From Qipengyuania spongiae (GTDB lineage: Bacteria > Pseudomonadota > Alphaproteobacteria > Sphingomonadales > Sphingomonadaceae): a DNA stretch of 64,000 bases. How positions within the stretch are numbered: position 1 is the first letter of the stretch; every line of letters begins with the position of its first letter. Below, piece by piece: positions 1 through 64,000 of the stretch. The position numbers and the translations under genes are program-made. The notes below the pieces were generated by a model. That model made no database searches. It saw nothing but the letters and a program-made list of their open reading frames with translations, and had not been told where the DNA came from. The stretch covers positions 2,180,501 to 2,244,500 of the forward strand of contig NZ_CP092471.1 in NCBI RefSeq assembly GCF_026168555.1, given 5' to 3'.

Positions 1-966
1 GCGCTGCTGCCCGCATTGTTCGGCAACGGCGCGTTGATGCTCGGCCTTCACGTGGCCTTCCTCGCGATCACCTTCTTCTTCGTCGCGCGCGGCGTTTCCG
101 GCGGAATCGAATGGGTGGCGACCTGGCTGATGCCCGCCTTCTTCATCCTGTTCGTCGCCATCACGTTTTACGGTGCCTTCACCGGCGGGTTCGACGAGGC
201 GGTGTCCTATCTCTTCACTGTGGATTTTTCCGCGCTGACCGGGCCGGTGATGCTGGCTGCCGTGGGGCAGGCGTTCTTCTCCCTGTCGCTCGGGGTCGCC
301 GGGATGATGACCTACGGCGCCTATGTCGGGCGCGACGTCAATCTCGCGGGCACCTCGGGAATCATCGCCGCCGCCGATTCGGCAGTCGCGCTGCTCGCCG
401 GGCTCTGCATCTTCCCGATCGTGTTCGCGGCGGGGCTGGAGGCGAATGCCGGCCCCGGCCTCATGTTCCAGAGCTTGCCGCGCGCCTTCCAGGACATTCC
501 GTTCGGGTCGGTGATCGGACTGCTGTTCTTCGTGATGGTGTTCTTCGCCGCGCTGACCAGTTCGATCTCGCTGCTCGAGGCGCCGACAGCATGGTTCAAG
601 GACCGCTTCCGCATGCCCCGACCGATCGCGACGGGCATCGTCGCCGGCGGCGCGATGGTGCTGGGCGGGTTCGCCGCCTGGTTCTTCGGCCAGCCGGTGC
701 CGGTCGTCTCCGGGATCGCCCTCTTCGACGGGCAGGACGTATTCTCGGTGCTCGACACTGCGACGAGCCGCATCTTGATGCCGATCGGTGCGATCATGAC
801 CTCGCTGTTCGTCGGCTGGGTCGCTTCGCGGCGCCTGATCGACAGCGAGAACGGCCTGTCCGGCGGCCTGCACCACACCTGGCTTTTCCTGGTGCGCTGG
901 GCGTGTCCGCTGGCGCTCGTGGTCATTCTGATCGTCGGAATCTTCCCCTCGATCGTAGGCGAATGA
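1..966 (+). CDS. Sodium-dependent transporter, NSS (SNF) family, 5' end cut by window
   Basis: This is the C-terminal 321 residues of a neurotransmitter:sodium symporter-family protein, which imports amino acids or similar solutes with Na+. About eight hydrophobic segments are visible, matching TM5-TM12 of the LeuT fold. A GQAFFSLSLG segment corresponds to the unwound TM6 substrate region, and ALTSSISLLE matches the TM8 sodium-site motif. The start lies before position 1, since the frame is open from the first base, and the usual length is about 440 residues. The gene ends with TGA at 964-966. The substrate cannot be read from this fragment. The family call is firm. Confidence 0.9.
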   Translation, partial: ALLPALFGNGALMLGLHVAFLAITFFFVARGVSGGIEWVATWLMPAFFILFVAITFYGAFTGGFDEAVSYLFTVDFSALTGPVMLAAVGQAFFSLSLGVAGMMTYGAYVGRDVNLAGTSGIIAAADSAVALLAGLCIFPIVFAAGLEANAGPGLMFQSLPRAFQDIPFGSVIGLLFFVMVFFAALTSSISLLEAPTAWFKDRFRMPRPIATGIVAGGAMVLGGFAAWFFGQPVPVVSGIALFDGQDVFSVLDTATSRILMPIGAIMTSLFVGWVASRRLIDSENGLSGGLHHTWLFLVRWACPLALVVILIVGIFPSIVGE

Positions 967-1070
967 AGATTTCGCTTTTGCGACAATGACACTGCGGATA
1001 AATCCCCGGCTTCTGGCTTGCTGAGCGGGATCGTCCCGCCCGGGGGCGTGAGAGGGGGCTCGCGGGCCAT

Positions 1071-2651
1071 ATGATCTTCGGAAGAGTTAAGCCGCTCGAT
1101 GCCATTCTGGCGACGGCGGAGAAGAAATCGCTGAAGCGCACGCTGGGCGGCTTTCAACTGATGCTGTTCGGCATCGGCTGCATCATCGGAACCGGCATCT
1201 TCGTGCTGACCTCCGCCGGCGCGCAAAAGGCGGGACCGGGCCTGATGCTGGCCTTCGCCATCGCCGGACTGGTCTGCATCGTCGCCGCGTTGTGCTATGC
1301 GGAAGTGGCGGCGATGATCCCGGTCGCAGGATCGGCCTACACTTACAGCTATGCTTCCGTCGGCGAATTTCTCGCGTGGACGGTAGGCTGGGCGCTGATC
1401 CTCGAATACGCCGTCGCGGCGAGCGCGGTGTCGGTCGGCTGGTCGGGTTATTTCTCCGGGACCATCCTCAACGAATTTCTCGGCATCAATCTGCCACCGT
1501 GGCTGGCGGCGGGGCCGCTGTGGCTCGGCGGTGCGCCCGGCGGTTTCATCAATCTCCCCGCGCTCGTGATCGCCCTGCTGGTGACCTGGCTGCTGATGAT
1601 CGGCACCAGCGAAAGTGCCAAGGTCAACGCGGTACTGGTCGCGATCAAGGTCACCGCGCTGACCCTCTTCGTCGCGCTTACGCTGACGAGCCCGGAATTC
1701 GACGTCGCCAAGTTCAATCCGTTCCTGCCGGCCGGGGTCTTCGGCGGCTTCGGCACCGGGCTGGGCGCGGTTGGCGCGGCGGCGACGATCTTCTTCGCCT
1801 ATGTCGGCTTCGACGCGGTGTCGACCGCTGCCGAGGAGACCAAGGATCCGCAGCGCAACGTGCCGTTCGGCCTGATCGGATCGCTGCTGTTCTGCACGGT
1901 GTTCTACATCCTGGTTGCGGCAGGCGCGATCGGGACGATCGGCGGGCAGCCGATCATGGGTCCGGGCGGTATTCCCTTCCCGGCCGGCTCGGAAGAGCTC
2001 GCCCGCCAGTGTGCGCTGCCGCTCTATTCCCAGGCGCTGGTCTGTTCTGACGAGGCACTGGCCCATGTCCTGCGCCAGATCGGCTTCTCCGGGATCGGCA
2101 ACGTGCTGGGCATTGCGGCCTTCCTCGCACTGCCTTCGGTTATCCTGGTGCTGATCTTCGCGCAGACCCGCATCTTCTTCGTGATGAGCCGTGACGGATT
2201 GCTGCCCGAGGGGCTCAGCAAGGTTCACCCGAAGTGGAAGACGCCGCACGTCGTCACCATGATAACGGGGCTGATCGTGGCGCTTGGCGCGGCCTTCATG
2301 CCGGTCGGCCTGCTGGCGGACTATGCCAATGCGGGCACGCTCTACGCCTTCTTCATGGTCGCCGTGGCAGTGATGGTGTTGCGGGTTAAGGACCCGGCGC
2401 GGCATCGCAGTTTCCGGATGCCGCTGGTCTGGGTGATCGCGCCGCTGACGCTGGCGGGCTGCCTTTTCCTCTACCTCAACCTGCCGCTGATCGCGATTCT
2501 GGTTCTGCCGGTCTGGGGCCTGATCGGGCTGGTGATCTATTTCGCATACAGCCGCAGTCGCAGCCACCTGGGACGCGGCGTGGTCGAGGTGGTGGACGAT
2601 GTGGCCGGTATCGAGACCACGGTTCCGATCGATCCGCCGCCCGCTTCCTGA
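1071..2651 (+). CDS. APC-superfamily amino acid permease (cationic amino acid transporter type)
   Basis: A 526-residue inner-membrane permease of the amino acid-polyamine-organocation superfamily, with about 12 hydrophobic segments. The opening FGRVKPLDAILATAEKK and the TM1 motif GIGCIIGTGIFVLT (about residues 37-50) are typical of bacterial CAT/YfnA-like carriers. TM6 contains FFAYVGFDAVSTAAEET, also conserved in this subfamily. The ATG at 1071 fits the conserved N-terminus, although the purine-rich stretch upstream (about 1051-1056) is a little far for a Shine-Dalgarno. The gene follows the NSS transporter after about 100 bases and ends at a bidirectional terminator. The substrate is probably an amino acid, by family only. 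Confidence 0.92.
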   Translation: MIFGRVKPLDAILATAEKKSLKRTLGGFQLMLFGIGCIIGTGIFVLTSAGAQKAGPGLMLAFAIAGLVCIVAALCYAEVAAMIPVAGSAYTYSYASVGEFLAWTVGWALILEYAVAASAVSVGWSGYFSGTILNEFLGINLPPWLAAGPLWLGGAPGGFINLPALVIALLVTWLLMIGTSESAKVNAVLVAIKVTALTLFVALTLTSPEFDVAKFNPFLPAGVFGGFGTGLGAVGAAATIFFAYVGFDAVSTAAEETKDPQRNVPFGLIGSLLFCTVFYILVAAGAIGTIGGQPIMGPGGIPFPAGSEELARQCALPLYSQALVCSDEALAHVLRQIGFSGIGNVLGIAAFLALPSVILVLIFAQTRIFFVMSRDGLLPEGLSKVHPKWKTPHVVTMITGLIVALGAAFMPVGLLADYANAGTLYAFFMVAVAVMVLRVKDPARHRSFRMPLVWVIAPLTLAGCLFLYLNLPLIAILVLPVWGLIGLVIYFAYSRSRSHLGRGVVEVVDDVAGIETTVPIDPPPAS

Positions 2652-2674
2652 GGCGACTGATCCTCCAGATACAA

Positions 2675-2702
2675 AAAGGGCCGCCTCGATGGGCGGCCCT
2701 TT
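2675..2702. terminator. Bidirectional intrinsic terminator between convergent genes
   Basis: A perfect 11-bp inverted repeat (AAAGGGCCGCC / GGCGGCCCTTT) with a 6-base loop. T residues follow on the plus strand, and a run of T appears when read on the minus strand. It separates the permease (ends 2651) from the convergent split-barrel gene (ends 2722). Confidence 0.85.
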
Positions 2703-2721
2703 GCATTGGTGGGTTTTGGGA

Positions 2722-3207
2722 TCAGAGATCGGCGCGCTTGACGTGCTGTTCCTCTGCATCCCCGTGAACGTTCATGCCCAGCGCCATCTTGGCAGTGTCG
2801 AGGAGGCCCATCTCGCCATCCCAGATCTCGGCCTGGCCCAAGTCCATCCGCATGAAGAAGATGTTGGGATCGTCCTTGCCGCCTTCGTACCAGGCTTCGA
2901 CGAAGTTATTCCAGAATTGCTCGAAGCGCTCGCGACTGGTTTCTTCGGTGAGCGTCCCGTTGAAGCGGGCATACATGTCGTGGCCCTTGCCCTGAAATGT
3001 CGCCGTGGCCGCGCCCAGCGCGCAGAAGTCGCTGTTGCGGTGCGTGAAGAACCAGATCGAGCTGTTGGCATCCTTGTCGAGTTGCGGGCTCATCGGAACC
3101 GCAGTGCCGGGCTTTCCGTCGAGTTGCAGAAACAGGAAGGGCGAGTCGGCGAGCGACTTCCAGAATTTCTTCTTCAGCTTCTCCGGATCGCCTTCATTGT
3201 ACTTCAT
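2722..3207 (-). CDS. Pyridoxamine 5'-phosphate oxidase-like general stress protein (FMN split barrel)
   Basis: 161 residues resembling the general-stress-protein-26 group of the PPOX/FMN-binding split-barrel superfamily. Family features seen are an N-terminal helix followed by SPFLFLQL, then the strand SSIWFFTHRNSDFC and the segment ATATFQGKGHDMYARFNGT. Such proteins bind flavin or deazaflavin cofactors and are cytosolic; the substrate is unknown. The ATG at 3207 is preceded by AGGAG at good spacing. It is convergent with the permease and divergent from imuA, with 136 bases between it and imuA. Confidence 0.85.
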   Translation of the reverse strand: MKYNEGDPEKLKKKFWKSLADSPFLFLQLDGKPGTAVPMSPQLDKDANSSIWFFTHRNSDFCALGAATATFQGKGHDMYARFNGTLTEETSRERFEQFWNNFVEAWYEGGKDDPNIFFMRMDLGQAEIWDGEMGLLDTAKMALGMNVHGDAEEQHVKRADL

Positions 3208-3306
3208 CGCGTATCTCCTGTTCGCGTGGGGTTTGCTCCATCAATGAACCAGAGGCGGGTCGGGTCCCGACGAGGTTTCGTTCTGCGGGAAAGTGTCTGG
3301 CCATCG

Positions 3307-3335
3307 TTGCGAATCGCGAAGTGATGGAACATAAG
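3307..3335 (+). promoter_or_regulatory. Predicted sigma70 promoter of imuA, probably leaderless
   Basis: A -35-like TTGCGA at 3307-3312 is followed by a 17-base spacer and a -10-like CATAAG at 3330-3335. Only eight bases separate the -10 from the imuA ATG (3344), so transcription should begin at or within a couple of bases of the start codon. The geometry matches the promoter at 7201-7229. The hexamers are seen directly; the start site is inferred. Confidence 0.55.
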
Positions 3336-3341
3336 AGGAAC
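3327..3341 (+). promoter_or_regulatory. LexA operator (SOS box) of imuAB
   Basis: GAACATAAGAGGAAC is an exact match to GAAC-N7-GAAC, the reverse complement of the alphaproteobacterial LexA site GTTC-N7-GTTC. It covers the -10 element and ends two bases before the imuA ATG. ImuAB cassettes are established LexA targets, which supports the call. Confidence 0.9.
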
Positions 3342-3343
3342 AA

Positions 3344-4123
3344 ATGAGTCGTTCCGCCATGCCTTTCGAGACCCTCTCCCAAACCTGCGATGTGGCTGCG
3401 CTGGCCGCACGGCGCAGCACGCGCTGGCGGACCGGGTTGGCCGCGGTCCAGGGGGCACCGTGCCACAGCGAGATTTTCGCTTCGGGGCGGGAGGCGAGCG
3501 GCGCGGGGGCGGCGCTGGCGCTGGCGCTCGACGACTGGCACCATGCCCCGCGCGGGGAAGGGCAGGAGGCGGAAGACCGCCGCGCGGTGCTGTGGGTACA
3601 GACGCGTGAGGCGGTGCGGATCGGCGGCGTTCCCTATCGCCCAGGCCTCCCGCGCGATCTGCGTCACCGGGTGATCCATGTTCTGGCGGAAAGAACGGAA
3701 GATGCGCTGTTCGCTCTGGAGGAAGGGGTGCGCTGCCGCGAGGTCGCTTTCGTGATCGGCGAAGTAGCAGGTAATCCCAAAACGCTGGATTTCACTGCCT
3801 CGCGCCGCCTGACGCTGTCGGCACAGCGTCATGGCGTGCCACTTTATCTCGTCCGGCTCGATGCCGTGCATGACCTGTCTTCGGCGCGGATGCGGTGGGA
3901 TGTGGTGGCGAGCCCGTCGCCCGCTCCACGCTGGAACGCTGCCGCGCCAGGAACGCCGTCGTGGCGGGCCGAGCTTTTCCGCGCGCGAGGCCATGCGCCC
4001 GGGCAATGGGTTCTGCGCGGCGAGGGAAGCCGCCTGCTGGCGGAGCGCGCCGAGAGCGGGGAGGCCAACCACGGATGGGCGGCGGGACTGCACCCGGCAC
4101 GTCCCTCCGCAACGGGACGATGA
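3344..4123 (+). CDS. imuA: Mutasome accessory protein ImuA (RecA/SulA-like)
   Basis: 259 residues. ImuA proteins are RecA-related accessory factors that work with the inactive Y-family protein ImuB and the polymerase DnaE2 in damage-induced mutagenesis. A RecA-like core is suggested by HSEIFASGREASGAGAALAL, VLWVQTREAVRIGG and EVAFVIGEVAGNP (about residues 40-150). There is no intact Walker A, as usual for ImuA. The ATG at 3344 lies two bases after a LexA box, and the stop overlaps the imuB start (ATGA at 4120-4123). The family assignment rests on sequence style plus the direct imuB coupling. Confidence 0.9.
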   Translation: MSRSAMPFETLSQTCDVAALAARRSTRWRTGLAAVQGAPCHSEIFASGREASGAGAALALALDDWHHAPRGEGQEAEDRRAVLWVQTREAVRIGGVPYRPGLPRDLRHRVIHVLAERTEDALFALEEGVRCREVAFVIGEVAGNPKTLDFTASRRLTLSAQRHGVPLYLVRLDAVHDLSSARMRWDVVASPSPAPRWNAAAPGTPSWRAELFRARGHAPGQWVLRGEGSRLLAERAESGEANHGWAAGLHPARPSATGR

Positions 4124-5739
4124 GCGGGTTGGCAGCGGAGGAAGCGGGAGCAGGGGTAACAGGCGCAGGCAAGCCGCAAACCCGATCACGCCGCCGCATC
4201 CTGTCCATCTGGCTGTGCTCTCTGGCGATGGATCGCTGGCGAGCGGTCAACGATGCCCTCGACGATCCGCGCCCTCTCGTCCTCATCGCCGATACGGCGC
4301 ACGGCCCCCGCATTGAAGCGGTGAGCGCGGCCGGCGCGGCGGCAGGCGCGCGGCGCGGCATGATGCTGGCCGATGCCCGCACCCTGTGCCCCGGCATCGC
4401 CACCGCGCCCTTCGATCCGGCCGGCGATCTGGACTTTCTGGAGAAGCTCGCGATCTGGGCGATGCGCTGGGGCCCATGGTCGGCAATGGACGCGCCCGAT
4501 GGGCTGCTGGTCGATGTCACCGCCGTGCCGCACCTGTTCGGAGGAGAGGAGCGGCTGCTGGCAGATGTCCATACCGCTTTCGCGCGGCGCAACCTAGCGA
4601 TCCGCAGTGCGATTGCGCCGACCGCCGGAGCAGCTTGGGCGCTGGCGCATTTCGGGCCGGAACGCACGATTTTGGAAGATCTCCACGACATGAAGGCCCG
4701 CCTTGCCGACCTGCCGGTGGCGGCCCTGCGGCTCGACGAAGATGTGACGGGGGTGCTCCGTCGCCTCGGTCTCAAGCGGCTCGGCGAACTGACCGGCGTT
4801 CAGGACGCGGGCGGCGGCCGCGACGCGATCCAGCGCCGTTTCCGCAATCGTCGATCACCTGCCGCCAATCCGCTGATCCGTCTCGACCAGCTCCTCGGCC
4901 GCGTTCCCGAACCTCTGTTGCCGGTCATTCCCCGGCAGATGCCGCTGGTCCAGCGCCGGTTGATGGAGCCCATCCGCCATCGCGCGCTGCTCGATCAGGT
5001 GATGCGCGATCTCGCGCTCGACATGGTGCGCGAGCTGGAAGGCCGGGCGGAAGGAGCGCGGCGGCTCGAACTGGGCCTGTGGCGGGTCGACGGGGAGGTG
5101 GTGCTTCGCCGTCTCGAATTCGCCGCTGCCACGCGCGATGCCGACCATATATGCCGGCTGTTCTCCGCCCGGCTTGACGATGTCGAAGCGGGGTTCGGGA
5201 TCGAGATGGTGCGCTTGCGAGCAAGCTGGGCCGAGCCGCTTTCGCTGGAGCAGGAGGATTTCGAGGCGGCGGCGGCGTATCACGGCACCTCGCTCGCGAC
5301 CTGCATCGACAGGCTCACTGTCAGGCTGGGCGCGAAGGCTGTCCGTCGCCCGGTGCCCTTTGCCAGCCACATCCCCGAACGCGCGCAGCAATGGCAGCCG
5401 CCCCTAGGGCCTGAGCGGAGTTCGCAAGCAATCTTCGAATTCCACGACAGGCCGCTGAAGATGCTGGAGAAAAGCGAGTGTATCGCCGTGCTATATGCCA
5501 CGCCCGACGGCTATCCCAAGCGCTTCCGCTGGCGCGGCGCAGTGCATGAGGTGGCACGTGTCGAAGGGCCCGAACGGATCGCGCCCGAATGGTGGCGCGA
5601 ACGCGGCAATGCGCGTTTGCGCGACTACTACCGGATCGAGGACGAGACGGGTCGGCGCTACTGGATATACCGGCAGGGGCTGATCGGCGACGGGCGGGGC
5701 GGGGCGCCCGCCTGGTATCTGCACGGATTATGCGCCTGA
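4120..5739 (+). CDS. imuB: ImuB, catalytically inactive Y-family polymerase homologue
   Basis: 539 residues from the ATG that overlaps the imuA stop; the frame is open further upstream but that part lies inside imuA. ImuB bridges DnaE2, ImuA and the beta clamp. The protein has a Y-family layout, but the metal-binding DxD of motif I is replaced by ILSIWLCSLAMDRW (about residues 27-40). The SxDE-type motif III is replaced by GLLVDVTAVPHLFGGEE. This is the usual ImuB signature of lost polymerase activity. The C-terminal block DRPLKMLEKSE, FRWRGAVHEV and RRYWIYRQG is conserved in ImuB. It is translationally coupled to imuA. dnaE2 is not adjacent but lies about 4.2 kb downstream. Confidence 0.95.
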   Translation: MSGLAAEEAGAGVTGAGKPQTRSRRRILSIWLCSLAMDRWRAVNDALDDPRPLVLIADTAHGPRIEAVSAAGAAAGARRGMMLADARTLCPGIATAPFDPAGDLDFLEKLAIWAMRWGPWSAMDAPDGLLVDVTAVPHLFGGEERLLADVHTAFARRNLAIRSAIAPTAGAAWALAHFGPERTILEDLHDMKARLADLPVAALRLDEDVTGVLRRLGLKRLGELTGVQDAGGGRDAIQRRFRNRRSPAANPLIRLDQLLGRVPEPLLPVIPRQMPLVQRRLMEPIRHRALLDQVMRDLALDMVRELEGRAEGARRLELGLWRVDGEVVLRRLEFAAATRDADHICRLFSARLDDVEAGFGIEMVRLRASWAEPLSLEQEDFEAAAAYHGTSLATCIDRLTVRLGAKAVRRPVPFASHIPERAQQWQPPLGPERSSQAIFEFHDRPLKMLEKSECIAVLYATPDGYPKRFRWRGAVHEVARVEGPERIAPEWWRERGNARLRDYYRIEDETGRRYWIYRQGLIGDGRGGAPAWYLHGLCA

Positions 5740-5793
5740 CCGGCGAGCGGGGAGCGTGGTTCGCCCTCGGCCCGCCGATACGCGGAGCGGGCG

Positions 5794-6621
5794 TCAGTTC
5801 CGCCCGAGGAAATCAAGCAGATCGTCACCCAACCGTTCAGTCTGCGTGGCAAAGACGGCATGCGGCTCGCCGTCATATTCGATCAGTCTGGCGCCCGGCA
5901 CCTTCTCGGCGACCTGCCGCCCGGTCGCATCGATTGGAACGGTCTCGTCCTTGGTGCCATGGATCACTAGTGTCGGCACGTTGAAGCTCGACAGGTCGGG
6001 GCGGAAATCGGTGGTGGCGAAGGCGGCGGCAGACTGGAGCGTCGCGTACTGGCTGGCCATCATCGTGGTCGTCCACGCCCAATGCTTCTCCTCGTCGTAC
6101 ACCTTGTCACGCAGAACGCCGTCACCGTAAAAATCCTTGAAGAAGCCGGTGAAGAAATGGCGGAAGTTGGTCTTCATCCCCTCGGTCATTTCGTCGAAGG
6201 TCGATTGCGGCACGCCGTCCGGATTGTCATCGGTCTTCAGCATGTAGGGCACGACCGAACTGACCAGCACCGCCTGCGTCACCCCCTTGCCCGAATGGCG
6301 CGACATGTAGCGGGCAATTTCGCCGCCGCCCATGGAGAAGCCGACCAAAGCGACGTTCTCGGTCGCGCCGGTTTCCTTCATGACGTCGGCCAGATCGTCA
6401 GAGAAGGTATCGTAGTCGTAACCAGACGGCGCGTGGTCTGAGCGCCCGAAACCGCGGCGGTCGTAAGCGATCGCGCGATAGCCGTTGTCGGCCAGCTTCA
6501 TCATGATCGGGTCCCAGCTGTCGGCCGAAAGGGGCCAGCCATGAATCAGGATCACCGGGCGGCCTTGTCCCAGCTCCTTGTAGCGCAAGCGAGTTCCGTC
6601 ACGGGTCGTAAGATTGGGCAC
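5794..6621 (-). CDS. Alpha/beta hydrolase (non-heme haloperoxidase/arylesterase type)
   Basis: 275 residues from a GTG at 6621, chosen because AAGGAG sits six bases upstream and family members begin near this point (xLTTRDGTRLRYKELG). A longer frame to 6657 lacks a good ribosome-binding site. The family motifs are the oxyanion-hole segment LIHGWPLSADSW, the nucleophile elbow GFSMGG (Ser), an acid in HGTKDETVP and a catalytic His in GEPHAVF. Members annotated as chloroperoxidases usually act as esterases or perhydrolases, and the true substrate is unknown. It lies convergent to imuB inside the mutasome island, on the opposite strand. Confidence 0.92.
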   Translation of the reverse strand: MPNLTTRDGTRLRYKELGQGRPVILIHGWPLSADSWDPIMMKLADNGYRAIAYDRRGFGRSDHAPSGYDYDTFSDDLADVMKETGATENVALVGFSMGGGEIARYMSRHSGKGVTQAVLVSSVVPYMLKTDDNPDGVPQSTFDEMTEGMKTNFRHFFTGFFKDFYGDGVLRDKVYDEEKHWAWTTTMMASQYATLQSAAAFATTDFRPDLSSFNVPTLVIHGTKDETVPIDATGRQVAEKVPGARLIEYDGEPHAVFATQTERLGDDLLDFLGRN

Positions 6622-6713
6622 GGGGGTCTCCTTGGAAGGTTGCGAATATGCTTTCACAACATTGGGGGAGTTCCTTGCGTTCCGCGATTATTGTCGGCGA
6701 GTATGCTGCCGCG

Positions 6714-7100
6714 TCACTCGCAGTCGACGAGCGTCAGGCGTCCTTCGCGCCGCCGGCCCATGGGGATTCGGCCGAAATTCGCCACCGACTGCTCTCGCTC
6801 CTCGACCATTTCGGCGGTGCGGCGAATGATTTCGAGCGGGATGGGCCGGTCGAACTGGAGGCCACAGCTGCCCGGCCTCGACCACATCACCCGGCAATAT
6901 TGCTCCTCGTCCGACCAGGCGAGGAAGCCGGAGGTGCCGGTTATCGGAAGGTTGCTGCCTTCGAAACGCGCGCCGGTCTGCGAGAGGTCTGACAGGCGCC
7001 CGTCGCGGTTTCCGCCGGTCATGCGCAGACGCGCGGCTGTGTCGATGACCCAGCGTTGAACCTTGCGTCGGTCAGCTCCGACAGCGTGATGGTGCGACAT
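6714..7100 (-). CDS. PilZ-domain protein
   Basis: 128 residues from the ATG at 7100, preceded by AAGGA nine bases upstream. An upstream TTG (7154) gives only low-complexity sequence and is disfavoured. Cyclic-di-GMP-binding PilZ features are present: an arginine cluster DRRKVQRW near the N-terminus and the DxSxxG-type motif DLSQTGARFEG about 25 residues later. A short beta-barrel-like domain (FLAWSDEEQYCRVMWSRPGSCGLQF) follows. No output domain is attached. It is divergent from the radical-SAM gene, so the LexA box at 7219-7233 lies in their shared upstream region. Confidence 0.85.
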   Translation of the reverse strand: MSHHHAVGADRRKVQRWVIDTAARLRMTGGNRDGRLSDLSQTGARFEGSNLPITGTSGFLAWSDEEQYCRVMWSRPGSCGLQFDRPIPLEIIRRTAEMVEEREQSVANFGRIPMGRRREGRLTLVDCE

Positions 7101-7200
7101 TGTCCCGTATCCTTGTCCCGCGCCTTTCGCAGAACGAAGTGAAACCTTGGCCAATCGACATGGTTAATTCCCAACACCCTTTCGCGGATCAAAAGAATCC

Positions 7201-7229
7201 TTGGCGACAAGGGCGAGAGAACATATAAG
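7201..7229 (+). promoter_or_regulatory. Predicted sigma70 promoter of the radical-SAM/udgX/dnaE2 unit, probably leaderless
   Basis: TTGGCG (7201-7206), a 17-base spacer and TATAAG (7224-7229) form a good -35/-10 pair. The ATG at 7236 begins only six bases after the -10, so the transcript is predicted to start at the start codon itself. The AAGG that looks like a Shine-Dalgarno at 7227-7230 would then not be transcribed. The spacing is the same as in the imuA promoter. Confidence 0.6.
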
Positions 7230-7233
7230 GAAC
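7219..7233 (+). promoter_or_regulatory. LexA operator upstream of the radical-SAM/udgX/dnaE2 unit
   Basis: GAACATATAAGGAAC is an exact GAAC-N7-GAAC match. It is identical to the imuA box at 13 of 15 positions and, like it, ends two bases before the ATG. It overlaps the -10 TATAAG, so bound LexA should block the promoter. It may also affect the divergent PilZ gene. Confidence 0.88.
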
Positions 7234-7235
7234 AT

Positions 7236-8483
7236 ATGGCTTCGCAGACCATCCTTCAAAAGCTGGAGATTCTCGCCGATGCGGCGAAATACGATGCCTC
7301 CTGCGCCTCGTCCGGCACGGCGAAAAAGAACTCGCTCGGATCGGCGAAGGGTATCGGTTCGACCGAAGGAATGGGGATCTGTCATGCCTATGCGCCGGAT
7401 GGGCGCTGCATCTCGCTGCTCAAGATATTGCTGACCAATCACTGCGTGTTCGACTGCCATTATTGCGTCAACCGCAAGAGCTCGAATGTGGCGCGCGCGC
7501 GGTTCACGCCGCAGGAGGTCGTCGATCTGACGCTGGCGTTCTACCGGCGCAATTATATCGAGGGGTTGTTCCTTTCCTCGGGCATCGTCAAAAATTCGAA
7601 CCACACGATGGAACAGATCGTCGAAGTCGCCCGCATTCTGCGGGAAGAGCATGATTTTCGCGGTTACATTCATCTCAAGACCATTCCCGAGGCGGATGCC
7701 GAGATCGTCCATCAGGCGGGGCTCTATGCCGATCGCGTTTCGATCAATGTCGAACTGCCGACCGATGCGGGCCTGACCCGCCTCGCGCCTGATAAGGACG
7801 CCCGCCAGATCGAAGGCGCGATGGGCAATGTGAGAAGCGATCTTGCCGAGGCGAAGGATGCGAAGAAGCGGTTCCGCCACGCTCCGCGCTTCGCGCCTGC
7901 CGGGCAGTCGACCCAGATGATCGTCGGCGCCGACGCGGCGACCGATGCGGATATCGTCGGCAAGGCGAGCAGGCTCTACGACAATTTCCGTCTACGCCGA
8001 GTATATTACAGCGCGTTCAGCCCGATTCCGGATGCAAGCGCCGTGCTGCCGCTGAAACGTCCTCCGCTGATTCGCGAGCATCGCTTGTACCAGTCCGACT
8101 GGCTGATGCGCTTCTATGGCTACAAGCCGACCGAGGTGATGCAAGCGACCGAAGCGGACGGCAATCTGCCGCTCGACATCGATCCCAAGCTCGCCTGGGC
8201 GCTCAAGTTTCGCGACAGCTTTCCGGTCGACGTCAACCGCGCGACCAAGGAACAATTGCTGCGCGTGCCTGGGCTGGGGGTAAAAGCGGTCCACAAGATC
8301 CTTGCAAGCCGGCGGCACCGCACGCTGCGGCTCGACGATGTGGCGCGGCTGACCCTCTCGATCACCAAGGTGCGACCGTTCATCTGCACGGTCGACTGGC
8401 GCCCCGTGATGCTGACCGATCGCGCCGATCTTCGCAGTCTGCTTGCGCCTCGGACTGAGCAGCTCGAACTGTTCGCAGCATGA
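7236..8483 (+). CDS. Putative DNA modification/repair radical SAM protein (UDG-linked, SplB-like)
   Basis: 415 residues. The radical SAM [4Fe-4S] motif is a CxxxCxxC with C70, C74 and C77 inside HCVFDCHYC. The C-terminal part (about residues 325-370) has a helix-hairpin-helix DNA-binding motif, NRATKEQLLRVPGLGVKAVHKIL. The protein matches the family described as a radical SAM protein linked to a uracil-DNA glycosylase-like partner, related to spore photoproduct lyase. The lesion it acts on is not known. The stop overlaps the next gene by four bases (ATGA at 8480-8483), so the two are translationally coupled. The LexA-controlled promoter directly upstream argues for induction by DNA damage. 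Confidence 0.9.
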   Translation: MASQTILQKLEILADAAKYDASCASSGTAKKNSLGSAKGIGSTEGMGICHAYAPDGRCISLLKILLTNHCVFDCHYCVNRKSSNVARARFTPQEVVDLTLAFYRRNYIEGLFLSSGIVKNSNHTMEQIVEVARILREEHDFRGYIHLKTIPEADAEIVHQAGLYADRVSINVELPTDAGLTRLAPDKDARQIEGAMGNVRSDLAEAKDAKKRFRHAPRFAPAGQSTQMIVGADAATDADIVGKASRLYDNFRLRRVYYSAFSPIPDASAVLPLKRPPLIREHRLYQSDWLMRFYGYKPTEVMQATEADGNLPLDIDPKLAWALKFRDSFPVDVNRATKEQLLRVPGLGVKAVHKILASRRHRTLRLDDVARLTLSITKVRPFICTVDWRPVMLTDRADLRSLLAPRTEQLELFAA

Positions 8484-9925
8484 CAGCGTTCCAACATGTC
8501 GAGGCCGGCACCTATTACGTGACAGAGATGCCGGAGCCGGACGATTTCGAGTTCTGGCGGGAGCGGGCACGGGCTCTGGTCCAGTGCGAGGTGCCGCCCG
8601 ACCGGATCGCCTGGATCGAGCCGGGGGGCAGTGGCGATCTGTTCGCGCATGGCGAGAGGCGCAGCCCGATGCCGGAGGAAGGCGCACGGCCCGTCCGGGC
8701 CAACCGGCGCTTCGTCAGTCTGGCGAAAAACGCGATTCTTCATTCCGACCCTGATCGCTTCGCGCTGCTCTACCGCCTGTTGTGGCGGCTCCAGTCCAGT
8801 CCGCGGATCATGGAGGACAAGGCCGATCCCGACGTGCGGCGCATTGAGGAACTCGACAAGAACGTCCGGCGCGACAGCCACAAGATGCACGCCTTCGTCC
8901 GCTTTCGCCTGATCGAGGAAGAGAGCGAGGATGGCGAACCGCGCGAACATTACGTCGCCTGGTTCGAACCCGAGCATCACATCCTGCGCGCCAATGCCGG
9001 GTTCTTCATGCGGCGTTTCGCCAACATGCACTGGTCGATCCTCACGCCGCAGGGGAGTCTGCATTGGGATACCGAAACCATGCGCGAAGGTCCGCCAGCC
9101 GAGCGGTCCGATGCGCCGGGCGGCGATCCGATGGAGGATCTATGGCGCAGCTATTACGCGTCCATCTTCAACCCCGCGCGTTTGAAGATCGGGGCCATGC
9201 TCAAGGAGATGCCCCGAAAATACTGGAAGAACATGCCCGAGGCCGCGCTCATTCCCGAGCTCGTGGCAGGCGCACAGAAGCGGGAGAGCACGATGGTCGA
9301 GGCAGGAACGCTCGAATTCGAGGAACGGCCCGAAACGCTGGCGGCGATCGACAGAGCGATCCATGCCTGCCGCAAATGTCCGATCGGGGAGCTCGATAAC
9401 GAGGCGGTGATGGGCGAGGGGCCGCGCGATGCCGCGCTGATGATCGTCGGCGAGCAGCCGGGCGATCAGGAGGATCAGGCGGGAAAACCCTTCGTCGGCC
9501 CGGCCGGGCAATTGCTGAACCAACATCTCGAACGGGCCGGGATCGATCGCGGCGCGGCCTATGTCACGAATACGGTGAAGCATTTCAAATATGTCCAGCG
9601 CGGCAAGCGTCGGCTGCACCAGTCGCCGGGCGCGAAGGAAATCGACACCTGCCGCTGGTGGATCGAGAGCGAGCGCGCGATCGTGCAGCCAAAGCTGGTG
9701 CTGGCAATGGGTGCCAGTGCGGCGCGCGGGATGCTCGGCAAGACAGTGAGCATTTCCAAGGCGCGCGGCGCACCGATCCCGCTCGAGGATGGCAGCGAGC
9801 TGTGGATCACGGCGCATCCGTCCTATCTTCTGCGACTGGACGGTGCGGCGCGCGAGGAACAGGCGCGCTTGTTCGACGCCGACCTTGCCGCAGTGCGGGA
9901 GCGGTTGGAGGAATTGCAGGCATGA
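8480..9925 (+). CDS. UdgX-type uracil-DNA binding protein fused to an N-terminal DUF4130-like domain
   Basis: 481 residues in two parts. Residues about 1-250 match the DUF4130 (probable DNA metabolism) domain that is known to pair with the radical SAM partner. Residues about 290-480 are a family-4-like uracil-DNA glycosylase domain, with motif A GEQPGDQED (G324-D332), motif B HPSYLLR (H446) and CxxC (C297, C300). The loop GKRRLHQSP carries KRRLH (K376-H380). In UdgX proteins this KRRxH loop supplies the His that forms a covalent bond with uracil-containing DNA instead of releasing it. The residue after TNTVK is His where family 4 enzymes usually have a Cys. The gene is coupled to the upstream radical-SAM gene and lies 56 bases before dnaE2. 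Confidence 0.92.
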   Translation: MTAFQHVEAGTYYVTEMPEPDDFEFWRERARALVQCEVPPDRIAWIEPGGSGDLFAHGERRSPMPEEGARPVRANRRFVSLAKNAILHSDPDRFALLYRLLWRLQSSPRIMEDKADPDVRRIEELDKNVRRDSHKMHAFVRFRLIEEESEDGEPREHYVAWFEPEHHILRANAGFFMRRFANMHWSILTPQGSLHWDTETMREGPPAERSDAPGGDPMEDLWRSYYASIFNPARLKIGAMLKEMPRKYWKNMPEAALIPELVAGAQKRESTMVEAGTLEFEERPETLAAIDRAIHACRKCPIGELDNEAVMGEGPRDAALMIVGEQPGDQEDQAGKPFVGPAGQLLNQHLERAGIDRGAAYVTNTVKHFKYVQRGKRRLHQSPGAKEIDTCRWWIESERAIVQPKLVLAMGASAARGMLGKTVSISKARGAPIPLEDGSELWITAHPSYLLRLDGAAREEQARLFDADLAAVRERLEELQA

Positions 9926-9981
9926 GGCCCGGCGGCTTCACACGATGCTCGTAATGACAGACTTAGGGGCGACCTTACACC

Positions 9982-12900
9982 ATGCCCGAAAACGACCATC
10001 AGATACCCAAGCGTACTCTGGCCGTCGATCCGGACACGATCGACCCGCCGGCGCGCGCTCCCTTCGTCGAACTCGGACTCGTTTCCTGCTTCAGCTTCCT
10101 GCGCGGTGCATCGGATGCGGTGGACATCGTCAAGCAGGCTTATGATCTCGGCTACGATGCGGTCGGGATCGCGGATGCCAACACCATGGCCGGGGTGGTG
10201 CGTGTCCACACCGAAGCGAAAAAGCTCAAGCTGAAGCCGGTTATCGGGTGCCGGATAGAGACTGTCGAGGGTCTGGCCTTCCTCGCCTATCCGCAGAACC
10301 GCCCCGCCTATGGCAGGCTGTGCAAGCTCATCAGCGCGGGGCGGATGTCCACGCTCGACGACAAATGGCAGGCCAAGGGACAGTGCGATATCACGCTCGC
10401 GATGCTGGCCGAACACAGCAAGGATCTGCAGCTCATCCTCCTGCCGCCGCGCGATCTCGACGAGTGCTTCACCCTCGCGGTGCCGAGCAATGTGGTCGCG
10501 TTTCCATCCGGCAGATCGGGTGTGGATGCAGAGAAAGATTTGGTCCGCGCTCAACTGGCTTCCCAAGAAATAACCAAAACTTTCGAAGATCTTGTTCCGC
10601 ATATCGCAGACCTTCTCCCAGCATTTCGCCATATTGCTGCGAGCTATCTCCACACCGGCGACGATGTCGTGCGCATCGAACGGCTCGATGCTCTGGCCAA
10701 GGCGAGCGGCCTCACGATCCTTGCCACCAACGACGTGCATTATGCCACACCCGATCGGCGGCCGTTGCAGGATGTAATGACGGCGATCCGGCACAAGACC
10801 ACCGTCGCCGCAGCAGGTCATCTGCTGCATGGCAATGCCGAACGCTATCTCAAGACGCCCAAAACGATGGTTCGCCTGTTCGATCGCTGGCCTCACGCCA
10901 TTTCCGCTGCGCGGGCGGTGGCGGATGCATGTCGCTTCAGTCTCGACGATCTGAAATACGAATATCCGGAGAAAATCTATCCCGACGGGATGACCCCGCA
11001 GAGACATCTCGAACAGCAGGTCTGGCATCGTGCCCGGCACGACCGTTACCCAAGGGGCTTGCCACCCGTGATCAAGCGGACGATCAAGCGTGAATTGCGG
11101 CTGATCCGCCAACTTGATCTCGCGCGCTATTTCCTAACCATCAAGGATATCGTCGATTTTGCCCGGGGGCAGGACATATTGTGTCAGGGGCGGGGCAGCG
11201 CAGCCAATTCGGCGGTCTGCTACTGCCTCGGCATCACCAATGTCGATCCGGCGAAGCATCAGCTGTTGTTCGACCGCTTCATCTCGAAGGAGCGCAAGGA
11301 GCCGCCCGATATCGACGTCGATTTCGAGCACGAACGGCGCGAAGAGGTGATCCAGCACATTTACGACACATACGGTCGCCACCGCGCCGGACTGTGCGCC
11401 ACGGTGATTCATTACCGCCCGCGCATGGCGATCCGCGAGGTCGGCAAGGCCATGGGCCTGACCGAGGATGTCACCGCCGCGCTAGCCAAAACGGTGTGGG
11501 GCGGATGGGGCAAGGAAATCAGCGATCGGCACGCAGCCGAAACTGGTATGGACGTGACCGATCCGCTTCTCAGGCGTGTTCTCAAACTCACCGAGCAAAT
11601 GATTGGAATGCCGCGACATCTTTCGCAACATGTCGGTGGTTTTATCCTGACCGACGGAGCGCTGACCGAAACCGTGCCGATCGGCAACGGGGCCATGCCC
11701 GATCGCAGCTTCATCGAATGGGACAAGGACGATATCGACGATCTCGGCATTCTCAAGGTCGACGTGCTCGCGCTGGGAATGTTGACCTGCATAAGGAAAT
11801 GCTTTGGCCTGCTCGAAAACCATCACGAGCGGCCGCTGACCCTGGCCACTCTGCCGCGCGAGGATGCCGCCACTTACGACATGCTGTGCAAGGGAGATTC
11901 CCTGGGCGTGTTCCAGGTGGAAAGCCGGGCACAGATGAACATGCTCCCACGGTTGCGTCCGCGCATTTTCTACGATCTCGTCGTGCAAGTGGCCATCGTG
12001 CGACCCGGCCCCATCCAGGGCGACATGGTGCACCCCTATCTCAAGCAGAGGCGACGCGCGCGCGAGGGGCACACCGATTTCCATCTACCGAGCCCTTCGC
12101 CGGAGCACGGCCCGGCGAACGAGCTCTCTTCCATTCTGGAGCGCACCTACGGCGTCCCTATCTTCCAGGAACAGGCGATGAAGATCGCGCTCGACGCCGC
12201 CAAGTTTACGCCCGCGGAGGCGAACCAGTTGCGCAGGGCGATGGCCACCTTCCGCAGCCGTGGCATGGTCGACGAGCATCAGGACAAGATGGTCGGCCGG
12301 ATGATCGCGCGCGGCTACGATCCCGAATTCGCCGAGCGTTGCTTCAATCAGATCAAGGGCTTCGGCGAATACGGCTTTCCCGAAAGCCACGCGGCGAGCT
12401 TCGCGCATCTGGTGTATGTCTCGAGCTGGCTCAAATGTCATTACCCGGCGGCCTTCGCCTGCGCGCTGCTCAATTCACAGCCGATGGGCTTTTACGCTCC
12501 GGCGCAGATCGTGCGGGACGCCGTGGAGCACGAGGTGGAAGTGTTGCCGGCTGACGTCAATCTGTCAGGATGGGACTGCACGCTGGAGCAAGCTGACGTC
12601 ATGCCGTCGCGGGGGGGCGGGCCTGTCGCCCTCCGCCTTGGCCTGCGCCAGATCGACGGACTTCCCGAAGCAGTGGCTGCAAGGCTGGTGGGCGAACGTG
12701 AGAAGCATGGTCCCTACCGCGACGTAAGGGCCTTGCGTGATCGCACGGGGATATCGCCCTCGCATGTCGAGCGGCTCGCACAGGCCGATGCTTTCGGATC
12801 GCTGAGGCTTTCCCGGCGGCAGGCCCTGTGGGACGCGCGCAGCCTGATGAACGCGCCCGACCTGCCGCTCTTCGCCGCAGCGGCCGCGCGTGACGAGGGG

Positions 12901-13584
12901 GCGGAAAAGACGCGCACGCAGCTTCCGGCGATGCCGCTCTCCGAAGAGGTGGTCGCCGATTATCAGACCACGCGCCTCAGCTTGAAGGCGCATCCGATGG
13001 CCTTCTTGCGCGCCAACCTTGCCGAGCGCGGCTTCGTGCGCGCCTGCGACCTGCGCGAAAGGAAATTCCGCTCCATGGTCCATGTCGCCGGCGTGGTGCT
13101 GATCCGCCAGCGGCCGGGCTCGGCCAAGGGGGTCTGCTTCATCACGCTGGAGGACGAGACCGGCGTGGTCAATCTGGTCGTCTGGCCCGATCTCAAGGAG
13201 AAGCAGCGGCGCGTCGTCATGGGCGCCCGGCTGATGGAAGTGCGCGGCCGGGTGGAGTATGACGACGAGGTAATCCACGTCATCGCCCAGCACATGAGCG
13301 ATGCCAGCCACGAGCTCTATCGCCTGTCGGACGACATGCTCAATGCGCCGGTCGCGCGTGCCGATCACGTGAACTCGCCTCTGCCGTCTTCGTCTTCGGG
13401 CAAGCTCAATCCGCGCGACGATCTGCGTGAAGGGGCGGATGATCCTTACAAGCCTGTCGAACCGTGGGAGGAGCCGCCCGCCGGCAATCGCGAATGTGGT
13501 TTTCATGGTCCGCAATCGGGCGGCCATCCGCGCAATGCGAGGATCATTCCCCGGATACTCCCGGCCTCGCGGGACTTTCATTAA
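9982..13584 (+). CDS. dnaE2: Error-prone DNA polymerase III alpha subunit homologue DnaE2 (ImuC)
   Basis: 1200 residues, slightly longer than the usual 1050-1130. The N-terminal PHP domain opens with VELGLVSCFSFLRGASDA. The palm carries the catalytic acidic triplet PDIDVDFEH (D443, D445, D447). A helix-hairpin-helix region follows, with an OB fold at about residues 1030-1070. The C-terminus HPRNARIIP...SRDFH is the DnaE2 signature. DnaE2 carries out translesion synthesis with ImuA/ImuB. Residues about 180-220 (nucleotides about 10520-10640) look like an AT-richer insertion. No LexA box is seen in the 56-base gap upstream, so transcription from the LexA-controlled promoter at 7201 is likely. 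The start is the ATG after a weak ribosome-binding site. Confidence 0.96.
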   Translation: MPENDHQIPKRTLAVDPDTIDPPARAPFVELGLVSCFSFLRGASDAVDIVKQAYDLGYDAVGIADANTMAGVVRVHTEAKKLKLKPVIGCRIETVEGLAFLAYPQNRPAYGRLCKLISAGRMSTLDDKWQAKGQCDITLAMLAEHSKDLQLILLPPRDLDECFTLAVPSNVVAFPSGRSGVDAEKDLVRAQLASQEITKTFEDLVPHIADLLPAFRHIAASYLHTGDDVVRIERLDALAKASGLTILATNDVHYATPDRRPLQDVMTAIRHKTTVAAAGHLLHGNAERYLKTPKTMVRLFDRWPHAISAARAVADACRFSLDDLKYEYPEKIYPDGMTPQRHLEQQVWHRARHDRYPRGLPPVIKRTIKRELRLIRQLDLARYFLTIKDIVDFARGQDILCQGRGSAANSAVCYCLGITNVDPAKHQLLFDRFISKERKEPPDIDVDFEHERREEVIQHIYDTYGRHRAGLCATVIHYRPRMAIREVGKAMGLTEDVTAALAKTVWGGWGKEISDRHAAETGMDVTDPLLRRVLKLTEQMIGMPRHLSQHVGGFILTDGALTETVPIGNGAMPDRSFIEWDKDDIDDLGILKVDVLALGMLTCIRKCFGLLENHHERPLTLATLPREDAATYDMLCKGDSLGVFQVESRAQMNMLPRLRPRIFYDLVVQVAIVRPGPIQGDMVHPYLKQRRRAREGHTDFHLPSPSPEHGPANELSSILERTYGVPIFQEQAMKIALDAAKFTPAEANQLRRAMATFRSRGMVDEHQDKMVGRMIARGYDPEFAERCFNQIKGFGEYGFPESHAASFAHLVYVSSWLKCHYPAAFACALLNSQPMGFYAPAQIVRDAVEHEVEVLPADVNLSGWDCTLEQADVMPSRGGGPVALRLGLRQIDGLPEAVAARLVGEREKHGPYRDVRALRDRTGISPSHVERLAQADAFGSLRLSRRQALWDARSLMNAPDLPLFAAAAARDEGAEKTRTQLPAMPLSEEVVADYQTTRLSLKAHPMAFLRANLAERGFVRACDLRERKFRSMVHVAGVVLIRQRPGSAKGVCFITLEDETGVVNLVVWPDLKEKQRRVVMGARLMEVRGRVEYDDEVIHVIAQHMSDASHELYRLSDDMLNAPVARADHVNSPLPSSSSGKLNPRDDLREGADDPYKPVEPWEEPPAGNRECGFHGPQSGGHPRNARIIPRILPASRDFH

Positions 13585-13586
13585 GG

Positions 13587-14324
13587 ATGGCGAAGAAACC
13601 AAAGACCCGCATTTCCAAGCGCATTGGCAAGTTCACGGGGGATCGGCGGTTCATCGCCGTCCTGGTCCTTATCGCGATCTTCGTCGGCGGGCGAAGCTGG
13701 CTGACCGAACATCCCGAGCATGATCCGTGGGCGCCGCTCGATCTGACCGACCCGCCGGGCTGGGCGACCGAGGCCAAACTGCGCGCGTTGCAGGACGATC
13801 TGCCAGCCTGCCGCGCCGTCCTCGAGCGATCGGAGGTTGCTTTCACCGCGCTCGACCCGGCGGGGGATGGGCAATGCGCACGGCCCGACCGGACGCGGCT
13901 CGACGGCTACCCGCTGTCACCGGACAACCCACCCACCACCTGCCCCGTCGCGATCGCTCTGGAGCTGTGGCAGCGCGATGGGATCGATCCGGCCGCGCAG
14001 GAAATCTTCGGTAGTGAAATCGCGCGGATAGAGCATCTTGGCGCTTACTCCTGCCGTCGTCTCTACGGTCGCGAAAGCGGCGGGTGGAGCGAACATGCCA
14101 CCGGCAACGCCATCGATATCTCCGGTTTCGTTCTGGAAGACGGAACGCGGATCAGCGTGCTCGGTGACTGGGACGACGAAGGCGACAAGGGCCGTTTCCT
14201 GCGCCGGGTGCGCGATGGAGCGTGCGGCGCGTTCTCGACGGTTCTCTCACCCGATTACAACGCTGCCCATGCCGACCACTTCCATCTCGACATGAGTGGG
14301 CGATGGAGCGGATTGTGTCGCTAG
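13587..14324 (+). CDS. Extensin-family protein, M15-like metallopeptidase fold, membrane anchored
   Basis: 245 residues from the ATG at 13587, two bases after the dnaE2 stop and within range of AAGG. A positively charged N-terminus and one hydrophobic segment (FIAVLVLIAIFVGG, about residues 22-36) suggest an inner-membrane anchor with a periplasmic domain. The C-terminal domain is the extensin-like family. It contains H170-x6-D177 in EHATGNAID and H231-x-H233 in HADHFHLD, the zinc-ligand pattern of M15/LAS peptidoglycan peptidases. Peptidoglycan or other cell-wall hydrolysis is therefore plausible but inferred. It probably rides on the dnaE2 transcript. Confidence 0.82.
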   Translation: MAKKPKTRISKRIGKFTGDRRFIAVLVLIAIFVGGRSWLTEHPEHDPWAPLDLTDPPGWATEAKLRALQDDLPACRAVLERSEVAFTALDPAGDGQCARPDRTRLDGYPLSPDNPPTTCPVAIALELWQRDGIDPAAQEIFGSEIARIEHLGAYSCRRLYGRESGGWSEHATGNAIDISGFVLEDGTRISVLGDWDDEGDKGRFLRRVRDGACGAFSTVLSPDYNAAHADHFHLDMSGRWSGLCR

Positions 14325-14337
14325 AGTAGCGGCGGGA

Positions 14338-15054
14338 TCAAGCCTCGAAGGCGTAGCCCGCGCTGCGGACAGTGCGGATCGGATCCTTGGCGTTCGACAT
14401 CTCGATCGCCTTGCGCAGACGGCGGATATGGACGTCTACGGTACGCAGTTCGATGTCGCTACCGGTGCCCCATACCCCGTCGAGCAATTGCGTGCGGCTG
14501 AACACCCGGCCCGGACTTTCCATGAAGAACTTGAGCAGGCGATATTCGGTCGGGCCGAGCTGGAGCGTCTTGCCCCGGCGAGTAACCTTGTGCGCAACCG
14601 GATCAAGCGCGATGTCGCCGACTTCGACCGTTTCACCGGCGAGCGCAGGACGGATGCGGCGCATCACCGCGCCGACCCGTGCCATCAATTCGCGCGGAGA
14701 GAAGGGCTTGGTGATGTAGTCATCTGCCCCGGTGTCGAGACCGCGGATGCGATCGTCCTCGGCTTCGCGCGCGGTCAGCATGATGATCGGGACGTGCGCG
14801 GTCGTTTTGTCGCGGCGCAGGCGGCGGCAGACCTCGATCCCGCTGGTTCCGTCGACCATCCAGTCGAGGATAACGAGATCCGGCACGTCCTCGGCCGCCA
14901 TGACCATCGCCTCGTCCCCGTCGGGCGTGGCGCGCACGTCATAGCCCTCGTTCTGGAAACGGTATTCGAGCAGCTCGAGAAGAGCGGGGTCGTCCTCGAC
15001 CAGAAGCAGTTTGGCAGCGGTCACGCGGGGTTTGTCCTGGCGCAGTTTATCCAA
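14338..15054 (-). CDS. phoB: Phosphate regulon response regulator PhoB
   Basis: 238 residues: an N-terminal receiver domain (LLLVEDDPALLELLEY, phospho-acceptor Asp in DLVILDWMVDG, Lys in YITKPFSPREL) and a C-terminal OmpR-type winged helix (ELRTVDVHIRRLRKAIE). It activates or represses Pho regulon genes at low phosphate. The TTG at 15054 is used because GAGGGTGA lies at good spacing upstream; a GTG at 15024 is the alternative. It is the last gene of the phoR-porin-pstSCAB-phoU-phoB block, and PhoR is encoded at the other end. Confidence 0.95.
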   Translation of the reverse strand: MDKLRQDKPRVTAAKLLLVEDDPALLELLEYRFQNEGYDVRATPDGDEAMVMAAEDVPDLVILDWMVDGTSGIEVCRRLRRDKTTAHVPIIMLTAREAEDDRIRGLDTGADDYITKPFSPRELMARVGAVMRRIRPALAGETVEVGDIALDPVAHKVTRRGKTLQLGPTEYRLLKFFMESPGRVFSRTQLLDGVWGTGSDIELRTVDVHIRRLRKAIEMSNAKDPIRTVRSAGYAFEA

Positions 15055-15095
15055 GGTTCGTCACCCTCGTATGACCGCCAAGCTACAGTTCCGTG

Positions 15096-15767
15096 TCAGA
15101 GATCGTCGTCTACCGGGTAATTTCCGGTTGCCGCGAAATGGACCATCTCCGCGACATTCGTTGCATGGTCACCGATCCGCTCGATATTGCGGGCGACGAA
15201 CAGGAGTTGGGCCGCGCTCGAAATGGTCGAAGGATTCTCAACCATGTGGCTGACGACGTTGCGGAAAATCGAATTGTAGAAGGCATCGACCCGCTCGTCC
15301 GCAGCGATCACTTCGCGCGCCTGCTGCGCGTCCCGCGCGGCATAGGCGGTAAGGACGTCGTGGACCATTTCCGCCGCCACCTCGGCCATGGCCGGGAGCA
15401 GGGTGAGGGGTTCGAACTTCTTGCGGTTGGCATCGCCAATCTCGCGGCTCGCCTTAGCGATGTTCTTGGAATAATCGCCGATCCGTTCGACCACGCCGGC
15501 GATCTTAAGCGCGGCGATGACTTCGCGCAGATCGTCCGCCATCGGCGCGCGCAGAGCGATGATCCGCACGGCGAGCTTGTCGATCTGGCTCTCCAGTGCG
15601 TCGATCTGCTTGTCGCCGCGGATGACCTTCTGGGCGAGCTCCTCGTCACCCTTGACCAGCGCGTCCATCGATTCCTGAACCGCGACTTCGGCTAGACCGC
15701 CCATTTCCGCGATCAGGCCGCGCAGCTTGGTGATGTCCTCATCAAAGGCCTTGACCGTGTGTTCCAT
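15096..15767 (-). CDS. phoU: Phosphate signalling regulator PhoU
   Basis: 223 residues from the ATG at 15767; the frame is open further upstream but that overlaps pstB. Two repeated three-helix PhoU domains with the characteristic segments KIAGVVERIGDYSKNIA and LLFVARNIERIGDHATNVAE are present. PhoU links Pst transporter status to PhoR and restrains the regulon when phosphate is ample. The start is two bases from the pstB stop, so translation is probably coupled. Confidence 0.96.
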   Translation of the reverse strand: MEHTVKAFDEDITKLRGLIAEMGGLAEVAVQESMDALVKGDEELAQKVIRGDKQIDALESQIDKLAVRIIALRAPMADDLREVIAALKIAGVVERIGDYSKNIAKASREIGDANRKKFEPLTLLPAMAEVAAEMVHDVLTAYAARDAQQAREVIAADERVDAFYNSIFRNVVSHMVENPSTISSAAQLLFVARNIERIGDHATNVAEMVHFAATGNYPVDDDL

Positions 15768-15769
15768 GC

Positions 15770-16558
15770 TCAGCCGTACCTTCCGGTGATGTAGTCCTGT
15801 GTCCGCTGCTCGAGCGGCGTCGTAAATATGTCCGTGGTGCGACCATATTCTATCATCTTGCCCAGATGGAAGAAAGCAGTCCGCTGCGAAACGCGCGCGG
15901 CCTGCTGCATGGAATGGGTGACGATCACGATCGCGTAGCGGCCGTTCAGTTCGTCGATCAGTTCCTCGATCTTGGCCGTCGCGATGGGATCGAGCGCGGA
16001 GCATGGTTCGTCCATCAGGATCACTTCGGGATCGACAGCGATGGCACGAGCGATGCAAAGGCGCTGCTGCTGACCGCCCGAAAGCGCGGTGCCGCTGTCC
16101 TGGAGCCGGTCTTTGACCTCGTCCCACAGGCCGGCGCGGCGAAGCGAGCGTTCGACCACCGCATCGAGCTCGTCCTTGCCTTCGGCGAGGCCGTGGATCT
16201 TCGGTCCGTAGGCGATGTTCTCGTAGATCGACTTAGGGAAGGGGTTGGGCTTCTGGAACACCATGCCCACCCGAGCGCGCAATTGCACCACGTCCATGCC
16301 ACTGGAGTAGATATCGTCGCCATCGAGCTCGATGGATCCCTCGACGCGGGCCGAGGGGATCGTGTCGTTCATGCGGTTGAGCGTGCGCAGAAAGGTCGAC
16401 TTGCCGCACCCAGATGGGCCGATGAAGGCGGTGACGTATTCGGTCGGGATGTCGATCGAGACATCGTCGATCGCCTTCTTGGAGCCGTAATAGACGGAGA
16501 CGTCCTTCGCCCGCATCTTGGCTTCGGTCTTCTCGAGGTTGTCGTGGACTACGGTCAC
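15770..16558 (-). CDS. pstB: Phosphate ABC transporter ATPase PstB
   Basis: 262 residues from a GTG whose GTGA overlaps the pstA stop. An ATG 14 codons later ([11 protein letters not shown]) is a possible alternative. ABC motifs: Walker [10 protein letters not shown], signature ALSGGQQQR, Walker [15 protein letters not shown]-loop VTHSMQQA. It is the cytoplasmic energy-coupling subunit of PstSCAB. Its position between pstA and phoU is standard. Confidence 0.97.
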
Positions 16559-17829
16559 CAGGTCTTCTCGAATTTGTTGCGCAGGTAGATGGCGAGGCCG
16601 TTCATCACGAGAAGGAACAGCAAGAGGACGATGATAGCAGCGCTCGTCCGTTCCACGAACCCGCGATCGATCTCGTCCGACCAGAGGAAAATCTGGACCG
16701 GCAGAACGGTGGCCGGAGACGTGAAGCCGTCGGGCGGGGTGGCGACAAAAGCGCGCATGCCGATCAGCAGCAGCGGCGCGGTTTCTCCAAGCGCGCGCGC
16801 CATGCCGATGATCGTGCCGGTCAGAATGCCGGGCAGGGCCAGCGGCAGAACATGGTGGAACGCGACCTGTACCGGCGAGGCACCGATCGCCAGCGCACCG
16901 TCGCGAATGCTCGGCGGAACGGCCTTGATCGCGTTGCGGCCGGAAATAACGATGACCGGCATCGTCATCAGGGCCAGCGTCATGCCGCCGATCAGCGGGG
17001 CCGAGCGCATGTTGGGGAATATCCACAGGAACACGGCAAGGCCGAGGAGGCCGAAAATGATCGAGGGGACGGCCGCGAGATTGTTGATCGAAACCTCGAT
17101 GATGTCGGTCCACCGGTTCTTCGGCGCATATTCCTCGAGATAGAGCGCGGCCAGCACCCCGATCGGGAAGGCCAGCAGCAGGGTGACGATCATGGTGAGG
17201 ATCGAGCCCTTGAGCGCGCCCCAGATACCGACCTGCTGCGGATTGGTGGCATCGGACCGGGCGAGAAAGCCGAGGTCCAGACGCGATGCGAGCACTCCGT
17301 CCGCCGTCAACCGCGTGGCCAGCAGGCGCATCTCCTGCGCGCCTTCTCCCGCGAGGCCAGATGCAAGACCCGCGCTGGCCGGAAGCCAGAACGTGGTTTC
17401 GCCGCGCAGGATGGCGGGATCGGCAGTCACTGCATCGGCAACCTCGCGCCACGCCTGCGGGTCGAGTTGTTCGGCCGCTTCCTCTCCCAGCGCCTCCCCG
17501 GCGTAGAATTCGACGACCTGCGGCAGTCCCTGCGCCTCCAGGCTCTGCACAGCGCCGGGCTGCGAGAGGACCGCGGGATCGCCGGACAGACCTGCTTCGC
17601 GGAAATCGATCGGCACCTGAAGTTCGGCGCGCTGAAACCCAGCGAACCCGTTGATCGACATGTTGCCCAGCAGGAACAGGAGCACCACGATCGAGAAGAT
17701 GATCGCGCCGAGCCCCATCCAGCGAAACCGGCGTTCGGATGCATAGCGCTTCTTGAGGCGCTTCTCGAAAGCCTCGGTCCGCGTGGGTGTCCGGGCGGGC
17801 GCCCGGGAAGTGGCGACACTGTCACTCAT
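16555..17829 (-). CDS. pstA: Phosphate ABC transporter permease PstA
   Basis: 424 residues. After the first TM (about 40-60) there is a long periplasmic domain of about 140 residues (DUF3333-like, common in alphaproteobacterial PstA). The five-TM permease core follows, with the EAA-type loop [26 protein letters not shown] broken only by normal variation. It overlaps pstC by eight bases and pstB by four, so pstC-A-B are translationally linked. Confidence 0.94.
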
Positions 17830-19204
17830 AGGCTTCGCGGAACCTCTTGACGACGCGCAGGGCGATGAAGTTGAGCGCCAGCGTGACTATGAACAGGACG
17901 AAGCCGAGCGCGAAGGCGCTGAGCGTCGCGGGATGGTCGAAGCTGCCTTCGCCGGTGAGCATCGCCACGATCTGGACGGTGACCGTGGTCATCGCCTCGA
18001 GCGGATTGGCCGTGAGATTGGCGGCCGTCGAAGCGGCCATCACGACGATCATGGTTTCACCGATCGCGCGACTGATCGCCAGCATCACGCCAGCGACGAT
18101 GCCGGGCAGGGCGGCGGGCACGAGCACGCGCTTGATGGTTTCCGAGTGTGTCGCGCCCATTGCGAGGCTGCCATCGCGCATGGCGGCGGGGACGGCCGCG
18201 ATACTGTCGTCCGCCATGGATGACACGAAGGGAATAATCATCACGCCCATGACCAGCCCGGCCGCCAGCGCGCTCTCGCTGGACGGATTGGAAACGCCTG
18301 CGGCAAGCGCAAGATCGCGGATGAAGGGTGCGACGGTCAGCGCGGCGAAATAGCCGTAGACGACGGTAGGAACGCCGGCGAGGATCTCCAGCGCGGGCTT
18401 CACCCAGGTGCGTAAGCGGCCCGGCGCATATTGCGTGAGGTAGATCGCGCTCATCAGGCCGAGCGGGATCGCGACGATCATCGCGATGATCGCACCGATG
18501 AAGATCGTGCCCCAGAACAGCGGGATCGCGCCATAGCGGCTCCCGTCCGGATTGGCCGCACCGCTCATCGGATCCGGGCCCCAGAAGGTCCCGAACAGGA
18601 AGTCGAGCGGAGAGACCATGCCGAAAAAACGCACGGTCTCGAACACCAGACTGGCAAGAATGCCGAGTGTGGTGAGGATCGCTACGAGCGAGGCGACGAG
18701 GAGGATCGCCATGACAGATTTCTCGACCCGGTTGCGGGCGCGGAAGTCGGGCCTCAGGCGCAGGAACGAGAAGGCGCCGGCGGCGAAGGCGATGACAAGG
18801 GCCACGACGATCCCGACAATGTCATACCGCCCGATAGCCTCACGAAAGGGTTCGACCAGCCCCCGTGCCTCGGCGTTGAAGACACCCATTGCATCCCCGG
18901 TCGCGACCGCTCGGGCTTCGTTGAGGATCGTCTGGCGCTGGAAGCCGAAGGCCGGCAGGTCGGCCGCTGCGGGCTGGGCGAGCACATGCTGCATCACCAG
19001 TCCCGGCGCGATCGCGCTCCAGACAGCGACGAAGATCAGCACCGGGATGGCGATCCACAGCGCGACGTACCAGCCGTGATAGTTCGGCAGGCTGGCGAGC
19101 CGCATGGGACCGCTCTTGCGGAAGGACCACGCCCGCGCACGACCCGCCAGCCATCCGACAAGCCCGAGCCCGATGGCCAGGAGGAGCAGGATGAGGGGGG
19201 ACAT
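17822..19204 (-). CDS. pstC: Phosphate ABC transporter permease PstC
   Basis: 460 residues, longer than the roughly 320 of E. coli PstC because of an N-terminal extension with two extra hydrophobic segments and a periplasmic part (about residues 1-150). The permease core includes LEILAGVPTVVYGYFAAL and the cytoplasmic loop MRDGSLAMGATHSETIKRVLVPAALPG. It starts 17 bases after pstS. The extended form matches the long PstA. Confidence 0.93.
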   Translation of the reverse strand: MSPLILLLLAIGLGLVGWLAGRARAWSFRKSGPMRLASLPNYHGWYVALWIAIPVLIFVAVWSAIAPGLVMQHVLAQPAAADLPAFGFQRQTILNEARAVATGDAMGVFNAEARGLVEPFREAIGRYDIVGIVVALVIAFAAGAFSFLRLRPDFRARNRVEKSVMAILLVASLVAILTTLGILASLVFETVRFFGMVSPLDFLFGTFWGPDPMSGAANPDGSRYGAIPLFWGTIFIGAIIAMIVAIPLGLMSAIYLTQYAPGRLRTWVKPALEILAGVPTVVYGYFAALTVAPFIRDLALAAGVSNPSSESALAAGLVMGVMIIPFVSSMADDSIAAVPAAMRDGSLAMGATHSETIKRVLVPAALPGIVAGVMLAISRAIGETMIVVMAASTAANLTANPLEAMTTVTVQIVAMLTGEGSFDHPATLSAFALGFVLFIVTLALNFIALRVVKRFREAYE

Positions 19205-19221
19205 GCGCTAGGGTGTGACTC

Positions 19222-20265
19222 TTACTGGAATGCGGACGCGTCGAGCGTGGTGTATTCGGTCGCGGCGCGCAGATTGGCGGCCATGGTTTCGGGCGGCGAG
19301 GCCACTAGGCCGATCCTGGCGAGCGGTCCATCCTTCGACCACATCTTGGTCCATTCGGCCAGATACTGGCGCAGGCCGGGAATGGCGTCGAGATGCGCCT
19401 TCTTGACGTAGACGTAAAGCGGACGGGCGCCCGGATATTCGAAGCTCGCGATGTTGTCGTAGGTCGGCTCCACCCCGTTCATGGGAAGGCCCTGCACCTT
19501 GTCGGCGTTCTCCTCAAGGTAGGAGTATCCGAAAATCCCCACCGCGTTGGAATTGCCCTCGATCTTCTGGACGATGAGATTGTCCTGCTCGCCCTGATCG
19601 ACATAGGCGCCGTCGGCACGGACCTCGGTGCAGACCTGATCGTAGCGGTCCTCGTCGCTTTCCTCGAGCGCTTCCATGGCGGGGTCGGTCTTGCAGCCCG
19701 CTTCCAGGATCAGCTCCTTCAGAGCGTCGCGGGTGCCCGATGTGGACGGCGGGCCGTAGACGAGGATTGGAACGTTCGGCAGCGAGGGATCGACGTCGGC
19801 CCAGGTCCGGTTGGTCTGCTCGCGGCCATAGGGATTTGCGGCAAGCGCTTCGTAGACGATCTTCGGTGTCAGGTTCAGATCGATGCCACCCTGCTTCGAT
19901 GCGAGGACCAGCCCGTCGAGCCCGACCTGCATCTCGATGATGTCGGTCACGCCGTTCTGCTGGCAGGTCTGGAACTCGCCCGGCTTCATTCGGCGACTGG
20001 CATTGGCCATGTCCGGCGTATCGGCACCTACACCCTTGCAGAAGAGATTGATGCCGCCACCGCTGCCGGTCGATTCGATGATCGGCGAACGAAAATCGGG
20101 ATTGGAACGGACGAAGCTTTCCGCGACCACCTTGGCGAAGGGAAACACGGTGGACGATCCCACGGCACGGATCGAATCGCGCGACGCGGACGACCCGGCC
20201 CCGCCGCAGGCGCTGAGGGCAAGTGCCGATACGGCGGCGATGGCGAGGTTGCGAATCTTCGTCAT
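19222..20265 (-). CDS. pstS: Phosphate-binding lipoprotein PstS
   Basis: 347 residues with a lipoprotein signal (AAVSALALSACG, lipobox LSAC). Substrate-binding segments typical of PstS follow: VGSSTVFPFAKVVAESF, IESTGSGGG, VYGPPSTSGTRDALKEL. It captures phosphate in the periplasm for PstCAB. The upstream region carries a Pho-box-like direct repeat (20310-20327), consistent with PhoB induction. Confidence 0.95.
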   Translation of the reverse strand: MTKIRNLAIAAVSALALSACGGAGSSASRDSIRAVGSSTVFPFAKVVAESFVRSNPDFRSPIIESTGSGGGINLFCKGVGADTPDMANASRRMKPGEFQTCQQNGVTDIIEMQVGLDGLVLASKQGGIDLNLTPKIVYEALAANPYGREQTNRTWADVDPSLPNVPILVYGPPSTSGTRDALKELILEAGCKTDPAMEALEESDEDRYDQVCTEVRADGAYVDQGEQDNLIVQKIEGNSNAVGIFGYSYLEENADKVQGLPMNGVEPTYDNIASFEYPGARPLYVYVKKAHLDAIPGLRQYLAEWTKMWSKDGPLARIGLVASPPETMAANLRAATEYTTLDASAFQ

Positions 20266-20309
20266 GATGGATGTCCTGGATTGAGATAGGCGCGCAAGAG
20301 CGCCGAATT

Positions 20310-20327
20310 GTTACAAACTCGCGACAG
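20310..20327 (-). promoter_or_regulatory. Pho box upstream of pstS
   Basis: On the minus strand this reads CTGTCGC-GAGT-TTGTAAC, a 7-4-7 direct repeat resembling the PhoB consensus CTGTCAT-N4-CTGTCAT. It lies 45 bases upstream of the pstS start. The match is imperfect but the spacing (11-bp period) and location are right. Confidence 0.6.
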
Positions 20328-20344
20328 CATTGTGACGCGGCGGC

Positions 20345-21598
20345 TCAAAAGTCGAATTGGGCCCGCGCGCCGAACACGTCGTCATTGTAGGATCGGTCAC
20401 CATCGGCGGCGGCCAGCGCGGCGTCGTCATATTCGAGATGGCCGTAGTTCAGCATGAAAAGCAGGTGATCGGTCGGTTTCCAGATGAGCGAGGCGTAATA
20501 GCCGCTCTGCTGCCCGCCGATCACGCCCGCATCGTTGAGGTCGAGCCAGTCATAGCGGACATTGACCTGAACCGACCCGAAGCCACCCCGGCCGACCTTG
20601 TTCTTCGGTCGAACACGTTCGAACTTTCCGGCGCGATAGGAACGCGTGTCGCCGGCCGTGAGGAAATAGCCGGCTTCGATCGAGCCGCCGAAAAATGTCG
20701 GATCGGCGGGAGCGTCGATCTGGTCCACCCGCTGCCAGAAAGCCTCGGCCACCGCGTGGAACTGGCCGTAGATGACAGCCGATTCGAGACCGACACCCAG
20801 TTCGTCTTTTGCCCGCAGCGGACGCGTGTCGACGAAGCGGTCGGAGGTGAAATGCACGAGCGGACGCTGGCGGTAGCGCACGCTCTCGTCCGGGCTGCCA
20901 ATGTGGTTGTAATGGAAGGATGCGCCGAAATGCGCTTGCGCTTCGCCAAATTTGGGCATGGCGACGAGCCGTGTATCGAAGCTGCGATTGTCGCTGCGGC
21001 GGTCGAGCAGGTTGTCGGTAAAGACGCCTGCCTGAACCAGCCAGATGCCTTCCTCCGCTGTGGCCGAGGCGCCGACCCGCCGCTCGAAATTGAAGGCATC
21101 GGTGAAAGCGGCGCGCTCGATGAAGCTGACATGCAGGCTGCTGGTCAGTTCCTCGAGCCCTTGAAAGGTGTTGTGCTGGCCCAGCGTGACCTCGACGCCG
21201 CCGAATTCGCGGTCGATCAGCGCATCGAAGATCACGACTTCGCCGGTGGCGACATCCATTTCCAGTTTGTAGCCGATCTCGCCGGGGACCGTGCCGTCGA
21301 TACCGAGACGCGCACGGCGCACCTCGTTGCCGAAGCCATCGTCGATCCCCGCACCGATCGGCGCGTCGATCGTACCCGCATCCAGCATCAGGCGCCCGAA
21401 GACGTCGAGGCTCCAGTCGTCGGCATCATCCTCGACCGCGGGATTGGCGGGGAGGGCGGCTTCGTCCATGTCCTTACCGCCGCTCGAGTCGGGTTGCGAT
21501 TCGAGTAGGGGTGGCCGCGTGTCCTGTGCAGCGAGCGGCATCGCCCAGGCCCCGCCAAGCAGTGCTGCAGTCGCCAGAAAAGCCGATCCGCCGATCAT
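20345..21598 (-). CDS. Phosphate-selective porin of the OprP/OprO type
   Basis: 417 residues from the ATG at 21598 (AAGGA six bases upstream; an upstream TTG in frame is disfavoured). It has a signal peptide ending near MPLAAQD, a variable linker, then an outer-membrane beta barrel. Barrel segments include WSLDVFGRLMLDAG, RRARLGIDGTVPGEIGYKLEMD and a terminal Phe (ARAQFDF), consistent with BAM recognition. It belongs to the porin O/P family. Its position between phoR and pstS and a Pho-like promoter support phosphate uptake across the outer membrane; selectivity is inferred. Confidence 0.87.
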   Translation of the reverse strand: MIGGSAFLATAALLGGAWAMPLAAQDTRPPLLESQPDSSGGKDMDEAALPANPAVEDDADDWSLDVFGRLMLDAGTIDAPIGAGIDDGFGNEVRRARLGIDGTVPGEIGYKLEMDVATGEVVIFDALIDREFGGVEVTLGQHNTFQGLEELTSSLHVSFIERAAFTDAFNFERRVGASATAEEGIWLVQAGVFTDNLLDRRSDNRSFDTRLVAMPKFGEAQAHFGASFHYNHIGSPDESVRYRQRPLVHFTSDRFVDTRPLRAKDELGVGLESAVIYGQFHAVAEAFWQRVDQIDAPADPTFFGGSIEAGYFLTAGDTRSYRAGKFERVRPKNKVGRGGFGSVQVNVRYDWLDLNDAGVIGGQQSGYYASLIWKPTDHLLFMLNYGHLEYDDAALAAADGDRSYNDDVFGARAQFDF

Positions 21599-21638
21599 GT
21601 CGTAATCCTTCCGCTCGGTCGCGTTCGGCCGGGCCAAT

Positions 21639-21667
21639 ATGACGGATTATTTTCGTTTATGTGACAG
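21639..21667 (-). promoter_or_regulatory. Possible PhoB half-sites upstream of the porin gene
   Basis: On the minus strand CTGTCAC (21661-21667) and CCGTCAT (21639-21645) are spaced 22 bases apart, two 11-bp PhoB repeat units. The middle unit does not match. They lie 41-69 bases upstream of the porin start. Confidence 0.4.
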
Positions 21668-21703
21668 CATTCGCCGCAATATGTGATCGCGAGACATGAC
21701 CGG

Positions 21704-22903
21704 TCATTTCTCGAGCGGGAGAATGATCCTCACCGCCGTGCCCTCGCCGGGTTGGCTCTCGATCGCCAATCGTCCGCGATGGCGTTCGACGATGTGCTTC
21801 ACGATTGCGAGGCCCAGCCCTGTGCCGCCCGAAGCGCGGCTCCGGCCGGGATCGGTGCGATAGAAACGGCGGGTGAGGTGGGGCAAGTGTTCGGCGGCGA
21901 TGCCCTCTCCGTCATTGCGGACCGTGACCTGGACACGGCTTTCGCCGACAGTCTCGATGCCGACCGTCACCTTTCCCTCCGGATCGCCATATTTGAACGC
22001 ATTGTCGACGAGGTTGCGGATCATCTGCTCGAGTTGCTGAACGTCGCCCAGGACAATCTGGCCCCCATCGGTGGTAAGGTCGAGCCGGTCGATCCTTTCG
22101 CTCCCCGCACCGTCACGCGCCGCGCGCTGGACCAGCGGACCGAGCGATACCTCGTCTGCCGGGCGTTCGTGCTTTTCCGCCTCGATCCGCGACAGCGACA
22201 TGAGATCGCTGACGAGATCCTGCAATCGCCGTGATTCGCGATGGATGATGTCGAGAAAGCGAGTAGCCAACTCGCTGTCGAGTTTGCCCGCATCGTCGCG
22301 CAGCGTCTCGACATAGCCGATTATGGCCGCAAGCGGCGTGCGCAGTTCGTGGCTCGCATTGGCGACGAAATCGGTGTGCGCGCGGCTGATGTCGGCTTCG
22401 GTAGTGCGGTTGATGAACTCGAGCACACCCAGTTCGCCATCGATATCCTTGCGATTGACGCGCCAGATGTCGCGCCTGCGGGCAAGGCCGCGAATGACCG
22501 CGCTGCCCGATTCACCGCGTTCCAGAAGCGCGATCGCCTCGGGATGGCGCAGCGCCATGCGGATGTCCTGATCGATGACATGCGCGCCGAACAGGCGGCG
22601 TGCGGCGGCATTGGCAATGGAGATGCGGTTGCGCCGCGTGACAAGAATCGGCGTGTCGGAATGTTCGATCAGATCGCCGACCCGATCGGCCGTGAAAGGC
22701 GCTGGCGCGGCACTTGCCGCGGCTTCCGGCGGGCGTGCGCCTACCAGCCACAGCGATCCCAGCCAAACAAGCAACACAATGCCTGTCAGCCAGAGGGATA
22801 CACCGGAAACCAGCATGACTATCGCGGCGAGGATGGCCAGTGCAAACCCGGAAAGGGGGAGGGGATGGTCCGACCGCATCGGGCGACGCTCTAGTCGCCG
22901 CAT
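21704..22903 (-). CDS. phoR: Phosphate regulon sensor histidine kinase PhoR
   Basis: 399 residues. Two hydrophobic segments near the N-terminus (about 18-55) anchor it. A PAS-like domain follows (about 70-165), then the dimerisation H-box FVANASHELRTPLAAI (phospho-His), N-box RNLVDNAFKYG and G-boxes GEGIAAEHLPHLTRRFYR and GGTGLGLAIVKHI. It phosphorylates PhoB. ATG at 22903; an ATG at 22879 is an alternative. It is the first gene of the phosphate block. Confidence 0.93.
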   Translation of the reverse strand: MRRLERRPMRSDHPLPLSGFALAILAAIVMLVSGVSLWLTGIVLLVWLGSLWLVGARPPEAAASAAPAPFTADRVGDLIEHSDTPILVTRRNRISIANAAARRLFGAHVIDQDIRMALRHPEAIALLERGESGSAVIRGLARRRDIWRVNRKDIDGELGVLEFINRTTEADISRAHTDFVANASHELRTPLAAIIGYVETLRDDAGKLDSELATRFLDIIHRESRRLQDLVSDLMSLSRIEAEKHERPADEVSLGPLVQRAARDGAGSERIDRLDLTTDGGQIVLGDVQQLEQMIRNLVDNAFKYGDPEGKVTVGIETVGESRVQVTVRNDGEGIAAEHLPHLTRRFYRTDPGRSRASGGTGLGLAIVKHIVERHRGRLAIESQPGEGTAVRIILPLEK

Positions 22904-22926
22904 TCCGAGAAAGCCAGCGACGAGGA

Positions 22927-23001
22927 TGGTGACCCCTACGGGAATCGAACCCGTGTTTCAGCCGTGAGAGGGCCGCGTCCTAACCGCTAGACGAAGGGGC
23001 C
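22927..23001 (-). tRNA. tRNA-Glu (anticodon CTC)
   Basis: 75 nt including an encoded CCA (22927-22929). The acceptor GGCCCCT pairs with AGGGGTC, the T-loop is TTCGATT, and the anticodon loop reads CTCTCAC, giving CTC. It is identical to the second tRNA-Glu at 23054-23128 except for the first anticodon base. Confidence 0.95.
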
Positions 23002-23053
23002 GTTTCCGATAGTCCGAAACTGGACCGTCATCGGAAGAAGCTGACGCAGCCGC

Positions 23054-23128
23054 TGGTGACCCCTACGGGAATCGAACCCGTGTTTCAGCCGTGAAAGGGC
23101 CGCGTCCTAACCGCTAGACGAAGGGGCC
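23054..23128 (-). tRNA. tRNA-Glu (anticodon TTC)
   Basis: 75 nt with encoded CCA. The cloverleaf is the same as that of the copy at 22927-23001, but the anticodon loop is CTTTCAC, giving TTC. It is upstream of the CTC copy on the minus strand with a 52-base spacer, so both are probably processed from one transcript. Confidence 0.96.
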
Positions 23129-23221
23129 ACGCCGTTTCCGGCTGCGGCTGCGTGGCGGGCCATCTACGGCGGGGTTCTGAAGCCGTCAACCCCGCCTTTG
23201 CGCTCTTTTGCCGCTCTTTCT

Positions 23222-25006
23222 TCAATCGGCCCAGGCGGCGTCTTCCAGATGGAGTTCCGCGCGGGGCAGATCGCCCCAGTCGTCGATCTTCGCGCGCCCG
23301 ACCAGCCACAGGCGCCGGCCGGCGGGAACGTGCAGCAATTGCTGGCCGAGTTCGCTCTCGGCCGCGCGAAAAGCGATACCCTTGAAGCTGCGCCCGTCCT
23401 CGCCCGCGGCGATGACGCGCAAGTGATCGCTGCCGACCACGTCGCACTTAACCAACCGCACCGGACCCACCGCCACGCGCGGCCCCGGCCAACCGACCCC
23501 ATAGGGACCGCCCGCCTCGAGCGCCTCGACCAGATCCGGCGTCAGTCCTCCCGGCGCAACCGCGAGGTCGAGCACGGTTTCCTGCGCCGCGGAAGCGCGG
23601 GTCACCTGTTTGTGCAGGCGCTCGTCGAGCCAGCCCGTCAGCGCCTCGACCTGATCTGAGGCCACGGTCAGGCCGGCCGCCATGGCGTGACCGCCGCCCG
23701 CGACGAGCAGGCCCTGCTCGCGCGCGGCGATGATTGCCGCGCCGAGATCGACACCGGCGATCGAGCGGCCCGATCCCTTGCCCTGACCAGTCTCGGCATC
23801 GAACGCGATCACGATGGACGGCTTGCCGGTCTTCTCCTTGATCCGGCCGGCGACGATCCCGATCACGCCCGGGTGCCAGCCGCTGCCCGCGCAGACGATG
23901 ACGGCGCGGTTGTGCTGGGCGGCGATCATCGCCTCGGCCGCTTCCTGCACCTCCGCCTCGATCGCGCGGCGTTCCTCGTTGAGGTGCGATAGCTGCGCGG
24001 CGATCGCGCGCGCTTCCTCGTCATCCTCGGTGGTCAGCAGGCGGACGCCCAGCGTCGATTCGCCCACGCGTCCCCCGGCGTTGATTCGTGGCCCGAGCGC
24101 GAAGCCGAGATCGCTGCACGCCGGAGCCCGCTTCAACCGGCTCGCGTCGATCAGCGCGGCCATGCCGGTGTTCGCGCGCCGGGCCATCACTCTCAGCCCC
24201 TGCGACACGAAGGCACGGTTGAGCCCATGCAGCGCCGCCACATCGGCCACGGTGCCCAGCGCCACGAGGTCGAGGAGCGAGAACAGGTCGGGCTCCTTGC
24301 GCTGCTCGAAATAACCGCGCTTGCGCAAAGTACGCACGATCGCGACCGAGAGCAGGAAGGCGACTCCGACGGCGGCCAGATGCCCGTGGCCGGCCGCCAG
24401 ATCGTTCTCGTCGAGCCGGTTGGGATTGACCAGTGCCACCGTGCGCGGAAGCTCCGGCGAGCACTTGTGGTGATCGACCACGATCACGTCCACGCCCGCA
24501 TCATGGGCGCGCTGCAACGCCTCGTGCGCCATCGCGCCGCAATCGACGGTGACGACGAGGCTGCTGCCTTCCTCGCCCAGGCGGACCAAAGCCTCGCCCG
24601 AGGGGCCGTAGCCTTCGAGCAGGCGGTCGGGAATGTAGTGCCCGGCATCGTGGCCGAGCATGCGGAACAAGCGGATCAGCAGAGCGGAACTGGTCGCCCC
24701 GTCCACATCGTAATCGCCGTAGATCGTCACCCCCTCGCCCGAAAGGACGGCCTGCGCGATCCGTTCTGCCGCCGCATCCATGTCGTTGAATTCGGAAGGG
24801 TCGGGCAGGAAGGCGCGCAAGGTCGGCTCGCGGTGACGTTCGAGATCGTCATGCGCGACACCGCGCGCGAGCAGCAATTGCGTCACGATGTCGTGGTTAA
24901 GCGTCGCGCCGCCGCCCAGTTCCATATTGCCGCCGCGCCAGCGCCACCTCTTTCCCGAAAGCGAACGATCTATTCCGAAAACTGCATTGGAGCTGCGCGT
25001 GGCCAT
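23222..25006 (-). CDS. recJ: Single-stranded-DNA-specific exonuclease RecJ
   Basis: 594 residues from the ATG at 25006; the frame is open to 25222 but that overlaps the divergent flavodoxin gene. 5'-3' ssDNA exonuclease of the DHH superfamily. Motifs: YGDYDVDGATSSALL, VTVDCGA, VVDHHKCSPELP (DHH) and the DHHA1-like GGGHAMAAGLTV, followed by an OB-like C-terminal part. It acts in RecF-type recombination and mismatch/base repair. The N-terminal VFGIDRSLSGKRWRWR is typical of sphingomonad RecJ. Confidence 0.95.
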   Translation of the reverse strand: MATRSSNAVFGIDRSLSGKRWRWRGGNMELGGGATLNHDIVTQLLLARGVAHDDLERHREPTLRAFLPDPSEFNDMDAAAERIAQAVLSGEGVTIYGDYDVDGATSSALLIRLFRMLGHDAGHYIPDRLLEGYGPSGEALVRLGEEGSSLVVTVDCGAMAHEALQRAHDAGVDVIVVDHHKCSPELPRTVALVNPNRLDENDLAAGHGHLAAVGVAFLLSVAIVRTLRKRGYFEQRKEPDLFSLLDLVALGTVADVAALHGLNRAFVSQGLRVMARRANTGMAALIDASRLKRAPACSDLGFALGPRINAGGRVGESTLGVRLLTTEDDEEARAIAAQLSHLNEERRAIEAEVQEAAEAMIAAQHNRAVIVCAGSGWHPGVIGIVAGRIKEKTGKPSIVIAFDAETGQGKGSGRSIAGVDLGAAIIAAREQGLLVAGGGHAMAAGLTVASDQVEALTGWLDERLHKQVTRASAAQETVLDLAVAPGGLTPDLVEALEAGGPYGVGWPGPRVAVGPVRLVKCDVVGSDHLRVIAAGEDGRSFKGIAFRAAESELGQQLLHVPAGRRLWLVGRAKIDDWGDLPRAELHLEDAAWAD

Positions 25007-25088
25007 GCCCGCCGCTCTACCGCGCGAAAGGGTCGCCGGAAAGGCTCGGGCGTTGACAATCGACATGGAGGACGGCTGACTGCCCGCC

Positions 25089-25574
25089 ATGGCCGATCGA
25101 CCGCTGCTTATCATCTGGCACAGCCGCACCGGCGCGAGCGAGGCGATGGCCGGAGCCGCTGCAGAGGGCGCGGGCGATGCGGCAACTCTCCTCAAAGCCG
25201 AAGAGGCGAACGCCGAACGCATTCTGGCGGCGCACGGCTATCTTTTCGTCTGTCCCGAGAACCTCGCCAGCATGAGCGGGATGATGAAGGACATGTTCGA
25301 CCGAACCTATTACGACGTGCTGGGCCGGGTCGAAGGGCGGCCATACGCCACGATCATCGCGGCGGGCTCCGACGGAGAGGGCGCCCAACGTCAGATCGAC
25401 CGGATCGCTACGGGATGGCGCCTGAAACGCGCGATGGAGCCGCTGATCGTCAATTTCGACGCGCAGACACCCGAGGCAATATGGGCGCCCAAGACCGTGC
25501 CCTCCGCCACGCTCGCGCAATGCCGGGAGATCGGCGAGGGCTTTGCCGAAGCTCTCGCGATGGGCGTGTTCTAG
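25089..25574 (+). CDS. Flavodoxin-family protein (NAD(P)H-dependent oxidoreductase-like)
   Basis: 161 residues. A flavodoxin-like fold is suggested by LLIIWHSRTGASEAMA (phosphate-binding loop) at the N-terminus, followed by GYLFVCPENLASMSGMMKDMFDR and the strand YATIIAAGSDGEGA. The partner and reaction are not evident. It is divergent from recJ with about 80 bases between starts and convergent with the nitronate monooxygenase gene. Confidence 0.85.
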   Translation: MADRPLLIIWHSRTGASEAMAGAAAEGAGDAATLLKAEEANAERILAAHGYLFVCPENLASMSGMMKDMFDRTYYDVLGRVEGRPYATIIAAGSDGEGAQRQIDRIATGWRLKRAMEPLIVNFDAQTPEAIWAPKTVPSATLAQCREIGEGFAEALAMGVF

Positions 25575-25587
25575 CCGAGCGCGGCGC

Positions 25588-26556
25588 TCAGGCAGTCTTC
25601 CCGCGCAGCGCATCCTTCGCCGCGGCGTATTCGCGTTCGAGCCGCGCCACCGTATCTTCGACCGGGCCGATCGCCCTAACCGTGCCGATCCCTTGGCCCG
25701 AGCCCCAGATGTCCTTCCATGCCTTGGCCTTGGTGTTGCCGCCGCTGCCGAAATTCATCTTGCTCGGATCGCTCGTCGGCAGATCGTCGGGATCGAGTCC
25801 GGCATTGACGATGCTCGAGCGCAGGTAATTGCCGTGCACTCCGGTGAAGAGGTTGGAATAGACGATCCCGTCGGCGCTGCCCTCGACGATGCCCTGCTTG
25901 TAGCCGTCCATCGCGTTGGCCTCCTCGGTCGCGATCCAGGGCGAGCCGATATAGGCGAAATCGGCGCCCAGCGCCTGCGCCGCAAGGATTGAGCGGCCGT
26001 GCGCGATCGAACCGGACAGCGCCACGAGCCCATCGAACCAGTCGCGGATTTCCTGCATCAGCGCGAAGGGGCTGAGCGTGCCCGCATGGCCACCCGCACC
26101 GGCCGCGACGGGGATCAGTCCGTCCGCCCCCTTCTCGATCGCCTTGCGCGCGAAGCGGTCGTTGATGATATCGTGCATGGTGATGCCGCCCCAGCCGCGC
26201 ACCGCGTCGAAGATTTCCTCCCGCGCGCCGAGCGATGTGATGACCAGCGGCACCTGCCATTTGGCGCAGGTCGCCATGTCCGCCTCGATCCGGTCGTTCG
26301 AGCGATGGACGATCTGGTTGACCGCGAAGGGCGCTGCGGGTCGGTCAGGATGGGCGCGGTTGTGCGCGGCCAGTTCCTCGGTAATCTGGTGCAGCCATTC
26401 GTCGAGCTGGCTTTGCGGCCGGGCATTGAGCGCGGGAAACGAACCGACGACGCCTGCCTTGCATTGCGCAATGACAAGTTCCGGTCCCGATACGATGAAC
26501 AGCGGCGAACCGATGACCGGCAGGCGAAGTCTGTCGAACGGGGCGGGCAGGGACAT
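25588..26556 (-). CDS. Nitronate monooxygenase (2-nitropropane dioxygenase-like)
   Basis: 322 residues from the ATG at 26556. FMN TIM-barrel enzyme that oxidises nitronates. Motifs: PVIGSPLFIVSGPELVIA at the N-terminus, VPLVITSLGA, DGLIPVAAGAGGHAG (conserved GAGGHxG), LSGSIAHGRS and ALGADFAYIGSPWIATEE (phosphate-binding end). The active-site His is expected in the GGHAG loop. The physiological substrate is unknown. The frame is open well upstream of 26556, but the conserved N-terminus supports this start. Confidence 0.92.
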   Translation of the reverse strand: MSLPAPFDRLRLPVIGSPLFIVSGPELVIAQCKAGVVGSFPALNARPQSQLDEWLHQITEELAAHNRAHPDRPAAPFAVNQIVHRSNDRIEADMATCAKWQVPLVITSLGAREEIFDAVRGWGGITMHDIINDRFARKAIEKGADGLIPVAAGAGGHAGTLSPFALMQEIRDWFDGLVALSGSIAHGRSILAAQALGADFAYIGSPWIATEEANAMDGYKQGIVEGSADGIVYSNLFTGVHGNYLRSSIVNAGLDPDDLPTSDPSKMNFGSGGNTKAKAWKDIWGSGQGIGTVRAIGPVEDTVARLEREYAAAKDALRGKTA

Positions 26557-26635
26557 GCGCTTCTCCAATTGTCTCTGACACCGTGCGTAGGCAGGTGCGC
26601 AGACCGAGTCGAGATTGACGTTACGGAAGGTCGGA

Positions 26636-27682
26636 TCAGGTCGGCAGGACGTGTTCGATCCCGTAAATGCGGGCCGCCGTTCCGGCGAACAGCGCGCGTT
26701 TCTCGTGCTCCGAGGCGCCGTTCGCGATCCGTTTGAAGGTGTTCCAGAGCGCCGCGTAGCTCGCGCCCCAGCGATCGACCGGATAGTTCGATTCGAACAT
26801 CGCCCGTTCCGGCCCGAACGCGGCAATGCATTCGGCGATGTAGGGCTCCCATTGCGAGGCCAACTCTTCCGAGCCGCAGTCCTTCGCGGGGCCACTTTCG
26901 GGCATTCCGCAAAAGGCCATGCCCAGCCCGCCGAGCTTGACCGCCACGTTCGGACATTCCGCGATGCGTTGAATATTGCCGCGCCAGCGGTCAAAATTGG
27001 CGTTCAGCCGGCCGCGATAGCTGGCGATGTTGAGCGGCGTGCCGCAATGGTCGAGCACGAATTGCTGATCGGGAAAGGCACGCGCCAGATCGAGCAGGTC
27101 GCCGAGTTGCGGCTCGAGCAGCCAAGCATCGAAGGTGAGACCGTATTCGGCATAGGCGGCCATTCCTGCGCGGAAGGCGTCGAAGGCGAACAGTCCCTCG
27201 GGCGCGTGGAAGGGTGGGCCGAGCACTGCCGGATCGGCATCCCAGGCTGCGCTGTGGCGGATGCCGCGGAACCGCCCGTTGCCCGCCGCGATCAGCGCCT
27301 CGACCACCGGCTTCACCGCGTCGGCGAGCGTCAGATCCGCATGGCCGACGATGCCGGCGCACGGTCGGCATTCGCCATAGAGACCGCTCGCGCCCTGGGC
27401 GGCGACACCGTTGACGAACTCGACCTCGCCGACCGGCTTCATCGCCTCGCCCCGGGAGGCGTCGTAGAAGGCGCCGCACTCCACGAAGACGGTCGCGACG
27501 ATCCGGTGACCGCTCTGCGTATCGGCTTGGAGTTGATCGAAAGTATAGTGCGCCGCGCCCGCGATCGCCTCGAGAAAATCGTGCCGCGGTTCGGGGAATG
27601 CGGCGATAAGCGGGCGCAGATCCCACAGATGGTGGTGCGGATCGACGATCGGCAGATCGGGTTCGATGATCTCTTCGTTCAT
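26636..27682 (-). CDS. Amidohydrolase-family (TIM-barrel) metal-dependent hydrolase
   Basis: 348 residues of the amidohydrolase-2 family. The N-terminal HxH motif is in VDPHHHLWDL; further family landmarks are GRFRGIRHSAAWD, FVLDHCGTPLN and the C-terminal ERAMFESNYPVD with the metal-ligand Asp. Such enzymes act on lactones or decarboxylate cyclic acids; the substrate cannot be told. It lies 79 bases upstream of the nitronate monooxygenase gene on the same strand, possibly in one transcript. Confidence 0.88.
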   Translation of the reverse strand: MNEEIIEPDLPIVDPHHHLWDLRPLIAAFPEPRHDFLEAIAGAAHYTFDQLQADTQSGHRIVATVFVECGAFYDASRGEAMKPVGEVEFVNGVAAQGASGLYGECRPCAGIVGHADLTLADAVKPVVEALIAAGNGRFRGIRHSAAWDADPAVLGPPFHAPEGLFAFDAFRAGMAAYAEYGLTFDAWLLEPQLGDLLDLARAFPDQQFVLDHCGTPLNIASYRGRLNANFDRWRGNIQRIAECPNVAVKLGGLGMAFCGMPESGPAKDCGSEELASQWEPYIAECIAAFGPERAMFESNYPVDRWGASYAALWNTFKRIANGASEHEKRALFAGTAARIYGIEHVLPT

Positions 27683-27761
27683 GCGGCTCTCCCTTCGGCG
27701 GTTTTCCGCCCGAGCCGCCTAGAGAACACGGTTCGCCTGCGAAGACCAGCCGCGAAAGCGG

Positions 27762-28214
27762 TCAGCCGCAGCGTGCATCCCGGATGATGCCAGCGCTGTC
27801 GAGCATGACGTTGAGCCGGTCCGATCCCGCATCCGCATTCACCGACGATCCGGCGGTCAGGAACCGGACGTTGGTTTGCGGGGCGATGGCTTCCATCACG
27901 GCGGTGCGCGTCGCCTCGTCCGCCATGTGGCCGTAGAACGGAGCGACCTTCGGAGCGCCGCAATTGCGCGATTGGGGATCGGTCGCGGTGCCAGGGCTGT
28001 AGGGGCCGGGGGCGGCGCCTGGTGCCGGGGTCGCGATCGAGGCGGGCGTCGCGTCGGGGCCGGGCTGCGCGCCTTCTGCCCCCTCGCCCGAACCGCCGAT
28101 GCGTGAGGCGAAATCGTCGGCGTTTTCCTCGCCGGTTTCGTTCTGGCTGCAGGCGGAGAGGAGCAGGGCGGTGGCGAGGGCATAACCGAGGGCGCTGGCG
28201 GATCTGATAGTCAT
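27762..28214 (-). CDS. Lipoprotein with I78-type peptidase-inhibitor domain
   Basis: 150 residues. The signal ATALLLSACSQ has lipobox LSAC. A low-complexity Ala/Gly/Pro linker (about residues 30-80) follows, then a C-terminal domain of about 65 residues. That domain reads NCGAPKVAPFYGH, NVRFLTAGSSVNADAGSD, RLNVMLDSAGIIRDARCG, the pattern of inhibitor family I78 (RLNV...G.I....CG and two Cys). An outer-membrane or periplasmic role guarding against proteases is plausible. The target is unknown. Confidence 0.75.
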   Translation of the reverse strand: MTIRSASALGYALATALLLSACSQNETGEENADDFASRIGGSGEGAEGAQPGPDATPASIATPAPGAAPGPYSPGTATDPQSRNCGAPKVAPFYGHMADEATRTAVMEAIAPQTNVRFLTAGSSVNADAGSDRLNVMLDSAGIIRDARCG

Positions 28215-28277
28215 GACTGGCTCCGAGGAGAGAAAGTTGGTGCGTTTTCCGTTCTAGTCGCGTCTAATTTTGCAGGA

Positions 28278-29222
28278 TCATGACAGCAAACCGTCGAAAG
28301 CGTCCTCTTCGAACGGCGTTTCGCCGATATGGCGTGGCCAGGATGGGGGCGGCTGGTTGCGAAACCAGGTGTATTGCCGCTTCGCATATTGCCGGGTGGC
28401 GAGTTGTCCCGCCGCTACCGCCTCCCCGCGCGAAATCTCCCCGCGAAGCCAGCCGGCGATTTCGCGGACACCGATGGCGCGCATGACGGGGAGGGCGGGG
28501 TCGAGATCGCGCGCGAGCAGCGCCTCCACCTCCTCGACGGCACCGTGCTCGAGCATCGCGGCAAAGCGCCGGTCGCACCGCTCGTTCAGCCAGGCACGTT
28601 CGGGCAGGAGGACCAGCGGATGGAGCGCGATCCGATCCCCGATCCCCCCGACCGTCTGCCTCTGCCAATGGGCCAGCGGTCGCCCGGTCGAGCGCACCAC
28701 TTCGAGTGCGCGGGCGATGCGCTGGCTGTCCGCCGGGGCGAGCAGGGCGGCGCGTTCGGGGTCCGCGGCCTGCAATGCGGCATAGGCATCGGCGACTGAG
28801 AGCGCGCGGACCTCCTCCCGCACCAACGGATCGATCGGGGGAACCGCCGCGATTCCCTCGATCAGCGTGCGGAAATAGAGCCCCGTGCCGCCGACCAGCA
28901 CCGGGACCGCTCCTTCGGCGTGCAGCATGGCAATCTCACGCTTCGCGGCCTCGGCCCAGTCGCCCGCCGAGCAGGGAACGGCGCCGTCCCACGCGCCGAA
29001 CAGGCGGTGCTCGATCCCGCCCATCTCGGCGTTGCTGGGCCTTGCGGAAAGGATCTTCAGATCGGCATAGACCTGCGCGCTGTCGGCGTTGAGCACGACC
29101 GCCCGCCGGCCGAGCCGCTCGACCGCGAGCGCCAGGCGTACGGCCAGATCGCTCTTGCCGCTCGCGGTCGGCCCTGCGATGAGCGCCACCTGATTGTTTT
29201 CGGGAGCCGAATTCTTGCTCAT
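28278..29222 (-). CDS. miaA: tRNA dimethylallyltransferase MiaA
   Basis: 314 residues from the ATG at 29222. It adds an isopentenyl group to A37 of tRNAs reading UNN codons. Motifs: P-loop [14 protein letters not shown], the substrate segment [26 protein letters not shown] and the C-terminal [14 protein letters not shown]. No clear Shine-Dalgarno is seen. The start codon lies inside the first codons of the divergent serB, so the two genes overlap head to head. Confidence 0.95.
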
Positions 29223-30099
29223 TGCGCGGCTGATAGCAGACCCTGACAGACTGGAAACTCGGCTCGAGGCAGCGCGGGCGGAACTGGACGCGGCGGACAT
29301 GCCGGTGGCGATGGCCGGAATGCTGGATTTCTGCGGCGACGTGCTTCAGATTTCGCTGCCTCACGGAAACCCCGCCGAGCTGCGCGCCGTCCTCGACCGG
29401 CATTTCGGCCCCTGCGACCTGTTGGTCAGCGAGGCGGAGTTCGAAGTCCCGCGCCTGTTCGTCTCAGACATGGATTCGACCATGATCGGGCAGGAATGCA
29501 TAGACGAGCTGGCCGATTTCGCCGGTATCAAGGACCAGGTCGCCGCGATCACCGAACGCGCCATGCGCGGCGAGCTCGATTTCGGAAGCGCGCTCACCGA
29601 GCGGGTGGGCCTGTTGAAGGGGCTTGAAGAAAGCGCGATCGAGCGCTGTCTTGCCGAGCGGATCGAGCCGGTCGCGGGTGCGCGTGTGCTCGTCGAAACG
29701 CTGAGATCGAAGGGCTGCCGCACCGTGCTGGTAACCGGCGGCTTTCATCACTTCGCCGATTCCGTGGCCGAGACACTGGGCTTCGAACACGTGGTAGCGA
29801 ACAGGCTCGGCGTGGCGGACGGCAAGCTATCGGGTGATCTCGCCGGACCGATCAGCGATGCCTCGACCAAGCTCGCGACTCTAGAGGACGAACGCGACCG
29901 CCTGGGCGAGGGCGCGCGCGTGCTGGCGACCGGCGACGGCGCGAACGACATTCCGATGATCGAGGCCGCTGACTACGGCGTCGCCTATCGGGCGAAGCCG
30001 AAGGCGCGCGATGCTGCCGATGGCTGGATCGAGCGGGGCGATCTGACCGCGCTGCTGAAGCTGTTCGACATTCCCGAGCGCGAATGGGTCGCGGGATAG
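29215..30099 (+). CDS. serB: Phosphoserine phosphatase SerB
   Basis: 294 residues from a TTG at 29215 with GGGAG eight bases upstream; another in-frame TTG at 29194 is possible. HAD-superfamily enzyme for the last step of serine synthesis. An ACT-like N-terminal part precedes the catalytic domain. Motif I is [13 protein letters not shown] (nucleophile Asp), motif [13 protein letters not shown], and motif [23 protein letters not shown]. The 5' end overlaps the start of miaA by eight bases on the opposite strand. Confidence 0.94.
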
Positions 30100-30156
30100 C
30101 TTTCCCTTTGCAGGTGGAAACGCTATATTGACATTCTTGTCAGTAAAGGCGCGACC

Positions 30157-30990
30157 ATGACTGCATACCAGAATGCCATGACCGGAACCGAAGCCGCTCC
30201 CGATGGGACTCTGCTGCGCGATCCGCGTCGGCCCGCTCCGAAATATTCGCTGCGTAAGGCCTTCGGGCATTTCCGCGACCTGCTGGAAGACAAGGAAGAG
30301 ACCAGCCACGTCTTCAAGATTTTCGATTCGCTGCCCTCGAAAGAATTCCCCAAGCGGGTACGGCGTCTCGCGCTGAGCGAGGAGGGCGAGCGGCTGCGTC
30401 GGGAAGAACCTTTCCTGCCGCCCATTCTCGACGATCACGAAACGCTGCGGACCATGCCCGAGGGGTCGGTGGCGCAGGCCTATTGCGATTTTATGGAAGC
30501 CGAAGGGCTGAGCGCCGCCGGGCTGGTGGCGGAAGCCGACAAGCTCGGGCGGCCGAGCTATGGCGACCTGATGGAATGGTACGGCCATCGCTCGCGCGAC
30601 GTGCACGACCTGATGCACGTGCTGACCGGCTACGGCCGCGATGCGCTGGGCGAGCAATGCGTGCTGCTGTTCACCCACGGCCAGCAGCCGAGCCACGGCC
30701 ATCTGCTGATCGGTTATGCCGGGGCCTATAATATCATGAAGATGATCGACAGCCGCGCGCCGGTCTGGAAGGCCTGTCGCCAGGCGCATGGCACCGGCGT
30801 CGCGTGCCCGCCGCTGGTCGATCTGCCGATCCGCCTGCTGCTGGAAACCCAGCTGGAGGATGCGCGCGAACTGCTGCGCATTCCGGAGCCTAGCTGGTAT
30901 CGTGAATGCCACCGCATCTGGCGCGAGGAAGGGATCGACCCCTACGATTTGCTCGGCAAGCAGTCCGCGCCCGAAGCGATGGCGGCGTGA
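30157..30990 (+). CDS. Coq4-family ubiquinone biosynthesis protein
   Basis: 277 residues. The Coq4 zinc motif HDxxHx11E appears as RDVHDLMHVLTGYGRDALGE. Coq4-family proteins are required for ubiquinone synthesis, with a proposed role in C1 decarboxylation/hydroxylation or complex organisation. It follows serB by about 57 bases and is convergent with purL. ATG at 30157 chosen; an ATG at 30178 is a possible later start. Confidence 0.85.
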   Translation: MTAYQNAMTGTEAAPDGTLLRDPRRPAPKYSLRKAFGHFRDLLEDKEETSHVFKIFDSLPSKEFPKRVRRLALSEEGERLRREEPFLPPILDDHETLRTMPEGSVAQAYCDFMEAEGLSAAGLVAEADKLGRPSYGDLMEWYGHRSRDVHDLMHVLTGYGRDALGEQCVLLFTHGQQPSHGHLLIGYAGAYNIMKMIDSRAPVWKACRQAHGTGVACPPLVDLPIRLLLETQLEDARELLRIPEPSWYRECHRIWREEGIDPYDLLGKQSAPEAMAA

Positions 30991-31002
30991 TCGGCCGGTG
31001 AG

Positions 31003-31022
31003 GGCGCCGCGCCGGCGACGCC
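31003..31022 (+). terminator. Possible weak terminator after the Coq4-like gene
   Basis: GGCGCCG and CGACGCC form an imperfect GC-rich hairpin followed by TTTA. It lies in the 41-base gap between convergent genes. The stem has a mismatch and the T-tract is short. Confidence 0.35.
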
Positions 31023-31031
31023 TTTAGACGA

Positions 31032-33281
31032 TCAGCTTTCCATCCATTCCCGGAAGAAGCGGTGGTGCGCGTCGCGCAGCGCCTCGATCTCGACGCCGAG
31101 CAGGCGGGTGCCGCCGACCGTGCCCATACGCAGGAAACCGACCTCGGCAGCTTCCTCGCTTTCCGGGCCCTCGGCCGCGATGGCGTTGAAAGCCTCGACG
31201 TCCGCCACGGTGATGACGTAGCGCGCCTGATCCTCGCCGAACCACCATTGCGCGGCGCTGTAGGCCTCGTTGCGCGAAACCTCGGCGCCCAGTCCGCCGG
31301 CCATGGCCATTTCCGCCAGAGCGACGGCAAGCCCGCCATCCGAGATATCGTGGACGGCGTTGACGATGCCTTCCGCGATCAGCTTGCGGACGATCTGCCC
31401 GGCACCGCGCTCGGCGGCGAGATCCACCGGCGGGGCCCGGCCTTCGTCGCGGCCGTGGACGATATCGAGCCAGAGCGACTTGCCGAGATGCGAGCGGGTC
31501 GGGTCGGGTCGCGCCCAGAATTCGGGCGCGACGAGATAGATCGCGTCGCCTTCGTTCTTGAACCCAATGCTTGCCAGCCGGTCGTAATCCTCGACGATGC
31601 CGACGCCGCCGATCGCGGGCGTCGGCAGGATCGCCGAGCCGCCGCCAGTCGCCTTGCTCTCGTTGTAGAGGCTGACATTGCCGCTCACGATCGGGAAGTC
31701 GAGCGCGCGGCAGGCATCGCCCATGCCGTCGAGCGCGTGGACCAGTTGCGCCATGATCTCGGGCCGCTGCGGATTGGCGAAGTTGAGGCAGTTGGTCACG
31801 GCCAGCGGGCGCGCGCCGACCGCGCAGAGGTTGCGATAGGCCTCGGCGATGGCCTGCTTGCCGCCTTCGTAAGGATCGGCATGGACATAGCGCGGGGTGC
31901 AATCGGTGGTGATCGCCAACGCCTTCTTCGTGCCGTGGACGCGCACCACGCCCGCATCGCCGCCGGTCTGGAGCGTGTCGGCGCCGACCTGGCTGTCATA
32001 TTGCTCGGAAATCCAGCGGCGCGAGGCGAGGGCAGGGCTCGCCATCATCGTGAGGAGGTCCGCGCCCGGATCGGTGCATTCGGGCAGCGCGCCCTCAATC
32101 GGCTTTATGCCAGCCCACTCGGTGTATTCCTGGCGCGTGAGGTAGGGCCGGTCGTAGAGCGGCGCGTCGGCGGCGAGAGGGCCGAGCGGGATGTCGCACA
32201 CGACCTCGCCGTCGAACTCGAGCACCATGTGCCGCGTATCGGTGACCTCGCCGATGACCGCGAAATCGAGCTCCCATTTGCGGAAAATCGCCTCGGCCAT
32301 CGCCTCCTTGCCGGGCTTCAGCACCATGAGCATCCGCTCCTGGCTCTCGCTCAGCATCATCTCGTAGGGGGTCATGCCCTCCTCGCGGCAGGGCACCTTG
32401 TTCATGTCGAGCCGGATGCCCGCCTTGCCGTTGGTCGCCATCTCGACGCTGGAGGAGGTCAGGCCCGCGGCGCCCATGTCCTGGATCGCGACGATCGCGT
32501 CGGTCGCCATCAGTTCGAGACAGGCTTCGATCAGCAGCTTTTCAGTGAAGGGATCGCCGACCTGCACGGTCGGGCGCTTGGCCTCGGCATCCTCTTCGAA
32601 ATCCGCGCTCGCCATGGTCGCGCCGTGGATGCCGTCGCGCCCGGTCTTCGACCCGACATAGACGATCGGATTGCCGAGCCCGGTGGCCGCCGAATAGAAG
32701 ATCCGGTCGGCATTGGCGACACCGACGGTCATCGCGTTGACGAGGATGTTGCCGTCATAGGCGGGGTGGAAGTTGGTTTCGCCCGCGACGGTCGGCACGC
32801 CCACGCAATTGCCGTAGCCGCCGATCCCCGCGACCACGCCCTTGACCAGATGCTTCATCTTCGGGTGCTCGGGCCGTCCGAAGCGCAGCGCATTGGCGTT
32901 CGCTACCGGCCGCGCGCCCATGGTGAAGACGTCGCGCAATATGCCGCCCACGCCGGTCGCCGCACCCTGATAGGGCGCGATATAGCTGGGGTGGTTGTGG
33001 CTCTCCATCTTGAAGATCGCCGCCTGATTGTCGCCGATGTCGATGACGCCGGCATTCTCGCCCGGGCCACAAATCACCCACGGCGCCTCGGTCGGCAGCT
33101 TCTTCAGATGCAGGCGCGAGCTCTTGTACGAACAATGCTCGGACCACATGACCGAGAAGATGCCGAGCTCGACAAGGTTCGGCTCGCGGCCGAGCGCGTT
33201 GAGCACGCGCTTGTACTCTTCCGGGCTGAGCCCGTGCTGCTCGACGATTTCGGGAGTGATGGAATCGGTTTGGGTCGACAT
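31032..33281 (-). CDS. purL: Phosphoribosylformylglycinamidine synthase subunit PurL
   Basis: 749 residues from the ATG at 33281, the small-type PurL used with PurS and PurQ. It makes formylglycinamidine ribonucleotide in purine synthesis. Motifs: the catalytic-His segment [30 protein letters not shown], the nucleotide site [17 protein letters not shown], and a repeated second half with [13 protein letters not shown] and [14 protein letters not shown]. The frame is open to 33578, but that overlaps xseB. Confidence 0.96.
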
Positions 33282-33416
33282 GGTCGGAGCAATTAGCGGG
33301 GGTCGGCGGGTATCGCCAGCCCGAGCTTGCCTGCCGCTCCGGAGGGGTGATCGTGCGAGCAACTCCCGATGGACAACTTGACCCGATGGGCAGGCGCGGC
33401 CAATGGTCGCTGCGAC

Positions 33417-33680
33417 ATGGCAGAGGCTGAAACGGGCGCGGCTCCCGACATTTCCGGAATGAGTTTCGAAGACGCGCTGAAAGCGCTCGAAACCGTGGTG
33501 CGACGGCTGGAGAGCGGCGACGTCCCGCTCGACGAGAGCATCGATCTCTACGAACGCGGCGAACGCTTGCGGACCCATTGCCAGGCCCGCCTCGACGCGG
33601 CGCAGGCGCGGATCGAGAAAATTGTGCAGGGGTCGGACGGCAAGCCTTCCGGCACCGCGCCCTTCGACGGCGAGAACTGA
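33417..33680 (+). CDS. xseB: Exodeoxyribonuclease VII small subunit XseB
   Basis: 87 residues from the ATG at 33417, matching the usual length of about 80; an ATG at 33369 would add 16 atypical residues. The conserved core is [20 protein letters not shown], followed by [20 protein letters not shown]. It binds the catalytic XseA subunit, which is not in this window. It lies five bases before ispA, an arrangement common in bacteria. Confidence 0.93.
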
Positions 33681-33685
33681 CGGCG

Positions 33686-34594
33686 ATGGGACTGGCTGCC
33701 GCGGATAACGACATCCTTGCGGACGCGCTCCAGCGTATCCAGGAAGAGGTCAACGACGCCTTCGACGAGTTCCTGCCGCCGGTCGCCGATGGACGTTCGT
33801 CCCTTGTCGACGCCATGCGCTATGCCGCGATCGGCGGGGGCAAGCGTGTGCGCCCCCTCCTGCTCGTCGCGACGGCGGAGCTTTACGGCGTCTCGCGCCG
33901 GGCGGCGGTCCACGCGGGCTGCGCGGTCGAGGCGATCCACGCCTATTCGCTGATCCATGACGATCTTCCCTGCATGGACGACGATGCGCTGCGCCACGGC
34001 AAGCCGACCGTCCATCGCGCCTTCGACGAGGCGACCGCAGTGTTGGCGGGCGACAGCCTCCACGCGCTCGCCTTCGACATTCTGACCCGGACCGACACCA
34101 GCAGCGATCCTTTCGTGCAAGCCGAACTCGTGCGCTGCCTCGCTCTCGCCAGCGGGCACGAAGGAATGGCGGGCGGCCAGGTGATGGACATGGCGGCCGA
34201 GGACAGCACCTACGATCTCGGCCAGATCACACGGTTGCAGCAGCTCAAGACCGGCGCATTGCTGGGCGCCAGCGTCGAGATGGGCGCGATCCTCGGCCGT
34301 GTGCCGCCGGAAGGGCGCACGCATCTGCGCGGCTATGCCCGCGACATCGGCCTCGCCTTCCAGATTGCCGACGACCTGCTCGACGTCGAGGGTGACGAGG
34401 CGAAGGCGGGCAAGGCGCTGCGCAAGGACGAGGGGCAGGGCAAGGCCACCTTCGTCACGCTGATGGGCGTCGAGAAGGCTCGCGCACAGGCTGGTATGCT
34501 GGTCGAGCAGGCGGCCCAGCATCTGGCGAGCTACGGCGACAAGGCGAAGCTGCTCGTCGCGCTGGCCCGCTATATCGTGGAGAGAGATCGTTGA
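33686..34594 (+). CDS. ispA: Farnesyl (polyprenyl) diphosphate synthase
   Basis: 302 residues. Class I prenyl synthase that condenses IPP with DMAPP/GPP. Both Asp-rich motifs are seen: first [18 protein letters not shown], second [21 protein letters not shown] binds diphosphate. The residue layout before the first motif fits short-chain (C15) products. Starts at the ATG after the xseB stop, and its stop overlaps coaD (TTGA). Confidence 0.93.
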
Positions 34595-35118
34595 GCGTCA
34601 AGGAAACCCAGGAACGCATCGGCGTCTATCCCGGCACCTTCGATCCGATCACGCTTGGTCATGCGGATATCATCCGGCGCGGCAGCAAGCTGGTCGACCG
34701 GCTCATCATCGGGGTCACGACCAATCCCAGCAAGAACCCGATGTTCTCCACCGAAGAACGCCTCGCCATGGTCGAGCGCGAGGTCAACGCGCTGGAACTT
34801 GGCAATGTCGAGGTTGTCGGTTTCGATGCGCTGCTGATGAAATTCGCGCGCGCGCAAGGGGCGAGCATGATCGTGCGTGGCCTGCGCGCCGTGGCCGATT
34901 TCGAATACGAATATCAGATGGCCGGCATGAACCAGCAGATCGACGACAGTATCGAGACGGTGTTCCTGATGGCCGACGTCTCGCTCCAGCCGATCGCCTC
35001 GCGGCTGGTCAAGGAAATCGCGATTTACGGCGGCGACATCGGGCCTTTCGTGAGCGCAGCCGTATGCGACGATGTGATCGCGCGGGTCGAGAAGATCGGT
35101 CCTCGCGGCGACTACTGA
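34591..35118 (+). CDS. coaD: Phosphopantetheine adenylyltransferase CoaD
   Basis: 175 residues from a TTG that overlaps the ispA stop. Nucleotidyltransferase step four of coenzyme A synthesis. Motifs: GVYPGTFDPITLGHADII (TxGH), MIVRGLRAVADFEYE (RGLR) and the C-terminal SSRLVKE equivalent IASRLVKEIA. It carries about ten extra residues at the N-terminus compared with E. coli. The TTG is supported by coupling to ispA; an ATG start is not available nearby. Confidence 0.93.
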   Translation: MSVKETQERIGVYPGTFDPITLGHADIIRRGSKLVDRLIIGVTTNPSKNPMFSTEERLAMVEREVNALELGNVEVVGFDALLMKFARAQGASMIVRGLRAVADFEYEYQMAGMNQQIDDSIETVFLMADVSLQPIASRLVKEIAIYGGDIGPFVSAAVCDDVIARVEKIGPRGDY

Positions 35119-35206
35119 AGGGGCGGGACCTGTTCATTGCCTCGTCAGGACGTCGCCGCTAGAGGCCGCTTCCCTATTTCAAGACAATCAAGCAGACGGA
35201 ATTTCG

Positions 35207-35914
35207 ATGCTCAGGAAATCGATCGCAATCGCCGCGCTTCTCCTCGCCGCTCCGGCCGCCATGGCGCAGGACGCGCCGACCGGCGATCAGGCCTCCAGCC
35301 CTGCTGACGCGAGCCCTGCCGAGGCGCCCGCGACGAGCAGCGTCTATGCCCCGGTGAATTTCAATTTCGCCGAGGATCCCGACAACATCCTGGTGCTCGA
35401 CCTTTCGAACGGTCAGCGCGTGGCGATCCGCCTGATGCCCGAATGGGCGCCCAATCATGTCGAGCGGGTCAAGACCCTCGCGCGCGAAGGCTTCTATGAC
35501 GGTGTGATCTTCCACCGCGTGATCGACGGCTTCATGGCGCAGACCGGCGATCCGACCGGCACCGGGCAGGGCGGTTCGCAGCTTCCCGACCTCGCCGCCG
35601 AATTCAACCCGCAGCCCCATGTGCGCGGAACGGTGTCGATGGCCCGCGCGGCGAGCGAGGACAGCGCGAACAGCCAGTTCTTCATCGTCTTCTATCCCCG
35701 CTTCAGCCTCGACAAGCGCTACACCGCGTTCGGCCGCGTGATCTCGAACATGGAAGCGGTCGACGCCATCCAGCGCGGCGAGCCGCCGCAGAACCCGACG
35801 CGGATCATGCAGGCCTCGCTCGCCAGCGAGAATGCGCCGGTTCCCACGCCGCCCGCTCCGGCCGCCGATGCCGATATCGGCGCGGACGAGCTGAACGCGC
35901 CGATCACCAACTAG
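35207..35914 (+). CDS. Periplasmic cyclophilin-type peptidyl-prolyl isomerase
   Basis: 235 residues. Signal peptide [12 protein letters not shown], an Ala/Pro-rich linker, then a cyclophilin domain with [20 protein letters not shown] (active-site Arg), [20 protein letters not shown] and [14 protein letters not shown]. It assists folding in the periplasm. It stands between coaD and queA, an order common in sphingomonads. Confidence 0.93.
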
Positions 35915-35972
35915 GGGCGGGTTCGCTCGCTTACCGCTTGCTCTTGCCGGTCCGCGGACTATCGCGGCGGGC

Positions 35973-37001
35973 ATGAACGTCGACCTCTTCGATTTCGAGC
36001 TTCCGCCGGAGCGCATTGCCCTGCGCCCGGCGCGCCCGCGCGATGCGGCGCGAATGCTGGTGGTGCACCCGGACGGCCCGCTGGAGGATCGCGGCGTGCG
36101 CGACCTGCCGGCGATGCTGCGCGAGGGCGACGTGCTCGTCTTCAACGATACTCGCGTGATTCCCGCTCAGCTCGAGGGGCGGCGGGGCGAGGCGCGGATC
36201 GGCGTCACCCTGCACAAGCGCGAGGATCTGCGCCGCTGGCAGGCCTTCGTCCGCAACGCCAAGCGCGTGCGCGAGGGCGACCTCATGACTTTCGGCGGCG
36301 GGGTCACCGCCATTGCAGAGCGGCGCCATGCCGACGGGAGCCTGACCATCGCCTTCACCGGAGAAGAGCCGGTCGAAGTGCTGCTGGAGCGCGCGGGCAC
36401 CATGCCGCTGCCGCCCTACATCGCCGGAAAGCGCCCCACCGACGCGGCCGATCGCGAGGATTATCAGACCATGTTCGCGGCCGAGGACGGCGCCGTCGCC
36501 GCGCCCACCGCCGCGCTCCATTTCACGCCCGGGCTGATCGACGCGCTCGATGCCGCCGGGATCATTCGCGAGACTCTGACGCTGCATGTCGGGGCGGGGA
36601 CCTTTCTGCCGGTAAAGGCCGAGGATACCGACGATCACGCGATGCACAGCGAGTGGGGCAGGATCGACGCGGCGACCGCCGATCGGCTCAATGCGATGCG
36701 CGCTGCGGGAGGCCGGCTGATCGCGGTCGGCACCACCAGCCTGCGCCTGATCGAGAGTGCCGCTGATCCCGAAGGCACGATCCGGCCATTCGAAGGCGAC
36801 ACCGACATCTTCATCACCCCAGGCTATACCTTTCGCGCGGTGGACGGGCTGATGACCAATTTCCACCTGCCCAAATCGACGCTGTTCATGCTGGTCAGCG
36901 CGCTCATGGGCCGCGAGCGGATGCTGGAGGCCTATGCACACGCGATCGCGGATGAATACCGCTTCTATTCCTATGGTGACTCCTCGCTCTTGCTGCCGTA
37001 A
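35973..37001 (+). CDS. queA: S-adenosylmethionine:tRNA ribosyltransferase-isomerase QueA
   Basis: 342 residues, normal length. It converts preQ1 to epoxyqueuosine in tRNA wobble position 34. Landmarks: [49 protein letters not shown] split by normal variation, [13 protein letters not shown] and [16 protein letters not shown]. Tgt, the preceding enzyme of the pathway, is encoded 2.7 kb downstream on the same strand. Confidence 0.96.
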
Positions 37002-37011
37002 TCGCGCCGGG

Positions 37012-37952
<941 letters not shown>

Positions 37953-37956
<4 letters not shown>

Positions 37957-38717
37957 TCGGCGGGCGGTCCACCTGGTCCATCTACACCCGCGAACTCACG
38001 CGGTTTTTGCGCACCGCCTTCCAGTCGGTGCTCGCGCCGGTGCTGACCACCTCGCTCTATTTCATCGTCTTCGGCGCGGCGATCGGCGGACGGATGCCCG
38101 ATCTGGGCGGGGTGGATTACGGGGCTTTCATCATTCCCGGCCTGCTGATGCTGACCCTGCTCGGCGAGACGACCAGCAATTCGAGCTTCGGCATCTACAT
38201 GCCGCGCTTTACCGGCACGATCTACGAATTGCTCAGCGCGCCGGTGGGCGTGGCCGAGACGCTGATCGGCTTCGTTGGCGCGGCCATGACCAAGAGCCTG
38301 ATCCTCGCGGCGATCATTCTCGTGACCGCGCGGCTGTTCGTCGATTATTCGATCGCCCATCCGGTTTTGGCGGTGATCTACATCATGCTGGTCGCCGCGG
38401 CGTTCAGCCTGTTCGGCTTCATCCTCGGCATCTGGGCCGACAATTTCGAGAAGCTGGGCATCATCCCGCTGCTGTTCCTGACCCCGCTGACCTTTCTCGG
38501 CGGCACCTTCTACTCGATCGACATGCTGCCGGCCCCGTGGGACACGATCGCGCTCGCCAATCCGATCGTCTATCTGGTGAGCGGGCTGCGTTGGACCTTC
38601 TACGGATCGAGCGACGTCAATATCTGGATCAGCTTCGGCATCACCTTCGCCTTCCTCGCGCTATGCGTTGGCGTGATCGCGTTCATCTTCCGGACGGGCT
38701 GGCGACTGCGCGCCTGA
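37953..38717 (+). CDS. ABC-2 type exporter permease
   Basis: 254 residues from the ATG of the ATGA overlap. Six hydrophobic segments and the ABC-2 family block LTPLTFLGGTFYSIDMLP are present. YadH-like partner of the ATPase encoded immediately upstream. The frame is open far upstream inside the ATPase gene, which is a shadow. Confidence 0.92.
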
Positions 38718-38735
38718 CTTGCTAGCGCGGCTCCC

Positions 38736-39695
38736 ATGCCGAGAACAGTCGCCGCCGCCTTCCTGATTTCGCCGATCGTCCTTTCTGCGACGGCCGTACC
38801 CGCTACGGCCGCGCTGCCCGATCCGGTGCGCGCCATGCTGGAAACCGCGCGGGCGAACAGCAACCCGGCCGTCTTCGACGCGGTCGCCGCCACCGCGCGG
38901 CAGACCAATCCCGACGATGCCGAGGAAATCGATGCCATCGTGGCCGAGGTCCAGGCCTTCCGGCAGGGCTCGGCCGCCAAGCAGGCGGAGGCCGAGACGC
39001 TGCTGATCCGCGAGGCCGGGCCGCTCCAGCGCTGGTCCGGGACCGGCGAGATCGGTGCCTTCACCGCCTCGGGCAACAGCAGCAATACCGGAATTACCGG
39101 TTCCCTCTCGCTCAAGCGCGAGGGCATCGACTGGACGCACAATCTGCGCGCCAGCGCCGATTACCAGCGCGACAACGGACGCACCACGCGCGAGAGATTC
39201 TTCGGCGCCTACGAGCCGCGCTACCAGATCGGCGACAATCTGTTCGCCTATGGCCTCGCACAGTACGAGCGCGACCGGATCCAGGGATATTCCGGGCGCT
39301 ACGCCCTGTCCGGCGGCATCGGCGTGACCGTGGTCGACAACGCCTCGCTCGACCTGTCGGCCAAGGCCGGCCCGGCCTTCCGCCACACCGATTTCGTCGC
39401 CGGCGGCACCGAGGACGCACTGAACGCATTGGTCGGCGTCGATTTCGACTGGCGCTTCGCCGACGGGCTGACTTTCACGCAGGACGCCAATCTGGTCGCG
39501 GCGGCGGGCGGGGAGGCGGTCGCTGTCATCGGCGGTCGCAGCACGTCGATTACGCTGGCTTCCGGTCTGGATGCAAAGGTGACCGACCGGCTGACCACCC
39601 GGCTCGCCTTCACGGTCGATTACGACAGCAACCCGCCCGCCGGGGCGGTTGGGACGGACACGATCTCGCGCTTCACTCTGGTCTACGGTTTCTGA
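38736..39695 (+). CDS. DUF481-family outer-membrane beta-barrel protein (YdiY-like)
   Basis: 319 residues. Signal peptide to about residue 25 (VPATAALP), a helical segment rich in Ala/Gln/Glu (about 30-90), then a barrel with alternating strands ([49 protein letters not shown]). The final residue is Phe (FTLVYGF), fitting BAM assembly. DUF481 proteins are salt/alkali-linked or of unknown function. It overlaps tgt by one base. Confidence 0.85.
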
Positions 39696-40828
39696 TGACG
39701 AATCCCCGTTTCGATTTCCGCGTCGATGCGACCGACGGCAAGGCACGCACCGGTCGCATTGCCATGCGGCGCGGCGAGATCCGCACGCCCGCTTTCATGC
39801 CCGTGGGCACGGCCGCCACGGTCAAGGCGATGAAGCCGGAGGCGGTGCGGGCGACGGGCGCCGACATTATCCTCGGCAACACCTATCACCTGATGCTGCG
39901 CCCCGGGGCGGAGAGGATGGCGCGGCTCGGCGGTTTGCATCGCTTCATGAACTGGGACCGCCCGATCCTGACCGACAGCGGCGGCTATCAGGTAATGAGC
40001 CTGTCCGATCTCACCAAGCTGACCGAGAAGGGCGTCGAGTTTCGCAGCCATATCGACGGCTCGAAGCACATGCTGACGCCCGAACGGTCGATGGAGATCC
40101 AGCGCCTGCTCGGCTCGGACATCGTGATGGCGTTCGACGAATGCCCGCGAGCCGACCGGCCGCTCGCCGAGATCGAGGCGAGCATGGAGATGTCGATGCG
40201 CTGGGCGAGGCGCAGCCGCGATGCCTTCGATACAGGCGGCGATCATGCGGCGAACGCGGCGCTGTTCGGCATTCAACAGGGCGCGCTCGACGAAGGCTTG
40301 CGCGGCCGGTCCGCCGAGGTCCTGCGCGCAATTGGTTTCGACGGGTACGCTATCGGCGGCCTTGCCGTGGGCGAGGGACAGGAGGCGATGTTCGCCACGC
40401 TCGATTTCGCGCCCGGCCAGCTGCCCGAGGACGCGCCGCGTTACCTGATGGGCGTCGGCAAACCCGACGATCTGGTCGGGGCGGTGGCGCGCGGGGTCGA
40501 CATGTTCGATTGCGTCCTGCCGACACGATCCGGCCGAAACGGTCAGGCATTCACCTGGAACGGACCGGTCAACCTGCGCAATGCGCGCCATGCGGAGGAC
40601 ACCGGACCGCTCGACGAGCGCTGCGCCTGTGCCACCTGCGGCACCTACAGCCGCGCCTATCTCCATCACCTGACCAAGGCGGGCGAGATGCTCGGCGCGA
40701 TGCTGCTGACCGAGCACAACCTTGCCTTCTACCAGCAGCTGATGGCCGGGATGCGAGAGGCGATCGGGGAGGGGCGCTTCGCGGAGTTCGAGAAGCAATT
40801 CGCCGCCGATTACGGGCAGCGCGGATGA
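39695..40828 (+). CDS. tgt: tRNA-guanine transglycosylase Tgt
   Basis: 377 residues. It swaps guanine 34 for preQ1 in tRNAs Asp, Asn, His and Tyr. Motifs: [29 protein letters not shown] (catalytic Asp), [37 protein letters not shown] and the zinc site [17 protein letters not shown]. Start ATG overlaps the last base of the preceding stop (TGATG). Confidence 0.97.
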
Positions 40829-41523
40829 CCTGGCGCCGCGCCGTCGTGATCGGTGCGACGGGCGGTATCGGACGTGCTTTGGCCGATCGCTTAGAGGCGG
40901 AGGGAACCGAAGTCGTCCGGCTTGGCCGCAGCGCCGGGCGTGCGCAGGACCGGATCGACCTCCTCGACGAAACCTCCATCGCGGCGGCGGCGGAACGGGT
41001 TACGGCGGGCGCTCCGCCGGACTGCGTCATTGTCGCGACGGGAATGCTTCATGGCACAGAAGGACTGCCGGAAAAGAGCTGGCGCGCGCTTTCGCACGAG
41101 GGGCTGGCGCAGAGCTTCGCGATCAATGCGGCCGGGCCCGCGCTGGTGGCCAAGCATTTCCTGCCGCTGCTCCCGCGTGAAGGGCGCTGCGTTTTCGCTG
41201 CGCTGTCCGCGCGGGTGGGCAGCATTTCCGACAATGGGCTGGGCGGATGGTATTCCTACCGCGCGTCCAAGGCGGCGCTGAACATGCTCGTCCGCACGCT
41301 GGCGATCGAACTCGCCCGCAAGCGCCCCGAGGCGATCTGCATCGCGCTGCATCCCGGCACAGTCGATACGCGCCTGAGCGAACCGTTTCAGGGCAACGTT
41401 CCGGACCGGCAGCTTTTCACGCCCGAACTGTCCGCGGCGCGACTGCTGGACGTGCTCGGCGATGTGACGCCCGAGCAAAGCGGGCGGATTTTCGCGTGGG
41501 ACGGCTCGGAAATCCGGCCCTGA
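40825..41523 (+). CDS. Short-chain dehydrogenase/reductase (CsgA/C-factor-like)
   Basis: 232 residues from the ATG overlapping the tgt stop. Rossmann motif [17 protein letters not shown], the NxAG-type segment [11 protein letters not shown], and a catalytic YxxxK in [15 protein letters not shown]. The C-terminal [18 protein letters not shown] resembles C-factor-type SDRs. The substrate is unknown. It is the last gene of the plus-strand run before a terminator. Confidence 0.9.
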
Positions 41524-41528
41524 AACGA

Positions 41529-41558
41529 AAAAGGGCGGCCCGCGAAGGCCGCCCCTTT
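41529..41558. terminator. Bidirectional terminator between the SDR gene and rpsD
   Basis: A-rich flank, GGGCGGCC / GGCCGCCC stem and CCTTT. One bulged C sits near the base. It is placed between the convergent SDR gene (ends 41523) and rpsD (ends 41577). Confidence 0.8.
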
Positions 41559-41576
41559 GAATGGCTTGGGAGCCGA

Positions 41577-42191
41577 TCAGCGCGAGTAGAACTCGACGAC
41601 CAGGTTCGGTTCCATCGTCACCGGGTAGGGCACTTCGTCCAGCGCCGGAACGCGGGTGAAGGTGATCTTGTCGTTGCCGTCCGGCGAGACGTAATCGGGG
41701 ATGTCGCGCTCGGGCAGGCTCTGGGCTTCGATGACCAGCGCCATGTCCTTCGCCTTGCTGCCGAGGCTGACCACGTCGCCGACCTTCACGCGGGCCGAGG
41801 CGATGTTGGTCTTCACACCGTTGAGCAGGATGTGGCCGTGGCTGACGATCTGGCGCGCGGCGAAGATCGTCGGCGCGAACTTGGCGCGGTAGACGACCAT
41901 GTCGAGGCGCTGCTCGAGCAGGCCGATCAGGTTCTGACCGGTGTCGCCTTTCATGCGCGAGGCTTCCTGATAGGTGCGCTTGAACTGCTTCTCGGTCACG
42001 TCGCCGTAATAGCCCTTGAGCTTCTGCTTGGCGCGAAGCTGAAGGCCGAAGTCGGACATCTTGCCCTTGCGACGCTGGCCGTGTTGGCCCGGGCCATAGG
42101 AACGCTTGTTGACCGGGGAGTTCGGACGACCCCAGATGTTCTCGCCCATCCGGCGATCGAGTTTGTACTTGGCGCTCTTGCGCTTCGACAT
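41577..42191 (-). CDS. rpsD: 30S ribosomal protein S4
   Basis: 204 residues from the ATG at 42191 (AAGGAAAGA upstream). Starts [21 protein letters not shown], with the S4 RNA-binding domain [19 protein letters not shown]...[15 protein letters not shown]. It binds 16S rRNA as a primary assembly protein. It stands alone here, outside the alpha operon, as usual in this order. The 210-base upstream gap to the chorismate mutase gene shows no recognised element. Confidence 0.97.
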
Positions 42192-42401
42192 AGGTCTTTC
42201 CTTCGATTTGCTGGACCGCGCCTGTCGCGGCCATTCAACCCGGCATCGCACCGCATGGCCCCAATGCGCCATGCGCGGCCGCCGCTTCACCGGGATGCGG
42301 AGCCAATTCGCGAAGCGCGGCGCTTAGCAGAAACGCCGTGAGCGTCAAGGCCAGGGATCGGCGCTCGACAGAACTGCCGGACACAGGCTAGGCGCCGCCT
42401 C

Positions 42402-42716
42402 ATGACGAACACCTATCTGCTCCCGGAAAACTGCGAAACCATGATCGAAGTACGCGAAGGAGTCGATGCGACGGATCGCGCCTTGATGGAATTGCTCGAC
42501 CGCCGCTTCGGTTACATGCGCGCGGCGGCGCGGATCAAGACGCAGCGCGATGCGGTAAGAGACGAGGGCCGAAAGTCGGAGGTCATCAAGAACGCGCAAA
42601 AGGATGCCGAGGCGCGGGGTCTTCCGGCTCGGGATATTGCCGAAATCTGGGAGCAGCTGGTCGAGACCTCGATTGCTTACGAGCTTCTGGAATGGGACAA
42701 CCGGGATCGCCCGTGA
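42402..42716 (+). CDS. Chorismate mutase, AroQ class
   Basis: 104 residues, all-helical. VREGVDATDRALMELLDRRF is the usual first helix start, then RAAARIKTQRDAVRDEGRKSEVIKNA with the active-site basic residues, and WEQLVETSIAYE. It converts chorismate to prephenate. PchB-like isochorismate pyruvate lyases have the same fold, so that activity cannot be excluded. It is monofunctional, with no dehydratase attached. Confidence 0.85.
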   Translation: MTNTYLLPENCETMIEVREGVDATDRALMELLDRRFGYMRAAARIKTQRDAVRDEGRKSEVIKNAQKDAEARGLPARDIAEIWEQLVETSIAYELLEWDNRDRP

Positions 42717-42722
42717 ACGAAA

Positions 42723-43007
42723 CTAGTTCCCGCCGCCTTCGGAGTTGACGGTGTCCTGAAGATCTGTACGAAACTTGAGTGCTGCTGCCTCACTGCGTGC
42801 CCATTCGCTGGCGCGTGCACAGAACTTCTTCTTTACCCGGCTTCCGGTTGGCGCATAGCGCTTGCAGATCACTTTGTCCTGCTCGACCACGGTCGGTTCG
42901 GTCTGCTCGGCCGCTTCCGGCTTGTCCTGCTGCGCTACCGCGGGCGCGCTGTTCAAACTCACGATACCCAGCGATGCAGTGGCAATGAATAGCATGGCTT
43001 TGGTCAT
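42723..43007 (-). CDS. Small secreted two-cysteine protein
   Basis: 94 residues from the ATG at 43007 (GGGGAG six bases upstream). Signal peptide MLFIATASLGIVSLNSAPAVAQ, an acidic linker, then KVICKRYAPTGSRVKKKFCARASEW. The pattern C-x-R...TGSR...C...EW recurs in short alphaproteobacterial periplasmic proteins of unknown role, probably with one disulfide. It is downstream of trmJ on the same strand. Confidence 0.75.
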   Translation of the reverse strand: MTKAMLFIATASLGIVSLNSAPAVAQQDKPEAAEQTEPTVVEQDKVICKRYAPTGSRVKKKFCARASEWARSEAAALKFRTDLQDTVNSEGGGN

Positions 43008-43065
43008 GGAATTCTCCCCTGTGAAAGGCGTATCGTAACATGATTGGCGCAATCTTCAAAGTACC

Positions 43066-43797
43066 TCACATCGAGCGATCGGAAGTTCGACGCTTCGGTA
43101 CGAGAGCCGACAGCACGCCGCGAAGAGTTCGGACCTCCAGATGGTTCCACGCCGGTTTCGTGAGAATGCCGCGCAGGGTCCGCCGCGTGGCATCGGCTCG
43201 CGCTTGCGGATAAAAGAAACCACTCGGCTCGAGCAGGCTCTCCAGATGGCCGATCAGGCCCTCCAGTTCCGCTTGCGGAGCGGGTGGTAGCGTGTCCTCG
43301 GCGGTGGGCTGGACGAGCGCGCTGGTTTTCGACCATTCGTAGGCGCACAGAATTACTGCCTGCGCGAGGTTGAGCGAACCGAATTCCGGGTTGATCGGCA
43401 CGGTCAGGATCGCGCGGGCGAGGGCCACATCCTCGGTTTCGAGGCCCGACCGTTCTGGTCCGAAGACGATCGCGCTGCGTCCGGTGGCGCGTGTGATCTC
43501 GGCGGCTGCTTCCTCGGGCGTGACCACGGGTTTTGTCACCCCGCGCTTGCGGACGGTGGTCGCATAGACATGCGCGCAGTCGGCGACGGCTTCGGCCAGC
43601 GTTTCGAAGACCGCCGCCTTTTCCAGCACCACGTCCGCCCCGGCCGCGGCGGGTCCGGCGGAGGGGTTGGGCCAGCCGTCGCGAGGCGCAACGAGGCGCA
43701 TCTCGACAAGGTCGAAATTGAGCATGGCGCGGGCCGCCTTGCCGATATTCTCGCCGAGCTGGGGCCGGACGAGGACAATGACGGGTTTCTCCGCCAT
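43066..43797 (-). CDS. trmJ: tRNA/rRNA 2'-O-methyltransferase, TrmJ-like (SpoU family)
   Basis: 243 residues. SPOUT knot motifs: VLVRPQLGENIGKAARAM (motif 1), AIVFGPERSGLETEDV (motif 2) and VPINPEFGSLNLAQAV (motif 3). TrmJ methylates position 32 of certain tRNAs; the length and motif 3 fit TrmJ better than TrmH or TrmL. It lies two bases downstream of the nrdR stop, in the same transcript. Confidence 0.88.
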   Translation of the reverse strand: MAEKPVIVLVRPQLGENIGKAARAMLNFDLVEMRLVAPRDGWPNPSAGPAAAGADVVLEKAAVFETLAEAVADCAHVYATTVRKRGVTKPVVTPEEAAAEITRATGRSAIVFGPERSGLETEDVALARAILTVPINPEFGSLNLAQAVILCAYEWSKTSALVQPTAEDTLPPAPQAELEGLIGHLESLLEPSGFFYPQARADATRRTLRGILTKPAWNHLEVRTLRGVLSALVPKRRTSDRSM

Positions 43798-43799
43798 CG

Positions 43800-44273
43800 C
43801 TATTCCGCTCGCCGCCCATCGGCCGCTTCCTGCACCGTGCTGGCAAATTCCTCGAAATCGCGCGCCTCGCTGAAGTCGCGATAGACGCTGGCGAAGCGGA
43901 TATAGGCCACGCTGTCCAATTGGCGCAGGCCGTCCATGACCATCTCGCCGATGCGCTTGGATGGGATTTCCGCTTCGCCCGCCGTCTCGACCTGTCGCTG
44001 GATGCCGGAAACGAGCTGGTCGATTCGCTCCTGATCCACGCTACGCTTGCGGCAGGCGAGGGCAATCGACTGTTCGAGCTTGGCGCGGTCGAAGGGCTGA
44101 CGCCGGTCGCCGCTTTTCACTACGGTCACTTCGCGCAATTGCACGCGTTCGAAGGTGGTGAACCGCGCGCCGCAGCTGGCGCATTGGCGCCGCCGGCGGA
44201 TCGCCGAATTGTCTTCGGTCGGCCGGCTATCCTTGACCTGACTGTCTTCGTTGGCGCAAAACGGGCAGCGCAT
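43800..44273 (-). CDS. nrdR: Transcriptional repressor NrdR
   Basis: 157 residues. N-terminal zinc ribbon CPFC ... CASC with [19 protein letters not shown], followed by an ATP-cone ([20 protein letters not shown]). It represses ribonucleotide reductase genes in response to (d)ATP. The glyA-nrdR order is widely conserved. Confidence 0.96.
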
Positions 44274-44281
44274 TCAGGAGC

Positions 44282-44500
44282 TTACTTCTTGATCCTGTTG
44301 TAAAATGCATAGCCCGCCCCGGCGATCGCGCCGAGTGGCAAGGTGACCACCGGCAGAAGCGCCCCGGCAAGCGCGCCGATCGCGGCACCGGCCAGCACCG
44401 GCTTGGTCGAGGGATGGTTCAACCCGCCCTTTGCCATGCCGGACATTTCGGCCTTCGCATCTTCCACCCAGTCATTGCGGCGCGGATCACGGTTGTCCAT
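44282..44500 (-). CDS. Small membrane protein between glyA and nrdR
   Basis: 72 residues from the ATG at 44500 with GAGGAG nine bases upstream, inside the gap after the glyA stop (44514). A charged, Asp/Arg-rich N-terminus is followed by two short Gly/Ala-rich hydrophobic stretches (AGAAIGALAGALLPVV, LPLGAIAGAGYAFY) and IKK. It looks like a glycine-zipper membrane protein. Unknown function. Confidence 0.75.
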   Translation of the reverse strand: MDNRDPRRNDWVEDAKAEMSGMAKGGLNHPSTKPVLAGAAIGALAGALLPVVTLPLGAIAGAGYAFYNRIKK

Positions 44501-44513
44501 TTCGTCTTGCTCC

Positions 44514-45827
44514 TCAGCGGCCCGGATAGACCGGGAATTCGGCACACAATTGGCTCACTCTCTGGCGAACGCTCTCTTCCATGGAGGAGTCGCCTTCCGG
44601 CCCTTTCGCGGCCATGCCGTCGACAACCTCGGCGATCAGTTTGCCGATCGTGCGGAATTCTTCCGTCCCGAAGCCGCGCGTTGTGCCGGCCGGAGTGCCG
44701 AGGCGCACGCCGCTGGTCACGAAGGGACTGCGTGTGTCGTAGGGAATGCCGTTCTTGTTGCAGGTGAGCCAGGCGCGGTCTAGCCCGGCTTCGGCCGCCT
44801 TGCCGGTCACATCCTTGGCAGTGAGATCGACCAGCATCGAATGATTGTCGGTCCCGCCGGAGACGACGCGCAAGCCGTTCTCCTCGAGACTGGCCGCAAG
44901 CGCGCGGGCATTGTCGACCACGGCCTGCGCATAATCCCTGAAATCGGGCCGCAGCGCCTCGGCGAAAGCGACCGCCTTCGCGGCCACGATATGCATCAGC
45001 GGGCCGCCCTGCATCCCGGGGAAGACCGCCATGTTGATCGGCTTGCTCAGCGCCTCGTCGTTCCACAGGATGACGCCCGAGCGCGGACCGCGCAGGCTCT
45101 TGTGGGTTGTCGTCGTGGTGACGTGTGCGTGGGGGACGGGCGAGGGATGCGCGCCCCCGGCGATGAGGCCGGAGATATGGCTCATGTCGACCATCAGATA
45201 GGCACCGACCTCGTCCGCGATGGCACGGAAGGCTTCCCAGTCCCACACCCGCGAATAGGCCGTGCCGCCCGCGATGATGAGCTTGGGCCGATGTTCCAGA
45301 GCAGTCGCGCGGACCAAGTCCATGTCGATCAGCTCGTCTTCGCGCCGCACGCCGTAGCTGACCGGATTGAACCACTTGCCACTCATGTTGACGGGCGATC
45401 CGTGGGTGAGGTGACCGCCCGAATTGAGGTCGAGCCCCATGAAGGTGTCGCCGGGCTCGAGCAGGGCGAGGAACACTGCCTGATTCATCTGGCTGCCGCT
45501 GTTGGGCTGCACATTCGCGAATTCGCAGCCGAACAGTTTCTTCGCGCGTTCGATAGCCAGCGTCTCGACCACATCGGCATAGTCGCAGCCGCCGTAGTAA
45601 CGCTTGCCCGGATAGCCCTCGGCATATTTGTTGGTGAAGACCGAACCGGCAGCTTCGAGCACGGCGCTCGAGGCGATGTTCTCGCTGGCGATCAGCTCGA
45701 TCTTGTCCTGCTGCCGTTTCAGTTCGCTGCGGATCGCGGAATGGATCTCGGGATCGGCTTCGGCGAGACTGTCGTGCCAGAAGCGGTCCATCGGCTCGCG
45801 CGTGTCGGTTTTGGTCTGGGTGGCCAT
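44514..45827 (-). CDS. glyA: Serine hydroxymethyltransferase GlyA
   Basis: 437 residues from the ATG at 45827; the upstream open frame overlaps rpiB. PLP enzyme converting serine and tetrahydrofolate to glycine and 5,10-methylene-THF. Motifs: [28 protein letters not shown], and the PLP lysine in [16 protein letters not shown]. It lies two bases from the rpiB stop, so the order is rpiB-glyA-orf-nrdR-trmJ. Confidence 0.97.
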
Positions 45828-45829
45828 GA

Positions 45830-46294
45830 TCAGGCGTCTTCCGTCTGCGATTTGAGAGTTACCGGCGGGGTCGAGAGCTTGTCCACGCGCCGTTGATGGC
45901 GGCCGCCGGCGAATTCGGTCTGGAGGAAAGCCGCGACACAGGCCTTGGCCATGTCGCTGCCGGTGAGGCGCGCGCCCATGGCGATGCAGTTCGCATCGTT
46001 GTGTTCGCGCGCGAGAGCGGCGGAAAGCGGCTCCGATACGAGGGCGCAGCGCACGTCGGGATTGCGGTTGACGCTCATCGAGATGCCGATGCCCGATCCG
46101 CAAAGTGCGATCCCGCGTTCAGCCGTCCCGTCCGCGACCACTCCGGCGAGGCGGTAGCCGAAATCAGGATAGTCGACGCTGTCTTCGGTATCCGGGCCGA
46201 GGTCGGCGACCTCGTGTCCGGCGTCGATGAGCCAGTCCCGCAGCTCGGTCTTGAGAGCGAGCGCGGCGTGGTCGGAGGCGATGGCGATGCGCAT
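45830..46294 (-). CDS. rpiB: Ribose-5-phosphate isomerase B
   Basis: 154 residues. RpiB/LacAB family: [33 protein letters not shown], catalytic Cys in [30 protein letters not shown]. It interconverts ribose-5-P and ribulose-5-P. First gene of the glyA-nrdR transcript. Confidence 0.95.
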
Positions 46295-46409
46295 GGGTAG
46301 CGCCTTAGCCCCGCCGGTGATGCGGTTCCAGTCCGTTCACGGCGTTTACCCGGAATCTGCCGGAATGGCGAAAATCGCGAAAACCGGCTTTGCGAGCAAG
46401 AGCTAAGGA

Positions 46410-46424
46410 AAAGTACATAAGTAC
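46410..46424 (+). repeat. Tandem AAGTACA motif upstream of the autotransporter gene
   Basis: Two copies of AAGTACA separated by one T, containing GTAC-ATAA-GTAC. It lies 74-88 bases before the ATG at 46498, in an AT-richer 200-base promoter region. It may be a regulator site; this is inference. Confidence 0.35.
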
Positions 46425-46497
46425 AATTGCCCAGAGGAGGCATCAGCCAAAATTGAAAATGGCCTGACATCATGAAATTATCTGAAAGGAGAAGATC

Positions 46498-48585
46498 ATG
46501 TCAGTCAGACGAATTCTCTCCCGTACAGCGATATTGCTGGCGGGAACACTATCTTCGACAGCAGCGCTTGCTCAACTTACCCTTATCCAGATCAATGCAG
46601 AAGTGGATGCACTGGATGGCCGCGTGACTGTGGTGGAAGGCGATTTGTTGGATGTCAGGGCCGATGTCGATGCCATCGATGTCCGAGTGGATGGAATTGA
46701 TCTCGATATCGACGCGCTCGATACGCGGGTCGACGGGATCGACCTGGCTCTGGTCGACCTTGACGCCGATATCGGCGTCAACGCGACGAACATCGCGAAC
46801 AACCTGGCGCTCATCGAAGGTCTCGATCTGGACCTCGATGCCCTGACCGCCACCGTGGCGGGCAACTCTGCGGCAATCCTCGGAAACACGACGGTGATCG
46901 ACGGCCTGACGGTTGATCTAGATCTCCTCAACGGCGCTGTTGCAGGCAACACCCTGGCGATTGCGAACAACACGTCGCTTATCAATGACGTATCGGTCGA
47001 TCTCGATCTTCTCGAAGGCGCGGTTGCGGGAAATACGCTCGCGATCGCCGACAACACGGCAGCGATCGCAGGTGTGACGGTCAATCTCGACCTTCTGGAA
47101 GGCGCCGTGGCAAACAATGGCGTCGCCATTGCGAACAATGCAGGTCTGATCGGTGACGTATCGGTCGATCTTGACGTTCTGGAAGGTACGGTTGCGAACA
47201 ACAGCCTCGCCATCGCCGGCAACGCCGCGCTGATCGGTGACGTGGCAGCCGATCTCGACCTTCTTGAGGGGAATGTCGACGCGATCGGCGCCGATCTGGA
47301 CGTACTGGAAGTCGCAGTTGCCGACAACGCGACGCAGATCGCAGCGAATGTCGCTGCGATCGTGACCGTTGAAGGCGAGGTGACGGCGCTCGGCCCGCAG
47401 GTCGCGAACAACATCACCGATATCGAAGCGAACGCCGATCTCATCGCGCGGATTGATGCCGATCTCGACGTGATCGAAGGCACCGTTGCCGGCAACACGA
47501 CCCGGATCGCGGAAATCGATGCAATTCTCGACACCGCGGTCGCCATCGGCACCGGAAGCAATGTCGCGATCGCTCAGAACGCGGCCGATATCGTCGATCT
47601 GGGCGCCGGACTGGCCGATCTCGGCCTCGATGTCGCGCAGAACGCCGCCGAAATCGCCGAGCTGGACGCCGACCTTGCCGATCTGAGCGTCGATGTGGCG
47701 CTCAACACCAGTGCGATCGTCGATCTGGATGTCAGTCTGGACGCGCTCGAAGTGGATGTGGCCAACAACACGGCCGATATCGCCGACAATTCGATCCGTA
47801 TCGACAACAACCTTACGTCGATAAACGCGAACACGACTGCGATAACCAATCTCGACGCCGACCTGACTGTCGTCGAGGGCAATTTGGCGCAAAACACCGT
47901 CGATATCGCCATCAATTCGCAGCGGATCGACGCGAACGATACACGCGACGATGCTCAGGACATGCGGATCACGCAAAATTCTACGGCGGTCGTCCGTGCC
48001 CAGGCCACCGGCGATGCAGCACTCATTGCCAATCAGCAGCTTCGCTCGGACGTCGATAACGGCCGTGCCGGCCTCGTCCGGATCGGCGAGAACCAGACTG
48101 TCCTCGTCGCCTCGATGCAGGGCGGCAACGTCGTCAGCTTCGACGGCACCGAAGGCAATCGCCGCCTGACCGGGATCGCCAACGGCATCAACGCCAACGA
48201 CGCTGCGACCGTAGGCCAGATGCGTCAGAACGACATGCAGGTTCTCCAAGCCGCAATGTCTTACACCGACCAGACGATGTCCTCGATGTTCGAGCAGCTC
48301 GACGAGGTCATGCAGGTTCTCGACAGCAACAACCGCGAGCTGCACCGAAACATCGACCGTGCGGGTGCCGGCTCTGCGGCGATCGCGGGCCTCCCGCAAG
48401 CCTTCATCCCGGGCCGCGGCATGGCGGCAATGAGCGTCGGCGGACGCGGAGACCAGGCTGCCATCGCCATCGGTGTCGGCAAGGCTTTCTCCGGCAGGTA
48501 CACGCCGGTGGTCCGGGCGGGCCTCGCCATGGATCTGGGCGGCGGGAAGGCCACCTACAACGTGGCTGCCGGCTTTCACTTCTAG
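46498..48585 (+). CDS. Trimeric autotransporter (YadA-type) with Asp-rich coiled-coil stalk, no head
   Basis: 695 residues. AAGGAG seven bases upstream gives a strong start. A signal peptide ends near STAALAQ. Residues about 30-540 are a long coiled coil with heptads such as VDAIDVR-VDGIDLD-IDALDTR and a 28-residue repeat array (111-250). Aspartate is very frequent and no beta-roll head is seen. A neck motif NRRLTGIANGINANDAATVGQM (about 553-575) and a short stalk precede a C-terminal YadA-type membrane anchor of four strands ending GFHF. Such proteins form surface trimers for adhesion or self-association. The anchor and neck make the class secure; the ligand is unknown. Confidence 0.9.
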   Translation: MSVRRILSRTAILLAGTLSSTAALAQLTLIQINAEVDALDGRVTVVEGDLLDVRADVDAIDVRVDGIDLDIDALDTRVDGIDLALVDLDADIGVNATNIANNLALIEGLDLDLDALTATVAGNSAAILGNTTVIDGLTVDLDLLNGAVAGNTLAIANNTSLINDVSVDLDLLEGAVAGNTLAIADNTAAIAGVTVNLDLLEGAVANNGVAIANNAGLIGDVSVDLDVLEGTVANNSLAIAGNAALIGDVAADLDLLEGNVDAIGADLDVLEVAVADNATQIAANVAAIVTVEGEVTALGPQVANNITDIEANADLIARIDADLDVIEGTVAGNTTRIAEIDAILDTAVAIGTGSNVAIAQNAADIVDLGAGLADLGLDVAQNAAEIAELDADLADLSVDVALNTSAIVDLDVSLDALEVDVANNTADIADNSIRIDNNLTSINANTTAITNLDADLTVVEGNLAQNTVDIAINSQRIDANDTRDDAQDMRITQNSTAVVRAQATGDAALIANQQLRSDVDNGRAGLVRIGENQTVLVASMQGGNVVSFDGTEGNRRLTGIANGINANDAATVGQMRQNDMQVLQAAMSYTDQTMSSMFEQLDEVMQVLDSNNRELHRNIDRAGAGSAAIAGLPQAFIPGRGMAAMSVGGRGDQAAIAIGVGKAFSGRYTPVVRAGLAMDLGGGKATYNVAAGFHF
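46828..47247 (+). repeat. Five in-frame 84-bp repeats in the autotransporter stalk
   Basis: Five 28-codon units beginning at codons 111, 139, 167, 195 and 223, followed by a partial sixth. The consensus is xDLDxLEGxVAGNxLAIAxN plus eight residues. Copies 2-4 are closest at DNA level, so the array could expand or contract. Confidence 0.88.
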
Positions 48586-48645
48586 TCGGTCAGGGTGGCC
48601 GGGGGGCTCGGCACCTCCCGGCTCTCGCTATCCCGGTAAAACGAA

Positions 48646-48679
48646 AACCGGCGCCAGCACCCATGCGCTGACGCCGGTT
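48646..48679. terminator. Hairpin terminator between the autotransporter gene and rpoD
   Basis: AACCGGCGCCAGC and GCTGACGCCGGTT form a 13-bp stem with one mismatch, flanked by AAAA on the plus strand (TTTT when read on the minus). It lies between the convergent stops at 48585 and 48707. Confidence 0.75.
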
Positions 48680-48706
48680 CGTCGTACGCGACGAAAGGAA
48701 GAAGCC

Positions 48707-50737
<2,031 letters not shown>

Positions 50738-50745
50738 GAGTAATG

Positions 50746-52632
50746 TCAGTCCTGTGATCCGTGCACCGGCTCGCTTGCCGGTTCATCCGCCGGTTTGGCC
50801 GTATCTTTCCGAGAGCTAGCCGTGGCCCGTCTTCTTCCAAAACACTTCAATCGCTCATTCAGTGCCAGAAGCCGCTCGCGCAGCCGGGCCTGTTCGGCGA
50901 ATGAGCCTTCCGGATCCTGATCGAAACGCGCCGTGGCAGCCGCAAGGGCAGCTTCCAGCGCAGGTCTTTCGACCAGCAACGAAACGGCTTCGGCCAGTTC
51001 CTCGCGCGCTTCGCCTGGGTCGGTGCCTTCGAAAAGAAAGGCGTATCGGGTGTTTTCCGGCGAGGCAGGATAGCCTTCTCCGAGCGATATGGGCGAATCG
51101 GCTCCGAAATCAAGCGTCTCGGCAGCTTCGAGCAGTAAATCGATTGCCGGGCCGACATTCCGGTCGCGGGCGGCAAAGCGCGAAAGGGCATCCTCGTGGC
51201 GCGCGATCTGGTCCGGGTAGCGTGCGAGGCCAGCCAGAACCGCGCCCGCGAAATCGTCGCGCAGCCCTCCGGACATGGCGCGCTTGAGCCGGTTCGCAAC
51301 CTCGGGGGCGAGGGTGGGCCCGGTCGGCTTTTTCCAGTTGCCCCTGGTCCATTCCCGCTTCTCGCGCGGCGGAAAGGCGAAGGCGGAGAACCGCTCGAGC
51401 AGCTCGCGTTTATAGAGCGAACGGATATCGGGATGGCCGATCGCTTCGACATGCTCGAGCAGGCGCGCCTTCAAGCCGGCCTTCGCTTCCGGCGTATCGA
51501 GGGGCTGCGCGTCACGCTCGAACTGCCACATCGCATCGAGCAAGCTATCTGGCGCGGCGAGCAGTTCCGTCATCGCCCCCGCGCCGTGTGCGCGGACGAA
51601 GTCGTCGGGGTCCATACCTTCCGGCAGGCGCACGATGCCCAGCGTATGGGAAGGGCGCAGCAGGGGAAGAGCGCGCGAGATTGCGCGCATAGCGGCCTTC
51701 TGACCGGCGCGATCGCCATCGAAGCACAGGATCGGCCGCTCGCATTGCCGCCAGAGCAGCTCGATCTGCTGTTCGGTGAGGGCGGTGCCCATCGGCGCGA
51801 CCGCCTCGCCAATGCCTGCCGCGGCAAGCGCGATCACATCCATATAGCCTTCGACCACCACGATCCGGCCGGACTGGCGCGCGGCGGGCGCGGCGCGGTG
51901 AAGGTTGTAGAGTGTGCGGCCCTTGTCGAAGAGCGGCGTATCGGGCGAGTTGAGATATTTGGCCACGCCCTCGCGATCGGCGAGGATGCGCCCGCCGAAC
52001 GCGATCACGCGCCCGCGCTGGTCCTGGATCGGCAGCATCAGCCGGTCGCGGAAGCGGTCGTAGCGATTGCCGTCCTCAGTCTCGGTCCGCATCCCGCTTT
52101 CGAGCAGCATGTCGTCCTCGAAGCGGGAGAGGTCGCGGGCGAGCGCCTGCTTGCTGTCGGGAGCGTAGCCGAAGCCGAACTCGGCGACGATGCGATCCGA
52201 AAAGCCGCGCTTCGCCAGATAGTCCCGCGCCTTCGCGCCATCGGCCGAGCGTAGCCGGGTGACGAACCATTCCTGCGCGGCTCGGGTCACGTCGACAAGA
52301 CTGGCGCGCTTTTCGGCGCGTTTCGCGGCGACCGGATCGGGTGCGGGGACTTCCATCCCGGCGGTGGCGGCAAGTTCCTTCACGGCGTCCATGAAAGCCA
52401 TTCCCCGCTGTTCGATCATCCAGCCGATGGCATCGCCATGGGCTTCGCAGCCGAAGCAGTGATAGAAGCCCTTGGCGTCGTTGACGTAGAAGCTGGGCGT
52501 TTTCTCGTCGTGGAACGGGCAGCAGGCCTTGAACTCGCGACCCGCCTTGGTCAGCCGCACATCGCGCCCCACGACCGCGGACAGCGTGATGCGCGCCCGC
52601 AATTCGTCCAGCCATTGGGGGGAGAGCGCCAT
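50746..52632 (-). CDS. dnaG: DNA primase DnaG
   Basis: 628 residues from the ATG at 52632. CHC2 zinc finger [17 protein letters not shown]...HCFGC at about 38-65, TOPRIM motifs [15 protein letters not shown] and [17 protein letters not shown], and a C-terminal helicase-binding region. It synthesises replication primers. The C-terminus is extended by a low-complexity charged tail ([17 protein letters not shown]). It is upstream of rpoD and downstream of yqeY and a lipoprotein gene. Confidence 0.96.
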
Positions 52633-52665
52633 GGGCGCTACCCTAATGCCCAACGGCGCGCGCGG

Positions 52666-53331
52666 CTAGTTCGCCGCGCCGCGCTCCACAGAGTTTTCTG
52701 CCGGAGGGAAGGGGCCGGTGGCGCTCGCGGTCATGCCCTGGACTTCGAGACTGTAGGCATCGGCCGGCCCCTCGGGCGGCACGGTCGACTGCCACCAAAC
52801 CGTGAGGCTTCGGCCGGGGGTCCAGCCGGAACCATCGGTCACGCGCCAGATGATCTCCTCGACATCGACAGTGACGGTGATCGCGTCGGGCTGGCCGAGC
52901 GCCGCTTCGGCCTGGGCGCGCGAATAGCCGACCGAGCGGTTGAAGCCGGTCGCGGGACGCGTCATCCGGAAGAGGGCGGCACCGGGCGTTCCGGGCGATG
53001 AATCCAGATCGTCGGCCAGTGTGATTTCGTGGACGTAGGTATAGACCGTGCCCTCGGGCATGTCGGCCGGCACACATTCCTGCGTGTCGCGCGGACAGGC
53101 TACGAAGCTCCTGATCCGGGCGATCTCGCGCCCGTCGGACACGATCGCGGCCTCGGGTTCCTCACCCTGCGGCCCGACGATCTTCGCGCCGAGCGCCGCA
53201 GGATCGAAATCGGCAGCAACGAGCGTGCGCGGCGCAGCGACAGTGGCTTCAGGCGTAGGCGAGGGCTCGGGCTCCGGTGCCTCGCCACAAGCCATAAGAG
53301 CCAGCGGCGCGGCCAGCAGCAGGTGCCTCAC
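52666..53331 (-). CDS. Lipoprotein of unknown function in the yqeY-dnaG-rpoD operon
   Basis: 221 residues from a GTG overlapping the yqeY stop by four bases. Signal LLLAAPLALMACGE with lipobox LMAC, a Pro/Glu linker, then a mixed domain containing CPRDTQEC (possible disulfide), TYVHEITLADDLDSSP and VEEIIWRVTDGSGWTPGRSLTVWWQ. I do not recognise the fold. Translational coupling ties it to the macromolecular-synthesis operon. Confidence 0.8.
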   Translation of the reverse strand: MRHLLLAAPLALMACGEAPEPEPSPTPEATVAAPRTLVAADFDPAALGAKIVGPQGEEPEAAIVSDGREIARIRSFVACPRDTQECVPADMPEGTVYTYVHEITLADDLDSSPGTPGAALFRMTRPATGFNRSVGYSRAQAEAALGQPDAITVTVDVEEIIWRVTDGSGWTPGRSLTVWWQSTVPPEGPADAYSLEVQGMTASATGPFPPAENSVERGAAN

Positions 53332-53780
53332 TGCAGCGATTCCTTCACCAGACCGCTCGCCCTGCTCATGTCGAGCGAGGCGCCGTGGCGGGCCTTCAGC
53401 TCGGCCATCACGCGGCCCATGTCCTTGAGCCCGGTAGCGCCCGTCTCGGCCTTGATCGTTTCGATCGAGGCGCGGGTTTCCTCCTCGCTCATCTGTTTGG
53501 GCAGGAATTCCTCGATCACCGCAAGCTCGGCCTTTTCCTTGTCGGCGAGTTCCTGGCGGCCGCCATCCTCGTACATCTGGATCGATTCGCGGCGCTGCTT
53601 GGCCATTTTCAGCAGCACGTCGATCACCAGATCGTCGTCCTCGGGCTTCTTGTCCGAGGTGCGCAACTCGATGTCGCGGTCCTTGATCTTGGCCCCGATC
53701 AGGCGGAGCGCGGCGGTCCTCTCCTTGTTGCCCGCCTTCATGGCGGTGATGGTTTCGGTCTTGATGGTGTCCCTAAGCAT
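53328..53780 (-). CDS. GatB/YqeY-domain protein
   Basis: 150 residues, all helical, starting MLRDTIKTETITAMKAGNKERTAALR. YqeY-type KRKESIEMYED equivalent is QRRESIQMYEDGGRQELADKEK, followed by FLPKQMSEEE and the C-terminal MGRVMAELKARHGASLDMSRAS. The family is linked to tRNA-dependent amidotransferase tails, but its free form has no settled role. It often precedes dnaG-rpoD, as here. Confidence 0.93.
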   Translation of the reverse strand: MLRDTIKTETITAMKAGNKERTAALRLIGAKIKDRDIELRTSDKKPEDDDLVIDVLLKMAKQRRESIQMYEDGGRQELADKEKAELAVIEEFLPKQMSEEETRASIETIKAETGATGLKDMGRVMAELKARHGASLDMSRASGLVKESLQ

Positions 53781-53942
53781 GGCGGCTCTTGTCGGTAGCT
53801 GTGGATGGAATGGCGTTCCCTTAGAACAGTGCGCCGCAAAACCAAGCGTTCCTGTTGACGGGCCGGTTGACGGGGAGGCGGACCGTCCCTAGCAGCCGAG
53901 ACTTAGCAAGCATCGCCGGAAAAAAGAGAGAACGGAGCGCCC

Positions 53943-55121
53943 ATGGCCCTTTCCGCCAACAGTCACGCGCAACCAGAAGGCGCGACCGGCGTCATCGTCT
54001 TTGCCGACGGCACCGTGGTCTGGGGCAAGGGCTTCGGCGTCTCGGGATCGAAGGTTGGCGAGCTGTGCTTCAACACCGCCATGACCGGCTATCAGGAGGT
54101 GATGACCGACCCGAGCTACGATAGCCAGGTCGTCTGTTTCACCTTCCCCCATATCGGCAATGTCGGCGCGAACGAGGAGGATGTGGAAAGCCGCGGCCTC
54201 GGCGCGGTCGGCTGCATCGTGCGGCAGGAAGTGACGCCGCATTCCAACTTTCGTGCTCAGAACGAATTCGCCGACTGGATGCGTGCGCATGGCCGGATCG
54301 GTATTTCGGGCGTCGACACCCGCGCGCTCACCCGGCTGATCCGCACCAAGGGCGCCCCCAACGTCGCGATCGCCCACGCGCCGAACGGCCGGTTCGATCT
54401 GGAGGCACTGCACCGGCTGGCGAGCGAGTGGAGCGGGCTCGAAGGGCTGGACCTCGCACCCGGCGTCACGCGGGGCGTGCTGGAGGATTGGCGCGGCGGC
54501 CACTGGCAGCTCGGCCATGGCTACAGCGAGCACGGCAACGAGAAGCCGCATGTCGTCGCCATGGATTTCGGCGCCAAGGACAATATCTTCCGCAGCCTCG
54601 CTCGCGCCGGCGCGAAGGTGACGGTGGTGCCCGCGCGCACCTCGTTCGAGGAGATCATGCGGCTGGAGCCCGATGGCGTGTTCCTCTCCAACGGCCCCGG
54701 CGATCCGGCGGCGACGGGCGAATACGCCGTGCCGGTGATCCGCAAGCTGCTGGAGGCGGACGTGCCGATCTTCGGCATCTGCCTCGGCCACCAGATGCTT
54801 GGCCTCGCCGCTGGCGCGAAGACCGCCAAGATGTTCCAGGGCCACCGCGGCGCCAACCACCCCGTCCAGCGCGTCGGCGGCGGCTGGGGCGACAGTGAGG
54901 GCCTCGTCGAGATTACCAGCATGAACCATGGCTTCGCGGTCGACGGCGACACCTTGCCCGAGGGGGTCGAGCAAACCCACGTCTCGCTGTTCGACGGCAC
55001 GAATTGCGGCATCAGCATTAAAGGCAAGAAGGCGTTCGGTGTACAGTACCACCCCGAGGCGAGCCCGGGGCCGCAGGACAGCTTCTACCTGTTCGAAAAA
55101 TTCGTGGGGATGTTGGGATGA
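53943..55121 (+). CDS. carA: Carbamoyl-phosphate synthase small subunit CarA
   Basis: 392 residues. N-terminal CarA-specific domain (GEIVFNTAMTGYQE equivalent GELCFNTAMTGYQEVMTDPSY) and a class I glutamine amidotransferase domain with the catalytic Cys in IFGICLGHQMLGLAAGAK and His in YHPEASPGPQD. It supplies ammonia to CarB for arginine and pyrimidine synthesis. GGAG precedes the ATG. The stop overlaps a small ORF, not carB directly. Confidence 0.97.
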   Translation: MALSANSHAQPEGATGVIVFADGTVVWGKGFGVSGSKVGELCFNTAMTGYQEVMTDPSYDSQVVCFTFPHIGNVGANEEDVESRGLGAVGCIVRQEVTPHSNFRAQNEFADWMRAHGRIGISGVDTRALTRLIRTKGAPNVAIAHAPNGRFDLEALHRLASEWSGLEGLDLAPGVTRGVLEDWRGGHWQLGHGYSEHGNEKPHVVAMDFGAKDNIFRSLARAGAKVTVVPARTSFEEIMRLEPDGVFLSNGPGDPAATGEYAVPVIRKLLEADVPIFGICLGHQMLGLAAGAKTAKMFQGHRGANHPVQRVGGGWGDSEGLVEITSMNHGFAVDGDTLPEGVEQTHVSLFDGTNCGISIKGKKAFGVQYHPEASPGPQDSFYLFEKFVGMLG

Positions 55122-55492
55122 GGCGAACTCGCCTCATCTGGTTTGCGATGGGAGCAGCGACCGTGTTGGCAGTTTCAATCGTGGCGCAAATGTTTCGCTC
55201 AACTCCGGACGCACCGCTCATCGCTCACTTGGAGCTCATTGAGCCCGTCGATCCGGGCGGAGAGATTCAGGATGTGGATATGATCGCCAATAAGACGGGC
55301 AATCTAGCCCGTGAATGCGGCGCTGAATTTTTTGAGACAACATTTCTCTACACGGATCATGCACCGACCCTAGAGATCGCGCTTACACACGAAAACAAAC
55401 AGGTCACTGAATGCATATTGGCGCGGTCAGCACAGCAAGCAATCGAAACGCAGATCATCTATCGCAAGGCCACTAATGCCCAAACGCACTGA
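55118..55492 (+). CDS. Small membrane-anchored ORF inserted between carA and carB
   Basis: 124 residues from the ATGA overlap with carA to a stop 17 bases inside carB. An N-terminal hydrophobic helix ([20 protein letters not shown]) with Arg residues before it suggests an inner-membrane anchor or uncleaved signal. The rest is about 95 residues with two Cys ([15 protein letters not shown]). Hand counts of two 60-base slices give 28 and 30 GC, about 48 percent, clearly below the neighbouring car genes. I recognise no family. Double overlap argues for co-translation with carAB. Confidence 0.65.
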
Positions 55493-58400
55493 CATCTCCT
55501 CGATCCTCGTCATCGGCGCCGGGCCGATCATCATCGGACAGGCTTGCGAGTTCGACTATTCGGGCACGCAGGCGATCAAGGCGCTGAAGGAGGAGGGCTA
55601 CCGCGTGGTCCTCGTCAACTCCAACCCCGCCACGATCATGACCGATCCGGAAATGGCCGACGCGACCTATATCGAGCCGATCACGCCCGAGATCGTCGCC
55701 AAGATCATCGAGAAGGAGCGGCCCGATGCGGTCCTCCCGACGATGGGCGGTCAGACCGCGCTTAACTGCGCGCTCGACCTTGCCAATCAGGGCGTGCTGG
55801 AGAAGTTCGGCGTCCGGATGATCGGCGCCAATGCCGATGCGATCGACAAGGCGGAGAACCGCCAGCGCTTCCGCGAGGCGATGGACAAGATCGGCCTCGA
55901 AAGCGCGCGCAGCGGCGTCGCCAACACCGTCGACGAGGCCTATGCGGTGCTCGAGCGCACGGGCCTGCCCGCCATCATCCGCCCCAGCTTCACGCTCGGC
56001 GGCACCGGCGGCGGCATCGCCTACAACAGGGCCGAGTTCGAGCGGATCGTGCGCGAAGGTCTCGACGCATCCCCCACCACCGAGGTCCTGATCGAGGAAT
56101 CGCTCCTCGGCTGGAAGGAATACGAGATGGAGGTGGTGCGCGACGCGCGCGACAACTGCATCATCGTCTGCTCGATCGAGAACGTCGATCCGATGGGCGT
56201 CCACACCGGCGATTCCATCACCGTCGCTCCGGCGCTGACGCTGACCGACAAGGAATACCAGATCATGCGCTCCGCCAGCATCGCGGTGCTGCGCGAGATC
56301 GGGGTGGAGACGGGTGGATCGAACGTCCAGTTCGCGGTCAATCCCGAGGACGGCCGCCTGATCGTGATCGAGATGAACCCGCGCGTCTCGCGCTCCTCGG
56401 CACTCGCGTCCAAGGCCACCGGCTTTCCCATCGCGCGCGTCGCGGCGAAGCTCGCCGTCGGCTACACGCTCGACGAGATCCAGAACGAGATTACCGGCGC
56501 GACGCCCGCCAGTTTCGAACCGACGATAGACTATGTCGTCACCAAGATCCCGCGCTTCGCCTTCGAGAAGTTCAAGGGCGCCAAGCCCGAACTCGCCACC
56601 GCGATGAAGTCGGTCGGCGAGGTGATGGCGATCGGCCGCTGCTTCGCGGAATCGATGCAGAAGGCGCTGCGCGGGCTCGAGACCGATCTCGACGGTTTCA
56701 ATCGCGTGGTCGAACTTGAAGGCGCCAATCGAGAGGCGATCACCGCCGCGCTCAGCCAGCGCACGCCGACCCGCATCCTCAACATCGCCCAGGCTTTCCG
56801 CGAGGAATTCACTGTCGAGGAGATCCAGGCGCTGACCGGCTACGATCCGTGGTTCCTGCGCCAGATCGAGGCGATCATCTATGAGGAGAAGATGATCGGC
56901 CATAACGGCCTGCCGCGCGATGCGGCGGAGATGCGTCGGTTGAAAGCGATGGGCTTTTCCGACAAGCGCCTCGCCACGCTGGCGGTTCGCTCGGTGGGCG
57001 TCGCGGGCGGGATGGCCGAAACGCAGGCGCGCCGGTCGGGCCTGCTGCACGATGCCCTGCGCGCCATGGCCGGCGCGACGTCGGAGGAAGAGGTCCGCAA
57101 GCTGCGCCGCAAGCTCGGGGTCGAGCCGGTGTTCAAGCGCATCGATAGCTGCGCCGCCGAGTTCGAGGCGATCACGCCCTATATGTACTCGACCTACGAG
57201 GCGCCGAGCTTCGGCGAGCCGGAGAACGAAGCCAACCCGAGCGATGCGCGCAAGATCGTGATCCTCGGCGGCGGTCCCAACCGGATCGGGCAGGGCATCG
57301 AGTTCGACTATTGCTGCGTCCACGCCTGCTACGCCCTGCGCGAGGCCGGGTTCGAGACGATCATGGTCAACTGCAACCCCGAAACCGTCAGCACCGATTA
57401 CGACACCTCCGACAGGCTGTATTTCGAGCCGTTGACCGAAGAGGACGTGCTCGAGATCCTGCGGGTCGAGCAGTCGCGCGGCGAACTGGTCGGGGTGATC
57501 GTCCAGCTTGGCGGGCAGACCCCGCTCAAGCTCGCCGCCGCACTGGAGCGCGAGGGCATCCCGATCCTCGGCACCAGCCCCGATGCCATCGACCTGGCCG
57601 AGGACCGCGAGCGTTTCGCGCTCCTCGTCAACAAACTCGATCTGAAACAGCCCGATAACGGCATCGCCAAGAGCCGCGACGAGGCGGCGGCGGTCGCGGC
57701 CCGGATCGGCTATCCGGTGTTGCTGCGTCCTTCCTACGTGCTCGGCGGGCGGGCCATGGAGATCGTCGACAGCGAGGCCCAGCTCGACGACTACATCGCC
57801 ACGGCCGTCAACGTGTCGGGCGACAGTCCGGTGCTGGTCGACCAGTATCTGCGCGACGCGATCGAATGCGATGTCGACGTGATCGCAGACGGCAGCGAAG
57901 TCCGCATCGCGGGCGTGATGCAGCATATCGAGGAGGCGGGGGTTCATTCGGGCGACAGCGCCTGCACCCTTCCGCCCTACAGCCTGCCCGATCACACCGT
58001 CGCCGAAATGGAGCGCCAGGCGCGCGATCTCGCGGTGGCGCTGAAAGTGCGCGGGCTGATGAACGTTCAGTTCGCCGTGAAGGAGGGGGAGATCTTCCTG
58101 ATCGAGGTGAACCCGCGCGCGAGCCGCACCGTGCCGTTCGTCGCCAAGGCGATCGGCCGCCCGGTCGCCAAGATCGCGGCGCGGGTAATGGCGGGCGAGC
58201 CGCTGGCGAATTTCGAGCCGTTCGACATCCGGCCCAAGCACATGGCGGTGAAGGAGGCGGTGTTCCCCTTCAGCCGCTTCCCCGGCGCAGACCCGGTGCT
58301 GACCCCAGAAATGAAATCCACCGGCGAGGTGATGGGGATCGACGCCGATTTCCCCGCCGCCTTCCTCAAGTCGCAGATCGGCGCGGGCATGAAGCTGCCG

Positions 58401-58799
58401 CGCTCGGGCCGCCTGTTCGTGTCGGTCAAGGACAGCGACAAGCAGGTGATCCTCTCGGCCGTGCGCACTCTGATCGAACAGGGCTTCGATGTAGTCGCGA
58501 CCGGCGGAACGAAGGATTTTCTGAGCGGGAACGGTCTCGACGTGACGCGCGTCAACAAGGTCGCGGAAGGCAGGCCGCACATCGTCGATGCCATCATCGA
58601 TGGCGAGGTGGACCTGATCTTCAACACCACGGAGGGCTGGCAGTCGCTTACGGACAGCCAGTCGATCCGCGCATCGGCGCTGGAGAAGAAGGTACCCTAC
58701 TACACCACCGCAGCGGCGAGCAGGGCAGCGGCACAGGCGATAGCGCAGGTTAGCACCGATCAGCTTGAAGTGCGCTCGCTGCAGGACTATTATAGCTGA
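55476..58799 (+). CDS. carB: Carbamoyl-phosphate synthase large subunit CarB
   Basis: 1107 residues. Two homologous ATP-grasp halves: first with [20 protein letters not shown] and [10 protein letters not shown], second with [18 protein letters not shown], and a C-terminal MGS-like allosteric domain (about 970-1100, [22 protein letters not shown]). It forms carbamoyl phosphate from bicarbonate, ammonia and two ATP. ATG at 55476 lies inside the end of the preceding small ORF. Confidence 0.97.
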
Positions 58800-58903
58800 C
58801 GAACTCAGGACGTACCCTTCCGGACAATCGAGCGATGCTGACTTCCGCGAACCGCGCGGGACAGGCGCGAATTGCCGGGCGGGTGAGAACAGGAAGGTCC
58901 GAC

Positions 58904-59371
58904 ATGGAAAAGGTCCCGATGCTGGCGGAGGGCTACGAGAAGCTCACGGCGGATCTCAAGGTGCTGCGCGCCGAACGCCCGCTGATCGTCGATGCGATCG
59001 AGGAAGCACGTGCGCATGGCGATCTCTCGGAGAATGCCGAATACCACGCCGCCAAGGAACGCCAAGGCCAGGTCGAGGCGCAAATCGCCGAGATCGAGGA
59101 CAAGATCACCCGTGCCCAGATCATCGATCCGACCACGCTGTCGGGTGATAAGGTCGTATTCGGCGCGACCGTGACGCTGCTCGACGAGAACGAAAAGCCG
59201 GTCAAATACCAGATCGTCGGCCAGACCGAGGCGGACGCCAAGAAGGGCCGGATCAGCTACAATTCACCGATCGGCCGTGCGCTGATCGGCAAGCAGGTCG
59301 AGGAAGAGATCGAGGTCACCGTGCCAAGCGGCGACAAGTTCTACCTCGTCGACAAGATCGAATTCATCTGA
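58904..59371 (+). CDS. greA: Transcription elongation factor GreA
   Basis: 155 residues from the ATG at 58904 (AGGAAGG upstream; the upstream frame is atypical). N-terminal antiparallel coiled coil with the tip residues in [22 protein letters not shown]-terminal FKBP-like domain with [15 protein letters not shown]. It rescues backtracked RNA polymerase. It follows carB by about 105 bases, a common order. Confidence 0.96.
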
Positions 59372-59820
59372 TGATTTTCTCCATCGCGTAGTTGTGGATC
59401 GGCACGGTTTTGTTGTCGTGCTCGATGACAAAGTTGCGTCGATGAAGCATGATATAGCCCGCCCGCGTGAACGCAGGGCGGGCAAGTTCGCTCGATCGCG
59501 AGCAGTTCCGCGTCCGCGAGCAGACGATCGGCCAGGCCGCGGCGCGTGTGATCGGGATGGCAGTAGAGCTGGTCGAGATGTCCGTCCGGCTCGAGCAGTG
59601 TGTAGGCAACCGGGCGTTCCGCCTCGCCGACCGCGACCAGAATCATTTCTCCCGCAGCGGCGCGCTCGCGGAACCGTTCGGCAGTCATCTGCCCCGAACA
59701 CCATGCCGCCACTTGTGCAGGGGAGTAAGCACGCGCGCCGATCTTCAGGATCGCGGCGCGGGCGAGTTCGGCAAGAGCCTCGGCATCCGCCGTTTCGAAA
59801 CGGCGGATGCGACAGGTCAT
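59364..59820 (-). pseudogene. GNAT-family acetyltransferase gene broken by a frameshift
   Basis: The ATG at 59820 opens a GNAT domain: RIRRFETADAEALAELARAA, YSPAQVAAWCSG, LDQLYCHPDHTRRGLADRLL (acetyl-CoA loop). After about residue 108 this frame becomes unlikely sequence and runs on into greA. The expected C-terminus, SELARPAFTRAGYIMLHRRN and [10 protein letters not shown], is present in a different frame ending at 59364. The switch is near 59485-59505, and about a dozen residues seem missing there. A deletion of non-multiple-of-three length, or a sequencing error, would explain it. The start overlaps the DUF4170 stop by four bases. Confidence 0.75.
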
Positions 59821-60050
59821 TTTTTCGCCGGGTCGAGCAGCTTGTGAAGATGCACGACGACATATTTCATTTCAGCATCGTCGACCGTACGCTGGGCGTT
59901 GGCGCGCCAAGCTTCGACTGCGCTGTCGTAAGTCGAATAAACTCCGGCGACATGGATGCTCTCGGGATCCTGAAACTCGTTGCCGCGGGGATCGCTCACG
60001 CGACCACCCATAACGAGATAGAGGGTCTGCTGGGTGGTGGTTTCTTCCAT
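59817..60050 (-). CDS. DUF4170-family protein
   Basis: 77 residues from the ATG at 60050, preceded by AAGG. TLYLVMGGRVSDPRGNEFQD and VYSTYDSAVEAWRANAQRTVDDAEMKYVVVHLHKLLDP match the short DUF4170 family found in alphaproteobacteria. Cytosolic; unknown function. The longer frame to 60161 adds unlikely sequence. It is coupled to the broken GNAT gene downstream. Confidence 0.82.
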   Translation of the reverse strand: MEETTTQQTLYLVMGGRVSDPRGNEFQDPESIHVAGVYSTYDSAVEAWRANAQRTVDDAEMKYVVVHLHKLLDPAKK

Positions 60051-60173
60051 GGTCGCTGCCTTCTGTCCGGGGAGGGGGTTCGGGAACACCCCGATCCCAT
60101 AGTGGCGGCGACCGCATAAAGGAAGCGGCGCGGCAGCAAAGCCCACCGCGCCGCCGGTCATGTGTGATCTGGC

Positions 60174-60692
60174 TTAGTGCGAGAAACGCTCGCGGAGGTC
60201 GCGAAGACCGCGGCTGGTCTTGCGACCAGCCTTGCGCCTCTTGCTGCGAAGCGCGTCACCCGCGCTGTCTGTTCGATAGGCTGCGTCACGGCGCAGTTTT
60301 CGCGCTTTCGAGCCGAGCGTATCGCTGAAATCCTCCAGCGCATCCCCGCTTTCCCGCAACGCCGCCGCGCCTGCGGTCTGTGTGCGGTCCATCAGATCGA
60401 GAGCGTAGGCGAGCGCGGCGTCGGTCGCCGATGCCGCCAGAACGCCGGTGCGGCGGCCGAGACGGCGGCCCGGACGCGTCATCGCGCCGATCGCCAGCGC
60501 CACCACCGCAACGCCGGCAACGGCGGTCAGCGGACGTTCCTTCACGAACTCGGTAGCGTTGTTGAGAGCGTCGCGAGCCTGGTCGCCGAGCGAGCGTTCA
60601 TTGTTGCGGACTTCGGCCGCTTCGATCTTCTCGCGCAGCTTCTCGCGCTTTTCCTGGTCCGTGAGGACCTTGGTTTCGGTTTCTTCGCTCAT
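60174..60692 (-). CDS. DUF883/YqjD-like membrane-anchored helical protein
   Basis: 172 residues. A charged helical N-terminus, then ATEFVKERPLTAVAGVAVVALAIGAM (one hydrophobic segment preceded by the KxxP-type motif seen in DUF883 proteins). A basic, Arg/Lys-rich C-terminal half follows (KLRRDAAYRTDSAGDALRSK and more). Unlike E. coli YqjD the membrane segment is internal. Last gene of a four-gene minus-strand cluster. Function unknown; YqjD binds ribosomes. Confidence 0.65.
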   Translation of the reverse strand: MSEETETKVLTDQEKREKLREKIEAAEVRNNERSLGDQARDALNNATEFVKERPLTAVAGVAVVALAIGAMTRPGRRLGRRTGVLAASATDAALAYALDLMDRTQTAGAAALRESGDALEDFSDTLGSKARKLRRDAAYRTDSAGDALRSKRRKAGRKTSRGLRDLRERFSH

Positions 60693-60752
60693 CGAAATTG
60701 CCTTTCGGTGTAAATGTCTGAAATCGCAACGGCCTAGAGGGCGGAGACGTTC

Positions 60753-61085
60753 CTATTCTTCCGAGAAATGATCACAGCGTTCGTCGTCCTCGTGATCGCT
60801 CTCTTCGTCTTCGTCGCCGAACAGGGCATCGAGGATAGGATTGCGCGCAAACCAGAGGACGACGGCAGCCAGTATCGCTGCAACGACACCGGTATGCTCG
60901 CTGGTAATCTCCGCTGCCTCGTCATAGACGTCGCGGGCGCCATGCTTGACCCGATCGGCGGCTCGCGCGCCCACACCCTTTTGCGACAGATTGCTTTTGA
61001 GATTGCTGAGATCCGCGTCGAGAACCGCCTTTGCGGCGTCACGTACCCGGCGATCGGCAATCATGCTTGCCTCACGAAAGTTCAT
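60753..61085 (-). CDS. Small membrane protein with acidic tail, cluster member
   Basis: 110 residues from the ATG that overlaps the stop of the holin-like gene (ATGA at 61082-61085). A helical, charged N-terminal part (DAAKAVLDADLSNLKSNLSQK) is followed by one membrane segment (TGVVAAILAAVVLWFA) and a strongly acidic tail (DEDEESDHEDDE). No family recognised with confidence. Position matches YqjK-type third genes in yqjDEK operons, but that is inference. Confidence 0.65.
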   Translation of the reverse strand: MNFREASMIADRRVRDAAKAVLDADLSNLKSNLSQKGVGARAADRVKHGARDVYDEAAEITSEHTGVVAAILAAVVLWFARNPILDALFGDEDEESDHEDDERCDHFSEE

Positions 61086-61522
61086 CGCTCCTCCCCTTCG
61101 AAGGCGGAGCGGATCGCATCGATCTGACCCTTGAGCTTTCGCAGAAAAATCACTCCGGCAATGATCAGAGCCGCGCCCACGATGAATGTTGCGAGCCACG
61201 GACCGACCAAAGGCGCCAGTGCGATAACCAGGCCGACCGCAATTGCGATCAAAGCGAGGTGCAGCACCCCGAAAGCCGCCGCTCCATACGCTGCCGCGCG
61301 TTTGAGGCGGTTCGACACGAAGGCCGCGCGACTCTTCTGGAATGCGGTTTCCGCCTGAAGGTAGGTCTTCGTATCCTCGAACAGAATTGTCAGATCTCGC
61401 AGCAGGGATGGCTGCTGCGCCGTTTCTGCGCGATCTTCGAAATCTGCTTCGAAACTCGCAGGGATGTCGTCACGAACCGAGTTCGCTCCGACATCCCTGA
61501 CGCTGTCATCGGTTGCTCTCAC
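61082..61522 (-). CDS. YqjE/phage-holin-like (DUF1469-type) membrane protein
   Basis: 146 residues from a GTG at 61522; the ribosome-binding site is too close, so the start is uncertain. SLLRDLTILFEDTKTYLQAE is an amphipathic cytoplasmic helix. Two long membrane helices follow (AFGVLHLALIAIAVGLVIALAPLVG and ATFIVGAALIIAGVIFL), the layout of YqjE and Phage_holin_3_6 proteins. No lytic partner is nearby, so a phage holin role is unlikely. It is coupled to the next gene. Confidence 0.72.
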   Translation of the reverse strand: MRATDDSVRDVGANSVRDDIPASFEADFEDRAETAQQPSLLRDLTILFEDTKTYLQAETAFQKSRAAFVSNRLKRAAAYGAAAFGVLHLALIAIAVGLVIALAPLVGPWLATFIVGAALIIAGVIFLRKLKGQIDAIRSAFEGEER

Positions 61523-61544
61523 CCCCTGAGGTCCGGCGCCGCTA

Positions 61545-63652
<2,108 letters not shown>

Positions 63653-63657
63653 GAAAA

Positions 63658-63684
63658 CGGGCGGAGGCATCGCGCCCCCGCCCG
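63658..63684 (-). terminator. Terminator after ribH, between ribH and eno
   Basis: CGGGCGG and CCGCCCG pair around a 13-base loop. Read on the minus strand the stem is followed by TTTTC, so it should end ribH transcripts; on the plus strand no T-tract follows. Confidence 0.55.
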
Positions 63685-63691
63685 AAACGAC

Positions 63692-64000
63692 CTAGAGAGC
63701 GTATCGCTTGCGGAGGTCGAGCAAGGCGACGGCGGCCCTGGCGGCCTCGCCACCCTTGTTCTTTTGCGCGGGATCGGCGCGGACCAGCGCTTGGTCCTCG
63801 TTCTCGACCGTGATGATCCCGTTGCCGATGGCAATGCCGTCCATCGTCAGTGCCATGATGCCGCGTGCGCTTTCGCCGGCGACGATCTCGAAATGATAGG
63901 TCTCGCCCCGGATCACGATGCCGATCGCGACGAAGCCATCATAGCGGCCGCTCTCGACCGCCAGCGCGATCGCGCCGGGGATTTCCAGCGCGCCAGGCAC
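63692..64000 (-). CDS. ribH: 6,7-dimethyl-8-ribityllumazine synthase, N-terminus outside window
   Basis: The C-terminal 102 residues of lumazine synthase, the penultimate riboflavin step. [13 protein letters not shown] (substrate loop), [19 protein letters not shown] (catalytic His in the T-x-HF segment) and [17 protein letters not shown] match the family. About 40 N-terminal residues lie past position 64000, since the usual length is 140-160. Confidence 0.93.

What the first reader, a model, noticed from the sequence alone, without database searches (positions are those of the whole stretch)
7201..13584. A LexA-controlled unit joining a radical-SAM repair enzyme, a UdgX-type uracil cross-linker and DnaE2
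The radical-SAM gene and the udgX-type gene overlap (ATGA), and dnaE2 follows after 56 bases with no promoter or LexA box visible in that gap. One GAAC-N7-GAAC operator covers the -10 at the head. Established knowledge: the radical-SAM and UDG-like genes are a known pair, UdgX proteins bind uracil-DNA covalently, and dnaE2 is SOS-induced with imuAB. What looks new is the placement of the pair inside the mutasome locus, so that uracil capture and error-prone gap synthesis could be induced together. One inferred model is that covalent UdgX capture marks or shields deaminated sites while the ImuAB-DnaE2 mutasome fills gaps.
Basis: partly seen in the sequence, partly recalled or inferred. Interest (0 to 1): 0.85.

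Follow-up and report, generated by a model that had tools for sequence, protein, structure and literature searches.

The report
SOS operon: clamp-tailed rSAM, UdgX, DnaE2
In bacteria related to Erythrobacter the only detected copy of a mutagenic DNA polymerase is made from the same damage-controlled gene set as a protein of a type known to bond permanently to uracil in DNA and an enzyme whose tail looks built to dock on the replication clamp, which gives a concrete way to test what these two little-understood proteins do.

Summary
One promoter with a LexA-type box over its -10 precedes rSAM (TIGR03916), a DUF4130-UdgX fusion and dnaE2. It is not a one-off: 30 of 149 surveyed family genomes (19 genera) and 66 of 80 nearest named relatives have it. 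A box precedes rSAM in 30 of 30 and dnaE2 in 0 of 30. Linked dnaE2s form one clade, so the linkage probably arose once; some lineages keep the pair but have another type of dnaE2. In another family the pair is divergent from imuA-imuB-dnaE2 with one box-like site between them (7 of 8 rSAM genomes). In one genome only a box, UdgX and dnaE2 are left at the locus.

New here: the rSAM protein ends in a beta-clamp-binding-like motif (QLELF; canonical in 93 of 100 family sequences, Q..L-type in 20 of 20 distant ones). SOS control of the pair was already in print. Best reading: a LexA-induced, clamp-docked uracil/AP-site module made with DnaE2. Co-expression is well supported by comparison; joint action is inferred. 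Induction, clamp binding and cross-linking are untested.

The parts
7201..7206 (+). -35 element of the operon promoter (TTGGCG), predicted
   Evidence: profile of 94 related upstream regions: T 90%, T 43%, G 86%, C 61% at box -18, -17, -16, -14; sequence
7219..7233 (+). LexA-type operator GAACATATAAGGAAC; its spacer holds the predicted -10 (TATAAG, 7224-7229)
   Evidence: a site within 200 nt before rSAM in 98 of 100 relatives; recA and lexA of this genome also have GAAC-N7-GAAC sites
7236..8483 (+). radical-SAM protein TIGR03916 (rSAM_link_UDG), CX3CX2C at C70/C74/C77, C-terminal HhH region
   Evidence: ATG at or near the predicted transcription start (leaderless mRNA), inferred
8460..8474 (+). 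codons of the C-terminal beta-clamp-binding-like motif QLELF
   Evidence: disordered in the model
8480..9925 (+). DUF4130 (TIGR03915) - UdgX (TIGR03914) fusion protein, 481 aa
9605..9619 (+). R-loop codons KRRLH with the histidine equivalent to UdgX H109
   Evidence: motif definition from the abstract of PMC10359453
9982..13584 (+). dnaE2 / imuC error-prone DNA polymerase, the only match of the genome at E <= 1e-200
3327..3341 (+). second LexA-type operator, in front of imuA
3344..4123 (+). imuA (weak family match, 20.7 bits against a cut-off of 150; position and conservation support it)
4117..5739 (+). imuB (IMS + DUF6504); start at 4117 inferred from the translation
5794..6657 (-). alpha/beta hydrolase lying between imuB and the operon (not part of it)
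   Evidence: variable between relatives
6714..7154 (-). PilZ-domain protein lying between imuB and the operon (not part of it)
   Evidence: variable between relatives

Best explanation
A three-gene SOS operon. LexA sits on the -10 of one promoter and blocks it; when LexA is cleaved, a probably leaderless mRNA makes the rSAM protein, DUF4130-UdgX and DnaE2 together, while the neighbouring imuA-imuB operon is released by its own box. The rSAM protein docks on the beta clamp by its C-terminal QLELF tail and works with DUF4130-UdgX on uracil, or on a pyrimidine product related to it, in gapped DNA behind stalled forks. UdgX excises the base and covalently holds the abasic site, so that it is not cut, and DnaE2 with ImuAB fills the gap across or beside it. 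Shown by comparison: the gene unit, the box, the promoter layout, the intact UdgX signature, the conserved clamp-like tail. Inferred: LexA binding, damage induction, leaderless start, clamp binding, cross-linking by this protein, joint action with DnaE2. Unknown: the substrate of the rSAM protein and the role of DUF4130.
Against: No expression, binding or mutation data. Most genomes that have the pair do not link it to dnaE2: 71 of 101 in the family; 63 of 70 outside it have neither arrangement, judged by eye (11 of the 70 have no dnaE2 at the threshold). One dnaE2 clade means that the 30 cases are probably one event, not 30. The f156 rSAM tails end QLGFGF, not a canonical clamp motif (7 of 7). 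DUF4130-UdgX and DnaE2 show no Q[LMFI][SDE]LF (0 of 30 each), so direct contact of these two with the clamp has no sequence support. G039 (L135) has Asn in place of the R-loop His. The generic promoter scan does not see the promoter.
Confidence: 0.5

Rival explanations
1. Shared regulation only. dnaE2 was placed, once, behind an SOS promoter already used by the rSAM-udgX pair. The proteins are needed under the same condition but do not act together.
For: One dnaE2 clade (support 100). The pair has a GAAC-N7-GAAC site before rSAM in 68 of 70 unlinked genomes too. Pair and dnaE2 can be separated: rSAM tree, linked label 12 changes; dnaE2 next to imuA-imuB elsewhere in 8 of 8 unlinked loci read (L103-L110).
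Against: A second, different arrangement in family f156; UdgX alone with dnaE2 in G136; the unit stays closed while its flank shuffles.
Confidence: 0.33
2. The pair is a direct or excision repair system for a pyrimidine lesion (SplB-like idea of the literature): the rSAM protein reverses or alters a thymine product, the UDG half removes the altered base, and DnaE2 is only a gap filler.
For: PMC3765255 calls DUF4130 a predicted mutagenesis-related enzyme associated with SplB-like rSAM photolyases and UDGs 'which might modify thymines' (section 5). The HhH region suggests DNA as substrate (weak HhH matches).
Confidence: 0.12
3. Anti-phage or other non-repair role of an SOS-induced uracil-DNA binder.
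For: A covalent uracil binder could block uracil-rich foreign DNA (inference).
Against: No PADLOC match at E <= 0.01 for any of the three proteins; conserved position beside imuAB.
Confidence: 0.03

Closest known systems
COG1573-COG4277 (UDG + rSAM) SOS operon of Bacteroidetes, reported also for Verrucomicrobia and Alphaproteobacteria (Caulobacter)
   Same: Same gene pair under LexA; the authors suggest that SOS UDGs address misincorporation by error-prone polymerases (PMC8565304 passages; its two source papers are not held)
   Different: There described as a two-gene operon; here dnaE2 is the third gene of the unit, and imuAB is next door
imuA-imuB-dnaE2 (imuABC) mutagenesis cassette
   Same: Same polymerase and accessory genes, LexA-controlled; split cassettes are known (PMC3901139 passages)
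   Different: dnaE2 is split off into a second LexA-type unit headed by rSAM-udgX
UdgX of Mycobacterium smegmatis
   Same: Motif A GEQPG, R-loop KRR.H, HPS motif B, fold
   Different: Fused behind DUF4130 and placed with an rSAM protein and DnaE2; activity not measured
DUF4130 / SplB-like rSAM / UDG context in the SOS network of PMC3765255
   Same: Same domains already linked to SOS mutagenesis (passages and section 5)
   Different: The passages and figure legend read give neither the rSAM-udgX-dnaE2 order nor a clamp motif; the figure itself and the additional file were not seen

Membership tests
UdgX (TIGR03914) | Score over the curated cut-off; closer to UdgX than to family-4 UDG | tested here: met
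   316.8 bits against 189.95; profile of the fusion: UdgX 234 bits, family-4 UDG 150 bits
UdgX (TIGR03914) | Motif A GEQPG, R-loop KRR.H with the cross-linking His, motif B HPS | tested here: met
   window protein GEQPG, KRRLH, HPS; H380 invariant in 50 of 50 aligned, a set that does not hold the one exception L135
UdgX (TIGR03914) | Covalent capture of the abasic site after uracil excision | not testable with these tools
   needs purified protein
TIGR03916 rSAM_link_UDG | Score over cut-off, CX3CX2C cluster motif, pairing with a UDG gene | tested here: met
   574.1 bits against 343.5; C70, C74, C77 invariant in 63 of 63; UDG gene downstream in 94 of 101
Spore photoproduct lyase (SplB) | SPL fold and lesion-reversal activity | tested here: inconclusive
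   not among the 50 rows shown; absence from the rows does not exclude it; activity not testable
DnaE2 / ImuC | PRK05672 score; linked imuA-imuB; no clamp motif of its own | tested here: met
   1392.9 bits against 939; imuAB upstream; no Q[LMFI][SDE]LF in 30 of 30 linked
LexA regulon | Conserved operator over the promoter | tested here: met
LexA regulon | Damage induction, LexA binding | not testable with these tools
   no expression or binding data held
Beta-clamp-binding proteins | Q..L[FL]-type motif (recalled definition) in a flexible terminal tail, conserved | tested here: met
   exception QLGFGF in 7 of 7 f156 loci
Beta-clamp-binding proteins | Binding to DnaN | not testable with these tools
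   no complex modelling offered

The most novel reading that the evidence does not exclude
The rSAM protein is a clamp-docked subunit of an enlarged mutasome. Through its C-terminal QLxLF tail it brings DUF4130-UdgX to the beta clamp beside ImuAB-DnaE2, so that uracils exposed in SOS gaps are excised, capped and bypassed by DnaE2 in one complex. This would turn deaminated cytosines into C-to-G changes instead of strand breaks, and would give UdgX and TIGR03916 a shared physiological role.
Probability: 0.25. Interest if true: 0.85.

Novelty: new variant of a known kind. Interest (0 to 1): 0.64.

Why it matters
The physiological role of UdgX is described as largely unknown (PMC10359453 passage), and I met no tested function for TIGR03916 or DUF4130 in the texts read. 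A genome group in which UdgX and the only detected DnaE2 share one promoter, a locus that keeps UdgX alone with dnaE2, and a conserved clamp-like tail on the rSAM protein give direct genetic and biochemical tests: induction, epistasis, mutation spectrum and clamp pull-down. If the proteins act together, uracil capture becomes part of error-prone gap repair. If they do not, dnaE2 has simply been placed under another SOS gene pair.

Tried and rejected
Bare GAAC-N7-GAAC as evidence: rejected, chance level in the window and 116 sites in the genome against 48 for the reversed pattern. Regulon by neighbours of other boxes: among the 12 sites read (6 of the 9 GAACATA sites and 6 others) I recognised no core SOS gene, only a radA-like ORF from recall; most neighbours were unfamiliar, so they do not prove LexA specificity. 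The ninth GAACATA site (L284) was only scanned for its box. recA and lexA carry GAAC-N7-GAAC sites with other spacers. ImuB clamp motif: my simple pattern (Q, two residues, L/I/M, F/W/Y) finds none in the window's ImuB; a looser one gives QMPLV-like strings in 8 of 29 linked loci; undecided. SPL kinship of the rSAM protein: not seen in the rows shown, undecided. DUF4130 fold: the rows shown cover only the UDG half; it was not folded or searched alone. Anti-phage role: no PADLOC match. Linkage elsewhere: class sample, 2 of 12 rSAM genomes among 240, both of the own family; outside the family in the phylum sample 7 of 70, all in f156, placed by eye and read.

Rows dropped and limits: the weak rSAM matches of about 19-22 bits were left out; the partial G116 was kept there and dropped. 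L053 and L098 were dropped from the dnaE2 tree (short readings; one search shows 1 TAG inside the dnaE2 match of G036, the genome of L098). One of 100 rSAM rows was left out of the tree. G120 and G009 are in the dnaE2 tree twice. Of the unlinked genomes only those with held loci are in that tree. L094 (frameshifted udgX) was left out of A1 by hand; A1 and A2 hold 49 of 101 and 62 of 124 readable relatives, chosen by spread and length, plus the window. The 20 distant rSAM genes are 20 of 70 outside the family, chosen by me to spread over families; no chance control was run for their boxes. The 987 control ORFs are all ATG-started frames of 150 aa or more on both strands, many not real genes. 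Exact GEQPG is missing in 1 and exact HPS in 2 of the readable fusion proteins.
Full report
WHAT IS THERE. The window (G000:C1:2180501-2244500 of a 2.93-Mb genome) carries imuA and imuB at 3344-5739, two minus-strand genes of other kinds (alpha/beta hydrolase, PilZ), then three plus-strand genes: a radical-SAM protein (TIGR03916), a DUF4130-UdgX fusion (TIGR03915 + TIGR03914) and the error-prone polymerase DnaE2. The imuA call rests on a weak match (20.7 bits) plus position. rSAM and udgX overlap by ATGA; udgX and dnaE2 are 56 nt apart, without a box or a promoter-like site between them; the same promoter scan also misses the operon promoter. The nearest named record found is an Erythrobacter MAG with 97% identity in the fusion protein; one genome of the same genus (G146) has a contig of the same length as one of Qipengyuania flava DSM 16421. 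The window is therefore an Erythrobacter/Qipengyuania-type alphaproteobacterium (inference).

IS THE ORDER REAL AND COMMON? In 149 genomes of the family, 100 have the rSAM gene over its cut-off, 134 have dnaE2 at E <= 1e-200 and 110 have the UDG domain at E <= 1e-40. Of 101 rSAM places used (100 plus one partial), 94 have the UDG gene downstream and 30 have dnaE2 next on the same strand. These 30 lie in 19 genera. The distance between the rSAM and dnaE2 matches is 1528-1803 nt in all 30, and the next nearest same-contig pair is 75 kb apart. Each of the 30 has one dnaE2 match at that threshold. Of the 80 best named relatives, 66 are linked (Erythrobacter, Qipengyuania, Aurantiacibacter, Tsuneonella, Porphyrobacter, Croceicoccus and others) and 14 are not.

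ONE ORIGIN, LATER LOSSES. In a dnaE2 tree of 67 rows (FastTree), the 29 linked dnaE2s included and that of G136 fall into one clade of 31 (support 100), which also holds G014, a genome without an rSAM match. In an rSAM tree of 99 rows the linked label needs 12 changes, at least 5 of them forced by well-supported branches: unlinked rSAM genes nest among linked ones. In the 8 unlinked genomes whose dnaE2 was read over a longer stretch (L103-L110), imuA, imuB and dnaE2 lie together (8 of 8); 6 of these 8 have an rSAM gene inside the clade that holds all linked ones and a dnaE2 outside the linked clade. The simplest history is one joining, then repeated loss or replacement of dnaE2 with retention of the pair; the direction is inferred. 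This weakens any argument from the number 30 and helps the rival of shared regulation.

CONTROL REGION. A GAAC-N7-GAAC site lies within 200 nt before rSAM in 30 of 30 linked and 68 of 70 unlinked genomes; shuffling gives 0.7% and 0.4%. In the 94 regions with the site in GAAC orientation it starts 17 nt before the start codon in 81. Their profile shows a -35-like element (T 90%, T 43%, G 86%, C 61% at box -18, -17, -16, -14) and TATAA at box +5 to +9 (98, 97, 73, 80, 44%), a 17-bp spacing, so the operator contains the -10, and the predicted start of transcription falls on or near the ATG (leaderless mRNA, inferred). No site lies within 250 nt before dnaE2 in 29 of 29 linked relatives, nor in the window, nor in 66 of 66 named linked loci. 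imuA has its own site in the window and upstream in 28 of 28 readable linked relatives. recA and lexA of this genome carry such sites too, with other spacers. In 20 rSAM genes chosen from the 70 outside the family, 11 have the GAAC-N7-GAAC form (either orientation), 6 have CTGT-N8-ACAG (the form that I recall for gamma- and betaproteobacterial LexA) and 3 have neither (no chance control). SOS control of the pair therefore seems old, and agrees with published reports for Bacteroidetes, Verrucomicrobia and Alphaproteobacteria (PMC8565304, passages read).

SELECTION ON THE UNIT. imuA and imuB lie upstream in 28 of 29 linked relatives (the 29th contig starts too close), imuB at 49-6283 nt from rSAM; 24 of 28 distances are 300 nt or more. 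The neighbourhood is rearranged, yet the three genes stay together: udgX-dnaE2 gaps are 1-15 nt in 25 of 29 linked relatives and at most 137 nt, and at most 293 nt in the 66 named ones, where about a quarter are near 100 nt. In G136 there is no rSAM match; a box identical to the window's, GAACATATAAGGAAC, stands before a 219-aa UdgX ORF with KRRLH and no DUF4130 half, followed 45 nt later by dnaE2. At that locus UdgX, not the rSAM protein, is what is left; whether DUF4130 exists elsewhere in G136 was not searched.

A SECOND ARRANGEMENT. In the phylum sample of 398 genomes, 84 have the rSAM gene, 70 of them outside the own family, and 59 of the 70 have dnaE2. In 7 of these 70, all in family f156 (which has 8 rSAM genomes), rSAM-udgX is divergent from imuA-imuB-dnaE2. 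In each of the 7 loci the only GAAC-N7-GAAC match is GAACATATCATGAAC (or its complement) between the two. The organisms are unnamed here. The class sample (240 genomes) gave 12 rSAM genomes and linkage in 2, both of the own family. The two different arrangements are the best sign that the pair and the mutasome are tied by more than chance.

THE CLAMP-LIKE TAIL. The rSAM protein ends ...EQLELFAA. Q[LMFI].LF lies in the last 15 residues in 93 of 100 family proteins; of the other 7, 4 end in a QxSLxL/QxALxL-like form, 1 in QLSLL, and 2 are truncated readings. Shuffled tails give 0.045%, and 0 of 987 other ORFs of the window and linked loci have it. The rSAM of all 80 named loci has it (80 of 80). 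In 20 distant rSAM proteins the tail is Q..LF in 12, Q..LL in 5, and QMALW, QMLLI or QMALAL in one each. In an alignment of 63 sequences the Q is the only invariant residue after residue 360. The tail is disordered in the model. The motif stays where rSAM and udgX do not overlap (L079, L082, L083, L095, L096), so the overlap does not explain it. Against it: 7 of 7 f156 loci end QLGFGF. That Q-x-x-L-F tails bind the beta clamp is established knowledge that I recall; binding was not tested. One search for radical SAM with sliding clamp and clamp-binding motif found no paper.

HOW IT MOST LIKELY WORKS. Damage cleaves LexA; the operon makes rSAM, DUF4130-UdgX and DnaE2 together, and imuAB comes from next door. 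The rSAM protein docks on the clamp and works with UdgX on uracil or a related pyrimidine product in gaps. UdgX holds the abasic site, and ImuAB-DnaE2 completes synthesis. Only the first sentence rests on comparison; the rest is inference. Context from papers, passages only: UdgX authors propose that it protects abasic sites from breakage and call its role largely unknown (PMC10359453); in M. tuberculosis ImuB, not ImuC, carries the clamp motif, and in Caulobacter G:C to C:G changes depend on imuB and imuC (PMC3901139); SOS uracil-DNA glycosylases were suggested to address misincorporation by error-prone polymerases (PMC8565304).

WHAT IS KNOWN AND WHAT IS NEW. Known: the pair, its SOS control, a proposed tie of SOS UDGs to error-prone polymerases, the imuABC cassette and its split forms, UdgX chemistry, and a context link of DUF4130, rSAM and UDG to SOS mutagenesis (PMC3765255; section 5 and passages read, figure not seen). 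I found no print of the rSAM-udgX-dnaE2 operon or the divergent arrangement (searches; open-access library only; the Caulobacter regulon and Verrucomicrobia papers are not held). Papers otherwise opened, passages only: PMC10776899, PMC1839093, PMC12700426; PMC9578287 held none of the terms. I rate it a new variant of a known kind.

Noticed in passing
L261-L267: In unnamed family f156 the rSAM-udgX pair and imuA-imuB-dnaE2 are divergent with a single GAACATATCATGAAC between them; rSAM tails there end QLGFGF.
   Followed up: yes
L100 (G136), 9889-10670: LexA-type box before a stand-alone UdgX and dnaE2, without rSAM or DUF4130 at the locus; minus-strand ORFs fill the space up to imuB.
   Followed up: partly
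L135 (G039): The fusion protein has KRRLN in place of KRRLH: the cross-linking His is replaced by Asn in a protein that keeps GEQPG and HPS.
   Followed up: no
L094, L098, L099: Apparently broken copies in linked loci: frameshifted udgX (G079), an in-frame TAG in the dnaE2 match (G036), shortened rSAM reading (G026). Decay or sequence errors.
   Followed up: no
L190: A contig filed as a Salinicola MAG carries an Erythrobacteraceae-like copy of the whole unit (85% identity in the fusion protein); probably a binning error.
   Followed up: no
L273, 279-293: A GAACATAATGGGAAC box stands between two divergent ORFs of this genome, one resembling (from recall) phage Gp37/Gp68-type proteins; the genes were not identified by a search.
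   Followed up: no
L274, around 2311-2325: A GAACATTTGTGGAAC site lies between an ORF that looks like radA (from recall; partial recA-family match) and a long divergent ORF.
   Followed up: no
window 3344-5739: The window's ImuB shows no canonical clamp motif by my simple pattern, although ImuB is the clamp anchor in Mycobacterium.
   Followed up: partly
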